Positions 1 to 49,180 of a stretch of 49,180 nt of DNA are shown one piece after another. Position numbers and translations under genes: made by a program. The stretch comes from Bacillota bacterium (GTDB taxonomy: Bacteria; Bacillota; Sulfobacillia; JAUYEF01), in the NCBI GenBank assembly GCA_030691635.1, contig JAUYEF010000134.1:1-49180 (forward strand), given 5' to 3'. Position 1 is the first letter of the stretch, and the number at the start of each line of letters is the position of its first letter. The notes beneath the pieces are model-generated. The model had not been told where the DNA came from. It made no database searches and worked only from the letters and a program-made list of their open reading frames with translations.

Positions 1-1
1 T

Positions 2-202
2 TCCAAAGAAGCCCTGGGGTCTCATCGCGATAGACACGAGCACATCGGAAAAGGCCTGATCGGCCGGCAGGGCTTCAAGAGTCTTCTTGCGCGCCCTGAA
101 GTGGCTGGCCTGGCCGTCCTGCTTGAGACTCCGCTTTCCAACTTCGAAGCCAACAAGATGAACCTCGACGCTCTTCGCGCGCTGAGGGGATGCCAGGAAT
201 GA
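2..202 (+). CDS. nfo: Endonuclease IV (AP endonuclease), C-terminal fragment, truncated by the window edge
   Basis: Frame 2 reads SKEALGSHRDRHEHIGKGLIGRQGFKSLLARPEVAGLAVLLETPLSNFEANKMNLDALRALRGCQE*; the DRHEHIGKGxIG and LLETP blocks are typical of the Nfo C-terminus. Not in the ORF track because its start lies outside the window. Confidence 0.82.
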   Translation, partial: SKEALGSHRDRHEHIGKGLIGRQGFKSLLARPEVAGLAVLLETPLSNFEANKMNLDALRALRGCQE

Positions 203-1491
203 GCGAGCTGGACGCATTCGCCGGCGGGAGTGAGGCCATCCTGGAATCCACCTCTGCCTCGGGCACGCGGGTGCTGTGCGAGCTGGTCCCGGGCGCCAGG
301 TCGGTCGCCATCGGGGTGTGGTTTAGGACGGGCTCCAGGGACGACCCGGATGACAGGAGCGGAGTCTCGCATTTCATCGAGCACCTGCTCTTCAAAGGCA
401 CAACCGGCCGGACCGCCAGGATGATATCAGAGGAATTCGACCTGATGGGCGGGAATCTCAACGCCTTCACCGCGAAGGACCATATGTGCATCTACGCGCG
501 GGTCCTTGATGACGACTTCGAGCGGGCATCTGACGTGCTTGTGGACATGGTAACGTCGAGCCGCTTTTCGCCTGACGATGTCGAACTCGAGAGAAACGTG
601 ATCCTGGACGAGATAGCCACGTACGAAGACACTCCGGACGAGCTTGTGTTCGACCTGCTGGAGGGCCTCATCTGGCATTCGGACAGGATAGGCAGGCCCA
701 TCCTCGGCTCGGAGGACTCGGTGTCCAGTATCACCCGCGATGACGTGACCGCTTTCTTCGGAGAATACTTCGGCGCCTCCAACCTGGCGATAGTGACCGC
801 GGGAAGCGCGTCTCTCGACAGAGCCAGCCGGTGCCTGGGTGAGCCGCTTGCGTCGCTTGGTGCACGGAAACCGGCGCCTGTGAGGGGTCCGGCGCGGGTC
901 GGGGGAGGCGTCGACGTACGGGCCAAGCAGGTCGAACAGGCCCATTTCTGCATCGGGGTCGTTGGTCTCCCGGCACACGATGACCGCCAGTACGCGCTGC
1001 TGGTCCTCAACAGCATCCTGGGGGGCGGCCCGAGCTCCAGGCTCTTCCAGAAGGTCAGGGAAGAGAGAGGGCTCGCCTATTCCATCTACAGCTTTCAGTC
1101 TTCTTACCATGACACCGGGCTGCTGGGCGTCTACGCAGCCACGAGCCCTCAGGCGGCGAGCACGGTGCGACAGATCATAGAGGAAGAGATCGTCAGGCTG
1201 CGCGCTCAGACCTGCGCCGCCGACGAGATCAACCGGGCGAAGAGCCAGATGAAACGGTCGCTGGTCCTGGGCCTTGAGAGCATGTCATCCAGGATGATGC
1301 GGATAGGCCGCTCGGAGCTGGTGTACGGGCGGGTGGTCGGCCTGCCGGAGGTGCTGTCGAGACTGGCGGCGGTCAGAGCGGAGGACGTGAGGAGCCTGGC
1401 ATGTGAGGTCTGGGCGCCGGGTAGGGTATCGACCGCCGCGATCGGTCCAGATGCAGGCGAGATCAGGACCGCTTTGGGGGTGGCTTTCTAG
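199..1491 (+). CDS. M16 family zinc peptidase (MlpA/YmxG-like processing protease)
   Basis: HFIEHLLFKGT (HxxEH) motif and M16 C-terminal region (GGGPSSRLFQKVREERGLAYSIYSF). The track starts at 190; ATG 199 overlaps the nfo stop (ATGA). Confidence 0.9.
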   Translation: MSELDAFAGGSEAILESTSASGTRVLCELVPGARSVAIGVWFRTGSRDDPDDRSGVSHFIEHLLFKGTTGRTARMISEEFDLMGGNLNAFTAKDHMCIYARVLDDDFERASDVLVDMVTSSRFSPDDVELERNVILDEIATYEDTPDELVFDLLEGLIWHSDRIGRPILGSEDSVSSITRDDVTAFFGEYFGASNLAIVTAGSASLDRASRCLGEPLASLGARKPAPVRGPARVGGGVDVRAKQVEQAHFCIGVVGLPAHDDRQYALLVLNSILGGGPSSRLFQKVREERGLAYSIYSFQSSYHDTGLLGVYAATSPQAASTVRQIIEEEIVRLRAQTCAADEINRAKSQMKRSLVLGLESMSSRMMRIGRSELVYGRVVGLPEVLSRLAAVRAEDVRSLACEVWAPGRVSTAAIGPDAGEIRTALGVAF

Positions 1492-1910
1492 TGGAGCGCG
1501 AGCGTTCTTTCGAGGTCCCGGGCGCTGCCGCTCCCGTTGCAGGCGCTGCCGGGCAGGACAAGCTCGAAACGATTTTCAGGCTGCAGGCGCTTTTTGACGA
1601 TGAGCTCGCCAGGTGCCGGGGCCTCGATTTCGCAGATCGTGGGCTATGGGTACAGCGGGAAATGACCGCTATGATGGTTGAAGCCTGTGAGGTGTTATCA
1701 GAGGTCAATTACAAGTGGTGGAAAGACCCAAGAGAGATCTCGCGGGAGAAAGTGCTTGACGAGATGGCGGACATCCTTCACTTCTTCACAGCGGCCTGTC
1801 TCAGGATGGGGTTCACCGCTTCCGACCTCTTTTCCGCGTATTGCGCCAAGAACAGGGAGAACTTCCGACGGCAACACGGCGAGTCCGAACGCCAGGGCTA
1901 CAAGAGCTGA
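1491..1910 (+). CDS. dUTPase/MazG-like all-alpha NTP pyrophosphatase (dimeric dUTPase family)
   Basis: LQALFDDELARCRGL...REMTAMMVEACEVLSEVNYKWWK...VLDEMADILHFFTAACLRMGF matches the dimeric dUTPase pattern (ExxE...DExxD). GTG start overlaps the upstream stop. Confidence 0.72.
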   Translation: MERERSFEVPGAAAPVAGAAGQDKLETIFRLQALFDDELARCRGLDFADRGLWVQREMTAMMVEACEVLSEVNYKWWKDPREISREKVLDEMADILHFFTAACLRMGFTASDLFSAYCAKNRENFRRQHGESERQGYKS

Positions 1911-2031
1911 GGCCGGCGAGAACAAAGGCCCGCATGCCAGAACGCTGTCCCAGGCCGGCGGAGAAAGCTCATATTCGCGCGCATTTCCACATATCTAGTC
2001 ACTGACTTCTGGGATATGGGGGGTCGCGCAA

Positions 2032-2346
2032 ATGTCATTTTTCTTGGGCGTCGTTCTCCTTGGGTTTTCGGCTCTCTCGGTGCGCCGGCGAGTGAGAAAC
2101 CGGGTCAAGGTGTATGAAGAGCGTACAGGCGAGGATGTGCCGCAGACGCCGTCGCCGGCGAGCCGCGCCATCATGGAGCTCGGCGGCCTGGCGGGCGGGA
2201 TCTACATCGCCATCACCGCTCTGATGAGCTTCCTGCAACTCAGCCTGCCGGACAAAGTCTCCGTGTTGGGAGTCCAGATCGGTCCCATCGCTCTGCTGGC
2301 TCTGCTGATAGCGATCATCCAGCCTTATTTCGCAAGACGAAGGTAG
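2032..2346 (+). CDS. Small membrane protein of unknown function
   Basis: 104-aa ORF with an N-terminal hydrophobic helix and two C-terminal hydrophobic segments; GGGGG-type RBS upstream. Confidence 0.6.
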   Translation: MSFFLGVVLLGFSALSVRRRVRNRVKVYEERTGEDVPQTPSPASRAIMELGGLAGGIYIAITALMSFLQLSLPDKVSVLGVQIGPIALLALLIAIIQPYFARRR

Positions 2347-2434
2347 AGACTGCACGGTTTGCCCATCGAATAAGCCTTCTTGCGCACGAGGATACTATGT
2401 AGCGCAATATCAAACGAGGAGGCATGACAACTCG

Positions 2435-2908
2435 ATGGGAAAGACAGTACTCGGCGTTTTCAAGTCCAGAGACAAAGCAGAGGAAGCCTGCAAGGAAATA
2501 CGCGAACGCGGTTTCCGCGATAGTGAGATCAACCTTGTGGCCAAGGGTGATGGCGGCAAGGGCGATACCGGCAGAGGCATGGTCAACCAGGGCGCTACCA
2601 CAGGCGCGACCATCGGCGGCGCCGCAGGCCTGCTTGCCAGCGCAGGTGCCCTCGCGATACCGGGCATTGGACCCATCGTAGCTGCCGGGCCGATAGCCGC
2701 CACCCTTTCGGGCGCGGCGACCGGCGGTGTGGCCGGTGGGCTCATCGATTGGGGCATTCCCGAGGAACGCGGCAAGTATTATGAGGGCAAGCTCAAGGAA
2801 GGGAATGTCCTCGCCGTGATCAAGACCGGCGACGACAAAGCTTCCCAGGCAGAGGACATTCTCAAGAAGAACGGCGCTTTCGACGTCGAGAGCCACGAGA
2901 CAGAGTAG
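2435..2908 (+). CDS. YflT-like/general stress protein with glycine-zipper domain
   Basis: N-terminus MGKTVLGVFKSRDKAEEACKEIRERGFRDSEINLVAKGD resembles general stress protein 17M/YflT; Gly/Ala-rich zipper in the middle; C-terminal region NVLAVIKTGDDKASQAEDILKKNGAFDVE. Confidence 0.65.
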   Translation: MGKTVLGVFKSRDKAEEACKEIRERGFRDSEINLVAKGDGGKGDTGRGMVNQGATTGATIGGAAGLLASAGALAIPGIGPIVAAGPIAATLSGAATGGVAGGLIDWGIPEERGKYYEGKLKEGNVLAVIKTGDDKASQAEDILKKNGAFDVESHETE

Positions 2909-2932
2909 TCCTGCAGAACACTCGCCAAAAGA

Positions 2933-2963
2933 GGAGGCGGCATATCGCCGCCTCCTTGTCTTT
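2933..2963 (+). terminator. Rho-independent terminator
   Basis: GGAGGCGGC-atatc-GCCGCCTCC (9-bp perfect stem) followed by ttgtcttt, just after the stress protein stop. Confidence 0.85.
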
Positions 2964-3011
2964 CCTGGTTCCTCACCGTGTGCCGCCGCTCATCATATTA
3001 TAGGCTAGAGT

Positions 3012-3150
3012 GCTGGTCGGACCAGATTTGGGACAAAAGGCCCGGCGGGTAAGCCGGACCCGGTTGCGCGGCATTGAGACGTTCGGGCAAAATAACGCCG
3101 TAAGAACCAGCTACGATACCGGTTCCAGCATGCGCATTTTGGAGAACCGG
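3012..3150 (+). promoter_or_regulatory. Candidate structured 5' leader of asd-dapG-dapA
   Basis: GCTGGT (3012-3017) can pair locally with ACCAG (3021-3025) or distally with ACCAGC (3106-3111). Internal hairpin CCGGC/GCCGG (3042-3057); 3' hairpin CCGGTTC/GAACCGG (3119-3125/3144-3150). Confidence 0.4.
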
Positions 3151-3197
3151 CGCCATCCTTTCCGGACATGCCGACGATGGAATACGGGGGTCACAGG

Positions 3198-4214
3198 ATG
3201 AAACCCACACGAGTTGCGATACTTGGCGCCACGGGCCTGGTCGGGCAGAGAGTCATAGACATACTTGCTGAGAGACACTTTCCGCTCGCTGAAATCCGTC
3301 TTCTTGCCACGTCAAGATCCGCCGGAACCGAAATGCTCGCCGGTGGGCGGAAGGTGACTGTGGAGGAAGTGAGCGACGAGTCGTTCTCGGGCCTTGACCT
3401 CTGTTTCTTCGCCGCGTCAGCAGGGGCCTCCAGGCACTACGCTCCCCTGGCCGTACGGCAGGGCGCAGTGGTCATCGATAAGTCGAGTGCTTTCAGAATG
3501 GACGCAGATGTGCCACTTGTTGTCCCAGAAGTGAACAGCCACCATCTCGGCGCGCACAAGGGCATTGTGTGCTCCCCCAACTGCTCCACCATCCAGCTGG
3601 TCGTGGCGCTCAAGCCTCTCGACGTCGCGTTTGGACTCCGTCGAGTGCTGGCGGCCACCTACCAGTCGGTTTCCGGCACGGGAAGGGACGCCGTCGATGA
3701 GCTTATAGCACAATCACGCGACATCCTGGACGGGAAGCGCGCCAGACCGGAAGTCTACCCACGGCAGATAGCTTTCAACGTCATCCCTCAGATCGACGAG
3801 TTTTCTGGCGGCTATACCAGCGAAGAGTGGAAAATGGTCAATGAAACACGCAAGATACTGGACAGGCCGGACCTGGGGATCAGCGCCACATGCGTGAGAG
3901 TACCCGTTCTTGTGGGCCACTGTGAAGCTGTGCTCGTGGAGACCGAGAGGCCGGCGTCGCCGGAGGAAATCGCGGACGTCCTTTCAGCGTCGCCTTCGAT
4001 CAAGGTTGTCAGAGACGAGGCGGATTATCCTGTGCCGCTGGATTCGGCCGGCAGCGACCATGTGCTGGTGGGGCGCATCAGACGCGATGTCTCCGGCAAA
4101 AACGCCTTCTGGCTATGGATAGTGGCTGATAACCTGCGGAAGGGCGCGGCCACAAACGCGGTGCAGATCGCAGAAGCTCTTGGAAAACTCGGCCTGCTTG
4201 GTGGAATCGCATGA
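3198..4214 (+). CDS. asd: Aspartate-semialdehyde dehydrogenase
   Basis: MKPTRVAILGATGLVGQRVIDIL..., active-site VCSPNCSTIQLVVALKPL. The track ORF starts at 3168; ATG 3198 fits the family N-terminus better. Confidence 0.95.
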   Translation: MKPTRVAILGATGLVGQRVIDILAERHFPLAEIRLLATSRSAGTEMLAGGRKVTVEEVSDESFSGLDLCFFAASAGASRHYAPLAVRQGAVVIDKSSAFRMDADVPLVVPEVNSHHLGAHKGIVCSPNCSTIQLVVALKPLDVAFGLRRVLAATYQSVSGTGRDAVDELIAQSRDILDGKRARPEVYPRQIAFNVIPQIDEFSGGYTSEEWKMVNETRKILDRPDLGISATCVRVPVLVGHCEAVLVETERPASPEEIADVLSASPSIKVVRDEADYPVPLDSAGSDHVLVGRIRRDVSGKNAFWLWIVADNLRKGAATNAVQIAEALGKLGLLGGIA

Positions 4215-5455
4215 AGGTTGTCGTGCAGAAATTCGGAGGCACGTCGGTGGCGACAGAGGATGCGCGGCAGAGGCTCGTCGCAAGAGTGAAACACGCGATG
4301 TCGGAAGGGCTCCTGGTGGTGATCGTGGTCTCAGCCATGGGCCGGGGAGGGGAGCCCTACGCGACGGATACCCTGATCGAACTCGCCAGGAAAGCCCACC
4401 CGGAGCCGGACCCGCGCGAACTTGACCTGCTCATGTCATGCGGCGAGATCATTTCGACAGTCGTCGTCTCGGGAACCCTCAGAGCCTCGGGCATTGACTC
4501 GGTGGCGATGACAGGCGCCCAGGCAGGCATCTTCACAGACGGCGCCTTCGGCAACTCGCGGATAATCCGCGTGGACCCCAAGAGGATCATGGAGGAGCTG
4601 GACCGGCACAGGACGCCTGTTGTCGCCGGGTTCCAGGGGACCACCGAAACCGGAGAGACCACGACCCTCGGACGGGGCGGCAGCGACATAACCGCCGTGG
4701 CCCTGGGAGCGTCTCTGGGGGCCTTGAGCGTCGAGATCTTCACAGACGTGGACGGCATCAAGACCGCGGACCCACGAGTCGTGCCGCACGCCAGGACGAT
4801 AGACAGGATGAGCTACGACGAGATCTCCCAGATGGCCCATGAGGGGGCTAAAGTCATACACCCCAGGGCGGTGGAAATTGCCATGAGGCACAACGTGCCT
4901 TTGAGGATACGTTCCACGTTCGATGACGCCCCCGGGACGCTGGTTTCAAGGACCCAGGGGGCTCTCGCCTGGCCGGAGTCCAGACACTACCAGGTCGTCA
5001 CAGGGATCACGCATGTCACCGACTTGTGCCTGGTCTCTCTGTTGAACGGGACCGGCGCGGCACCCCCGATAACGTCTGTCTTCCGCAAGCTCGCGGAAGG
5101 TGGAGTCAGCATCGACATGATTTCGGTCAGCCAGAGCGACTGCTCGTTTGTCATCAAGGAAGACGTGTCAGACCGGACCAACCGCATACTGAAGAGCCTT
5201 GGCCTGGGTGTCGACTTGAAACGGCACTGTGCCAAGGTGTCCATCGTGGGGTCCGGGATGCGCGGTGTGCCGGGCGTGATGGCGAACGTCGCGGAGGCCT
5301 TGCACGACGCCGGTGTCGGCATCCTGCAGACGTCAGACTCGCATGTTACGATATCCTGCCTTATCAGCCACGACAACCTCCATAAAGCCGCTCAGGCGCT
5401 GCACAGCAGGTTTGGCCTTGATGAGGCATCTCAGCAAAGGGGGAATCAGTCATGA
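4211..5455 (+). CDS. dapG: Aspartate kinase (DapG/LysC type, with C-terminal ACT domains)
   Basis: MKVVVQKFGGTSVA, TLGRGGSDITAVALG, VDGIKTADPRVVPHA; ATGA overlap with asd. Confidence 0.94.
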   Translation: MKVVVQKFGGTSVATEDARQRLVARVKHAMSEGLLVVIVVSAMGRGGEPYATDTLIELARKAHPEPDPRELDLLMSCGEIISTVVVSGTLRASGIDSVAMTGAQAGIFTDGAFGNSRIIRVDPKRIMEELDRHRTPVVAGFQGTTETGETTTLGRGGSDITAVALGASLGALSVEIFTDVDGIKTADPRVVPHARTIDRMSYDEISQMAHEGAKVIHPRAVEIAMRHNVPLRIRSTFDDAPGTLVSRTQGALAWPESRHYQVVTGITHVTDLCLVSLLNGTGAAPPITSVFRKLAEGGVSIDMISVSQSDCSFVIKEDVSDRTNRILKSLGLGVDLKRHCAKVSIVGSGMRGVPGVMANVAEALHDAGVGILQTSDSHVTISCLISHDNLHKAAQALHSRFGLDEASQQRGNQS

Positions 5456-6342
5456 GACCCGTGCCATGGGGAAGGCTCATCACCGCCATGGTCACACCCT
5501 TCGACCGTGATCTCAACGTTGACTACGTTCGCGCCGAAAAGCTTGCCCGCATGCTCGTATCGACGGGAAGCGATGCAGTCCTGGTCACCGGCACCACCGG
5601 AGAATCCCCGACGCTACAGCCTGCCGAGAGGGTGAGGCTGCTTGAGACCGTGCTGCAGGCCGTCGGCGACAGTTCGACAGTCATAGCCGGCACCGGCACA
5701 TACTCGACCAGCGACAGCATCGAGCTGACCAGGGAGGCCGAGAGAGCGGGCGCCCACGGCATAATGCTCGTCACTCCGTACTACAACAAGCCGCCGCAGG
5801 CGGGGATGATCGACCATTTCACGAGGATCGCCGGAGAGACGGCCCTTCCGGTGCTGCTGTATAACGTTCCATCGCGCACCGGGGCCAACATGCTGCCCAA
5901 GACGGTGGAGAGGCTTGCCGCCGTGCCCAATATCGTGGCCGTCAAAGAAGCAAGCGGCAGCACAGACCAGGTTACAGAGGTGCTCAGGAGGGTCCCGGAG
6001 GGCTTCCGCGTATACAGTGGAGACGACAGCATGACGCTCCCGATAATGTCGCTGGGCGGGTACGGCATCGTGAGCGTCGCTTCGCACGTCGCCGGCCTCC
6101 AGATAAAGCGCATGCTGGAACTCTATGTGGCCGGCGACACAGCCGGCGCCGCGACGGCTCACAGGGACCTGTTCCCGCTCTTCAAGGCGCTGTTCATAAC
6201 GGCGAACCCGATACCGGTCAAAGTCGCGCTCCGTCTTTTGGGTATGGATGTCGGACCCACCAGGCCACCCCTCTCGGCCATGACCGCTGAGGAGTCCTCC
6301 ATCCTGACACAGGCGATGCAAGCGCTGGGTCTGCTGGCATAG
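5452..6342 (+). CDS. dapA: 4-hydroxy-tetrahydrodipicolinate synthase
   Basis: VTGTTGESPTL, YYNKPPQAG, LYNVPSRTG, VAVKEASG, YSGDDS motifs; ATGA overlap with the kinase. Confidence 0.95.
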   Translation: MRPVPWGRLITAMVTPFDRDLNVDYVRAEKLARMLVSTGSDAVLVTGTTGESPTLQPAERVRLLETVLQAVGDSSTVIAGTGTYSTSDSIELTREAERAGAHGIMLVTPYYNKPPQAGMIDHFTRIAGETALPVLLYNVPSRTGANMLPKTVERLAAVPNIVAVKEASGSTDQVTEVLRRVPEGFRVYSGDDSMTLPIMSLGGYGIVSVASHVAGLQIKRMLELYVAGDTAGAATAHRDLFPLFKALFITANPIPVKVALRLLGMDVGPTRPPLSAMTAEESSILTQAMQALGLLA

Positions 6343-6388
6343 AACGAACAGGAGTCCAGGACTCAGAAGGGGCCACCGAGTAGGGCGT

Positions 6389-6418
6389 TTGCAGCGGACC
6401 AGGCCCTACGGGTATAAT
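6389..6418 (+). promoter_or_regulatory. Sigma-A-like promoter upstream of RNase J
   Basis: TTGCAG - 18 bp - TATAAT (6413-6418). Confidence 0.6.
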
Positions 6419-6432
6419 TATCAGGTAAAATG

Positions 6433-6453
6433 CCGGGCCGGTCTCCGGCCCGG
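6433..6453 (+). other. Stable hairpin in the 5' UTR of rnj
   Basis: CCGGGCCGG-tct-CCGGCCCGG, 9-bp perfect stem, no T tract, 15 bp after the -10 box. Confidence 0.7.
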
Positions 6454-6485
6454 GCACCATAAGTTAGGAGAGATAGTAAGTAAAC

Positions 6486-8147
6486 ATGGCACGCAATGGT
6501 AGAGGTCTATCCGTCATACCCCTCGGCGGCCTCGGCGAGATCGGCAAGAACATGACACTGATCGAGTATGGCGATGACATCATCGTCGTCGACGCAGGGC
6601 TCGCCTTCCCGAACGAAGACATGCTCGGCGTCGACGTCGTCATACCCGACACCACCTACCTGCAGGAGAACAAGGACAGGGTGAGGGCGATCGCGCTCAC
6701 CCACGGCCACGAAGACCACATAGGCGCCCTCCCGTTCATCCTCAAAGACCTGGATGTGCCCGTGTACGGGACCAGGCTGACACTTGGGCTCGTGGAGGAC
6801 AAGCTGCTCGAGTTCGAGCACATAGAGATGGATGCGAGGATCGTCCCGGTCAGAGGCCAAGCCAAGGTCGGGCCTTTCGAGATCGAGTTCTTCCGGGTAA
6901 ACCACAGCATCCCCGACAGCGCGGGCCTCGGGATCAAGACACCGGACGGCCTGATCGTCCACACAGGTGACTTCAAGTTCGACCAGACACCGGTGGACGG
7001 TGAGGTGGCCGACTTCCACAAGCTCGCCGAGTTCGGTGACGCGGGCACACTGCTCCTGATGTCGGACAGCACCAATGCGGAAAGGCCAGGGGTCACGCCA
7101 TCGGAACGGGTGGTCGGGGCAGAGTTCGATAAGATATTCGCGTCGGCGAAGGGTCGCCTTCTGGTCGCGAGCTTCGCGTCTCACCTGCACCGCATCCAGC
7201 AAGTGCTTGACGCCGCCAAGAACCACGGCCGCAAGTGCACTTTTGTCGGGCGCAGCCTCGAGAACACGGTGAGTGTGGCGATGGACTACGGCTACCTCAA
7301 TGTTCCCGAGGGCACTCTCACCACGCTGGACCACCTGAACCGCCTGCCGGACAACAAAGCTGTGATCATGACGACCGGGAGCCAGGGCGAGCCCATGTCG
7401 GCGCTCACACGGATCTCGGTGAACGAGCACCGGCGGGTCGAGATCCGCCAGGGGGACACTGTGATACTCGCCGCGACTCCAGTGCCGGGCAACGAGAAAC
7501 TGGTGCACAGGACCATCGACAACCTCTTCCGCAGGGGCGCCACGGTCGTATACGGTCCGGAGTCTGGGGTCCACGTGTCGGGCCACGGCAGCATCGAAGA
7601 GCTGAAACTGATGTACAACCTGGTGCGCCCGAAGTACTTCATGCCCATACACGGTGAGTTCAGACACCTTGTCCACCACGCCAAACTGGCCGGTGACCTC
7701 GGGCTCTCGACGGACAACATACTCGTCGGCGAGAACGGGACGGCGTTCAGGTTCGGGAAGAAGGGCGTGACAAGAGAGACAGTGCCCAGCGGGTACGTGC
7801 TTGTCGACGGCACAAGCGTCGGCGATGTCGGCAACACTGTCCTCCGGGACCGCAGGCAGATCGCGCAGGACGGGATGCTCGTCGTGGTCATCGCGGTGGA
7901 CAAGGAAACCGGTGATCTGGTGGCGGGGCCTGAGGTCATGTCGAGGGGCTTCGTGTTCGTGAAAGAGGCTGATGAACTCATGGAAGAGGTCAAGCAGAAG
8001 ACGCTTTCTGCGCTGGACCGGTGCCGGTCGAAGAACATCAACGACTGGGCCGGGATAAAGTCGCAGATCAGAGAAACCGTGAGCCGCCATATCCACGAGA
8101 AAATACGGCGTAAACCCGTGGTAATGCCTTTCGTCCAGGAGATATAG
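6486..8147 (+). CDS. rnj: Ribonuclease J (MBL-fold beta-CASP)
   Basis: PLGGLGEIGKNMTLIEYGDDIIVVDAGLAFP, LTHGHEDHIGALPF, TTGSQGEPMSALTRIS, MPIHGEFRHLVHHA. Confidence 0.95.
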   Translation: MARNGRGLSVIPLGGLGEIGKNMTLIEYGDDIIVVDAGLAFPNEDMLGVDVVIPDTTYLQENKDRVRAIALTHGHEDHIGALPFILKDLDVPVYGTRLTLGLVEDKLLEFEHIEMDARIVPVRGQAKVGPFEIEFFRVNHSIPDSAGLGIKTPDGLIVHTGDFKFDQTPVDGEVADFHKLAEFGDAGTLLLMSDSTNAERPGVTPSERVVGAEFDKIFASAKGRLLVASFASHLHRIQQVLDAAKNHGRKCTFVGRSLENTVSVAMDYGYLNVPEGTLTTLDHLNRLPDNKAVIMTTGSQGEPMSALTRISVNEHRRVEIRQGDTVILAATPVPGNEKLVHRTIDNLFRRGATVVYGPESGVHVSGHGSIEELKLMYNLVRPKYFMPIHGEFRHLVHHAKLAGDLGLSTDNILVGENGTAFRFGKKGVTRETVPSGYVLVDGTSVGDVGNTVLRDRRQIAQDGMLVVVIAVDKETGDLVAGPEVMSRGFVFVKEADELMEEVKQKTLSALDRCRSKNINDWAGIKSQIRETVSRHIHEKIRRKPVVMPFVQEI

Positions 8148-8179
8148 CAGAATCCGGCGCACTCGCTAAGCAAATACTA

Positions 8180-8202
8180 GCCTTGTTCTCACACAACAAG
8201 GC
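8180..8202 (+). promoter_or_regulatory. Hairpin overlapping the tepA ribosome-binding region
   Basis: GCCTTGTT-ctcacac-AACAAGGC (8-bp stem); the 3' arm includes the purine-rich RBS (aaggcag) directly before GTG 8205. Confidence 0.5.
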
Positions 8203-8204
8203 AG

Positions 8205-9245
8205 GTGAATGCTTTGGAAATACCTCCGAACCAGCCTGTCTTGCCAGGCGAGCCGCACTTTCCTGTGCGCGAGCCGGGGCATCCCGCGGCTGAGCCCGCC
8301 CCCCACCGCACCGCGGGTGACAACAGGAGGAGGAAGAGGACCCCAGCCGACGTCGAGACAGTGGAGGCCCTGGGGACTACCGAGGTTCCGAAGTCCAACA
8401 GCAGCGTGCATGTACTGCCGATCATCGGCCAGATAGAGGGTCACCTAACGCTTCCGTCGCAGAACAAGACGACGAAGTACGAGCACGTGATACCTCAGCT
8501 CGTTGCGGTAGAGCAGAACCCGGAGATCAGCGGGCTCCTGGTCATCCTCAATACTGTCGGCGGCGACGTTGAGGCCGGCCTTGCGATCGCGGAAATGGTC
8601 GCCAGCCTTTCGAAGCCCACGGTCTCACTCGTCCTGGGTGGGGGCCACAGCATCGGCGTGCCGGTCGCCGTCGCGACCGACTTCTCCTTCATCACCCCTA
8701 CCGCAACCATGACGATACACCCCATACGCCTGTCAGGCCTTGTCATAGGCGTCCCGCAGACTTACGAGTACCTGGACAAGATGCAGGACCGGGTCGTCAA
8801 GTTCGTCTGCGGGCACTCGAACATCACCGTCGCACGGTACAGGGAGCTGATGTTCAGGCAGGGTGAGCTGGCACGGGACATAGGGACTGTGCTTGTGGGC
8901 AAGGACGCCGTCAAAGAAGGCATCATTGAGAAGGTCGGCGGGCTCGGTGAGGCGCTTTTCAAGCTCGGCCAGCTGGCCGAGGAAGGCAGGAAGGCCAAAC
9001 GCAGGGGCAGGAAGAAGGTCGCCTCTCTCGGCAAGATGTCTGCCCCGCTCATCGAGCCCGACGCAATCCCGTGCGAGGCGCCCGCTCCCGAGCCCGTGGA
9101 GATCCCACCGGAAAGTGGCGACGAATATACGGAGGAGCCGGCAGAGCCTGAGGTCCCGCCTGACGACCCATCGCAGGCTGAGGATGAGGAAGCCTGTCTG
9201 ATGCGGCGCGACGAAGGCCCGCGGAGCGAGAGGAGGCGACGTTAG
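8205..9245 (+). CDS. tepA: ClpP-class serine protease, TepA-like
   Basis: [63 protein letters not shown]...[30 protein letters not shown]; location after rnj. Acidic, proline-rich C-terminal tail. Confidence 0.9.
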
Positions 9246-9455
9246 GTGCTTTACACCGTCATGCCGCTCGAGCTCGTGCTGGAGGACAGGCAGGCCGTCC
9301 AGGGCGCCCTTTTCGAGATGACCTACCTCGGGCGCCGGGTGGTCTCGAGAGTGGGCCCCGCCGGGCAGATGGAGGTCGTGCGCCTCCTGTCCACAGATCC
9401 TCAGGACTACCTGGACCCACGCCTGTGCCCCGGAGCAGTCATGTACAAGGAATAG
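9246..9455 (+). CDS. ylzJ: YlzJ-like protein
   Basis: MLYTVMPLELVLED...Y..VMYKE pattern and position between tepA and spoIIIE; GTG start. Confidence 0.75.
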   Translation: MLYTVMPLELVLEDRQAVQGALFEMTYLGRRVVSRVGPAGQMEVVRLLSTDPQDYLDPRLCPGAVMYKE

Positions 9456-9486
9456 AAAACGCTCGTGTTCTGGTCTCTGGCGATCT

Positions 9487-9516
9487 GGAGAGCCATCCGG
9501 CTCTCCTTTCAGTTTT
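9487..9516 (+). terminator. Rho-independent terminator of the asd...ylzJ block
   Basis: GGAGAGCC-atcc-GGCTCTCC followed by tttcagtttt. Confidence 0.85.
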
Positions 9517-9530
9517 CCGTCCAGAGCGGC

Positions 9531-9550
9531 ATACCAGCTTTTGGTATAAT
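9531..9550 (+). promoter_or_regulatory. uppP promoter -10 with overlapping inverted repeat
   Basis: ATACCA-gcttt-TGGTAT (9531-9547) overlaps TATAAT (9545-9550). Confidence 0.5.
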
Positions 9551-9572
9551 CTTAGAGGCAGGGGGTGAGTTC

Positions 9573-10406
9573 ATGAGCATATTGCAGGCAGTGCTGCTCG
9601 GGGCTGTCCAGGGGCTTGCGGAATTCCTCCCAGTATCAAGTTCCGGGCATCTCGTGCTTGCCCAGGCCCTTCTCGGCATCAAGATCCCTGGTATCACGTT
9701 CGAGGTGATGGTGCACTTCGGCACCCTCCTGGCAGTCCTCATGTTCTACTTCCGGGATATCACCCGTATCGCCGGCGCTTTCTTCTCCGAGCTCTTGCGC
9801 CTTTCACCGAAGCGGAAGGGCGTGTGGAGGAATCCTGACTCAAGGCTTGCCCTGCTTGTGGTGGTGGGGACCATCCCGGCCGTCATCGCCGCGCTCGCGT
9901 TTGAGTCAAAGATAGAGCAGGCGTTCAGCTCCGTTATGGTCACCGCCGTGGCATTGCTGCTCACCGGACTCGTGCTCTGGGTGGCGGAGGGCGCGGGGAA
10001 GGGCAGGCGCAAGGAGCGAGATCTCAAGATTGGCGACGCGCTCATGGTGGGTGTCTTTCAGGCCGCATCCCTCGTGCCGGGCCTGTCCAGGTCCGGCCTG
10101 ACGATATCCGCGGGCCTTGGCAGACGGTTCGACCGTGCGCTCGCAACGCGTTTCTCCTTTCTGCTTTCCATCCCGGCCGTCGGAGGCGCCGTCGCCCTCG
10201 ATGTGGCAAGGTTGCTCAAGTCGGGTGCAAGGCCGGAGTGGCTGAGTCTCGGAGCCGGGGCGGCCGCCGCGTTCCTCACAGGCCTCGTGGCCATAAGGCT
10301 TGTGGTCGGTGTCGTGAGAGCCGGCAGGCTCAGGTACTTCGCGGTGTACTGCTGGCTCCTGGGGGCGTCTGCTCTGGCCTACCACCTGAGGCTGCAAGTC
10401 CGGTAA
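9573..10406 (+). CDS. uppP: Undecaprenyl-diphosphatase UppP/BacA
   Basis: MSILQAVLLGAVQGLAEFLPVSSSGHLVLAQALLG, PGLSRSGLTISAGL. The track start at 9465 lies before the promoter; ATG 9573 is preferred. Confidence 0.94.
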   Translation: MSILQAVLLGAVQGLAEFLPVSSSGHLVLAQALLGIKIPGITFEVMVHFGTLLAVLMFYFRDITRIAGAFFSELLRLSPKRKGVWRNPDSRLALLVVVGTIPAVIAALAFESKIEQAFSSVMVTAVALLLTGLVLWVAEGAGKGRRKERDLKIGDALMVGVFQAASLVPGLSRSGLTISAGLGRRFDRALATRFSFLLSIPAVGGAVALDVARLLKSGARPEWLSLGAGAAAAFLTGLVAIRLVVGVVRAGRLRYFAVYCWLLGASALAYHLRLQVR

Positions 10407-10486
10407 GGTTCGTCGCAAAGACAGGAGTCCACTCGAGACCTGAAGAAAACCAGTATGCCCAGGCCGTCGACTACGTAGCGGGAGGC

Positions 10487-12619
10487 ATGGCATTGAGTGC
10501 GCTCAAGTACGAACTCTTGGGTCTGTTCCTCGTGGCGCTGGCCGCGCTGCTCGCCCTCGGGTTCGGACAGAACGGGGGAATAGCGGGAGAACTGCTGCTG
10601 AAGCTGGCGCGGCTGTTGTTCGGCGACATGTGGTTTCTGATCGGCGCCGGGCTTTTATCCCTAGGCGTCTATTTCGTGTACCGCCGCGCGCCGCTCAAGA
10701 CCGGCCAGCGGTTTTTCGGCGCATTCCTGGTCGCGCTCGTCATGGTGACGCTCGCCCACGGCACGATGCCCGGATCGAGCTGGGAAAACGCGCTGAGGGG
10801 ATACGGCGGGGGTATAGCCGGCGCTCTTCTCGCCATCGGCCTCGGCCGGATCGTCGGGGTCCCCGGCCGCGCGGTCATCGTGGGCCTGTTCGGGCTGGCG
10901 GGTGTGCTCATGCTGACCGATGTCACGCTGTTCCGCGGCGCCAGGAAGATCATCCAGACGGTCAGGGGCTGGCTCAGCGCGCTGGGAAGGTCCATCCTGG
11001 ACTTCGTCTACCCTGAGTCCGAAAGCGAGACGGAGGAGGAGCTCTCGGCCGACGAAGGCCGACCGGTGGAAAGGCCCGCACGCAGGCGAGAGCCAAAGGC
11101 CGCGCAGGCAGGAACGCCGGCGGCTGAGCCCACGCCCGAGCCTGGGCGCCCGTATGTACAGATGTCCTTTGACTCTTCGGGCATCTTCCAGCTGCCTCCG
11201 CTGTCGCTGCTCGACAGGGGCTCCAAAGTGAAACCGCCCAAGTCTGACCGCGACGTCGCGGAAAAGGCGAAACTCCTCGAGGACACGCTGGAGAGCTTCG
11301 ATGTGCGGGCGAAGGTCGTCGATTTCCGACGTGGCCCCACGGTCACGCGCTACGAAGTGCAGCCTGCGCCGGGCGTGAAAGTCGCGAGCATTGTTAAGCT
11401 GGCGAACGACATCGCGCTGGCGATGGCCTCCGGTGACGTGAGGATTGAGGCGCCCATACCAGGGAAGTCCGCCGTAGGCATTGAGGTGCCGAACCGCGAG
11501 ATATCGATGGTCATGCTCCGGGAGGTGCTCGAGACTCCCGAGTTCCGGTCTGTGCCCTCCGTGCTCGGCGTGGCTCTTGGGAAGGATATCGCGGGCAGGC
11601 CTGTCGTGGGCAGCCTGGAGACGATGGTGCACCTGCTGATAGCAGGGGCGACAGGCTCCGGCAAGAGCGTCTGCATAAACGCCATCATCGCCGGCCTGCT
11701 GTACCGGGCGCGGCCCGACCAGCTGAAGTTCATCATGATAGACCCGAAGGTCGTGGAGCTCTCGATTTACAACGGCATCCCGCACCTCATCTCTCCGGTC
11801 GTGACTGATCCGAACAAAGCGGCGAAGGCGCTGGGATGGGTCATAAAAGAGATGACGCGCAGGTACGAAGCTTTCGCGACCGCGGGCGTGAGAGACATCG
11901 TGAAGTTCAACGATCATGTGGCTATCGCCCTGGGTAAGCCGGGTTACATGGCCCTGCCCTACATCGTGGTCGTGATAGACGAGCTTGCCGACCTGATGGT
12001 GGTGGCTCCGGTCGACGTCGAGGACGCCATCTTCCGGCTGGCTCAGATGGCACGCGCCGCGGGCATCCACCTTGTCGTCGCGACACAACGGCCGTCTGTC
12101 GACGTGATCACGGGCACCATCAAGGCCAACATCCAGTCTCGCATCGCATTTGCGGTGTCGAGCCAGGTCGATTCCCGCACAATCCTCGACTCAGCCGGGG
12201 CGGAGAAGCTGCTGGGCCGAGGGGACATGCTCTTCTTCCCGGTCGGGGCGTCGAAACCCATCAGGGCGCAGGGTGCGTACATCTCGGACGAAGAAATCGA
12301 GGAAATCGTGAAGTTCGTCTCGGCGCAGGCCAAGCCGACGTACGAGGAAGCGATACTGAAGGCAGAGGTCGAGGAGACCGGGGACCGCCGGGACACCGAG
12401 GACGAACTGTTCCCGCAGGCCACAAGGATCATCGTCGAGGCCGGCCAGGCTTCTGTGTCGCTGCTCCAGCGCAGGCTGCCGATAGGCTACACTCGTGCCG
12501 CCAGGCTCATAGACGTGATGGAGCAGCGCGGGTATATCGGGCCCTACGGAGGCTCCAAGCCGCGAGAAGTGTTCCTGACACTCGACGAGTACAACCGGAT
12601 CTTCAACATACCTGTCTGA
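10487..12619 (+). CDS. ftsK: DNA translocase FtsK/SpoIIIE
   Basis: N-terminal TM helices; HLLIAGATGSGKSVCINAIIAGLLYRARPDQLKFIMIDPKVVELSIYNGIPHL; C-terminal gamma winged helix (ATRIIVEAGQASVSLLQRRLPIGYTRAARLIDVMEQRGYIGP). The track start (10238) overlaps uppP; ATG 10487 has the RBS gggagg. Confidence 0.94.
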   Translation: MALSALKYELLGLFLVALAALLALGFGQNGGIAGELLLKLARLLFGDMWFLIGAGLLSLGVYFVYRRAPLKTGQRFFGAFLVALVMVTLAHGTMPGSSWENALRGYGGGIAGALLAIGLGRIVGVPGRAVIVGLFGLAGVLMLTDVTLFRGARKIIQTVRGWLSALGRSILDFVYPESESETEEELSADEGRPVERPARRREPKAAQAGTPAAEPTPEPGRPYVQMSFDSSGIFQLPPLSLLDRGSKVKPPKSDRDVAEKAKLLEDTLESFDVRAKVVDFRRGPTVTRYEVQPAPGVKVASIVKLANDIALAMASGDVRIEAPIPGKSAVGIEVPNREISMVMLREVLETPEFRSVPSVLGVALGKDIAGRPVVGSLETMVHLLIAGATGSGKSVCINAIIAGLLYRARPDQLKFIMIDPKVVELSIYNGIPHLISPVVTDPNKAAKALGWVIKEMTRRYEAFATAGVRDIVKFNDHVAIALGKPGYMALPYIVVVIDELADLMVVAPVDVEDAIFRLAQMARAAGIHLVVATQRPSVDVITGTIKANIQSRIAFAVSSQVDSRTILDSAGAEKLLGRGDMLFFPVGASKPIRAQGAYISDEEIEEIVKFVSAQAKPTYEEAILKAEVEETGDRRDTEDELFPQATRIIVEAGQASVSLLQRRLPIGYTRAARLIDVMEQRGYIGPYGGSKPREVFLTLDEYNRIFNIPV

Positions 12620-13315
12620 TCAGATCCCCAGGAGCGCACGGGTCTCGGACCCGACCACGCCGTCTGGCCTGACTTTCCGAGATGCCTGGAAAGCCATGAC
12701 TGCCTGTTCCGTACGCGAGCCGAACAGCCCGTCAGGGCGGCCTGGGTCAAATCCCAGCTGTGCGAGGCGCTGTTGCAACCGCATCACGTCGGCGCCGACA
12801 GAACCCCGTCGCAACACGGTGCCGCCCGCCGGCGCAGACGGCGAGCCGCCTGGTGGAAGTCCGGGTCCTGATGGTGTCGCGCCGGGCGGGCTACCCGGCG
12901 TGCCCGGCTGAGCGGTGCCGGGATACCTGCCCATGATATGTACCGGTGTCCCTATCGACACGAGGGGGAAGATCAGCTCCACGTTCTGGTTCAGAAGCCT
13001 GATACAGCCGTTGGAGACATACCTGCCGATGGACCACGGGGCGCTGGTGCCATGGATGCCGTAGTTGCCCCACGGCACAGTGAGGCCCATCCACCGGCTT
13101 CCGAGCACCTGCCAGCTGGGGTTTACGATCTTGTTCCTGATGGCCCATGCTCCCACCGGCGTCGGGGTGGTGAATTTGCCCACTCCACATGGAAACGAGT
13201 ACTGCACAGAGCCACCCGAAAGAAAGGACAGCGTTCGAGAGGACACATCTATCTGGATGGTAGCGCCAGGGGACGCCAGCAGCCTTGACCTCACAGCCCA
13301 CACCTCCCGCCACAT
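12620..13315 (-). CDS. L,D-transpeptidase (YkuD) with C-terminal peptidoglycan-binding domain
   Basis: YGIHGTSAPWSIGRYVSNGCIRLLNQNVELIFPLVSIGTPVHI (HGT...SNGCIRL) and LRRGSVGADVMRLQQRLAQLGFDPGRPDGLFGSRTEQAVMAFQ. Confidence 0.9.
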   Translation of the reverse strand: MWREVWAVRSRLLASPGATIQIDVSSRTLSFLSGGSVQYSFPCGVGKFTTPTPVGAWAIRNKIVNPSWQVLGSRWMGLTVPWGNYGIHGTSAPWSIGRYVSNGCIRLLNQNVELIFPLVSIGTPVHIMGRYPGTAQPGTPGSPPGATPSGPGLPPGGSPSAPAGGTVLRRGSVGADVMRLQQRLAQLGFDPGRPDGLFGSRTEQAVMAFQASRKVRPDGVVGSETRALLGI

Positions 13316-13383
13316 GTTCCATCCTATTCAATGGCGGTAATGCCTGCTCCAACGTGCGCTTGTGAGGTGGAGGCCGGATGGGG

Positions 13384-13650
13384 CTACTGGAGTCTGCCCG
13401 GCCCCTTGATGCGCTCTTTCCACCTGCCGATGCTGTAGTTGTTCATGGCGATCAGCGCGACGCTCAGCACCACGAGCGCCTTGCTGCCGGTAACGATGCT
13501 CCTTACGAGCAGAAACCACGAAAAGAGCAGGAGCGCTATGCCGACCGCGTATGCCACCATGCCGTTCCCCTCCCCGGTCCGGAACGGCTGTATTCTGCCC
13601 GCGGATATTGCGTAAAAATGCATAAGCGCGCTAAAATCATGGGGACGCAT
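13384..13650 (-). CDS. Small hypothetical membrane protein
   Basis: MVAYAVGIALLLFSWFLLVRSIVTGSKALVVLSVALIAMNNYSIGRWKERIKG: two hydrophobic segments; the true start is probably the internal Met. Confidence 0.5.
   Translation of the reverse strand: MRPHDFSALMHFYAISAGRIQPFRTGEGNGMVAYAVGIALLLFSWFLLVRSIVTGSKALVVLSVALIAMNNYSIGRWKERIKGPGRLQ
13608..13637 (+). promoter_or_regulatory. Promoter upstream of prsW-like gene
   Basis: TTGCGT - 18 bp - TAAAAT. Confidence 0.5.
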
Positions 13651-13667
13651 CCTTTGGAGGGTGTGAA

Positions 13668-14360
13668 TTGGCCCTGATTGTTTTCGTGGCTTTCGCGCCC
13701 GTCGCGGCGCTGTTGGTGTGGATATACCTTAAGGATGCCTACGAGCCGGAGCCCCGAGTCTTGGTGGCGAAGGTCTCCCTGGCCGGAGGGCTCCTGGTCA
13801 TTGTGGCGGCCGGACTGGAAGCGCTGCTTTCGCTGCTGTTGCCGCCGTCTTTGACCGTGAAGTCGTTCATCACGTCGGGTCTTTCTGAGGAACTGGTGAA
13901 ATTCGGTGGCGCCCTTCTGGTTTTCTACAGGAGCCGCCACTTCAACGAGGAAATCGATGGTATTGTCTATTCCTCGTCCCTCGCGCTCGGTTTCGCCGCC
14001 GTGGAGAACATGCTATACGTGCTGGGCAGCGGCCTTGAAGCGGGTTACGTGAGGGCGCTTCTGCCTGTCCCGGCCCATGCTTTTTTCGGTGTCGTGATGG
14101 GTTACTTCCTGGCCAGGGCCAAGTTCCAGACAGGCCGGGCCAGACATGAGAACCTTACTCGGGCGCTGTTTGTGCCCGCAGCTCTGCATGGTGCCTTCAA
14201 TTTCCTTATGTCCAGCAACATGACGCTGGCCGTTCTTGTGGTGCCGCTGATGGCGGCGCTACTGTGGATCTGCTCGAAGCGGATAGACATCTTGGAGGAG
14301 TCGTCCCCATTCTCGCCCTCCAGGCGAAAAGCGCCTGAGAACAGGGCCACACAAGGGTGA
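13668..14360 (+). CDS. PrsW family intramembrane metalloprotease
   Basis: DAYEPEP, GLSEELVKFGGALL (EExxK), GFAAVENMLYVLG, PAHAFFGVVMGYFLARAKF; TTG start with GGAGGG RBS. Confidence 0.85.
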   Translation: MALIVFVAFAPVAALLVWIYLKDAYEPEPRVLVAKVSLAGGLLVIVAAGLEALLSLLLPPSLTVKSFITSGLSEELVKFGGALLVFYRSRHFNEEIDGIVYSSSLALGFAAVENMLYVLGSGLEAGYVRALLPVPAHAFFGVVMGYFLARAKFQTGRARHENLTRALFVPAALHGAFNFLMSSNMTLAVLVVPLMAALLWICSKRIDILEESSPFSPSRRKAPENRATQG

Positions 14361-15913
14361 GTCCCATGCCGTTGCGGTCGGGAATGCCCAGGCGGACAGC
14401 ATATGTACGGTTTACTCGTCGCATGCGATTCTTTGTCCTCGTGCCACTGATCTGCCTCGCCCTCAGCTACGCGCCTCGGTCGAGCGCGTCAGGCACCGTG
14501 TTCTGGAGGAACGGCGTCCATGAAGTCCCGGTCCCGGTCGACATGTACCGGCGGTGGGAGTTCTCCGCCGGTTCGATGCCTCTCACTGAACCCGTCACCG
14601 ACGGGTCCTTGCTGTTCTTCGGGGACGATGCCGGCACGCTTTATGCCCTGGACGCCTCGACAGGCGAGTCGAGGTGGGCCTTCGCCACCGACCCGAAGAG
14701 CCCCATACGCATGATGCCGGCCGTCGAAGGGCAAGTGGTCTACTTCGGGACGGTCTCGGGCCAGATCTACGCGCTGTCGGCCGGTTCGGGCGGTCTCGTC
14801 TGGCGGGCGGACGCCGCCGGGTGGGTGACAGGATCTCCCGTGACCTATGGCGGCCACGTGGCCGTGACCTGCTATGACGGTCGGGTGCTGGCGCTCTCCT
14901 GCGCCAACGGCGCGGAGGTGTGGCGCCACAGCACGGGCGGAGAGTTTCTGCGCGCCCCTCTCGTGCTGGCGGGAGACCACATCGTCTACGGTGGACTATC
15001 CGGCAGCGTCGTCTCGCTGGACGCGCGCACCGGCGTCCGGAGGTGGAGCCAGACACTCCCCGGATGGGTTTCGGGCCTGGTTTTCGATGGCCAGGCGCTA
15101 TACGCCTCAGCCGTCGGGCCGCGAACGGGGGGCATCCACAGGCTCGAACTCCAGTCCGGCGAGATCAGGTGGAGACACCAGTCGCCCTCGAACAACTACT
15201 GGTCGAGCCCGGCGGTCGACGGTGACCGGGTATACGCCGGAAACCTGGGCTCCCTTGTCTGCCTCGGCAAGAACTCCGGTGAATGCGCATGGACCTACGG
15301 CCTGCCGCCCGTCACGCTCACCATCGGGCGGACGAAGCGGCAGTTCTACCCGTCAGTCGGGACTCCTTTCGTGGGGCCGTGGGGCGCCGCCGCCCCATGC
15401 TCTTTCGAAGTCAAGACCCCGCACTACCTGGTCCGCGTGACGCCCGATGGTCTCCCTGTGTCGCGGTATGACCTCGGACATGTGCCTTCAGCGACTCTCG
15501 TGACGCACGCCGGAATCGTCTACGTCCCGGGCACTTCGGGTGTCATGCAGGCGCTTTCAGGAGTCACGGTGGCACTCGGCCAGAAGAGAATACCCTTCTC
15601 TACCGCAGGTCCCGTCATCATGGGCGGCAGCACATTGTGCCCGGTACGGATGTTTGCTGAGGAATGCGGCTCACAGGTTTCGTGGGATCCGGTGGAGCGA
15701 AGCGTAACGATTTCGAGAGGCGCCACCACCGTGAAGATGGTCATCGGGTCGGACGTGGTGCTCGTCAATGGCACGACGCGGGTCATTCCTGCGCCAGCCA
15801 TGATACTGCATGACCGCACGTATGTGCCGCTCAGGTTCCTGGCGTCCACGCTGCTGTCGGCCGGGATTTCGTGGGACCAGAGGACTCTCACCGCGACAGT
15901 GGACATGCGCTAG
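14357..15913 (+). CDS. Secreted PQQ-like beta-propeller protein with C-terminal copper amine oxidase N-terminal-like domain
   Basis: Signal peptide MRFFVLVPLICLALSYAPRSSA; repeats LYALDASTGESRWAF, IYALSAGSGGLVWRA, VLALSCANGAEVWRH, VVSLDARTGVRRWSQ; C-terminus LVNGTTRVIPAPAMILHDRTYVPLRFLASTLLSAGISWDQRTLTATVD. Confidence 0.88.
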   Translation: MSPMPLRSGMPRRTAYVRFTRRMRFFVLVPLICLALSYAPRSSASGTVFWRNGVHEVPVPVDMYRRWEFSAGSMPLTEPVTDGSLLFFGDDAGTLYALDASTGESRWAFATDPKSPIRMMPAVEGQVVYFGTVSGQIYALSAGSGGLVWRADAAGWVTGSPVTYGGHVAVTCYDGRVLALSCANGAEVWRHSTGGEFLRAPLVLAGDHIVYGGLSGSVVSLDARTGVRRWSQTLPGWVSGLVFDGQALYASAVGPRTGGIHRLELQSGEIRWRHQSPSNNYWSSPAVDGDRVYAGNLGSLVCLGKNSGECAWTYGLPPVTLTIGRTKRQFYPSVGTPFVGPWGAAAPCSFEVKTPHYLVRVTPDGLPVSRYDLGHVPSATLVTHAGIVYVPGTSGVMQALSGVTVALGQKRIPFSTAGPVIMGGSTLCPVRMFAEECGSQVSWDPVERSVTISRGATTVKMVIGSDVVLVNGTTRVIPAPAMILHDRTYVPLRFLASTLLSAGISWDQRTLTATVDMR

Positions 15914-15986
15914 GAGCAAGGCTCAGGCGATTTCTGGCAAGAAAGGCTGAGGCAAGCGCCTCATCCGGTTCCGTACCAGATCAGAC

Positions 15987-16020
15987 AGGCTGTCCCGCCG
16001 CTTGTGGGACAGCCTCTTCT
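15987..16020 (+). terminator. Rho-independent terminator
   Basis: AGGCTGTCCC-gccgcttgt-GGGACAGCCT (10-bp stem) followed by cttcttt. Confidence 0.85.
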
Positions 16021-16102
16021 TTGGGAAGGAATGCCTGCCCGCATGCAAGAAGAAAGCACCACGGTCATGGTGCGAAGATTGCCAGAAACTCAGCTGGAGG
16101 GG

Positions 16103-17704
16103 ATGCCGGTGTTCGACATGCTGATCAAAAACGGTGGCGTCATCGACGGTTCCGGCAAGGCACGACGGGCGGCAGACGTTGCGATCGTTGGGGACAGGAT
16201 TGCGGATGTGGGGGACCTTGGCGCCGCGGGAGCAGCAAAGGTCATCGACGCCCGCGGGCGCGTTGTCAGCCCGGGGTTCATCGACCCCCACTCGCATTCG
16301 GACGCGATCTACCTTGTGAACCCGAAGGCGGAATCGAAGGTGAGACAGGGGGTGACCACGGAGCTCACCGGGCAGTGCGGTCACCAGGCGGCTCCCCTCT
16401 ACGGTGATGCCAGGACGGCAGCGCAGCGTCTGAGCGCGCAGTACGGCATAGATGTGGACTGGCAGAGCTACGGTGAGTTCTGCCGGCGCCTGGAGAAGAC
16501 CGGCCTCGCAATAAACACCGCGCCCCTCTGCGGGCACGGCACGATAAGAGCCGGGGTCATCGGGCACGCAAACCGAGCGCCTGATTCATGCGAGCTGAAG
16601 CGGATGGCCGCGGTGGTAGAGGAATGCATGGAGCAGGGAGCGTTCGGGGTGTCCACGGGTCTCATCTACCCGCCGGGGTCGTTCTCCGAGACACCCGAGA
16701 TCATCGAGATGGCGAAAGCGGCGGCCAGACATGGCGGCCTGTACGCGACCCACCTGAGGAGCGAGCAGGAGCATCTGGTGGAGTCGGTCAACGAAGCCAT
16801 GGAGATCGGCAGAGCCTCCGGCGCGCCCGTCCTCATATCCCACCACAAGGCGGCCGGCAAGCGCAACTGGGGCCTCGTCAACACGACTACCCGGATGATG
16901 GATGAGTACAGGAAGAATGTGGGCCGCATCTACTGCGATGTCTACCCGTACACCGCCGGGAGCACCGGGCTGGGGAGCCTCATCCCCAGCTGGGCCCATG
17001 ACGGCGGCATGGAGAAGCTCCTGGTTAGGCTGAGAGATAAAGCCACGCGGGCCAAGATAAAGGAGCAGATGGAGACCGGCTGCCCCGGCTGGGAGCAGCT
17101 CACGCAGGCCGGCTACGAGAACATCTACATCACGTCGGTGCAGTCGGAGAAGAACCAGGAGATTGTCGGGAAGAACGTCGCCGGCATCGCCGCGGCCCGG
17201 GGAGACGCCGATCCACGGGATACGGTGATGGAACTGCTGCTCGAGGAGAACGGCGCCATCGGGATGGTGCTGTTTTCGATGTGCGAGCAGGACGTGGCCA
17301 CCGTGATCAGATACCCGTTCGCGGCGATAGGCTCCGACGCGAGCGCCCTGGCGCCCACCGGGGTGGTCTCGCGGGGAAAGCCTCACCCGCGCGCATACGG
17401 CACCTGGCCGCGAGTCCTGGGGAAGTACTCTAGAGACGAGAAGCACATCTCGCTCGAAGAGGCCGTGCGGAAGATGACATCGCTGCCTGCGGAGATCATC
17501 GGCCTGGAAGACCGCGGGCTCGTGGCTGCCGGTAAGATGGCGGACCTGGTCATCTTCGACCCAGACACAGTCGGTGACAGAGCCACGTTCGAGAACCCGC
17601 ACGTTTTCCCCGTCGGCATCGACTGGGTAATCGTCAACGGTGTGCCGGTGGTCGAAGAAGGCGTGCAGAGCCAAAGGCTGCCAGGGCGAGTCTTGAGGAA
17701 GTAG
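16103..17704 (+). CDS. N-acyl-D-amino-acid deacylase (D-aminoacylase, amidohydrolase family)
   Basis: FDMLIKNGGVIDGSGKARRAADVAIVGDRIADVGDL...VVSPGFIDPHSHSDA; C-terminal KMADLVIFDPDTVGDRATFENPHVFPVGIDWVIVNGVPVV. The track start 16004 overlaps the terminator; ATG 16103 has RBS ggagggg. Confidence 0.9.
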   Translation: MPVFDMLIKNGGVIDGSGKARRAADVAIVGDRIADVGDLGAAGAAKVIDARGRVVSPGFIDPHSHSDAIYLVNPKAESKVRQGVTTELTGQCGHQAAPLYGDARTAAQRLSAQYGIDVDWQSYGEFCRRLEKTGLAINTAPLCGHGTIRAGVIGHANRAPDSCELKRMAAVVEECMEQGAFGVSTGLIYPPGSFSETPEIIEMAKAAARHGGLYATHLRSEQEHLVESVNEAMEIGRASGAPVLISHHKAAGKRNWGLVNTTTRMMDEYRKNVGRIYCDVYPYTAGSTGLGSLIPSWAHDGGMEKLLVRLRDKATRAKIKEQMETGCPGWEQLTQAGYENIYITSVQSEKNQEIVGKNVAGIAAARGDADPRDTVMELLLEENGAIGMVLFSMCEQDVATVIRYPFAAIGSDASALAPTGVVSRGKPHPRAYGTWPRVLGKYSRDEKHISLEEAVRKMTSLPAEIIGLEDRGLVAAGKMADLVIFDPDTVGDRATFENPHVFPVGIDWVIVNGVPVVEEGVQSQRLPGRVLRK

Positions 17705-17713
17705 GGGCGCGAT

Positions 17714-18241
17714 GTGACGGCAAAGGGATTGGTGCTGGTCTATACCGGTGACGGGAAGGGAAAGACCACTGCCGCGGTGGGGCTGGGCCTCAGGGCAACC
17801 GGCCACGGCTTGAGAGTCAAAATGCTTCAGTTCATGAAGGGACCGGGCAATGTTTACGGGGAGACTCTCGCCATATCCGGCCACGTCCCGGGGTTCGAGA
17901 TCGAGCAGGTGGGGCGAGACACCTTCGTCAAGAAGGGAAGTCCTGCGCCTGAGGATATTGAGGCGGCCAGGGCCGGGCTGGAGGCTGCGCGGCGGGCTCT
18001 GGACGGGACCTACGATCTGGTGATCCTCGACGAACTCAACGTGGCCATAGACTTCGAGCTGGTCGGCGTAGACGACGTGCTCCACCTGTTGCGTTCGAGG
18101 GCGCCGTGGGTGGACGTCGTCGTGACCGGACGGTACGCTCCAGCGCAGATGATCGAACTGGCCGACATGGTGAGCGAGGTCCGGGAGATCAAGCACCACT
18201 TCAAGAAGGGCGCCGGCGCGCGCAAGGGAATCGAGTACTAA
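17714..18241 (+). CDS. cobO: Corrinoid adenosyltransferase (CobO/BtuR/CobA)
   Basis: LVLVYTGDGKGKTTAAVGLGLRATGHGLRVKMLQFMKG...LVILDELNVAIDFELV...DVVVTGRYAPAQMIELADMVSEVREIKHHFKKGAGARKGIEY. Confidence 0.95.
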   Translation: MTAKGLVLVYTGDGKGKTTAAVGLGLRATGHGLRVKMLQFMKGPGNVYGETLAISGHVPGFEIEQVGRDTFVKKGSPAPEDIEAARAGLEAARRALDGTYDLVILDELNVAIDFELVGVDDVLHLLRSRAPWVDVVVTGRYAPAQMIELADMVSEVREIKHHFKKGAGARKGIEY

Positions 18242-18272
18242 CGCCAGTACTGGCACGAAAGGGGAGCATAGC

Positions 18273-19085
18273 ATGAAAAGCGTTCTGCTTCACGAGGTCA
18301 CTCGGAGTGCGTTTGAGGAGTACCTTAAGGAGAACCCAGACCCAATAGCTCTCGTCCCCATCGGGTCCATCGAACAGCACGGCCCGCATCTTCCACTGGG
18401 CACCGACAGCCTCGCGGCGCTGGCCACCTGCACGGAAGTGGCGAAGCGGACAAACTCGTTCGTGGTGCAGGTCTGCCTGCCGGGCTATTCTCCTCATCAC
18501 ATGGCGTTCAAAGGCACGATCACCTTCAGCGATGAAACGCTCACGAACATACTGCTCGACACGTTCCAGAGCCTCAGGGCGCACGGCGTGAAGAAGATCC
18601 TTGTGGTGAACTCACACGGTGGCAACGCCCAGATAATGGCGTACGCAATCAGGATAGGAAAGCGGAAGACAGGAGCCTGTATAGTGTCGCCTGCGGCCGT
18701 CGTGGCGGATCCGAAAGCGGCCGCCCAGAACGCGATCAAGTATCTTGACATGCACAGCGGCACCGGCGAGACAAGCCTGGCGCTGGCGTTGTTCCCGGAG
18801 ATGGTGGAGATGGAGCGAGTCAGGGACTGGAAGCCCACCACGAAGCTTGTGCCCGGCGCCGACGATCTTGCCTGCCCGGACCGCGATGATGTCGCCATGG
18901 CCCTGCAGGTGGTCATGTCGTACATAAACGATACCCACAAGCTAACTTCGTCCGGAGTCTACGGCTACGCACCCCCGCAGAACGCAAACGCGGAACTCGG
19001 GCGCAAGCGGTTCGAAGAGCGCGTGAGTTTCCTCGTCGATTATGTTAACCTATGGAAGACAGTGCCGTCTCCCGAGGAGGTGTGA
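18273..19085 (+). CDS. Creatininase family protein
   Basis: ALVPIGSIEQHGPHLPLGTDSLAALATCTEVAKR, VVNSHGGNAQIMAYAIR, DMHSGTGETSLALALFPEMVEMERV. Confidence 0.92.
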   Translation: MKSVLLHEVTRSAFEEYLKENPDPIALVPIGSIEQHGPHLPLGTDSLAALATCTEVAKRTNSFVVQVCLPGYSPHHMAFKGTITFSDETLTNILLDTFQSLRAHGVKKILVVNSHGGNAQIMAYAIRIGKRKTGACIVSPAAVVADPKAAAQNAIKYLDMHSGTGETSLALALFPEMVEMERVRDWKPTTKLVPGADDLACPDRDDVAMALQVVMSYINDTHKLTSSGVYGYAPPQNANAELGRKRFEERVSFLVDYVNLWKTVPSPEEV

Positions 19086-20446
19086 TCTTGTCAAGACCGG
19101 ATCTGAGTTCGATCGACAAAGCGATCCTGGGCGAGGGCTGGCTCTCGGATGAGCCTTACCGCAACGTGGAAGCCATGTCAGACCTTGGCTCCAGGTTCGG
19201 CGGCACAGAGAGCGAGAAGAAGGCCATCGATTTCCTCTCGGCCAGGATGCGCGAGTACGGCTTCGAGAATGTGCATACCGAAGCTTTCCAGTATGCCGGG
19301 TGGACCAGAGGCACCGTCAGCCTGGAGATCACTTCTCCACAAAAAGCTGCGCTCGATTCCATAAGCCTACCGTACACAGGCACGTCGGACGTTGAGGCAG
19401 AGGTCGTGAACCTTGGATACGGCACGCCCGGAGAGTGGGAGTCCAACAAAGACAGGATCAAGGGCCGGATAGTGCTGGTGGACGCGAAGTCGCCCGTGTA
19501 CTTCAGGCGGGGCATCCACAGGCTTGAGAAGTATGGAAGAGCAGTGTACCATGGAGCGGTGGGGTTCATCTGGATGCGAGACCAGGGTGGTTTTCTTGCA
19601 GAGACGGGTGGGCTGCGGCCGGGCGCCGAGATACCTGGAGTGGGGGTATCAAAAGAGACCGGCGAGCAGATCAAGAGGCTAATGCGGAACGGGCGCGTGA
19701 GAGTGCGCATCCAGACCAAGAACGACCAGCATGAGGCCATCACTGCCAACGTTGTGGGCGACATCCCGGGCCAGGCGCTCGAGGACCACGTGATCGTGAT
19801 CGGGGCGCATTTTGACGGCCATGACATCGCGACGGGTTCGCTGGACGATGCATCGGGCGCCGCCGTCGTGCTTGAGGCAGGGAGGCTGCTCGCGCAGCAC
19901 CGAGGTGCGCTTGCGCGGACTGTCAGGCTGATCTGCTTCCCGGTCGAAGAGATCGGGCTCTACGGTTCGAAGGCGTACGTGAAGGAGCATGCCGGCCATC
20001 TCGGCCAGTTTGACTTCATGTTGAACCTGGACGGGGCAGGCAGGGAGGGGGACAAGGGCATAGCCCTCCAGGACTTCACCGAGCTCATCCCGTTCTTCAA
20101 GGACGTGGCCAGGGACATGAAGTGGCCCATGATAGTCGACAATGCATTCGGGATGCATTCGGATATGTACCCGTTTTCCCTGGCAGGTGTGCCGAGCGGC
20201 AACCTATCGGTGATGGAAGCCGTCAGGACCGGAAGGGACTGGGGGCACACCGCGGCGGACACGATCGACAAGGTGTCCGCCCGTCACCTGCGCGGCGACT
20301 CGATCCTGGTCGCCCGCACGATGCTCAGGGCCGCGGTCTGGGAAGACATGCCGTCAAGGCACAAGACGGATGAGGAAGTGCAGGAGGTCCTGAGACAGAA
20401 CGGGCTTTCGCAGGTATTGAGCCTGAACCGGCCCGTTCCGCGGTGA
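19082..20446 (+). CDS. M28 family zinc peptidase
   Basis: VIVIGAHFDGHDIATGSLDDASGAAVVLEAGRLLA, RLICFPVEEIGLYGSKAYVKEH, FMLNLDGAG. GTG 19082 overlaps the creatininase stop (GTGA). Confidence 0.88.
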   Translation: MILSRPDLSSIDKAILGEGWLSDEPYRNVEAMSDLGSRFGGTESEKKAIDFLSARMREYGFENVHTEAFQYAGWTRGTVSLEITSPQKAALDSISLPYTGTSDVEAEVVNLGYGTPGEWESNKDRIKGRIVLVDAKSPVYFRRGIHRLEKYGRAVYHGAVGFIWMRDQGGFLAETGGLRPGAEIPGVGVSKETGEQIKRLMRNGRVRVRIQTKNDQHEAITANVVGDIPGQALEDHVIVIGAHFDGHDIATGSLDDASGAAVVLEAGRLLAQHRGALARTVRLICFPVEEIGLYGSKAYVKEHAGHLGQFDFMLNLDGAGREGDKGIALQDFTELIPFFKDVARDMKWPMIVDNAFGMHSDMYPFSLAGVPSGNLSVMEAVRTGRDWGHTAADTIDKVSARHLRGDSILVARTMLRAAVWEDMPSRHKTDEEVQEVLRQNGLSQVLSLNRPVPR

Positions 20447-20605
20447 GGTTGCGGTAGGCAGGCGCAATCGAAGCGCCCGGGATGAGGCGACCCGGGGGAA
20501 CTTCTTGAGCGTGTGTACAGCGGTGGCGGCTCCGGCAGGTGTGAGATCTGCTGCAGCAACAGACGCACAACTATTCCAAACCCTATACGTGCCGGAGGTT
20601 TTGTG

Positions 20606-22201
20606 ATGGGTCTCGACCGGATCTCGCTCGGCATATGGGCTTTTGCCGCTTTGCCCCTGGCGGTCCTGCTCGTGGGATTGCTCAGGTTCAGGTGGTCGGC
20701 GCCCAAAGCGGGCGCGGTGGCGTGGATCGCCGCCATGGCCGTGGGCGCCTTTGTCTTTGGCGGGAGCCCTTTCGGTCTATCACTGGCAAATGCCAAAGGC
20801 CTCAGCCTCACGCTCTTCGTCGTGACCATCATATGGACGTCCGTGCTCCTCTACAATGTGGTCGAGCAGTCTGGGGCCGTGAAGACGATATCCCAGAGGA
20901 TGACCCGGCTGGTCGGCGAGCCGCTTTTGCAGTGCTTGTTGCTGGCCTGGTGCCTTTCGGCTTTTATCCAGGGCATCACCGGGTTCGGAGTGCCGGTCGC
21001 GATCGTGGCTCCCCTCATGCTCGCCGTGGGGTTCGAGCCGGTGACGGCGGCCGTCGCGACACTGGTGGGGCACGCCTGGTCGGTCACGTTCGGCTCCATG
21101 GCAGGGCCTTTTTACGCGCTCCAGCTTGTCACCAAGCTGCCGGCCAGAGAATCCGCCTACTGGATCGGGGCGATGCTCTTTGTGCCCACAGTCCTGACAG
21201 GCTTCGCCGTCGCGCACATCTACGGTGGCGTGCGTTCGATGGCACAAGGCGCGCCTGCGGTCATTCTGACCGGTGTCGCGATGGGGCTCACACAATGGGC
21301 ACTGCCTGTCCTCGGGGCGCCTCAGATCGGGTCGGTCGCCGCCGGCCTTGTCGGGACGGTCGTGATCGTGCTCATCTCGCGGCTCGGGCCATACCGTGAA
21401 ACGAGCCGCACTGAGCGGCAGGATGACGGCCAGCGCGACGGCGCGCCGCCCGCGATGGGCCTTCACGTGGCGCTCGCGCCATACTACCTGCTGATCGCGC
21501 TGGCCCTGGCAAGCCAGACGCCGACGCTCAAACAGCTCGGCAAGACCCTCGCGTGGGGCCTCGACTACCCCCAGACCTCCACTGCGCTGGGTTTTGCGGT
21601 GAAGGCCGAGAAATCGTACGCGGCCATAAGCCTCATCTCGCACCCGGCGCCGCTGCTCGTGGCGTCGGTGATCGCCGCAATCGCCGTCTATGCCGGGTCG
21701 AGACACCTGTCGGCATCCTCTGTTCGCAAGGCATGGTCGGTGACGACGGAACAGTGTGTTCCGACAACGGTGAGCATCGCGACGATGGTCATGATGGCGC
21801 TTGTCATGAACGACACGGGAATGACGTCGACGCTGGCCAGGGGAATCGCCCCTGTGGCGGGGAAACTATTCCCCCTGGTATCACCGTACATCGGTGTGCT
21901 GGGCTGTTTCATGACGGGCAGCAACACGAACTCAAATGTGCTGTTCGGCGCGTTCCAGGTGGAGACCGCGCTCGCGCTCGGCGTGAGCACCAGGATCATG
22001 GCTGCGGTCCAGTCGGCGGGTGGCTCGCTGGGAAGTGCGATCGCGCCCGCGAAGGTGCTGATAGGCTCGACCACGGTCGGCCTTTCGGGCCGCGAGGACC
22101 TGGTCATGAGGAAGTCGATCCCTTACTGCATGCTGCTGGTCCTGGTGCTCGGCGTTATCTCGTGGTTCTCCGTATACGTGCTATTCCCACAAGTCATGTG
22201 A
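20606..22201 (+). CDS. L-lactate permease (LctP/LldP family)
   Basis: FGGSPFGLSLANAKGLSLTLFVVTIIWTSVLLYNVVEQSG, AFIQGITGFGVPVAIVAPLMLAVGF, FMTGSNTNSNVLFGAFQ. ATG 20606 with RBS ccggagg; track start 20513 is too early. Confidence 0.92.
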   Translation: MGLDRISLGIWAFAALPLAVLLVGLLRFRWSAPKAGAVAWIAAMAVGAFVFGGSPFGLSLANAKGLSLTLFVVTIIWTSVLLYNVVEQSGAVKTISQRMTRLVGEPLLQCLLLAWCLSAFIQGITGFGVPVAIVAPLMLAVGFEPVTAAVATLVGHAWSVTFGSMAGPFYALQLVTKLPARESAYWIGAMLFVPTVLTGFAVAHIYGGVRSMAQGAPAVILTGVAMGLTQWALPVLGAPQIGSVAAGLVGTVVIVLISRLGPYRETSRTERQDDGQRDGAPPAMGLHVALAPYYLLIALALASQTPTLKQLGKTLAWGLDYPQTSTALGFAVKAEKSYAAISLISHPAPLLVASVIAAIAVYAGSRHLSASSVRKAWSVTTEQCVPTTVSIATMVMMALVMNDTGMTSTLARGIAPVAGKLFPLVSPYIGVLGCFMTGSNTNSNVLFGAFQVETALALGVSTRIMAAVQSAGGSLGSAIAPAKVLIGSTTVGLSGREDLVMRKSIPYCMLLVLVLGVISWFSVYVLFPQVM

Positions 22202-22224
22202 GATGCCCGGAGGGTGGCTTTGCG

Positions 22225-23064
22225 ATGAGGGATGGCGGGGTCAGGCTTGTGGCCGTCGATATTGACGGCACACTGCTCGACAAGCATCACATGATCGGCG
22301 AGAGCGCGCGCCTCGCGAAGAAGATCTGCGATACTCGCGGGGTGGCTTTCACGGTCGCGACCGGGCGGGTTTCCACGTCCGCTGAGGTTGTCGCGTGCGA
22401 GCTCGGCATCACGACGCCGCTCATCGCCAACGGCGGCGCGACGATAAAGGTGCCGGGGGGGCCGTACCTGCGTGTGCTCGCGCTACCGGGCGAGGCGGCG
22501 CGCCGCGCGATAATGGCCGCCAGGCGGTACCCGGTGGAGCGGTATGTGTTTACCGGCGAGTGCTACGTGACCGAAACGCTCTGCGAGGAGACCTTGCCGT
22601 ACTCACAAGCACTCGGCATACCGATCCAGGAGGTCAGAGACCTCGTCCAGGCGACCACCGGAGGCGCCATCAGCCTTGTGTTGAGGGCCAACCGGTTCGA
22701 GCCGGGGCACGAGCAACTCGCAGACCGTCTCAAGGCTGAGATCGAGGCTCTGTCGGCGGGGGAATTCCGAGTCGAGAAGACGCTCCCGCACCTGCTGGAA
22801 GTGCTCCACCGCGGCGCGAGCAAGGGAGAGGCGCTCAGGGCCCTCTGTGATATGCTCACGGTGCCTCTGGCATCTTCCATGGCCATCGGGGACGGCTTCG
22901 GCGACATCGACATGATAGACGCGGCAGGCATTGGCGTACTGGTCGCGAATGCACACCCGAGCCTATCCGGCGGTTCGAGGAAGAGAACGCGCGCTTCCCA
23001 CGCGGACGGGGTGCTCGAGGCGGTGCGGGCATTTGTCCTTGGAGAGAGTGGCGCGACCCTGTAG
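22225..23064 (+). CDS. Cof-type HAD family phosphatase
   Basis: LVAVDIDGTLLDKHHMIGE, KGEALRALCDMLTVPLASSMAIGDGFGDIDMIDAAGIGVLVANAHP. The 21553 ORF start extends antagonistically into lctP. Confidence 0.92.
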   Translation: MRDGGVRLVAVDIDGTLLDKHHMIGESARLAKKICDTRGVAFTVATGRVSTSAEVVACELGITTPLIANGGATIKVPGGPYLRVLALPGEAARRAIMAARRYPVERYVFTGECYVTETLCEETLPYSQALGIPIQEVRDLVQATTGGAISLVLRANRFEPGHEQLADRLKAEIEALSAGEFRVEKTLPHLLEVLHRGASKGEALRALCDMLTVPLASSMAIGDGFGDIDMIDAAGIGVLVANAHPSLSGGSRKRTRASHADGVLEAVRAFVLGESGATL

Positions 23065-23138
23065 GACAGCGGCGTGACCCGGTGGAGGCCGCCCGGCTCC
23101 CACGGACCCCTCACGGATACGATAGGAGACAACGACTG

Positions 23139-24242
23139 ATGCTGGATCTGCTGATAGGCAATGTGCTGAGGATCGATCCGGGTTCACTCGTGATGGTGGC
23201 TGTGGGCATTGTGCTGCTCTACCTGGCCATCGTGCGCAGTTACGAGCCCATGCTGCTCATACCCATCGGGTTCGGAGCCATTCTCGCGAACATTCCTGGC
23301 TCCTCTGCAGTGGGAGAGCACGGGTTTCTGACCATCCTCTATGACGCCGGCATAGTCACCGACCTGTTCCCGATCCTGATCTTCATCGGTGTCGGAGCGA
23401 TGATTGACTTCGGGCCGCTGCTCTCGCAGCCGGAGATGTTCATATTCGGAGCGTCTGCACAGTTTGGGATATTCTTCACGATGATCGTGGCCGCTCGGTT
23501 CGGCTTTTCGCTGAGGGAGGCCGCGTCGATCGGAGTCATCGGCGCCGCCGACGGACCGACTTCGATCTACGTGGCGAGCCGTTTCGCGCCCCACCTGCTG
23601 GGCCCGATTTCTGTGGCCGCCTATTCGTACATGAGCATGGTCCCCATCATCCAGCCCCCCGTGATCAGGGCGCTGACCACCAGCCGCGAGCGCAAGATCA
23701 GGGTGCAGTTCGAATCCAGGTCGGTTTCCAAGTTTGCGCGAGTGGCGTTCCCCGTGCTGGTCACGTTGACCGCCGGGATCGTCGCCCCTGAGAGCGTCGC
23801 GCTCGTGGGGGCTCTGATGTTCGGCAACCTGCTCCGAGAGTCGGGAGTCACCCCGATGCTCTCAAAGTCCGCCCAGAACGAACTGGTCGGCCTGGTCACG
23901 CTGCTGCTCGGGATTACGGTGGGCTCATCCATGAAGGCTGAGACTTTCCTCAGGCTCGAGACGCTGCTCGTGCTCGGCATGGGGCTGGTCGCGTTCGCCA
24001 TGGACACCGCAGGCGGCGTGCTGTTCGCTAAACTGCTGAACCTCTTTCTGCCACGGAAGATCAACCCGATGATCGGCGCCTGCGGCATCTCAGCATTTCC
24101 GATGTCTGCCAGGATCGTCCACAAGATGGGACTCGAGGAGGACCCTCACAACTTCCTCCTCATGCAGGCGGTCGGGGCGAACGTGGCAGGCCAGATCGCG
24201 TCCGTGGTCGCCGGCAGCCTTCTTCTGGCTCTCATAAGGTGA
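23139..24242 (+). CDS. Sodium ion-translocating decarboxylase beta subunit (OadB/GcdB/MmdB family)
   Basis: YEPMLLIPIGFGAILANIP, IFIGVGAMIDFGPLL, EAASIGVIGAADGPTSIYVASRFAPHLLGPISVAAYSYMSMVPIIQPP, GNLLRESGVTPMLSKSAQNELVGLVTLLLGITVGSSM, NPMIGACGISAFPMSARIVHKMG. Confidence 0.94.
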   Translation: MLDLLIGNVLRIDPGSLVMVAVGIVLLYLAIVRSYEPMLLIPIGFGAILANIPGSSAVGEHGFLTILYDAGIVTDLFPILIFIGVGAMIDFGPLLSQPEMFIFGASAQFGIFFTMIVAARFGFSLREAASIGVIGAADGPTSIYVASRFAPHLLGPISVAAYSYMSMVPIIQPPVIRALTTSRERKIRVQFESRSVSKFARVAFPVLVTLTAGIVAPESVALVGALMFGNLLRESGVTPMLSKSAQNELVGLVTLLLGITVGSSMKAETFLRLETLLVLGMGLVAFAMDTAGGVLFAKLLNLFLPRKINPMIGACGISAFPMSARIVHKMGLEEDPHNFLLMQAVGANVAGQIASVVAGSLLLALIR

Positions 24243-24256
24243 AAGGAGCGCTTGAG

Positions 24257-24376
24257 TTGGACGTCGCAAGAGAAGCACTTCTCGTGAGTGTTTGGGGCAT
24301 GACAGGCATATTCATTACAATGGCGCTGATCGGGGGGATAACGGTAGTTCTTATGAAGCTGTTCCCCGGGCGGTAG
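24257..24376 (+). CDS. OadG-like small membrane subunit (gamma chain) of a sodium-pumping decarboxylase
   Basis: TTG-start ORF with RBS gaaaggag 8 nt upstream: (M)DVAREALLVSVWGMTGIFITMALIGGITVVLMKLFPGR*; single TM with the GMxxxF pattern of OadG-like proteins; immediately downstream of oadB. Absent from the supplied track (39 aa). Confidence 0.7.
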   Translation: MDVAREALLVSVWGMTGIFITMALIGGITVVLMKLFPGR

Positions 24377-24429
24377 CCGAAAGCCCAGGATAAGCCTGTG
24401 CTTAGTCGGATGGCTCGAGGGGGTAGCTC

Positions 24430-27120
24430 ATGGCCGGCCTCTGGCATGCGATGAACTACGAAACGGTCGTATGTGAACTAAGAACAGACGAACAAGACGG
24501 CATCAGCCCCAACGAAGCAAGACGACGGCTCGGCCAATACGGGCCCAACGAACTCTCCGGAAAACGCAAGAAGTCCTCGCTGGCGATGTTCTTCGGCCAG
24601 TTCGAGGACTTTATGGTTCTTGTGCTCCTGGGCGCCACAGCTGTGTCTGCTCTCATGGGCGAGATCGCCGACGCGGTCGCGATAGTGCTCATCGTCGTGC
24701 TCAACGCCTGCCTGGGCTATGTGCAGGAAAGCCGGGCAGAGCGTTCGCTCGAGGCGCTCAAAGAGATGGCTGCACCCGCCGCTCGTGTGATGAGGGCCGG
24801 GATCCTGATGACGGTTCCTGCCCGGGACATTGTGCCGGGGGACATCCTCGTCCTCAGCCAGGGTGATAAGATCGCCGCAGACGCCCGTCTCATATCGAGT
24901 TCGAACCTTGAGGTGAACGAGTCCACGCTCACCGGGGAGTCCTTCCCGGCCCGCAAGAGGTACAGGGCCACCTGCCACGCATCCGCGTCCCTGGGCGACC
25001 GCTCCAACATGGTGTATTCCAGCACCATGGTGACCAAAGGCCTCGGCCACGCCGCCGTCGTGGCGACCGGCATGGAAACGGAAGTCGGGGCGATAGCCAG
25101 TTCCATCTCTGAAGTCGAAACAGGCGACACTCCGCTGCAGCAGCGGCTGGACGCGCTTGGGAAGGTGCTGGTGGCCGGTTGCCTTACGATTTGCGCGGTG
25201 GTCGGCGTCACGGGCGTCATCAGGGGAGAACCTCCTTACCAGATGATTCTCGTGGGCGTGAGCCTGGCGGTGGCGGCCATACCGGAAGGTCTGCCGGCGG
25301 TCGTGACCATCTCTCTCGCGCTCGGCGTGCAACGCATGATCGCGAAGAAGGCGATAGTGCGCAGGCTTCCAGCGGTCGAGACGCTCGGGTGCGCGACGGT
25401 GATCTGCTCTGACAAGACAGGGACCATCACGCGAAATGAGATGACGGTCAGGGCGGTCGTCACACCGGCGGGAGCCTATAATGTCACAGGTTCGGGCTAT
25501 GACACGTACGGCAGGTTCGAGCAGGATTCGCGTCCCGTACAGGTTACCGGCGACCTCCGGGCGGCGCTCCTTGGCGCGGTGATGTGCAACAACGCGTGGG
25601 TGGAGATCGAGCGCCACAACGGGCTCAAGGTGTATGCCCAGGGGGACCCCACGGAGGTGGCGCTGCTGGTCGCGGGGCTCAAGGCGGGGCTTTCCAGGGC
25701 CGCGCTCGAGGAGGTCGAACCGCGGGTCGCGGAGGTGCCATTCGAGTCGGAGCGCAAGTGCATGAGCGTCGTGAACCTCATCGGCGGCCAGTATGTGGCC
25801 TACGTCAAGGGCGCTCCCGATGTGGTCCTGAGCAAGTGCACGAGGGTGCTCAGCGGGGGAAGGGAAGTCCCCTTCGATGAAACCTCAAGGCAGCGCTTCG
25901 GCCAGGCGAATGAGACGATGACCAGGTCCGCGCTCAGGGTGCTGGCCGTTGCGAGGCGCACCGTCGGCAAGCCCTCCGACGATCCGGCTCCAGAGGAAAT
26001 CGAGGCCGACCTGACGTTCCTGGGGCTATTGGGCATGATCGACCCGCCACGACCGGAAGTGGCTCCGGCGGTGGCCAAATGCCACAGGGCAGGGCTGAGA
26101 GTGATGGTGATAACGGGCGATCACCGCAACACGGCGGAGGCTGTCGCCCGCGAGGCGGGAATCCCCGGGGGCAGGCCCCCTTCGCTCTCCGGGCTTGAGA
26201 TCGACTCCATGGAAGACAGAGAGCTGGCGGCCTCTTTGCAGAGCGTGTCGGTGTTCGCCAGGACATCGCCCAAGCACAAGATCAGGATCGTCCGCGCGTT
26301 GCAGCAGAAGGGCCATATCGTTGCCATGACCGGTGACGGCGTCAATGACGCTCCCGCCATAAAAGAAGCGGACATCGGAGTGGCGATGGGGCTCTCCGGG
26401 ACCGACGTCAGCCGTGAGGCAGCGGACATGGTGCTCAGCGACGACAACTTCGCGACCATAGTGGCGGCCATTGAGGAAGGCAGGGGCATCTACGATAACA
26501 TCCGCAAGTTCATCCGGTACCTCCTTTCGTGCAATGTGGGCGAGGTGCTGGTCATGTTCCTCGCGTCAGTGCTCGGCTTGCCGGTGCCGCTGCTGCCGAT
26601 CCAGATGCTGTGGGTGAACCTTGTCACCGATGGCCTTCCGGCCATGGCTCTGGGCGTTGACCCACAGTCGCGCGACCTGATGTCCGACCGGCCCCGGGCG
26701 CCTCGGGAAAGCGTCTTCTCCAGGGGCCTGGGGTTAAGGATAGTGGAGAGGGGAGCGCTGATCGGCCTCGGGAGCCTCTTTGTGTTCATAGCTGCCCTGG
26801 GCAGGGAGGGCGACCTCGTGCGTGCCCGGACGATGGCGTTCGCGACCCTCGTGATGTTCCAGCTGTTCCACGTTTTCGACTGCAGGACGGAGCGAGGCTC
26901 CGTGTTCGACGCTGGGTTCTTCGGAAACCGCGTCCTGGTGCTGGCCGTGCTGTGCTCGGTCGTGATGATGCTGCTGGTTCTGTACGTGCCGGCGCTGTCC
27001 CGCTACTTCCACACAGCCGCGCTGGACGCACCAGAATGGTTGGTGGTGCTGGCGACATCGGGCGTCACGACGGCCGTCCAGGGGGTGTTGTACCTGTTCA
27101 GGCGAAAGTGGTCAGCATAG
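24430..27120 (+). CDS. Cation-translocating P-type ATPase (Ca2+/SERCA-like P2A)
   Basis: [117 protein letters not shown]. Confidence 0.94.
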
Positions 27121-27220
27121 CTAAGCTTTCGAACAGCGAAGGAAATGGCCTACGCCTGTAGAAGACCAGAGCGAAGTCCCAAAGACGCAGCACGCTGATA
27201 TCAAACACCAAAGAGCAGGA

Positions 27221-28669
27221 ATGATTATGCAACCGACGGAGAGCCGGCACGCCAGGAGCGTTGCTCTGGCGACAATCCTGACGGCGACCTTCCTGACAGC
27301 GCTCAATTCTAGCATGGTCCGTGTCGCGACACCCATGATGCAGGAAACGTTCGGCACCAGCTATAGCTGGCTCACCTGGGTGCAGAACGGCTATACGCTG
27401 GTGTATGCCGTCCTCATGCCCGTCGCCGGGCGGCTCGGCGACATGTACGGCAGGCGGCGGATCTTTCTTTTTGGTGTCTGCGTCTTCACCCTGGGCTCCA
27501 TCCTGTGCACCTTTACCTGGAGTTTCGCCTCATTGATAGTCTTCCGCGCCATACAGGCCATCGGCTCGGGCGCGATTTTCCCGAATGCCGTGATCATGGC
27601 CACCAGCCTCTACTCGCCGGAGGAGAGGGGCAGGATACTCGGGCTTTGGGGCGCCGTGGGATCGGTCGGCTCTGTGATCGGCCCGAGTTTGGGCGGCTTC
27701 CTTGTGGAGTTCCTGGATTGGCGGTCGGTCTTCTATGTCAACATCCCGATAGGTATCCTGGTATTCTTCGCGGCGACCGCGCGCCTCAAGGAATCGGAGC
27801 TCAAGCAGAAACGACCCTTTGACCTGGCCGGGGCTTCCATGTTCGGCCTGACGGTGCTGTCCTTCCTGCTTGCGCTGAATATCGGAAACGATTTCGGGTG
27901 GATGGGATGGCAGGTGTGGTCGCTGGCGGCGGCCGGCTGTCTTCTCACGCTCATCTTTGTGCGCCAGGAGAACCGGTGCACGGACCCGATGATCCACCTC
28001 GACCTCCTCACCAGCAAGGCGTTCCTCGTGGCGGTGGTCTGCGGGATGATACACATGTACGCAGGCCAGACGGTTGGCTTCCTGATGCCGTTGTTCCTTG
28101 TGAACATCCAGGGATACGGGGCGGCGGTGATGGGGCTGATGCTCTTGCCCAGCGCGCTCGTCCGGGTATTCGTCTCGCCTTACAGCGGCTCTCTCTCGGA
28201 CAAGTACGGGGCGCGCCTGCCCGCCGGGCTCGGCATGTGCGCGCTTGTGGTGACTTTTTTGCTGCTCGCCAGGCTGCATCAAACGTCTTCTGCCTGGTAC
28301 ATCGGCGTCTGCCTGCTGCTGAACGGTGCGGGCGGAGGACTCATGCAGTCGCCCGTGTTGAACTCAGTCATAGGCTCGCGCGACTCGAGTGAAAGTGGCG
28401 TGGTCTCGGGCCTGTTCAACATGACCCGGTTCGTCGGCGGCATGATAGGCACAGCTGTCGCGGGCATCCAGGTGGGCGACGAAATGGCCGCGTCCGGCGC
28501 AGTAATGCCGGGCCCCATCTCAGGGTTCTACGAGGCCTTCATGACGGCTTCAGTGCTGGCTGCGATCGGCTTCTTCGTGAGCCGGCGTCTTGCCGACCCC
28601 CACACGCGTGCCATCCCGGCCCCCCGCGCCACCGCGGAGGATGCGAGCGGCGTCACGGGTCGGATATAA
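27221..28669 (+). CDS. MFS transporter, DHA2 (EmrB/QacA) family
   Basis: ATFLTALNSSMVRVATPMMQ, SWLTWVQNGYTLVYAVLMPVAGRLGDMYGRRRIFLFG, GLWGAVGSVGSVIGPSLGGFLVEFLDWRSVFYVNIPIGI. Confidence 0.92.
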   Translation: MIMQPTESRHARSVALATILTATFLTALNSSMVRVATPMMQETFGTSYSWLTWVQNGYTLVYAVLMPVAGRLGDMYGRRRIFLFGVCVFTLGSILCTFTWSFASLIVFRAIQAIGSGAIFPNAVIMATSLYSPEERGRILGLWGAVGSVGSVIGPSLGGFLVEFLDWRSVFYVNIPIGILVFFAATARLKESELKQKRPFDLAGASMFGLTVLSFLLALNIGNDFGWMGWQVWSLAAAGCLLTLIFVRQENRCTDPMIHLDLLTSKAFLVAVVCGMIHMYAGQTVGFLMPLFLVNIQGYGAAVMGLMLLPSALVRVFVSPYSGSLSDKYGARLPAGLGMCALVVTFLLLARLHQTSSAWYIGVCLLLNGAGGGLMQSPVLNSVIGSRDSSESGVVSGLFNMTRFVGGMIGTAVAGIQVGDEMAASGAVMPGPISGFYEAFMTASVLAAIGFFVSRRLADPHTRAIPAPRATAEDASGVTGRI

Positions 28670-28696
28670 TGAAAGAGGCATGGGAGAACGCTCGCT

Positions 28697-30379
28697 ATGG
28701 AGGTGTCTCGGTTGCCAGGTAGTGTGTCCGGCTCAAGACTGGTGTCGGCGCCCCGCGGCACGACGCTGTCCTGCAAGGCGTGGCCGCAGGAAGCGGCCAT
28801 GAGGATGATCATGAACAACCTCGACCCTGAGGTGGCGGAGAAGCCCCAGGAACTCATCGTATACGGCGGCACGGGCAAGGCCGCGCGCAACTGGGAGTGC
28901 TTCGATGCCATCGTTTCTTCCCTTAAGACGCTTGATGACGACGAGACTCTGCTTGTCCAGTCCGGCAAGCCTGTCGGTGTGTTCCGCACCCACGAGCTCG
29001 CGCCACGCGTCCTCATCTCCAACGCGATGCTGGTGCCCGCATGGGCCACCTGGAAGAACTTCTGGGAGCTCGAACAGCGCGGCCTGACCATGTTCGGCCA
29101 GATGACGGCCGGCAGCTGGATCTATATCGGAAGCCAGGGTATCCTGCAGGGAACGTATGAGACTCTCGCGGAGGTCGCAAGACAGCATTTCGGCGGTAGT
29201 CTGGCTGGAAGGCTCGTGCTGACCGCGGGGCTCGGGGGCATGGGCGGCGCCCAGCCCCTGGCAGTGACGATGAACGAGGGAGTCGCGCTTGTGGTTGAGG
29301 TGGACCCAGGGCGGATCCGGCGGCGGCTGGAGACAGGCTACCTGGACGTCGTCGCGGAAAGCCTCGAGCACGGCCTGGCCATGGCGCTGGAGGCGAAGCG
29401 AGAGAAGCGGGCGTTGTCGGTGGCGATTGTCGGGAACGCGTCGGATGTGCATCCGGAGATCGTCCGTCGGTGCATAGTGCCGGATGCCGTGACCGACCAG
29501 ACATCGGCGCATGACGCGCTCGACGGGTATGTCCCAGGACGCATGGGTTACGAGGAAGCCAAAGACCTCAGGCGCAAAGACCGCGACGCCTACCTGGAAG
29601 CCTCCATGAGCAGCATGGCGCGGCACTGCGAGGCCATGGTGGCGATGAAGGACCAGGGAGCGGTGGTGTTCGACTACGGCAACAACCTCCGTGCTCAGGC
29701 ACAGATCGCCGGGTTCTCCAGGGCTTTCGACTACCCTGGGTTCGTGCCGGCCTACATCAGGCCGCTGTTCTGCGAGGGGAAGGGACCCTTCAGGTGGGTC
29801 GCGCTTTCAGGCAACCCGGAAGACATACTGACCACCGACAGGGCTGTGCTCGACCTGTTCCCGCGCAACGAGGCGCTCAGGCGGTGGATAACGCTCGCTG
29901 AGAAGCGTGTGAAGTTCCAGGGTTTGCCCTCCAGGATATGCTGGCTGGGGTACGGCGAGCGCAGGGAATTCGGGCTTGCGATCAACGACCTGGTGCGCTC
30001 GGGAAAACTCAAGGCCCCAATCGTCATCGGCCGTGACCACCTGGACACGGGCTCGGTCGCCTCACCCAACAGGGAAACCGAAGGCATGAGAGACGGGAGC
30101 GACGCCATCGCGGACTGGCCGGTGCTGAACGCCCTGCTGAACACGTCTGCGGGCGCTACATGGGTCTCGGTCCACCACGGCGGAGGGGTCGGCATCGGCT
30201 ACTCGATCCACGCCGGGATGGTGGTGGTCGCCGACGGCACGGATCAGGCCGCATGGAGGCTCGACAGGGTGCTGACCACCGACCCGGGTTCCGGCGTGAT
30301 GAGGCACGCCGATGCTGGGTACCCGCGAGCCGTCGAGTTCGCCAAAGAGTCCGGGATCAAGATACCCATGCTGAAATAG
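28697..30379 (+). CDS. hutU: Urocanate hydratase
   Basis: [145 protein letters not shown]. Confidence 0.96.
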
Positions 30380-30411
30380 GGATCGTGCCCCTTCACTTGC
30401 TTGACAGGCTG

Positions 30412-30447
30412 CCGCCTCCATCTGTTTTCAAACAGAACTGGAGGCGG
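30412..30447 (+). terminator. Terminator-like hairpin after hutU
   Basis: CCGCCTCCA-TCTGTTT-tc-AAACAGA-ac-TGGAGGCGG, nested 9+7 bp stem with a 2-nt bulge; weak T-rich tail (tgtggttttgtg). Confidence 0.7.
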
Positions 30448-30522
30448 TGTGGTTTTGTGAAGGAAGAGAATGGTAATTGTAGAACGTATGAGCAGTGAGT
30501 CCCCGCTCTAGGAGGTGCCGCA

Positions 30523-32382
30523 ATGTGCGCGATGGTTGGAGCGATTGTCGGTGAGCGCGAGCTGGCGGAGATCATTACGCAAGTCTCGCACCAGATGGGG
30601 CAGGATGTGCCCTGCGTGGAGACCACGCCTGAGGGGCTTGTAGGAGCTCTCCGGCTCATGGAACCGCACGGAGTCAGGGCGCTGATCAGTTCAGGCAGGC
30701 TGGTCGACCTGTTGAAATCCGCGACGTCCTTGCCTGTCGTGCCGTGCAATCCCAGCTCGTACGATCTCACCCTCGCCATAGCGAGAGCCAGGGCATACTC
30801 AACAAAGATAGCTTTCCTGTACTTCGGTGAACTGCCCATCAACCTTGGGGAAATGGAAGACTGCCTGGGGATCTCCGTCGGGGCGTTCCAGTCCGGCAGA
30901 AACGCCCAGGACGTGAGGAAGGGGCTCGATCAGGTCAGGGCGGACGGGTATGACGTGCTCGTCAGCGGCGGGGCTGTCGCCGCCATGGCCAGGGGCATGG
31001 GGCTTTCCTCTGTGGCGGTCCGGACAGGCAACGCGACCGTCCGGGAATGCATCGATTCCGCCCTTGATGTTGTCCGCACACAGCAGGCTGGAGAAAGGCG
31101 CACCGCGGCGGCGCAGGCGGCGGTCGAATCTGTGGGCGTCGGGCTCATGGTGACCGAGCGTGACGGCACGGTGCTGTTGATGAACTCAAGCGCCCGGGAC
31201 ATTTCGGGCACGGCCGTCGCCTCTCTGGCGCAGGATGTGCTCGGCCCTGGCTTGTGGGACAGGCTTTCGCCGGGTGGGTCGGCAGTGGCGACCGTCGGCA
31301 AAAGCAGGGTGGTCGTGGACGTGCAGGCCGGCCAGAAGGCCCGGGAGTTCCGCACAGTCGCCATGTTTGACCCACCGGTGCTGCGGCGCTACCTGGCGAT
31401 GCTTTCCGAAGAGACGCTCCTGGCCCCGGAACCCAAGCCCAGCGGCGAGATGGTTATGGCCTCTCCGGAGATGCAGAGCCTCTTGGCGCGCGCGCAGGAC
31501 CTGGCGCGAGGTGACGCCAACGTGCTGGTATTCGGAGAGCCCGGAGCGGGCAAGAGGACTGTGGCTTTCGCGCTCCATTCTGAGAGCCGGAGGCAGCGGG
31601 CGCCGTATTGCCAGATCAACTCGATGTTGCCTGACAACACCGTGCTCTTCGACCTTACCGGAACCTCTCGGCCGGAGGGAGAGGCCTCAGTGCTGGAGCG
31701 GGCCAGCGGTGGGACAGTGTACGTCCACGAGTGCTGGAACCTGAGTGTTGAGGCCCAACGGGTGCTGCTCGAAGCCTCAGAGAGGAAGATGCTTCGCAGG
31801 CAGGACGGCTCCAGGATACCATGCGACGTCCGCATCATGCTGGGTTCGTCCCGGCCGCTCCGCGAGCTGGTGGAGAGGGGCGCCTTCCTCCCCGAGCTCT
31901 ACAATGCGGCGGCGTCCCAGGCTTTGAGGGTGTCTCCGCTGCGTGAGCGGCAGGAGGACATACACCCTTTGCTGGAGTCCTTCTTGAAACGTGAGGGAGT
32001 GCTCGATGGGGCGGTCTCGCCATCTCTCAAGCGCAGGCTTTTGGCCTACCAGTGGCCGGGCAACTGCGCGGAGGTCAAGAACCTCGCCGCGCGGCTGGCG
32101 TCTTTCTACCGCACATTCCCGTCGGCCAACAGGGCATCCCTGGAAAGGGTCGCGTTTGATGAGATTGAGGCGGAGATGCCGTCTGTCCTCCCAAGACAGG
32201 AGGGCATGCTGACCTTGAAGCTCGGCACCATGGAATTCCTTGAAGAGCAGATCCTCGAGCAGATGGAGCGCCTCTCTGGTGGCAACAGGTCAGAGATGGC
32301 GCGGAGGCTCGGTGTGAGCAGGACGACGCTATGGAAGAAGATGCTGCACGGAAGACAGGCGGCAGCGGGCGAAGAGGAGTAG
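30523..32382 (+). CDS. PrpR N-terminal (propionate-regulator-like) sensor + PAS-like + AAA+ + Fis-type HTH transcriptional regulator
   Basis: N-terminus RALISSGRLVDLLKSATSLPVVPCNPSSYDLTLAIARARAYSTKIAFLYF; Walker A VLVFGEPGAGKRTVAFALHSES; RVSPLRERQEDIHPLLESFLKR...YQWPGNCAEVKNL; C-terminal HTH LEQMERLSGGNRSEMARRLGVSRTTLWKKM. Confidence 0.85.
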   Translation: MCAMVGAIVGERELAEIITQVSHQMGQDVPCVETTPEGLVGALRLMEPHGVRALISSGRLVDLLKSATSLPVVPCNPSSYDLTLAIARARAYSTKIAFLYFGELPINLGEMEDCLGISVGAFQSGRNAQDVRKGLDQVRADGYDVLVSGGAVAAMARGMGLSSVAVRTGNATVRECIDSALDVVRTQQAGERRTAAAQAAVESVGVGLMVTERDGTVLLMNSSARDISGTAVASLAQDVLGPGLWDRLSPGGSAVATVGKSRVVVDVQAGQKAREFRTVAMFDPPVLRRYLAMLSEETLLAPEPKPSGEMVMASPEMQSLLARAQDLARGDANVLVFGEPGAGKRTVAFALHSESRRQRAPYCQINSMLPDNTVLFDLTGTSRPEGEASVLERASGGTVYVHECWNLSVEAQRVLLEASERKMLRRQDGSRIPCDVRIMLGSSRPLRELVERGAFLPELYNAAASQALRVSPLRERQEDIHPLLESFLKREGVLDGAVSPSLKRRLLAYQWPGNCAEVKNLAARLASFYRTFPSANRASLERVAFDEIEAEMPSVLPRQEGMLTLKLGTMEFLEEQILEQMERLSGGNRSEMARRLGVSRTTLWKKMLHGRQAAAGEEE

Positions 32383-32412
32383 TCCCAGACCTGAGGAAAC
32401 GGGGGAGCGACC

Positions 32413-33564
32413 ATGACCCTGGACCATATCCTGGCAGACGAGAGCGTGCTGCGAGGGCTTGACTTCCTTGAATCTCATGAGGAAGATGTGATAGAAGAGA
32501 TCTCACGGATCGCCGCCATACCTTCCCCGAGCTATCACGAGCAGGAGCTTGCGGAGTACTACGCGGGGAGGCTCAGGGAGGTAGGGGTCGAGGATGTCAC
32601 GATCGACTCCGAGCGCAACGCGTATGGCGTCATCCGGGGCACGGACGGGCATCCGGCATTGCTCATGAACGCCCACCTGGATACTGTGTTCCCTCTCGGG
32701 ACAAACCTTACAGTGAGGCGCGAGGGCTCCAGGCTGTTCGCGCCCGGGATCGGCGACGACTCCACCGGACTGGCGGCCGTGCTGTGGGCCGCGAGGGCGG
32801 TCAAGGAATCCGGCGTCAGGCTCCGTGGCGACCTCATAGTGGCGGGCAACAGCTGCGAGGAAGGGCTCGGCGATCTCAGGGGCATGAAAGCGCTGATGCA
32901 GGCTCTGAAGGGCCGCGTGGACATGGTCGTCCCGGTGGAGCCTTCCAGCCTGGGCAGGATCGCCAACCAGGGCGTCGGTTCGAGGCGCTTCCGGATCACG
33001 GCGCGCACGCATGGAGGGCACAGCTGGGGCGCGTTCGGGAATCCCAGCGCGATCCATGTGCTGTGCCAGGTGGTCGCGGATATCTCTTCGATCAAAGTGC
33101 CGAGGGAGCCGAAGACCACGTATAACGTTGGCAAGTTCTCGGGTGGTGTTTCCGTGAACACAATAGCGCCGGAGGCGACCCTGGAACTGGACATGAGGTC
33201 GGTCGACGCCACAGAGCTCGCAAACGTCGAAGAAAAGGTACACTCGATCCTGGCGGCTCGTTCCAGGGAATCCGGGGTGGCGCTGGAGACGGTCCTGGTC
33301 GGAGACCGGCCTCCGGGCACGACGCCCGAGTCGCATCCTCTTATATCGAAGATACGTGAGGTCCACGGTGCGCTCGGCATCAAGTCGTTCCTGCATGCCG
33401 GCAGCACGGATGCGAATGTTCCGATGTGGATGGGCGTTCCCGCCGCCACGGTCGGCGTCACGACAGGCGGGAACGGCCACAGGGTGGACGAGTATATCGA
33501 CTTGGAGCCGCTGGGCAAGGGACTCGCGCAGCTGTTCCTGCTGATGACATACCTACTGTCCTGA
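32413..33564 (+). CDS. M20 family metallopeptidase/deacylase
   Basis: PALLMNAHLDTVFPLGTNLT, APGIGDDSTGLAAVLWAARAV, LIVAGNSCEEGLGDLRGMKAL. Confidence 0.88.
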   Translation: MTLDHILADESVLRGLDFLESHEEDVIEEISRIAAIPSPSYHEQELAEYYAGRLREVGVEDVTIDSERNAYGVIRGTDGHPALLMNAHLDTVFPLGTNLTVRREGSRLFAPGIGDDSTGLAAVLWAARAVKESGVRLRGDLIVAGNSCEEGLGDLRGMKALMQALKGRVDMVVPVEPSSLGRIANQGVGSRRFRITARTHGGHSWGAFGNPSAIHVLCQVVADISSIKVPREPKTTYNVGKFSGGVSVNTIAPEATLELDMRSVDATELANVEEKVHSILAARSRESGVALETVLVGDRPPGTTPESHPLISKIREVHGALGIKSFLHAGSTDANVPMWMGVPAATVGVTTGGNGHRVDEYIDLEPLGKGLAQLFLLMTYLLS

Positions 33565-33601
33565 TCGGTATGCACGCAGAAGGGTTCCGGGAGGTGCTTT
33601 C

Positions 33602-36289
33602 ATGAGGCGAATCCAGATCTCGCTTGGGGCGATACTCCTGGCGGCCGGGATAGCGGCCGTGCTGGTGCTGACCACAGCGGGGTTGTTCACCAGCTGGCTC
33701 TGGTTCCAAGAGGTTGGCTACGCCGCCGTGTTCCTGAAGATGATCACAGCGCGTCTCGTGCTCGGTGTGGTCGGGGGTCTGCTGTTCGGCGGGTTCTTGC
33801 TCTTGAACCTGCTGTACGCCAACGGGCTCAAACCACGGATGCAGCTTGTCACCGGCGATGTGATAGAACCCCAGGTGGCAACGCCTTTCCGCGTGGGATT
33901 CCTCGCGCTTCTGGCCGGCGCGGCAGCGGCGTGGGTGGCCGGGTTCTCGCTGTCTCTGCAGTGGCTCGTCGTCCAGAGGTTTTTGAACAGCCAGCCGTTT
34001 GGCCTTGCCGACCCGGTCTTCGGCAGGGACGCAGGTTTCTATGTGTTCGAGCTGCCTTTCTACTCCCTGGTCTACCAATATGTGTTCTCGCTGGTAGTGG
34101 TGAGCATCGCAGGTTCTGCGGCAGTGTACCTGCTGTCCGGCGGCCTGCTCTCCCTGGGGCAGGGACGGCTGAGCTTTCACCCCAGAGCCAAAGTCCACCT
34201 CTCGGTGCTGGCCGGCCTGGCTTTCCTCACGCGGGCCGCCGGGTACTTCATCGAGTTGGCCAGGCTGGTCTATTCGCCCAGAGGAGTGGCGTTTGGAGCG
34301 AGCTACACCGATATTCACGCTGAGATACCTGCGCTGAAGACGCTGATCGCGCTCGCGGTTGTCGCGTCTGTGGTGACGATCCTGACGGCGGCCAGGCGAA
34401 GCGCGCGGCCGGCGATCATAGCGTTCGCCGCTCTTGTGGTTGTGTCGCTGCTCCTCCGCCAGGGCTACACGACACTCGTGCAGCAGATATCCGTTGGGCC
34501 TGACGAGATCGCCAAGGAGCGCCCGTACATCGAGCACAACATCAAAGCGACACGGATAGCGTTCGGGCTCGATCGCGTGAGCGAGCGAGACTACCCGGCG
34601 GAGACAGCTCTGAGCCGCGAATCGCTGCAGCAGAACGCCGACACCATACAGAACATCAGGCTGTGGGACTGGCGTCCGTTGAAGCAGACGTACTCACAGT
34701 TGCAGGAGATCAGGCTTTACTACACGTTCAATGACGTGGACCTCGACAGGTACTTTGTGGACGGGAAATACAAGCAGGTCACCCTGGCCGCGCGAGAGAT
34801 GAACCAGGCGAACCTGGCTCAACAGGCCAAGACGTGGGTCAACCAGCATCTCAAGTTCACCCACGGGTACGGCATGGTGATGAGCCCCGCCAACGAAGTC
34901 GGCCCACAGGGCCTTCCACTGTTCTACGTGAAGGACATACCACCGCGGGCGTCCACCGACATCAAGGTCACCAGACCGGAGATCTACTTCGGCGAGCTGA
35001 CGCGCGAGTACGTGATCGTGAACACGCGCGAAGGCGAGTTCGACTATCCTCTCGGCGACGAGAACGCGCAGACACAGTACCAGGGGAAGGCCGGCATCCC
35101 GGTCGGCTCTTTCATGAGACGGATCGCGTTTGCGCTGAAGTTCCGGAACTACGAGATAGCGCTGGCGAGCGCGATTTCCTCCAAGAGCCGGATGATTATG
35201 AATAGGGACCTCATGACCAGGGTCACAGCCATCGCGCCCTTCCTGCGATACGACAGCGACCCGTACCTGGTCGTCGACGACGGCCGGCTCTTCTGGTTCA
35301 TAGACGCCTACACTGTGTCATCCGGGTTTCCTTACTCGGAGCCGTCGCCTCGCGGGTTCAACTACATCCGGAACTCGGTGAAGGTGGTCATAGACGCATA
35401 TGAGGGAGACACGAAGTTCTACCTGTTCGACACCATCGACCCGGTGGTGAAGAGCTACTCGGCCATATTCCCGACGCTCTTCCGGCCGTTCAGCGAGATG
35501 CCGGAAGGTCTGAAGAAGCATATCAGGTACCCCGCCGACCTGTTCGAAGTGCAGGCCGCGATGTACACGACATACCACATGCAGGACCCGGTCGTCTACT
35601 ACAACAAAGAAGACCTCTGGAGCCTGCCGGCTCAGGGCAAGCAGGGCGGGCAGCAGGCCATGGAGTCGTACTACATGATCATGAGGCTGCCCGGCGAGAA
35701 GAACGCGGAATACGTGCTGTTGATGCCCTTCACTCCGTCCAAGAAACAGAACATGATAGCCTGGCTGGCGGCGCGGTCCGACGAGCCGAACTACGGGCAG
35801 CTGGCGCTGTTCAAGTTCCCGAAGGACAAGCTGATCTACGGCCCGTCCCAGGTTGACGCGCGTATAGACCAGGACGCCGAAATATCTCCCAAGCTCACGC
35901 TCTGGGGACAGGCGGGGTCGCAGGTCATCAGGGGCAACATGCTGGTCATCCCGATCAACGGGTCCATACTCTACGTTGAGCCGATGTACCTCCAGTCGGC
36001 GGATACCAAGCTTCCTGAGCTGAAGAGGATAATCGTGGCCTACGGCGACCGGGTGGTCATGGAGGACACGCTCGAGAAGGCGCTCACGGCGATATTCGGG
36101 GCGGCCACGCAGCAGCCGGGGCCCCAGCCGCCGTCGGGCACGGAGACCGTGCAGCAGTTGATCGCGAGAGCGGTCACGCTTTACAACGAAGCACGGCGGG
36201 CGATACAGGCGGGCGACTGGGCGGCGTACGGGAACCTGCAGAGACAGCTCGGGGAAGTGCTGAGCCAGCTCGAGAACAGGTCCCGGTAG
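33602..36289 (+). CDS. UPF0182 family membrane protein
   Basis: Seven hydrophobic N-terminal segments, then RPYIEHNIKATRIAFGLD, NIRLWDWRPLKQTYSQLQEIRLYYTFNDVDLDRY, KFTHGYGMVMSPANEV, PEIYFGELTREYVIVNT, YGPSQVDARIDQDAEISPKLTLWGQAGSQVIRGNMLVIPI. Confidence 0.94.
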   Translation: MRRIQISLGAILLAAGIAAVLVLTTAGLFTSWLWFQEVGYAAVFLKMITARLVLGVVGGLLFGGFLLLNLLYANGLKPRMQLVTGDVIEPQVATPFRVGFLALLAGAAAAWVAGFSLSLQWLVVQRFLNSQPFGLADPVFGRDAGFYVFELPFYSLVYQYVFSLVVVSIAGSAAVYLLSGGLLSLGQGRLSFHPRAKVHLSVLAGLAFLTRAAGYFIELARLVYSPRGVAFGASYTDIHAEIPALKTLIALAVVASVVTILTAARRSARPAIIAFAALVVVSLLLRQGYTTLVQQISVGPDEIAKERPYIEHNIKATRIAFGLDRVSERDYPAETALSRESLQQNADTIQNIRLWDWRPLKQTYSQLQEIRLYYTFNDVDLDRYFVDGKYKQVTLAAREMNQANLAQQAKTWVNQHLKFTHGYGMVMSPANEVGPQGLPLFYVKDIPPRASTDIKVTRPEIYFGELTREYVIVNTREGEFDYPLGDENAQTQYQGKAGIPVGSFMRRIAFALKFRNYEIALASAISSKSRMIMNRDLMTRVTAIAPFLRYDSDPYLVVDDGRLFWFIDAYTVSSGFPYSEPSPRGFNYIRNSVKVVIDAYEGDTKFYLFDTIDPVVKSYSAIFPTLFRPFSEMPEGLKKHIRYPADLFEVQAAMYTTYHMQDPVVYYNKEDLWSLPAQGKQGGQQAMESYYMIMRLPGEKNAEYVLLMPFTPSKKQNMIAWLAARSDEPNYGQLALFKFPKDKLIYGPSQVDARIDQDAEISPKLTLWGQAGSQVIRGNMLVIPINGSILYVEPMYLQSADTKLPELKRIIVAYGDRVVMEDTLEKALTAIFGAATQQPGPQPPSGTETVQQLIARAVTLYNEARRAIQAGDWAAYGNLQRQLGEVLSQLENRSR

Positions 36290-36319
36290 TCTCAACAGCA
36301 TATCGGAGGTGTTTGTGGG

Positions 36320-37615
36320 TTGCAGCACATCAGGATAGAGGACGCAGCAGGGTACGTGGGAGAAGAAGTCGAGATACGCGGCTGGGTGTACAATAAGCGT
36401 TCCTCCGGCAAGGTGCGCTTTCTCATAATACGCGACGGCACCGGCTTCATGCAGTCAGTGGCTGCAGCCGGCGACATGGCGCAAGACGGGTTCGAACTGA
36501 CCGACAGCGTCACTCAGGAATCCTCGGTCATAGCCCATGGCACCGTCCGCGCGGACTCCCGCGCGCCCGGCGGGCATGAACTTCTGCTCACAGGCCTCAA
36601 GCTGGTGGCGCTCGCCGAGGAGTACCCTCTCGCGCTGAAAGAGCACGGCACGGACTTCCTGATGGACCACAGGCACCTCTGGCTCAGGACGCCGAGGCAG
36701 CATGCCATAATGCGGGTGCGGTCAGAGGTCATCCGGGCGATACGCGACTGGCTGGACGACAATGGCTTCATCCTGATCGACACGCCCATACTCACGCCTG
36801 CGGCGTGCGAGGGCACCACCACACTGTTCGAGACGACCTACTTTGAGGAGAAGGCGTACCTGGCCCAGAGCGGCCAGCTGTACAACGAAGCGGACATCGG
36901 CGCGTTCGGTCGCGTGTACTGCTTCGGGCCGACCTTCCGGGCGGAGAAGTCTAAGACCAGACGGCACCTCACGGAATTTTGGATGGTCGAGCCGGAGGCG
37001 GCCTTCTGCGACTTCGAAGAGAACATGGTCATCCAGGAGAACCTGGTGTCCTTCATCGTGTCTAGAGTGCTCGAGCGGCGAACCGCCGAACTCGAGACAA
37101 TCGGCAGGGATATCGAGCCGCTCAAGCGCGTCAAGCCACCTTTCGCGAGGGTCACATACGATGAAGCAATAGACATCATCAACAAGCAGGGCGCGGGCCC
37201 GGTGAGCTGGGGCGACGACTTTGGCGCGCCGCATGAGACCGCCGTTGCGAGAGCTTTCGACAAGCCCGTGTTCGTGATGAAATACCCGGCCGCGATCAAG
37301 GCGTTCTACATGAAGCCGGATGCCGCACGGCCGGAAGTGGTGCTCGGTTCGGACCTGCTGGCGCCTGAAGGATACGGCGAGATCATCGGCGGCGGTGAGC
37401 GCATCGACGAGAAAGAGCTGCTCATACGGCGCATACGAGAGCACAACCTGCCCATGGAAGCGTTCAAGTGGTACATCGACCTCAGGCGTTACGGGGCGGT
37501 CCCGCACAGTGGGTTCGGGCTCGGCATCGAGCGTTCTGTGGCCTGGATCTGCAATCTGGAGCACGTCCGTGAGACGATACCGTTCCCGCGGCTGCTCAAC
37601 AGGATGTACCCTTAG
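36320..37615 (+). CDS. asnS: Asparaginyl-tRNA synthetase
   Basis: Anticodon-binding OB fold [30 protein letters not shown]; class II motifs [25 protein letters not shown] and [10 protein letters not shown]...[17 protein letters not shown] start. Confidence 0.92.
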
Positions 37616-37639
37616 CGCGAGATCACGCTCCGAGTCATC

Positions 37640-37688
37640 AAGCCCCCAGGGCCCCAATAGGCTATGTTAGCCGGGTCCGAGGGGGCTT
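37640..37688 (+). terminator. Candidate structured terminator between asnS and dacF
   Basis: AAGCCCCC (37640-37647) / GGGGGCTT (37681-37688) enclosing GGCTA-tgt-TAGCC, followed by tgtcgttg; weak T tract. Confidence 0.4.
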
Positions 37689-38860
37689 TGTCGTTGCGCA
37701 GCAGAGCATATACACGCATCTTCGCCCTGCTGTTCCTCGTGGTGGTGACCGCCGCGCCCCTGCGTCCGGCAAGAGCGGCGAGCTCTTCCGTCGCTTCCCC
37801 CAGGATAACGGCCGACGCAGGCATCCTGATGGACTTCACCACAGGAGTGGTGCTGTTCGAGAAGAAGGCTCACGAGCTTCGCCACCCCGCGAGCCTCACC
37901 AAGATCATGACCGCCATCGTCGTCCTCGAGACATGCGGGCTGCAAGACGTCGTGACGGTCACGACGGAGGCGACGCGCGTCTCCGGCTCGCGGGCCGGCA
38001 TAAGGCCCGGCCAGAAGTTCACCGTCGAAGACATGCTCTACTCGCTGCTGCTGGAGTCGGCCAATGACGTGGCGCTTGCCCTCGCGGTCCATGTGGCCGG
38101 CTCGGTCCCATGGTTTGCCAAGATCATGAACGAGAAGGCCTGGGAGGCAGGCGCGAGGAACACACACTTCTCCAACCCGCACGGGCTCACCGAGCCAGAC
38201 CACCTTGCCACGGCTTACGATCTGGCTCTGCTGGCCCGGCACGCGCTCCGCTACCCGCTTTTCGCCGAAGCGGTGAGAACGCGTGTCGCGGAGATCGACA
38301 GGCTGGACAAGCCAGTGGTGCTGCGTCTCCACAACACCAACAAGCTCTTGCAGCATTTCGAAGGGGCGGATGGCGTGAAGACCGGCACCACAAGCGCCTC
38401 AGGACGATCGCTGGTGGCCTCCGCCACAAGAGACGACCACAAGCTGGTGAGCGTCGTGCTGCACAGCGACTCGCGCTGGGACGATGCTGCCAGGCTGCTG
38501 GACTACGGTTTCGACAGGTTCGTGCTGCTTTTTCCCTACAGGCGCGGCGACATGGTCCAGACAGTGAGGGTCAAGGGCGGCATGGAAAGCAGGGCCACGC
38601 TGGTCGCCGGGGACGACCTTGCGGTCGTCGCGCCTCGCGAGTACGCCTTACGCCTGGAACTGTCCGACCTTCCTCGGACCATCGATGCCCCTTGCCTGAC
38701 CACCAGGCCTGCTTGCCGGCTGGCTGCGTTCCTTGACGGGCGCGAGCTTGCATCCATACCCCTCTACCCAAAGCGCGACGTCAGGCCCCGTACCCTCTGG
38801 CGGATATTCCTCGCTCACGTGCTCTTGCCGCTGTCCAGGCTGCTCTCCGGTGCAGGATAG
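37688..38860 (+). CDS. D-alanyl-D-alanine carboxypeptidase (DacF-like, S11 family)
   Basis: Signal peptide, HPASLTKIMTAIVVLE (SxxK), SANDVALALA (SxN), DGVKTGTTSASG (KTG). The track start 37664 lies inside the inverted repeat; TTG 37688/37694 is more plausible. Confidence 0.9.
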   Translation: MSLRSRAYTRIFALLFLVVVTAAPLRPARAASSSVASPRITADAGILMDFTTGVVLFEKKAHELRHPASLTKIMTAIVVLETCGLQDVVTVTTEATRVSGSRAGIRPGQKFTVEDMLYSLLLESANDVALALAVHVAGSVPWFAKIMNEKAWEAGARNTHFSNPHGLTEPDHLATAYDLALLARHALRYPLFAEAVRTRVAEIDRLDKPVVLRLHNTNKLLQHFEGADGVKTGTTSASGRSLVASATRDDHKLVSVVLHSDSRWDDAARLLDYGFDRFVLLFPYRRGDMVQTVRVKGGMESRATLVAGDDLAVVAPREYALRLELSDLPRTIDAPCLTTRPACRLAAFLDGRELASIPLYPKRDVRPRTLWRIFLAHVLLPLSRLLSGAG

Positions 38861-38944
38861 ACTCGCCGTGTTGCCGAAAAACTAGGGCAGATTGGAGTCC
38901 CGGCCCCGGCGCGCGCTGGTGGCGTCCGGCCGGATGACGGGAGA

Positions 38945-41203
38945 GTGTCTAGCACCATGCCCAACCTCACCCAGGCGGAACTCCTCCAGGACCTGGAAAG
39001 GCAACAGGGGACGGTTTTCCAGCGCACGATGCTCCAGCTGCTGTCGAGAGGACGGTCGGGGATCCGGCAGGTGGCCTCCAGGCTCGGCGGCGAGATGGAC
39101 GCGCGGCTCGACGCCGCGCTGAAGGCCGCCGGAAGACAGGTCATCGAGATGGTGGTCAGTGCCGGAACGCTGGACGAGGAGTGCGGCGTCGCTCTGCTCT
39201 TGCGCGTCGAGCCGGGGGATCTGGTGGAAAAGGCCTCAGAACTCTGGGAGAGAGGCGATAGGGAAGAGGCGATGTCGATCGTCCGGCGGCTTGGGCCGAC
39301 CGGCGCCGGGACTGGCGCGCTCCAACTCATGCACGCGCGGATTGCGCTCGCCGGCGGGTTTCCTTCTGATGCGCTCGCGCTATACATGGGGGCAGCGGAG
39401 GCCGGTCTAAGCGCGCGCGGCATCATGGAAGGCGTGTCGTTGGCCCTCGAATGCGACCGCCTGGAGGAGGCGGCTGCTGTGCTGAGCCACGCTCCTCTGG
39501 ACGGGACGGGCCGGTTCGACTTGCCCGCTGGGGAAGTGCTGTCTAGAGCTTTGCACCGAGAAAATGGACAAGTATTGCAGGCATGCTGCGGGCGCCTGGC
39601 ACGGCAGGGGCCGGCGCTGCTGGCCTCGTCCATGCTCGCGGCTGTCGAGATAGTGCGTAAGTCCAACACTGACACGATCCGGGACATGCAGCAGCGGATA
39701 GGCGACCTTGGGGGCGCTCTCTCGAAGGCGGCGTCAAGCGCCCAGGACCTGCTGAGCGAGACGCATCCAGTATCCGAGGTGGCCGCCAGCGTGGGTGGGG
39801 CGCTCCGGGAGTTCGAGGAGATTGCGGTGCGGCTGGCACGAGGCCTTGAGGCAGGTCTGCCAGAAGAGCATGAAAGCACAGGCCCGGGCCCGCTGGTCGA
39901 GGCAGTCCTCGCATCGCCCGTCGAAGCCGGCCAGGTGGCCTCGGCGCTGTCGGGAATCAGCGCGGAGGATCTGGCGCAATCGTGCGCAGATGGCCTGCGG
40001 GCGGCGCTGGACCTGGAAACGGCGTCTGTGCTCAAGGGCCCATGGGGTAGGACGGCAGAGGCTCTCACGGAAAGCCTGGCCACGGGGCGCGCGCTCAGAG
40101 ACCTGCTCAGCCGCGCAGCAGATGTGCCCCGGACTGCGTTCCTTGAGCGGGTGTCGACGGACATAAGCTTCATGAGCGCCTACCTGGATGACGCCTCGCT
40201 GAGCCTGGTGATGAGCGAAGGCGGGCAAGAGCGGTATGAGCTTCTCACCGGAGCGCTGGAAGACTCACTCAGGGCGCCCCAGACGCTCGCAAGAGACAGA
40301 CAGGCAGGGTTGTCCGCGGACATCCAGCGCAACCTACCGCGGCTCAGGATCATACGGCCGTGGATCTCACGCGCGCTCCAGAACCTGGTCTCCCTGGCGG
40401 TGAGGCAGGCAAGGCCGGGCGGTCTGGTGTCGCTGAGCGCCCGCTTGCCCGTCCAGGGCGCCGGGGTCGAGATATCGCTGAAAGGCGACGTTATCCGGGT
40501 GCCGCCGGGCCTTCACACACTCCACCAGGTACTCGCACAGCATCGTTGGCGAATGGATCAACCGCGCCAGGCAGGGCCTGTGACGCAGGTCGTCATCCTG
40601 GCGCCTGAGTCATCCGAAGAAGACACGCTGAGAGCCGAGATCGCCGGCTATGACGCGCTTGCAGCGGGCACGAAGCAGGCGCTCCGCGCGGCCGAGGCCC
40701 TGGGCGGCTCGGCAGAGAGCGCAAAGGCAGCCGCGTTCCTGTACGGCAAGGCGCTCGAGATCGAAATTGCAGCCACGCTGCTCCCAGACCTTGAGCGGCA
40801 TGTCCTGCTGCCGCGCGCTCTTTCGTTCAAGAACGACCCACAGGCGTTCTCCGATGCCGCCAGAGCGGCGGCCTCCGCCGTGGGGGGCGCGGAGAGAGAG
40901 GTGTCGAAAAGGGTGGAGCAAATCGTGGACGCCGTCGTGAGGAACAGGGTCCAGAAGGAGACCGGGGACTGGCGGTCGCTCGCCGTGGCGCTTGCCATAT
41001 TCGGACTGGCGGGAAGCGGTCGCGGCGCCGCAGGCAACGATGACCTCTTGAGCGCGCTGTACAGGGCGGAGCAGGTCCGCGACGCGTCCCGGGCGGACAT
41101 CTCGTCCGTGGAGACGGCAAGGTCTCTCTGCCGCTCCGTGCTCTCTGGCCTGTCCGGGATAAAGGCGGAAAGAATGGGGCGGCGCCCGCCCCCAAAAAGC
41201 TAG
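38945..41203 (+). CDS. Large protein of unknown function; TPR-like N-region, degenerate histidine kinase/HATPase-like module, possible HEPN-like C-terminus
   Basis: 752-aa open frame. RALQNLVSLAVRQARPGGLVSLSARLPVQGAGVEISLKGD...LHTLHQVLAQHRWRMDQPRQAGPVTQVVILAP follows the HATPase_c secondary pattern without the G1/G2 glycines. GTG 38945 or ATG 38957. Confidence 0.75.
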   Translation: MSSTMPNLTQAELLQDLERQQGTVFQRTMLQLLSRGRSGIRQVASRLGGEMDARLDAALKAAGRQVIEMVVSAGTLDEECGVALLLRVEPGDLVEKASELWERGDREEAMSIVRRLGPTGAGTGALQLMHARIALAGGFPSDALALYMGAAEAGLSARGIMEGVSLALECDRLEEAAAVLSHAPLDGTGRFDLPAGEVLSRALHRENGQVLQACCGRLARQGPALLASSMLAAVEIVRKSNTDTIRDMQQRIGDLGGALSKAASSAQDLLSETHPVSEVAASVGGALREFEEIAVRLARGLEAGLPEEHESTGPGPLVEAVLASPVEAGQVASALSGISAEDLAQSCADGLRAALDLETASVLKGPWGRTAEALTESLATGRALRDLLSRAADVPRTAFLERVSTDISFMSAYLDDASLSLVMSEGGQERYELLTGALEDSLRAPQTLARDRQAGLSADIQRNLPRLRIIRPWISRALQNLVSLAVRQARPGGLVSLSARLPVQGAGVEISLKGDVIRVPPGLHTLHQVLAQHRWRMDQPRQAGPVTQVVILAPESSEEDTLRAEIAGYDALAAGTKQALRAAEALGGSAESAKAAAFLYGKALEIEIAATLLPDLERHVLLPRALSFKNDPQAFSDAARAAASAVGGAEREVSKRVEQIVDAVVRNRVQKETGDWRSLAVALAIFGLAGSGRGAAGNDDLLSALYRAEQVRDASRADISSVETARSLCRSVLSGLSGIKAERMGRRPPPKS

Positions 41204-41934
41204 TCCTGAGCGGATCTCAGCAGTTCACCTACTGTAGACGCTTGCAGGCCCCTGGCCCGCAGATCGCTGACGATGCCGGGAATCACCTCCGCTGTGGTGG
41301 CGAACATGTCGGACGCGTGAAACCGGACAATGTCCCCCTGCCTGGCTTTACCGGCAACCCTCCTTCGGATGTAGTCTGCCGTGGTGTTCCGCCAGTCGAA
41401 CGAGTCCAGGCTCCAGGTTATTGTTGAGTACCCCACCTCCAGTGCGGAACGTATCACCCTGTCGTCGTAGTCGCCGTTCGGAGGGCGAAAGAGGGAGGGC
41501 TCGATGCCTGTGAAGCTCTTGAGAATGTCGTGTGTCCTCGCGATTGATTCTCTGACCCTGCTGTCCTCCGCTGCTGAGAGGTTCTCGTGCCAGTAGCCCT
41601 GCGATGCGATCTCGTGCCCTTCCTGGACGATCCTGCGGACAACATCGGGATGCGCCTTGGCATACGGCCCGGCCACGAAGAACGTCGCTTTGGCTCCTGC
41701 GGATGCCAGCGCATCGAGCACTTTACCTGGTGCGGACTCTCCAAACGTCAGGTCGAACGTGAACGCGACTATCTTCCTTGACGTCTCGACTCTCGAGACT
41801 GGCTTCAAGGAAGACGCGGCCATTCTTGCCGTGAACGCTCCGGCACAGATCCTTGCGGCCATGACGAGCAAGACGGCCACAAGGAAGATGAGGATCCTGA
41901 TCCTGGTTGCCCGCGTTATGCCGATGAACACCAA
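41200..41934 (-). CDS. Polysaccharide deacetylase (NodB homology; PdaB-like)
   Basis: KIVAFTFDLTFGESAPGKVLDALASAGAKATFFVAGPYAKAHPDVVRRIVQEGHEIASQGYWHENL, RPPNGDYDDRVIRSALEVGYSTITWSLDSFDWRN. Confidence 0.9.
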   Translation of the reverse strand: MVFIGITRATRIRILIFLVAVLLVMAARICAGAFTARMAASSLKPVSRVETSRKIVAFTFDLTFGESAPGKVLDALASAGAKATFFVAGPYAKAHPDVVRRIVQEGHEIASQGYWHENLSAAEDSRVRESIARTHDILKSFTGIEPSLFRPPNGDYDDRVIRSALEVGYSTITWSLDSFDWRNTTADYIRRRVAGKARQGDIVRFHASDMFATTAEVIPGIVSDLRARGLQASTVGELLRSAQD

Positions 41935-41982
41935 GCGCGAGCCCTCCCGCTCTGCCCAGGCGCGTCTGCGCCCGGTAAATAC

Positions 41983-43281
41983 CTATTCGGCGGCCGGGCG
42001 GGCTATTCTGGAGGTCAAGCTCGAATGCGCCGCGCGGGCGGCGGATTTCCTTTCGAGCCTGTCGAGGCGCTTTCTGAGGTCTTGTTGGAGAGCATGATTC
42101 GTTGGACTGGGGCTTGACGATAACAGCACCGACACGGCGCTCATCGCCCTGCGGCACATCTCCATCGCCTTGGAGTAGTCCTTCTGGCGGTGCTCGGCGT
42201 GCTTGGCAAGCTCGACGAAGCCTCTGACGTCGAGCGGGTTCTGCCCGACGGCTTCGAGCCATGCGGACGCCGCGCCGGCATAGTCCTTCTGCTTCCTCCT
42301 GACCGTGGCGAGCTTCTCCAGAGCGCAAAGCCTGACACCTTGCCCCTGGTCATAGTAGGGGGCCTTGCTATAGCACTCGGCGGACTCGTCGTACATGCCC
42401 TGGCGCTCGAACAGTTTGCCTATGTTGATCAACTCGAGCGCGGTCCGGCCTTCCTTGTGCGGTTCCTTGATGCGCCTGCACATCTGGCCCAGCAGCGCCG
42501 CGAGTGCCAGCACATCGTTCTTATTGTGCTCGACGACCGGGGCGAGCAGAGAAGCGTCCCTCCGCCGGAGGTACTCGAAGAAGATGGACGGGATAAGCGC
42601 TCTGGGGATATCGCTTTCGCGCTCGCATCCGAGGACCGCAGCCTCAAGAGACTGCAGGCTGCAGTCGTAGGCGCCCCGCCACAGGCGCCTCGCCGCATGG
42701 AGCAGGTCGAAATGAAGGGCGTCAGAGAACGGTGGGCGCAGCCGGTTCACCACAAACCTGGTCTCCAGTAGGGGCACGTCGAACGCCTTGCCGTTGAAAC
42801 TCACAAGCCACCGGCGGCCGCGGAACAAGGATTCGAGCTCTCCCAGCATCACCGGCTCATCGTGCGGGTCGGGCATGATGAACTGGGTCAGGATGAAGGA
42901 GTCCTGCGTGAACTCACCCAGGCCCACCAGGAACACGTGAGTGCCTGTCCCTCCGGCAAGCCCGGTCGTCTCAGTGTCGAGGAAAACCGCGGAGCACGGG
43001 TCAAACTCGCTGTGCGCGTCGTCCTGCGCGAGCATGCGGTAGGCGCTGGGATCGGCGAAGCAGTCCTTCAGCGACAGCCGGCCATAAGCGTGGAATGAGG
43101 GGTATTCCTCACGCCTCACGAAGTAGGCTCCCCGTATGCTGGTGCGCCGGGAAAAGCCGAGCCTGGCCAGCCCCTCTGAGTAATCGCTGGCGTTCTGCTC
43201 GCTGGTCCGCATCTTCGGCCCGGCCGCCTGCATCTCGGCGATCATGGCGCGAAGCCTATCCATGGTTTTCTGGTCTTTCAT
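41983..43281 (-). CDS. mrfB: RNase H-like 3'-5' exonuclease with TPRs, MrfB/YprB-like
   Basis: AVFLDTETTGLAGGTGTHVFLVGLGEF, LVSFNGKAFDVPLLETRFVVNRL, HDLLHAARRLW-type block, EHNKNDVLALAALLG (DEDD exonuclease); TPR-like tail; overlaps mrfA by ATGA. Confidence 0.88.
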   Translation of the reverse strand: MKDQKTMDRLRAMIAEMQAAGPKMRTSEQNASDYSEGLARLGFSRRTSIRGAYFVRREEYPSFHAYGRLSLKDCFADPSAYRMLAQDDAHSEFDPCSAVFLDTETTGLAGGTGTHVFLVGLGEFTQDSFILTQFIMPDPHDEPVMLGELESLFRGRRWLVSFNGKAFDVPLLETRFVVNRLRPPFSDALHFDLLHAARRLWRGAYDCSLQSLEAAVLGCERESDIPRALIPSIFFEYLRRRDASLLAPVVEHNKNDVLALAALLGQMCRRIKEPHKEGRTALELINIGKLFERQGMYDESAECYSKAPYYDQGQGVRLCALEKLATVRRKQKDYAGAASAWLEAVGQNPLDVRGFVELAKHAEHRQKDYSKAMEMCRRAMSAVSVLLSSSPSPTNHALQQDLRKRLDRLERKSAARAAHSSLTSRIARPAAE

Positions 43282-45596
43282 GGCGCCTCCCGGCCGCAGA
43301 GCCTCTGGAGCGCGACCCTGGTCAGGTTTTTAGCCTGCGGCCCGGCTTCGAGAACGGTTCCCGAGCAGGAGGGGCACCCGCTTTCGCACGAACACGACGA
43401 CACGTGCGAAAGGCATGCCTCCAGCACGGCCTCGAGTATATCGTAGAGTTTCTCGGAGAGCCCTATGCCTCCCGGATAGGCATCATAGACGTATACGGTG
43501 GGAAGGTCGGTGAACGGCGCCTTCACCTGCGGCACGACCCTCAGGTCCCTCGGGTCGGACATCAGGTATACGGGCGCGATGTTCGCCAGCAGGTTCGCCG
43601 TGCCGGCGAGCACCGACTGTGCCTGGTCGTGGGAAAAGCCCCGCGTCACCCTTTCGTCGAAGATCATCCAGCAGCCGGACGTGTGCATCTGCTCCTCCGG
43701 CAGGTGCACTCTGCCCGCGCCGACGTTCTCGTGCGTCCAGAGCTTCACTTTCTTGAATAACGTCACCATGGCCGTCGCCAGAACCTCACCGTAACCCTTG
43801 GAGAACGGCAGGCCTGTTCTCTCGGCCAGCACGTCCAGGACCCTCATGGTGACTGCCAGGTTGGCGTCGGTGTAGTAGTCCACGTCGACGCGGTGCACGT
43901 AGGCCTTCTTCTCCTCATAGTCGAGCCTGTCCACATGGTATTGCCGGCTTTCGTGTATGTAGATGGCCTCTTCGTGAATGAGCATAGGCGCGCTGACCCT
44001 GTCCACCTCTGCGATGACCTTGGGCTCTCCAGTGGTATCCACCACCACGAAGTTCTCCGCGGAAGCGGACCTCAGGCTGATGTCCTCTGCCGGGAAGTCC
44101 TCGGCCGACCAGTACCAGCGCCCGCCGGAGTAATGGAGCACCTTCTCCTCTTCAAGCGCCCTCAGCACATAAGCTGTGTCTTCGATCCCGAACTTGTCGT
44201 CGTCGTCGAACGGTAGCTCGAACGCGGCGCACTTGATGTGATTGAGCAGGATGTGCAGGTTATTGGGGTTGATGAGCGCGTGCTCCGGAGAGCCGGAGAA
44301 GAAGAAATCCGGGTGCGACACTATGTACTGGTCGAGGGGGTTGGAGGACGCCACCAGCACTACCGCCGATTCGCCGGAGCGCCTGCCGGCTCGGCCCGCG
44401 CGCTGCCAGGTGCTGGCGATGGTCCCTGGATATCCTGCCATGACGCAGGCCTCGAGCTGCCCGACGTCGATGCCCAGCTCGAGCGCTTGGGTGGATACAA
44501 CCGCCCTGACCTTCCCGGCACGCAGGTCTTTTTCGATCTGGCGCCTATGCCCCGGGAGGTATCCACCCCTGTAACCGCGGACCTCCCCGTGGTCCTTGAG
44601 GTCCTTCTTGCCGAGCGCGCTCTTCAAGTACGTCACCAGCAGCTCCGTCCGCACCCGGCTGTTCGCGAACACGATTGTCTGGACGTCTCTGCGAAGAAAC
44701 TTCTCGGCGATCCTCTCGGCCTCAAGGAGGCTCGACTTGCGCATGCCGAGCTGCGGATTGACGACGGGAGGGTTGTAGAAGATGAAGTGCTTCTTGCCTC
44801 TCGGCGCGCCGTTCTCGTCGATGACCTCTGTCTTCCTGCCCGTCAGCATGGAGGCGAGTTCGCCCGGGTTCGCTATGGTCGCGGAGCAGCAGACATACTG
44901 GTGTTGTGAGCCATAGAACCTGGTGATCCTCTCGAGGCGCCTCAGCACGTTGGCGAAGTGGCTCCCGAACACGCCCCTGTACTGGTGTATCTCGTCTAAG
45001 ATGATGTACTTGAGGTTCTCGAAGAGTTTGACCCACCTGGTGTGGTGGGGCAGTATGGCCGTGTGCAGCATGTCCGGGTTGGTCACGACGATGTGCCCGG
45101 CCTGCCGTATGGTCCGTCGCACCGACTGGGGCGTGTCGCCGTCGTAGGTGTAGGTCTTGATGTCTTTCCCCGCCGTGGCGACGACCTCCATGAGCTCCGC
45201 CACCTGGTCCTGCGACAGCGCCTTGGTCGGGAAGACGTAAAGCGCGCGCACTGAATCATCTTTGATGATGGCGTCGAGCACGGGCACGTTATAGCAGATG
45301 GTCTTGCCGGATGCCGTCGGAGTGACCACGGCGATGTCGTGGCCTCGCCTGATCATGTCGATGGCTTGTGCCTGGTGGGTATATAGCTGGGTGATGCCGC
45401 GCCGCCCGAGGGCCGACAGGAGGCTTGGGTCGATGCCTTCAGGAAAAGGGGCGTAATCGGCCGCCTTTTCGGGCAGCACGCGCCAGCTGCATATGTTGGG
45501 TCTGGTGTCCGGAGACGACCTAAGGTCATCGAGAACGAGCCTCACGCTCAAGATGCACGCCTCCCACAGGAGATGAACATTAGTTCGGCATCCCAC
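43278..45596 (-). CDS. mrfA: DEAD/DEAH helicase with DUF1998-type Cys cluster, MrfA/YprA-like
   Basis: YTHQAQAIDMIRRGHDIAVVTPTASGKTICYNVPVLD, YIILDEIHQYRGVFGSH, VVSTQALELGIDVGQLEACVMAGYPGTIASTWQRAGRAGRR, C-terminal CLSHVSSCSCESGCPSCSG. Confidence 0.92.
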   Translation of the reverse strand: MGCRTNVHLLWEACILSVRLVLDDLRSSPDTRPNICSWRVLPEKAADYAPFPEGIDPSLLSALGRRGITQLYTHQAQAIDMIRRGHDIAVVTPTASGKTICYNVPVLDAIIKDDSVRALYVFPTKALSQDQVAELMEVVATAGKDIKTYTYDGDTPQSVRRTIRQAGHIVVTNPDMLHTAILPHHTRWVKLFENLKYIILDEIHQYRGVFGSHFANVLRRLERITRFYGSQHQYVCCSATIANPGELASMLTGRKTEVIDENGAPRGKKHFIFYNPPVVNPQLGMRKSSLLEAERIAEKFLRRDVQTIVFANSRVRTELLVTYLKSALGKKDLKDHGEVRGYRGGYLPGHRRQIEKDLRAGKVRAVVSTQALELGIDVGQLEACVMAGYPGTIASTWQRAGRAGRRSGESAVVLVASSNPLDQYIVSHPDFFFSGSPEHALINPNNLHILLNHIKCAAFELPFDDDDKFGIEDTAYVLRALEEEKVLHYSGGRWYWSAEDFPAEDISLRSASAENFVVVDTTGEPKVIAEVDRVSAPMLIHEEAIYIHESRQYHVDRLDYEEKKAYVHRVDVDYYTDANLAVTMRVLDVLAERTGLPFSKGYGEVLATAMVTLFKKVKLWTHENVGAGRVHLPEEQMHTSGCWMIFDERVTRGFSHDQAQSVLAGTANLLANIAPVYLMSDPRDLRVVPQVKAPFTDLPTVYVYDAYPGGIGLSEKLYDILEAVLEACLSHVSSCSCESGCPSCSGTVLEAGPQAKNLTRVALQRLCGREAP

Positions 45597-45631
45597 GGGA
45601 GCTCTCCTGTCACGGGATAAAAACGGGATGC
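45588..45631. repeat. Inverted/direct repeat cluster in the divergent mrfA / GH18-like intergenic region
   Basis: GCATCCC (45588-45594) / GGGATGC (45625-45631) inverted; ACGGGA at 45595, 45612 and 45623. Confidence 0.4.
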
Positions 45632-45661
45632 GGCCTGATACTAACGTGCGGAGGGTGGCAC

Positions 45662-46768
45662 ATGCAGAGACTGGCGTCTAACGTGCATCACGGGCGTCTC
45701 GCGGGCCGGGCGGTCCTGCTCGTCGTGGCGCTTCCAGCATGCCTCACGGTGGCGGCTCTTGCGGGATGTATGCGCGTGGGTCCTTTCCGGAGACCGCTGC
45801 TCACTTCGCGCTTCGAAGTCATGGCCTTTGCCATGGGGCAGGGCGAAAGGGGGCTTCCGGGGTCCGTCGAGAGCCTCAAGGCCCATATCGCCACCATCGA
45901 CACCGTGCTGGACTTCGGTGGGCTGGTCTGCGACGACGGTGCCGTGGAGGCCCAGGCATCACCTGGGCAGCCTGCGACCAGAGACATCACCCGCGATCAC
46001 GGTAAGCGTCTCATGCTGCTGGTGTCGAACGCGTCGCCCGGTGGGCAGGGACGCACCGCAATGTTCGAGAAAGCCCGTGACCGGGCGAGGACCGCGCAAA
46101 GCCTCACGGCGAAGGTCGCTCACGAGGGATACGATGGCCTGCACCTGGGATTCGATAGGATGCCCGCGCGCGTCAAGCCCCTGTACAGCGCGTTCGTCAG
46201 GGACCTCGCCAATGCGCTGCACGCCAAGGGCAAGACGCTCGGTGTCTCCGTCTTCCCGGTGGTGGATATGCCGCCCGGCACCTGGGGGGCCTTTGACTAC
46301 AGTGTCATCGGCAAAGAGGCCGACTACGTCGTCCTCTGCGCGTACGACCGGCACGACCTGGCGACTGGACCGGGCGCAATTTCGCCGGATGCATGGGCCG
46401 AAGCCGGCTTGAGAAAGGCGCTGGCCGAGATCGACCCGGCGAAGGTGCTGCTGGGCATCGGCGTCTATGCATACGACTGGCCCCAGCGCATGGGCATAGA
46501 ACCGCCGGAATACCTGTCCGCACAGCAGGCGCTGCAACGGGCCGCCGCAAATGGCGCAAAGATCACGATCGATGCCGCATCGCAACAGAAGACGTTCAGG
46601 TACCGCCTCGAGGGCACCGACCGGACTGTCTGGGTCCAGGATGCGTACAACGTCAGGTCGAAAATCAACCTGGGAAACAAGTACGGCCTGCGCGGCATCG
46701 CCATCTGGAGGCTTGGGCTCGAGGATGACCTGACGTGGAGCGTCGTATCCAGCATGCATCGCGAGTAA
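45662..46768 (+). CDS. GH18-like glycosidase-fold lipoprotein (SleL/YaaH-like), altered catalytic motif
   Basis: Lipobox LTVAALAGC; HEGYDGLHLGFDRMPARVKPLYSAFVRDLANALHAKGKTLGVSVFPVVD, YSVIGKEADYVVLCAYDRH, KVLLGIGVYAYDW, YGLRGIAIWRLGLED. Confidence 0.75.
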   Translation: MQRLASNVHHGRLAGRAVLLVVALPACLTVAALAGCMRVGPFRRPLLTSRFEVMAFAMGQGERGLPGSVESLKAHIATIDTVLDFGGLVCDDGAVEAQASPGQPATRDITRDHGKRLMLLVSNASPGGQGRTAMFEKARDRARTAQSLTAKVAHEGYDGLHLGFDRMPARVKPLYSAFVRDLANALHAKGKTLGVSVFPVVDMPPGTWGAFDYSVIGKEADYVVLCAYDRHDLATGPGAISPDAWAEAGLRKALAEIDPAKVLLGIGVYAYDWPQRMGIEPPEYLSAQQALQRAAANGAKITIDAASQQKTFRYRLEGTDRTVWVQDAYNVRSKINLGNKYGLRGIAIWRLGLEDDLTWSVVSSMHRE

Positions 46769-46944
46769 TCGCCGCCGAAATGAGGCCGGACCCCGCTTCG
46801 ATCCGCCTTCCCGCGGTAGAATAAACTGGAATCAGGTACTTATGCTGCGTTTTTATGAGGTAGGCTCAGCCAGACCCTCCAGAACCTGAGCACTTTCCCA
46901 CGAAAAGAGACTTCCACCTGTGACTTCCCCGCGACATCCCTTCT

Positions 46945-47001
46945 AGAATGGACATGTCCGTTCTCATCGAATGGATGCATCCATTCGATGGATGCAGCCA
47001 T
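46945..47001. promoter_or_regulatory. Three consecutive palindromes (candidate operator array) upstream of amidase
   Basis: AGAATGGACATGTCCGTTCT (46945-46964), CATCGAATGGATGCATCCATTCGATG (46965-46990, perfect 26 bp), ATGGATGCAGCCAT (46988-47001). Confidence 0.6.
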
Positions 47002-47025
47002 TCTCAGAATCAGGGTGATGGTGCC

Positions 47026-47883
47026 GTGCGTTTTTCCATGAGATCGAGATTCGCTCTGCTGTCGCTGATCGCCATCATGCTTCTACCGCAGATCTGCTCG
47101 GCGGCTGCGCTGAACGGGTATGGAGACCGCGGGACGGCCGTGCGCGACGCGCAGCAGGCGCTGGTGAGGTCAGGCTTCAACCCCGGGCCGGTCGATGGAG
47201 TGTTTGGGCCGAGGACGCTCGCGGCGGTGAAGGCCTTCCAGAAGGGACGCGGTCTTGCCGTGGACGGCGTGGTCGGCCCGGCCACGCTGGCGGCGCTCGG
47301 GACCGTCACGCTGGCCGCCAGGTCGGCACGAGCGCCTCTGGCAGGCAAGACGATCGTCATCGACCCGGGCCACGGGGGGTACAACCCGGGCGCGCTGGGT
47401 GTCGACGGTTCGCGAGAGGAAGACAACGTGCTTGCGATTGGGCTTCACCTGAGAGACCTGCTCACGAACGCCGGTGCGCAAGTGTTGATGACCCGGTCCA
47501 CGGATGTGGAGCCCAGCCTGGCGCAACGTGTATCACTGGCGAACACGAACAAAGCTGCCCTCTATGTTTCGGTCCACAACAACTCGTACAAGGACCCAGC
47601 CGCGTCGGGAGTCATGACGTTCAGCCGGTACGGCGATGCACGCTCGCAGAAGGTGTCGACCGTGATCATGGAAGAACTGAAGAAGTGGACGGGCATGACG
47701 AACAAAGGAGTCGAGCAGGGGAACTACTATGTGCTGAGGAACACGTCGATGCCTGCGGTGATCGCAGAGATCGGCTTCATGACGAACTGGTCTGACGTCC
47801 GCATCCTCAAGACCGCCGTATTCCGTCGCAGCGCGGCAGAGGGCTTGTATTACGGCATTCTTCGATTTCTGACTCAGGGGTAG
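47026..47883 (+). CDS. Secreted N-acetylmuramoyl-L-alanine amidase (Amidase_3) with peptidoglycan-binding domain
   Basis: Signal peptide MRSRFALLSLIAIMLLPQICSA; PG_binding_1 RDAQQALVRSGFNPGPVDGVFGPRTLAAVKAFQ; Zn ligands IDPGHGGYNPGA, REEDN, VSVHNN, AEIGFMTN. GTG 47026 (RBS agggtga) is preferred over the track ATG 46948. Confidence 0.92.
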   Translation: MRFSMRSRFALLSLIAIMLLPQICSAAALNGYGDRGTAVRDAQQALVRSGFNPGPVDGVFGPRTLAAVKAFQKGRGLAVDGVVGPATLAALGTVTLAARSARAPLAGKTIVIDPGHGGYNPGALGVDGSREEDNVLAIGLHLRDLLTNAGAQVLMTRSTDVEPSLAQRVSLANTNKAALYVSVHNNSYKDPAASGVMTFSRYGDARSQKVSTVIMEELKKWTGMTNKGVEQGNYYVLRNTSMPAVIAEIGFMTNWSDVRILKTAVFRRSAAEGLYYGILRFLTQG

Positions 47884-47942
47884 CCTGTTTGTGACACAAA
47901 GCGGGCGCGGCGGAAGGATAGAGCAGCGCCGGCCTCAAGTCG

Positions 47943-47978
47943 CTGCCTGACGTTCGACACGCGAACGCGCGGAGGCAG
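47943..47978. other. Nested hairpin between amidase and the rimO promoter
   Basis: CTGCCT-ga-CGTTCG-acacg-CGAACG-cgcgg-AGGCAG; no direct U tract. Confidence 0.5.
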
Positions 47979-47991
47979 TCCCGGCTCGGTT

Positions 47992-48020
47992 TTGCCGTAG
48001 GAACTTGGATATCGTATAAT
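47992..48020 (+). promoter_or_regulatory. Sigma-A-like promoter of rimO
   Basis: TTGCCG - 17 bp - TATAAT. Confidence 0.7.
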
Positions 48021-48025
48021 CAATG

Positions 48026-48049
48026 GCGCCGGCGGCTTGTCGCCGGCGC
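48026..48049 (+). other. GC hairpin at the predicted 5' end of the rimO transcript
   Basis: GCGCCGGCG-gcttgt-CGCCGGCGC, 9-bp perfect stem beginning 6 nt after the -10 box. Confidence 0.65.
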
Positions 48050-48112
48050 TAGGCTTTCGCCCTGGTGGGCAGGCATCACGATGACTCTACTGATGGCTCT
48101 TGGGTGATCGCT

Positions 48113-49180
48113 GTGAAGAATGTCGCGATAGTCTCGCTTGGGTGCCCGAAGAACCTGGTGGACTCGGAAAACATGGCAGGCGCGCTGGCCCACGCCGGCT
48201 ACAGCCTCGCCGTGGAAGACGAGGCCGACGTGATCCTCATCAACACCTGCGGGTTCATCGAGCCGGCGAAGCGCGAGGCCCTTTCCGAGATCGTGAAGGC
48301 CATCCGGAGGAAGCAGTCAAACCCTGGCCTGCGCATAGTCGTCACCGGCTGCCTGGCCCAGCGATACCACGATGTGCTGTCAAGGGAGTTCCCGGAGGTC
48401 GACGCGATTGCCGGGGTATTCGCCGAAGAGCGCATCGTGGAGATGCTCAGTCTGGTCGAGCGAGGCGAGCGGCCCGTGTTTGCCGGGGTAGAGGCGGGCG
48501 AGATCAAGCCGCTGCACAGGTTTCTCCTCCGCCCCCGGCACCAGGCGTACCTGAAAATCGCTGAGGGCTGCGACAACCGCTGCGCCTACTGCGCTATCCC
48601 GCTGATAAGGGGTCATGCCAGGAGTCGCGACTTCGAGAGCCTCGTCGAAGAGGCGTCCGCCGTTTCGGAGCTCGGGACCAAGGAGATCGTCATCATCGCG
48701 CAGGACCCCACGCGGTTCGGGCTGGACACGACCGGGAGATACCTGCTGCCGGAACTCGTCTCGCGGGTCGGCGAAATCCCCGGACTTGAATGGATCAGGA
48801 TCATGTACGCGCATCCCGCGCGCGCGGACGTGCTCGTCCAGGCACTGACAGCATCCCGCAAGGTCTGCCGTTACGCGGACGTGCCGGTGCAGCACTCGTC
48901 TCGCGCGGTGCTGAGCCGGATGGGCCGGAGCGGCTGCGGCGACGAGTATCTCGCGTCGCTGGAGAGCATCCGCGCCCGCGTCCCGGGCATTTCCCTCCGG
49001 TCCACCTTCATGGTGGGCTTTCCTGGCGAGACTGAGCGCGACTTTGAAGACCTGCTGGCTTTCATCCGCGAAGCGCATTTCGAGCACGCAGGGGTTTTCA
49101 AGTTCTCACCCGAGGAAGGGACAGCCGCGGAGTCGTTGCCGGAGCGGATCGCGGAGAACGTGGTCGCCGAGAGGCACCGG
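48113..49180 (+). CDS. rimO: Ribosomal protein S12 methylthiotransferase RimO, truncated by the window edge
   Basis: VKNVAIVSLGCPKNLVDSENMAGALAHAGY, INTCGFIEPAKREALSEI, YLKIAEGCDNRCAYCAIPLIRG (CxxxCxxC), DVPVQHSSRAVLSRMGR, RSTFMVGFPGETERDFEDLLAFI. Not in the track because it has no stop in the window and a GTG start (48113 or 48104). Confidence 0.95.
   Translation, partial: MKNVAIVSLGCPKNLVDSENMAGALAHAGYSLAVEDEADVILINTCGFIEPAKREALSEIVKAIRRKQSNPGLRIVVTGCLAQRYHDVLSREFPEVDAIAGVFAEERIVEMLSLVERGERPVFAGVEAGEIKPLHRFLLRPRHQAYLKIAEGCDNRCAYCAIPLIRGHARSRDFESLVEEASAVSELGTKEIVIIAQDPTRFGLDTTGRYLLPELVSRVGEIPGLEWIRIMYAHPARADVLVQALTASRKVCRYADVPVQHSSRAVLSRMGRSGCGDEYLASLESIRARVPGISLRSTFMVGFPGETERDFEDLLAFIREAHFEHAGVFKFSPEEGTAAESLPERIAENVVAERHR

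Follow-up and report, generated by a model that had tools for sequence, protein, structure and literature searches.

The 752-aa product encoded in the window (the whole 49,180-nt stretch of DNA analysed here) is probably a cytoplasmic, non-phosphorylating pseudo-histidine-kinase that has been retained as a binding or conformational module, a reading to which we give a probability of about 0.8. Only a handful of pseudo-histidine-kinases have been studied. The locus appears to record a kinase turning into a non-catalytic binding protein, and distant relatives in the same chromosomal slot retain what looks like a working kinase together with its regulator. The gene and the parts of its product were as follows:

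38945–41203, forward strand: putative pseudo-histidine-kinase family protein, soluble, 752 aa (open reading frame; full-length homologues in several families of the class)
38957–39199, forward strand: N-terminal helical domain, residues ~5–85, conserved in the family (alignment; AF2 pLDDT 86–91; dN/dS)
39200–39619, forward strand: TPR-like helical hairpins, residues ~86–225 (AF2 helix pattern)
40040–40216, forward strand: DHp-like region without histidine, residues 366–424 (alignment with the H-boxes of L051 and L052)
40232–40606, forward strand: degenerate CA (HATPase_c-like) domain, residues 430–554 (CA HMM; hhalign; Foldseek)
40382–40405, forward strand: N-box equivalent NLVSLAVR, residues 480–487, with Leu for the Mg-binding Asn (alignment with kinases)
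40466–40507, forward strand: G1 equivalent VEISLKGDVIRVPP, residues 508–521, with DxGxG lost (alignment with kinases)
40610–41191, forward strand: all-helical C-terminal domain, residues ~556–749 (profile matches in two classes; AF2)

The open reading frame starts with GTG; an alternative ATG at 38957 is equally plausible and agrees in length with relative P0005. The peptide of the initial annotation was found in frame inside it. The GC contents per codon position (0.72/0.51/0.78) were like those of the neighbouring genes and unlike those of the antisense frame. No transmembrane segment was found, and the maximum Kyte-Doolittle value (19 aa) was 1.39, which indicated a soluble protein. A Pfam scan of the protein alone found no family at E ≤ 1, so that the HATPase_c cut-off was not reached and no PAS domain was seen; the corresponding NCBIfam scan gave at most a 14-bit NblS match. 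The family has no Pfam or NCBIfam entry. Weak matches of the protein to DNA polymerase mu were taken as chance.

Residues ~396–554 of the product stem from a histidine-kinase core (DHp-CA), as seen in both the ancestry and the fold of the CA domain. The protein was weakly similar to true kinases by BLAST. An HMM of the CA domain, trained on 16 ordinary histidine kinases, matched residues 440–517, ending near G1, with E=8e-8; the same HMM gave no match up to E=5 in 336 shuffled or reversed family sequences. Profile A2, restricted to degenerate members, retrieved ordinary histidine kinases through its first half (positions ~13–157) with E down to ~1e-9, and hhalign comparisons of degenerate-only core profiles with real kinases reached 97.9% (E 6.4e-13) and 98.6% (E=6.5e-16). 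The best match among PDB sequences was DivL (4q20), which was weak (E 0.0073) and lay over the core.

The AF2 model of the window protein (pLDDT 72, overall pTM 0.40) was built from 10 sequences; because two of these carried kinase motifs, its fold evidence is not independent of the homology. Its top Foldseek matches in the PDB were DHp-CA or CA structures of histidine kinases (ZraS first; HK853, DivL, and PhoR CA), and the PhoR CA domain aligned with a TM-score of 0.83 by target length and an rmsd of 2.3. The modelled elements were, in order, the DHp-like helix (396–424), a strand (430–433), a helix (434–451), two strands (455–460 and 466–469), the N-box helix (471–488), two strands (494–500 and 507–514), a short helix (524–532), and a final strand (541–554). 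Residues 350–394 of the DHp-like stretch were poorly modelled, with low pLDDT at 366–391. This element order and the HMM match with its clean controls upheld the histidine-kinase layout that the initial annotation had read at 40138–40612, and the fold search that it had proposed as a check also turned out in its favour. The core is present as claimed, but the remnant begins earlier, with the DHp equivalent near residue 366 (DNA ~40040). That the kinase likeness arose by chance or from composition, as the empty single-sequence Pfam scan might suggest, is extremely improbable in view of the agreeing profile, HMM, hhalign, and fold evidence and the clean shuffled and reversed controls.

The catalytic residues were compared by aligning the window protein and six other degenerate members with four ordinary kinases. 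There was no histidine in residues 359–430 of the window protein, and hence no phospho-accepting His; the counterparts of this DHp region are the H-boxes ILHELKNSL in L051 and LHDIKNNF in L052. The N-box stretch LQNLVSLAV aligns to NLxxNA and reads NLVSLA, with Leu484 in place of the Mg2+-binding Asn. G1 reads KGDVIR instead of DxGxG, and the segment of the ATP lid and G2 (GxGxGL) has been deleted just after residues 508–521. The missing G1 and G2 glycines and the lack of a clear H-box His had been correctly noted at first. The statement that the N-box Asn is present in LQNL was wrong, as the Asn retained there is the first one of NLxxNA.

The N-box Asn, G1, and G2 were also absent from the six other degenerate members, so that the family alignment, a further check proposed at the outset, found the ATP-binding residues gone in seven proteins. 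Close homologues with intact G boxes and a sequence error here had been named as a way in which the claim could fail. Homologues with G boxes do exist, but only distant ones: the motifs of L052 are intact (HDIKN, N-box, DSGPG, and GMGLGL; Pfam HATPase_c 1.8e-12), and those of L051 are partial (HELKN, N-box, DRGPG, and an altered G2; Pfam HATPase_c 4.8e-9). As the loss recurs in several families, a sequencing error in the window does not account for it. From these residues we strongly infer that the window protein no longer hydrolyses ATP, and it would probably neither bind ATP usefully nor phosphorylate anything. Catalytically odd proteins can retain weak nucleotide binding. Of the non-ATP-hydrolysing scaffold first proposed, the derivation from a GHKL kinase is supported and the lack of hydrolysis strongly indicated, while the word scaffold is conjecture.

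In one pair of close relatives, P0003/P0004, purifying selection acts on the dead CA domain (dN/dS 0.27, 66% identity). The corresponding values were 0.29 for the N-terminal domain and 0.40 for the C-terminal domain of this pair, and the DHp-like (0.52) and TPR parts were looser, with dN/dS about 0.5. The terminal domains of the pair L074/L075 showed dN/dS of 0.12–0.18, and the N-terminal domain ranged from 0.12 to 0.29 across three close relative pairs. The product thus has what marks a pseudokinase, a kinase-derived core that lacks the catalytic residues and is under selection, the selection having been measured in P0003/P0004; for the lineage of the window itself we infer constraint from the pairs of relatives. 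Simple decay of a gene without function would agree with the loss of kinase residues in many members and with the absence of a detectable gene in most genera of the class. However, it is very unlikely, as long intact reading frames were found in about a dozen species, synteny is conserved, and purifying selection acts on the dead CA and terminal domains of relatives.

A genome search from the window protein found distant relatives within the same class. Profile A2, made from six relatives whose alignment diverged too much to serve as a search pattern, led to three further members, and profile A4 (C-terminal domain) extended the family to a second class of this phylum. The C-terminal domain was matched in about 10 of the 88 sampled genera of the class, including one false positive (G072), where the matching protein (L072/L079) was a T2SSE-type ATPase. 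A contig scan with P0001 gave no match, and one with P0003 returned its own record only. The family architecture comprises a conserved N-terminal domain with the pattern L..DL.R..G....E..L.LL.RGR.G, TPR-like helices (TPR models matched weakly in relative P0002), the kinase remnant, and the all-helical C-terminal domain. Kinase motifs were kept in only two members, as the full set in L052 and a partial set in L051. The family trees had long branches and separated neither the order nor the number of kinase losses. On the N-terminal side of their main core, the 900-aa relatives L013, L014, L050, L051, and L052 seemed to contain another HATPase-like copy, more degenerate than the first, with moderate hhalign support (82–86%); none was seen in the window protein.

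The gene occupies a slot with the order UPF0182 - asnS - rodZ-like - dacF - gene - pdaB - mrfB/yprB - mrfA/yprA - miaB-like, with variations: the rodZ-like gene is absent from the window, and no dacF was seen at L015. In the second class, bacA, ftsK, and a rodZ-like gene are found in the vicinity of the family gene. The neighbours in the window and the upstream genes at three other loci were as follows:

37664–38860, forward strand: dacF-like D-Ala-D-Ala carboxypeptidase, conserved upstream neighbour (Pfam Peptidase_S11 1.2e-58; synteny)
41200–41934, reverse strand: pdaB-like sporulation polysaccharide deacetylase, conserved neighbour (Pfam; NCBIfam TIGR02764)
L012:12489–13307, L015:875–1657, and L017:1272–2051: MinD/CooC-like ATPase genes directly upstream of degenerate members

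The top NCBIfam match of the pdaB-like product was TIGR02764 (E 1.4e-55), under the cut-off of that model. Indirectly, the rodZ-like, dacF, and pdaB genes of the neighbourhood point to a possible function in controlling the envelope or sporulation. Farther along the window, at 45662–47883, a GH18-type glycosidase and an Amidase_3 protein with a peptidoglycan-binding domain were further cell-wall neighbours.

An NtrC-type regulator (Response_reg + Sigma54_activat) was located directly upstream on the same strand only at L051 and L052, and these two regulators shared 55% identity. It was absent from the eight other loci, and a whole-genome search of those eight genomes found paralogues and no orthologue; an apparent regulator in G043, which contains a TGA, proved to be an ordinary paralogue that has a kinase of its own beside it. 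The regulator was thus found beside 2/2 loci with kinase motifs versus 0/8 others (Fisher p=0.022, with shared ancestry ignored). At four of the eight loci without it (L012, L015, L017, and L054), its position was occupied by a CbiA/MinD/CooC-like ATPase, whose CooC label came from reading its sequence and is putative. At L054:6945–8278 (G013), the CbiA/MinD-like ATPase gene was followed by a 182-aa protein consisting of the family C-terminal domain alone.

One syntenic position therefore holds a kinase with its regulator, partly or fully dead versions without it, versions neighbouring an ATPase, and a version with only the C-terminal domain, a range against which it can be tested in what order the kinase was lost and the partner changed. 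A more speculative and rather unlikely reading is a partner swap in this slot, by which an ancestral kinase with an NtrC-type regulator would have given way to a pseudokinase whose conserved C-terminal domain works with the MinD/CooC-like ATPase. If so, an ATPase switch took over from phosphotransfer signalling.

Another explanation is that the dead core, as in DivL, still docks a response regulator encoded elsewhere, senses its phosphorylation, and relays this to another protein. DivL is the best PDB sequence match and among the top fold matches, and its catalytic domains are reportedly put to new use in sensing a phospho-RR (PMC4211667). However, this is rather unlikely here: the slot's own response regulator is missing at every degenerate locus, the DHp half, which is the docking site, is the worst conserved, and DivL is a PAS-domain protein from another phylum.

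NifL controls a sigma-54 activator by contact and not by phosphorylation, and it keeps ADP binding. A histidine-kinase-shaped protein governing such an activator through direct contact would fit the pairing of the kinase-motif relatives with an NtrC-type activator and the presence of a PrpR-type sigma-54 activator in the window (30523–32382). It is improbable for the window protein, as the PrpR-type activator is 6.5 kb off, of a different type, and not adjacent in relatives, and the boxes have been lost, whereas NifL still binds ADP. A urocanase, the PrpR-type activator, and an M20 peptidase lie in a row at 28697–33564, possibly as a histidine-use operon.

For the pseudokinase retained as a binding or conformational module, we propose that the N-terminal domain and TPR-like helices would receive a partner or signal, that the kinase-derived helices and sandwich would act as a dimerising or conformational linker, and that the conserved helical C-terminal domain would be the output surface. 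The protein would then work through protein-protein binding and not through phosphorylation.

No other part of the family was as widely conserved as the C-terminal domain. Its AF2 model (16 sequences) had ten helices, pLDDT 90.7, and pTM 0.87, and found no fold match in the PDB better than E 1.3; by sequence, nothing in the PDB was better than 0.29, and Pfam gave neither a match nor a shared family. A HEPN-like identity was supported by neither Pfam nor PDB. The domain is a candidate new domain and may represent a new fold, possibly with an envelope or sporulation role in little-studied Bacillota.

The kinase-motif relatives resemble NtrB/ZraS/AtoS-type kinases: L051 and L052 score to AtoS/ZraS models and adjoin an NtrC-type regulator, as those kinases do, and ZraS is the top fold match of the window model. 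Compared with such kinases, the His, the Mg-binding Asn, G1, and G2 are missing from the window copy, as is the regulator gene from its locus, and the family adds the N- and C-terminal domains. Among the studied proteins of this pseudokinase kind, DivL and RocA come closest. DivL of Caulobacter likewise has a histidine-kinase core without kinase activity, and its orthologues without DHp-CA occur where its regulator DivK is absent (PMC4211667), which parallels the core decay and missing adjacent regulator in the family studied here. The window protein is not of the DivL family proper, as Pfam found no PAS domain and the core match was weak; DivL has PAS input domains and a His-to-Tyr change, whereas in the window protein the input is TPR-like, the C-terminal domain is unique, there is no transmembrane segment, and the ATP lid and G2 are deleted. 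RocA of group A Streptococcus is a Firmicute protein that has been described as a pseudokinase accessory to the two-component system CovRS (PMC7028121); likened by description and not by sequence, it differs from the window protein in architecture and context.
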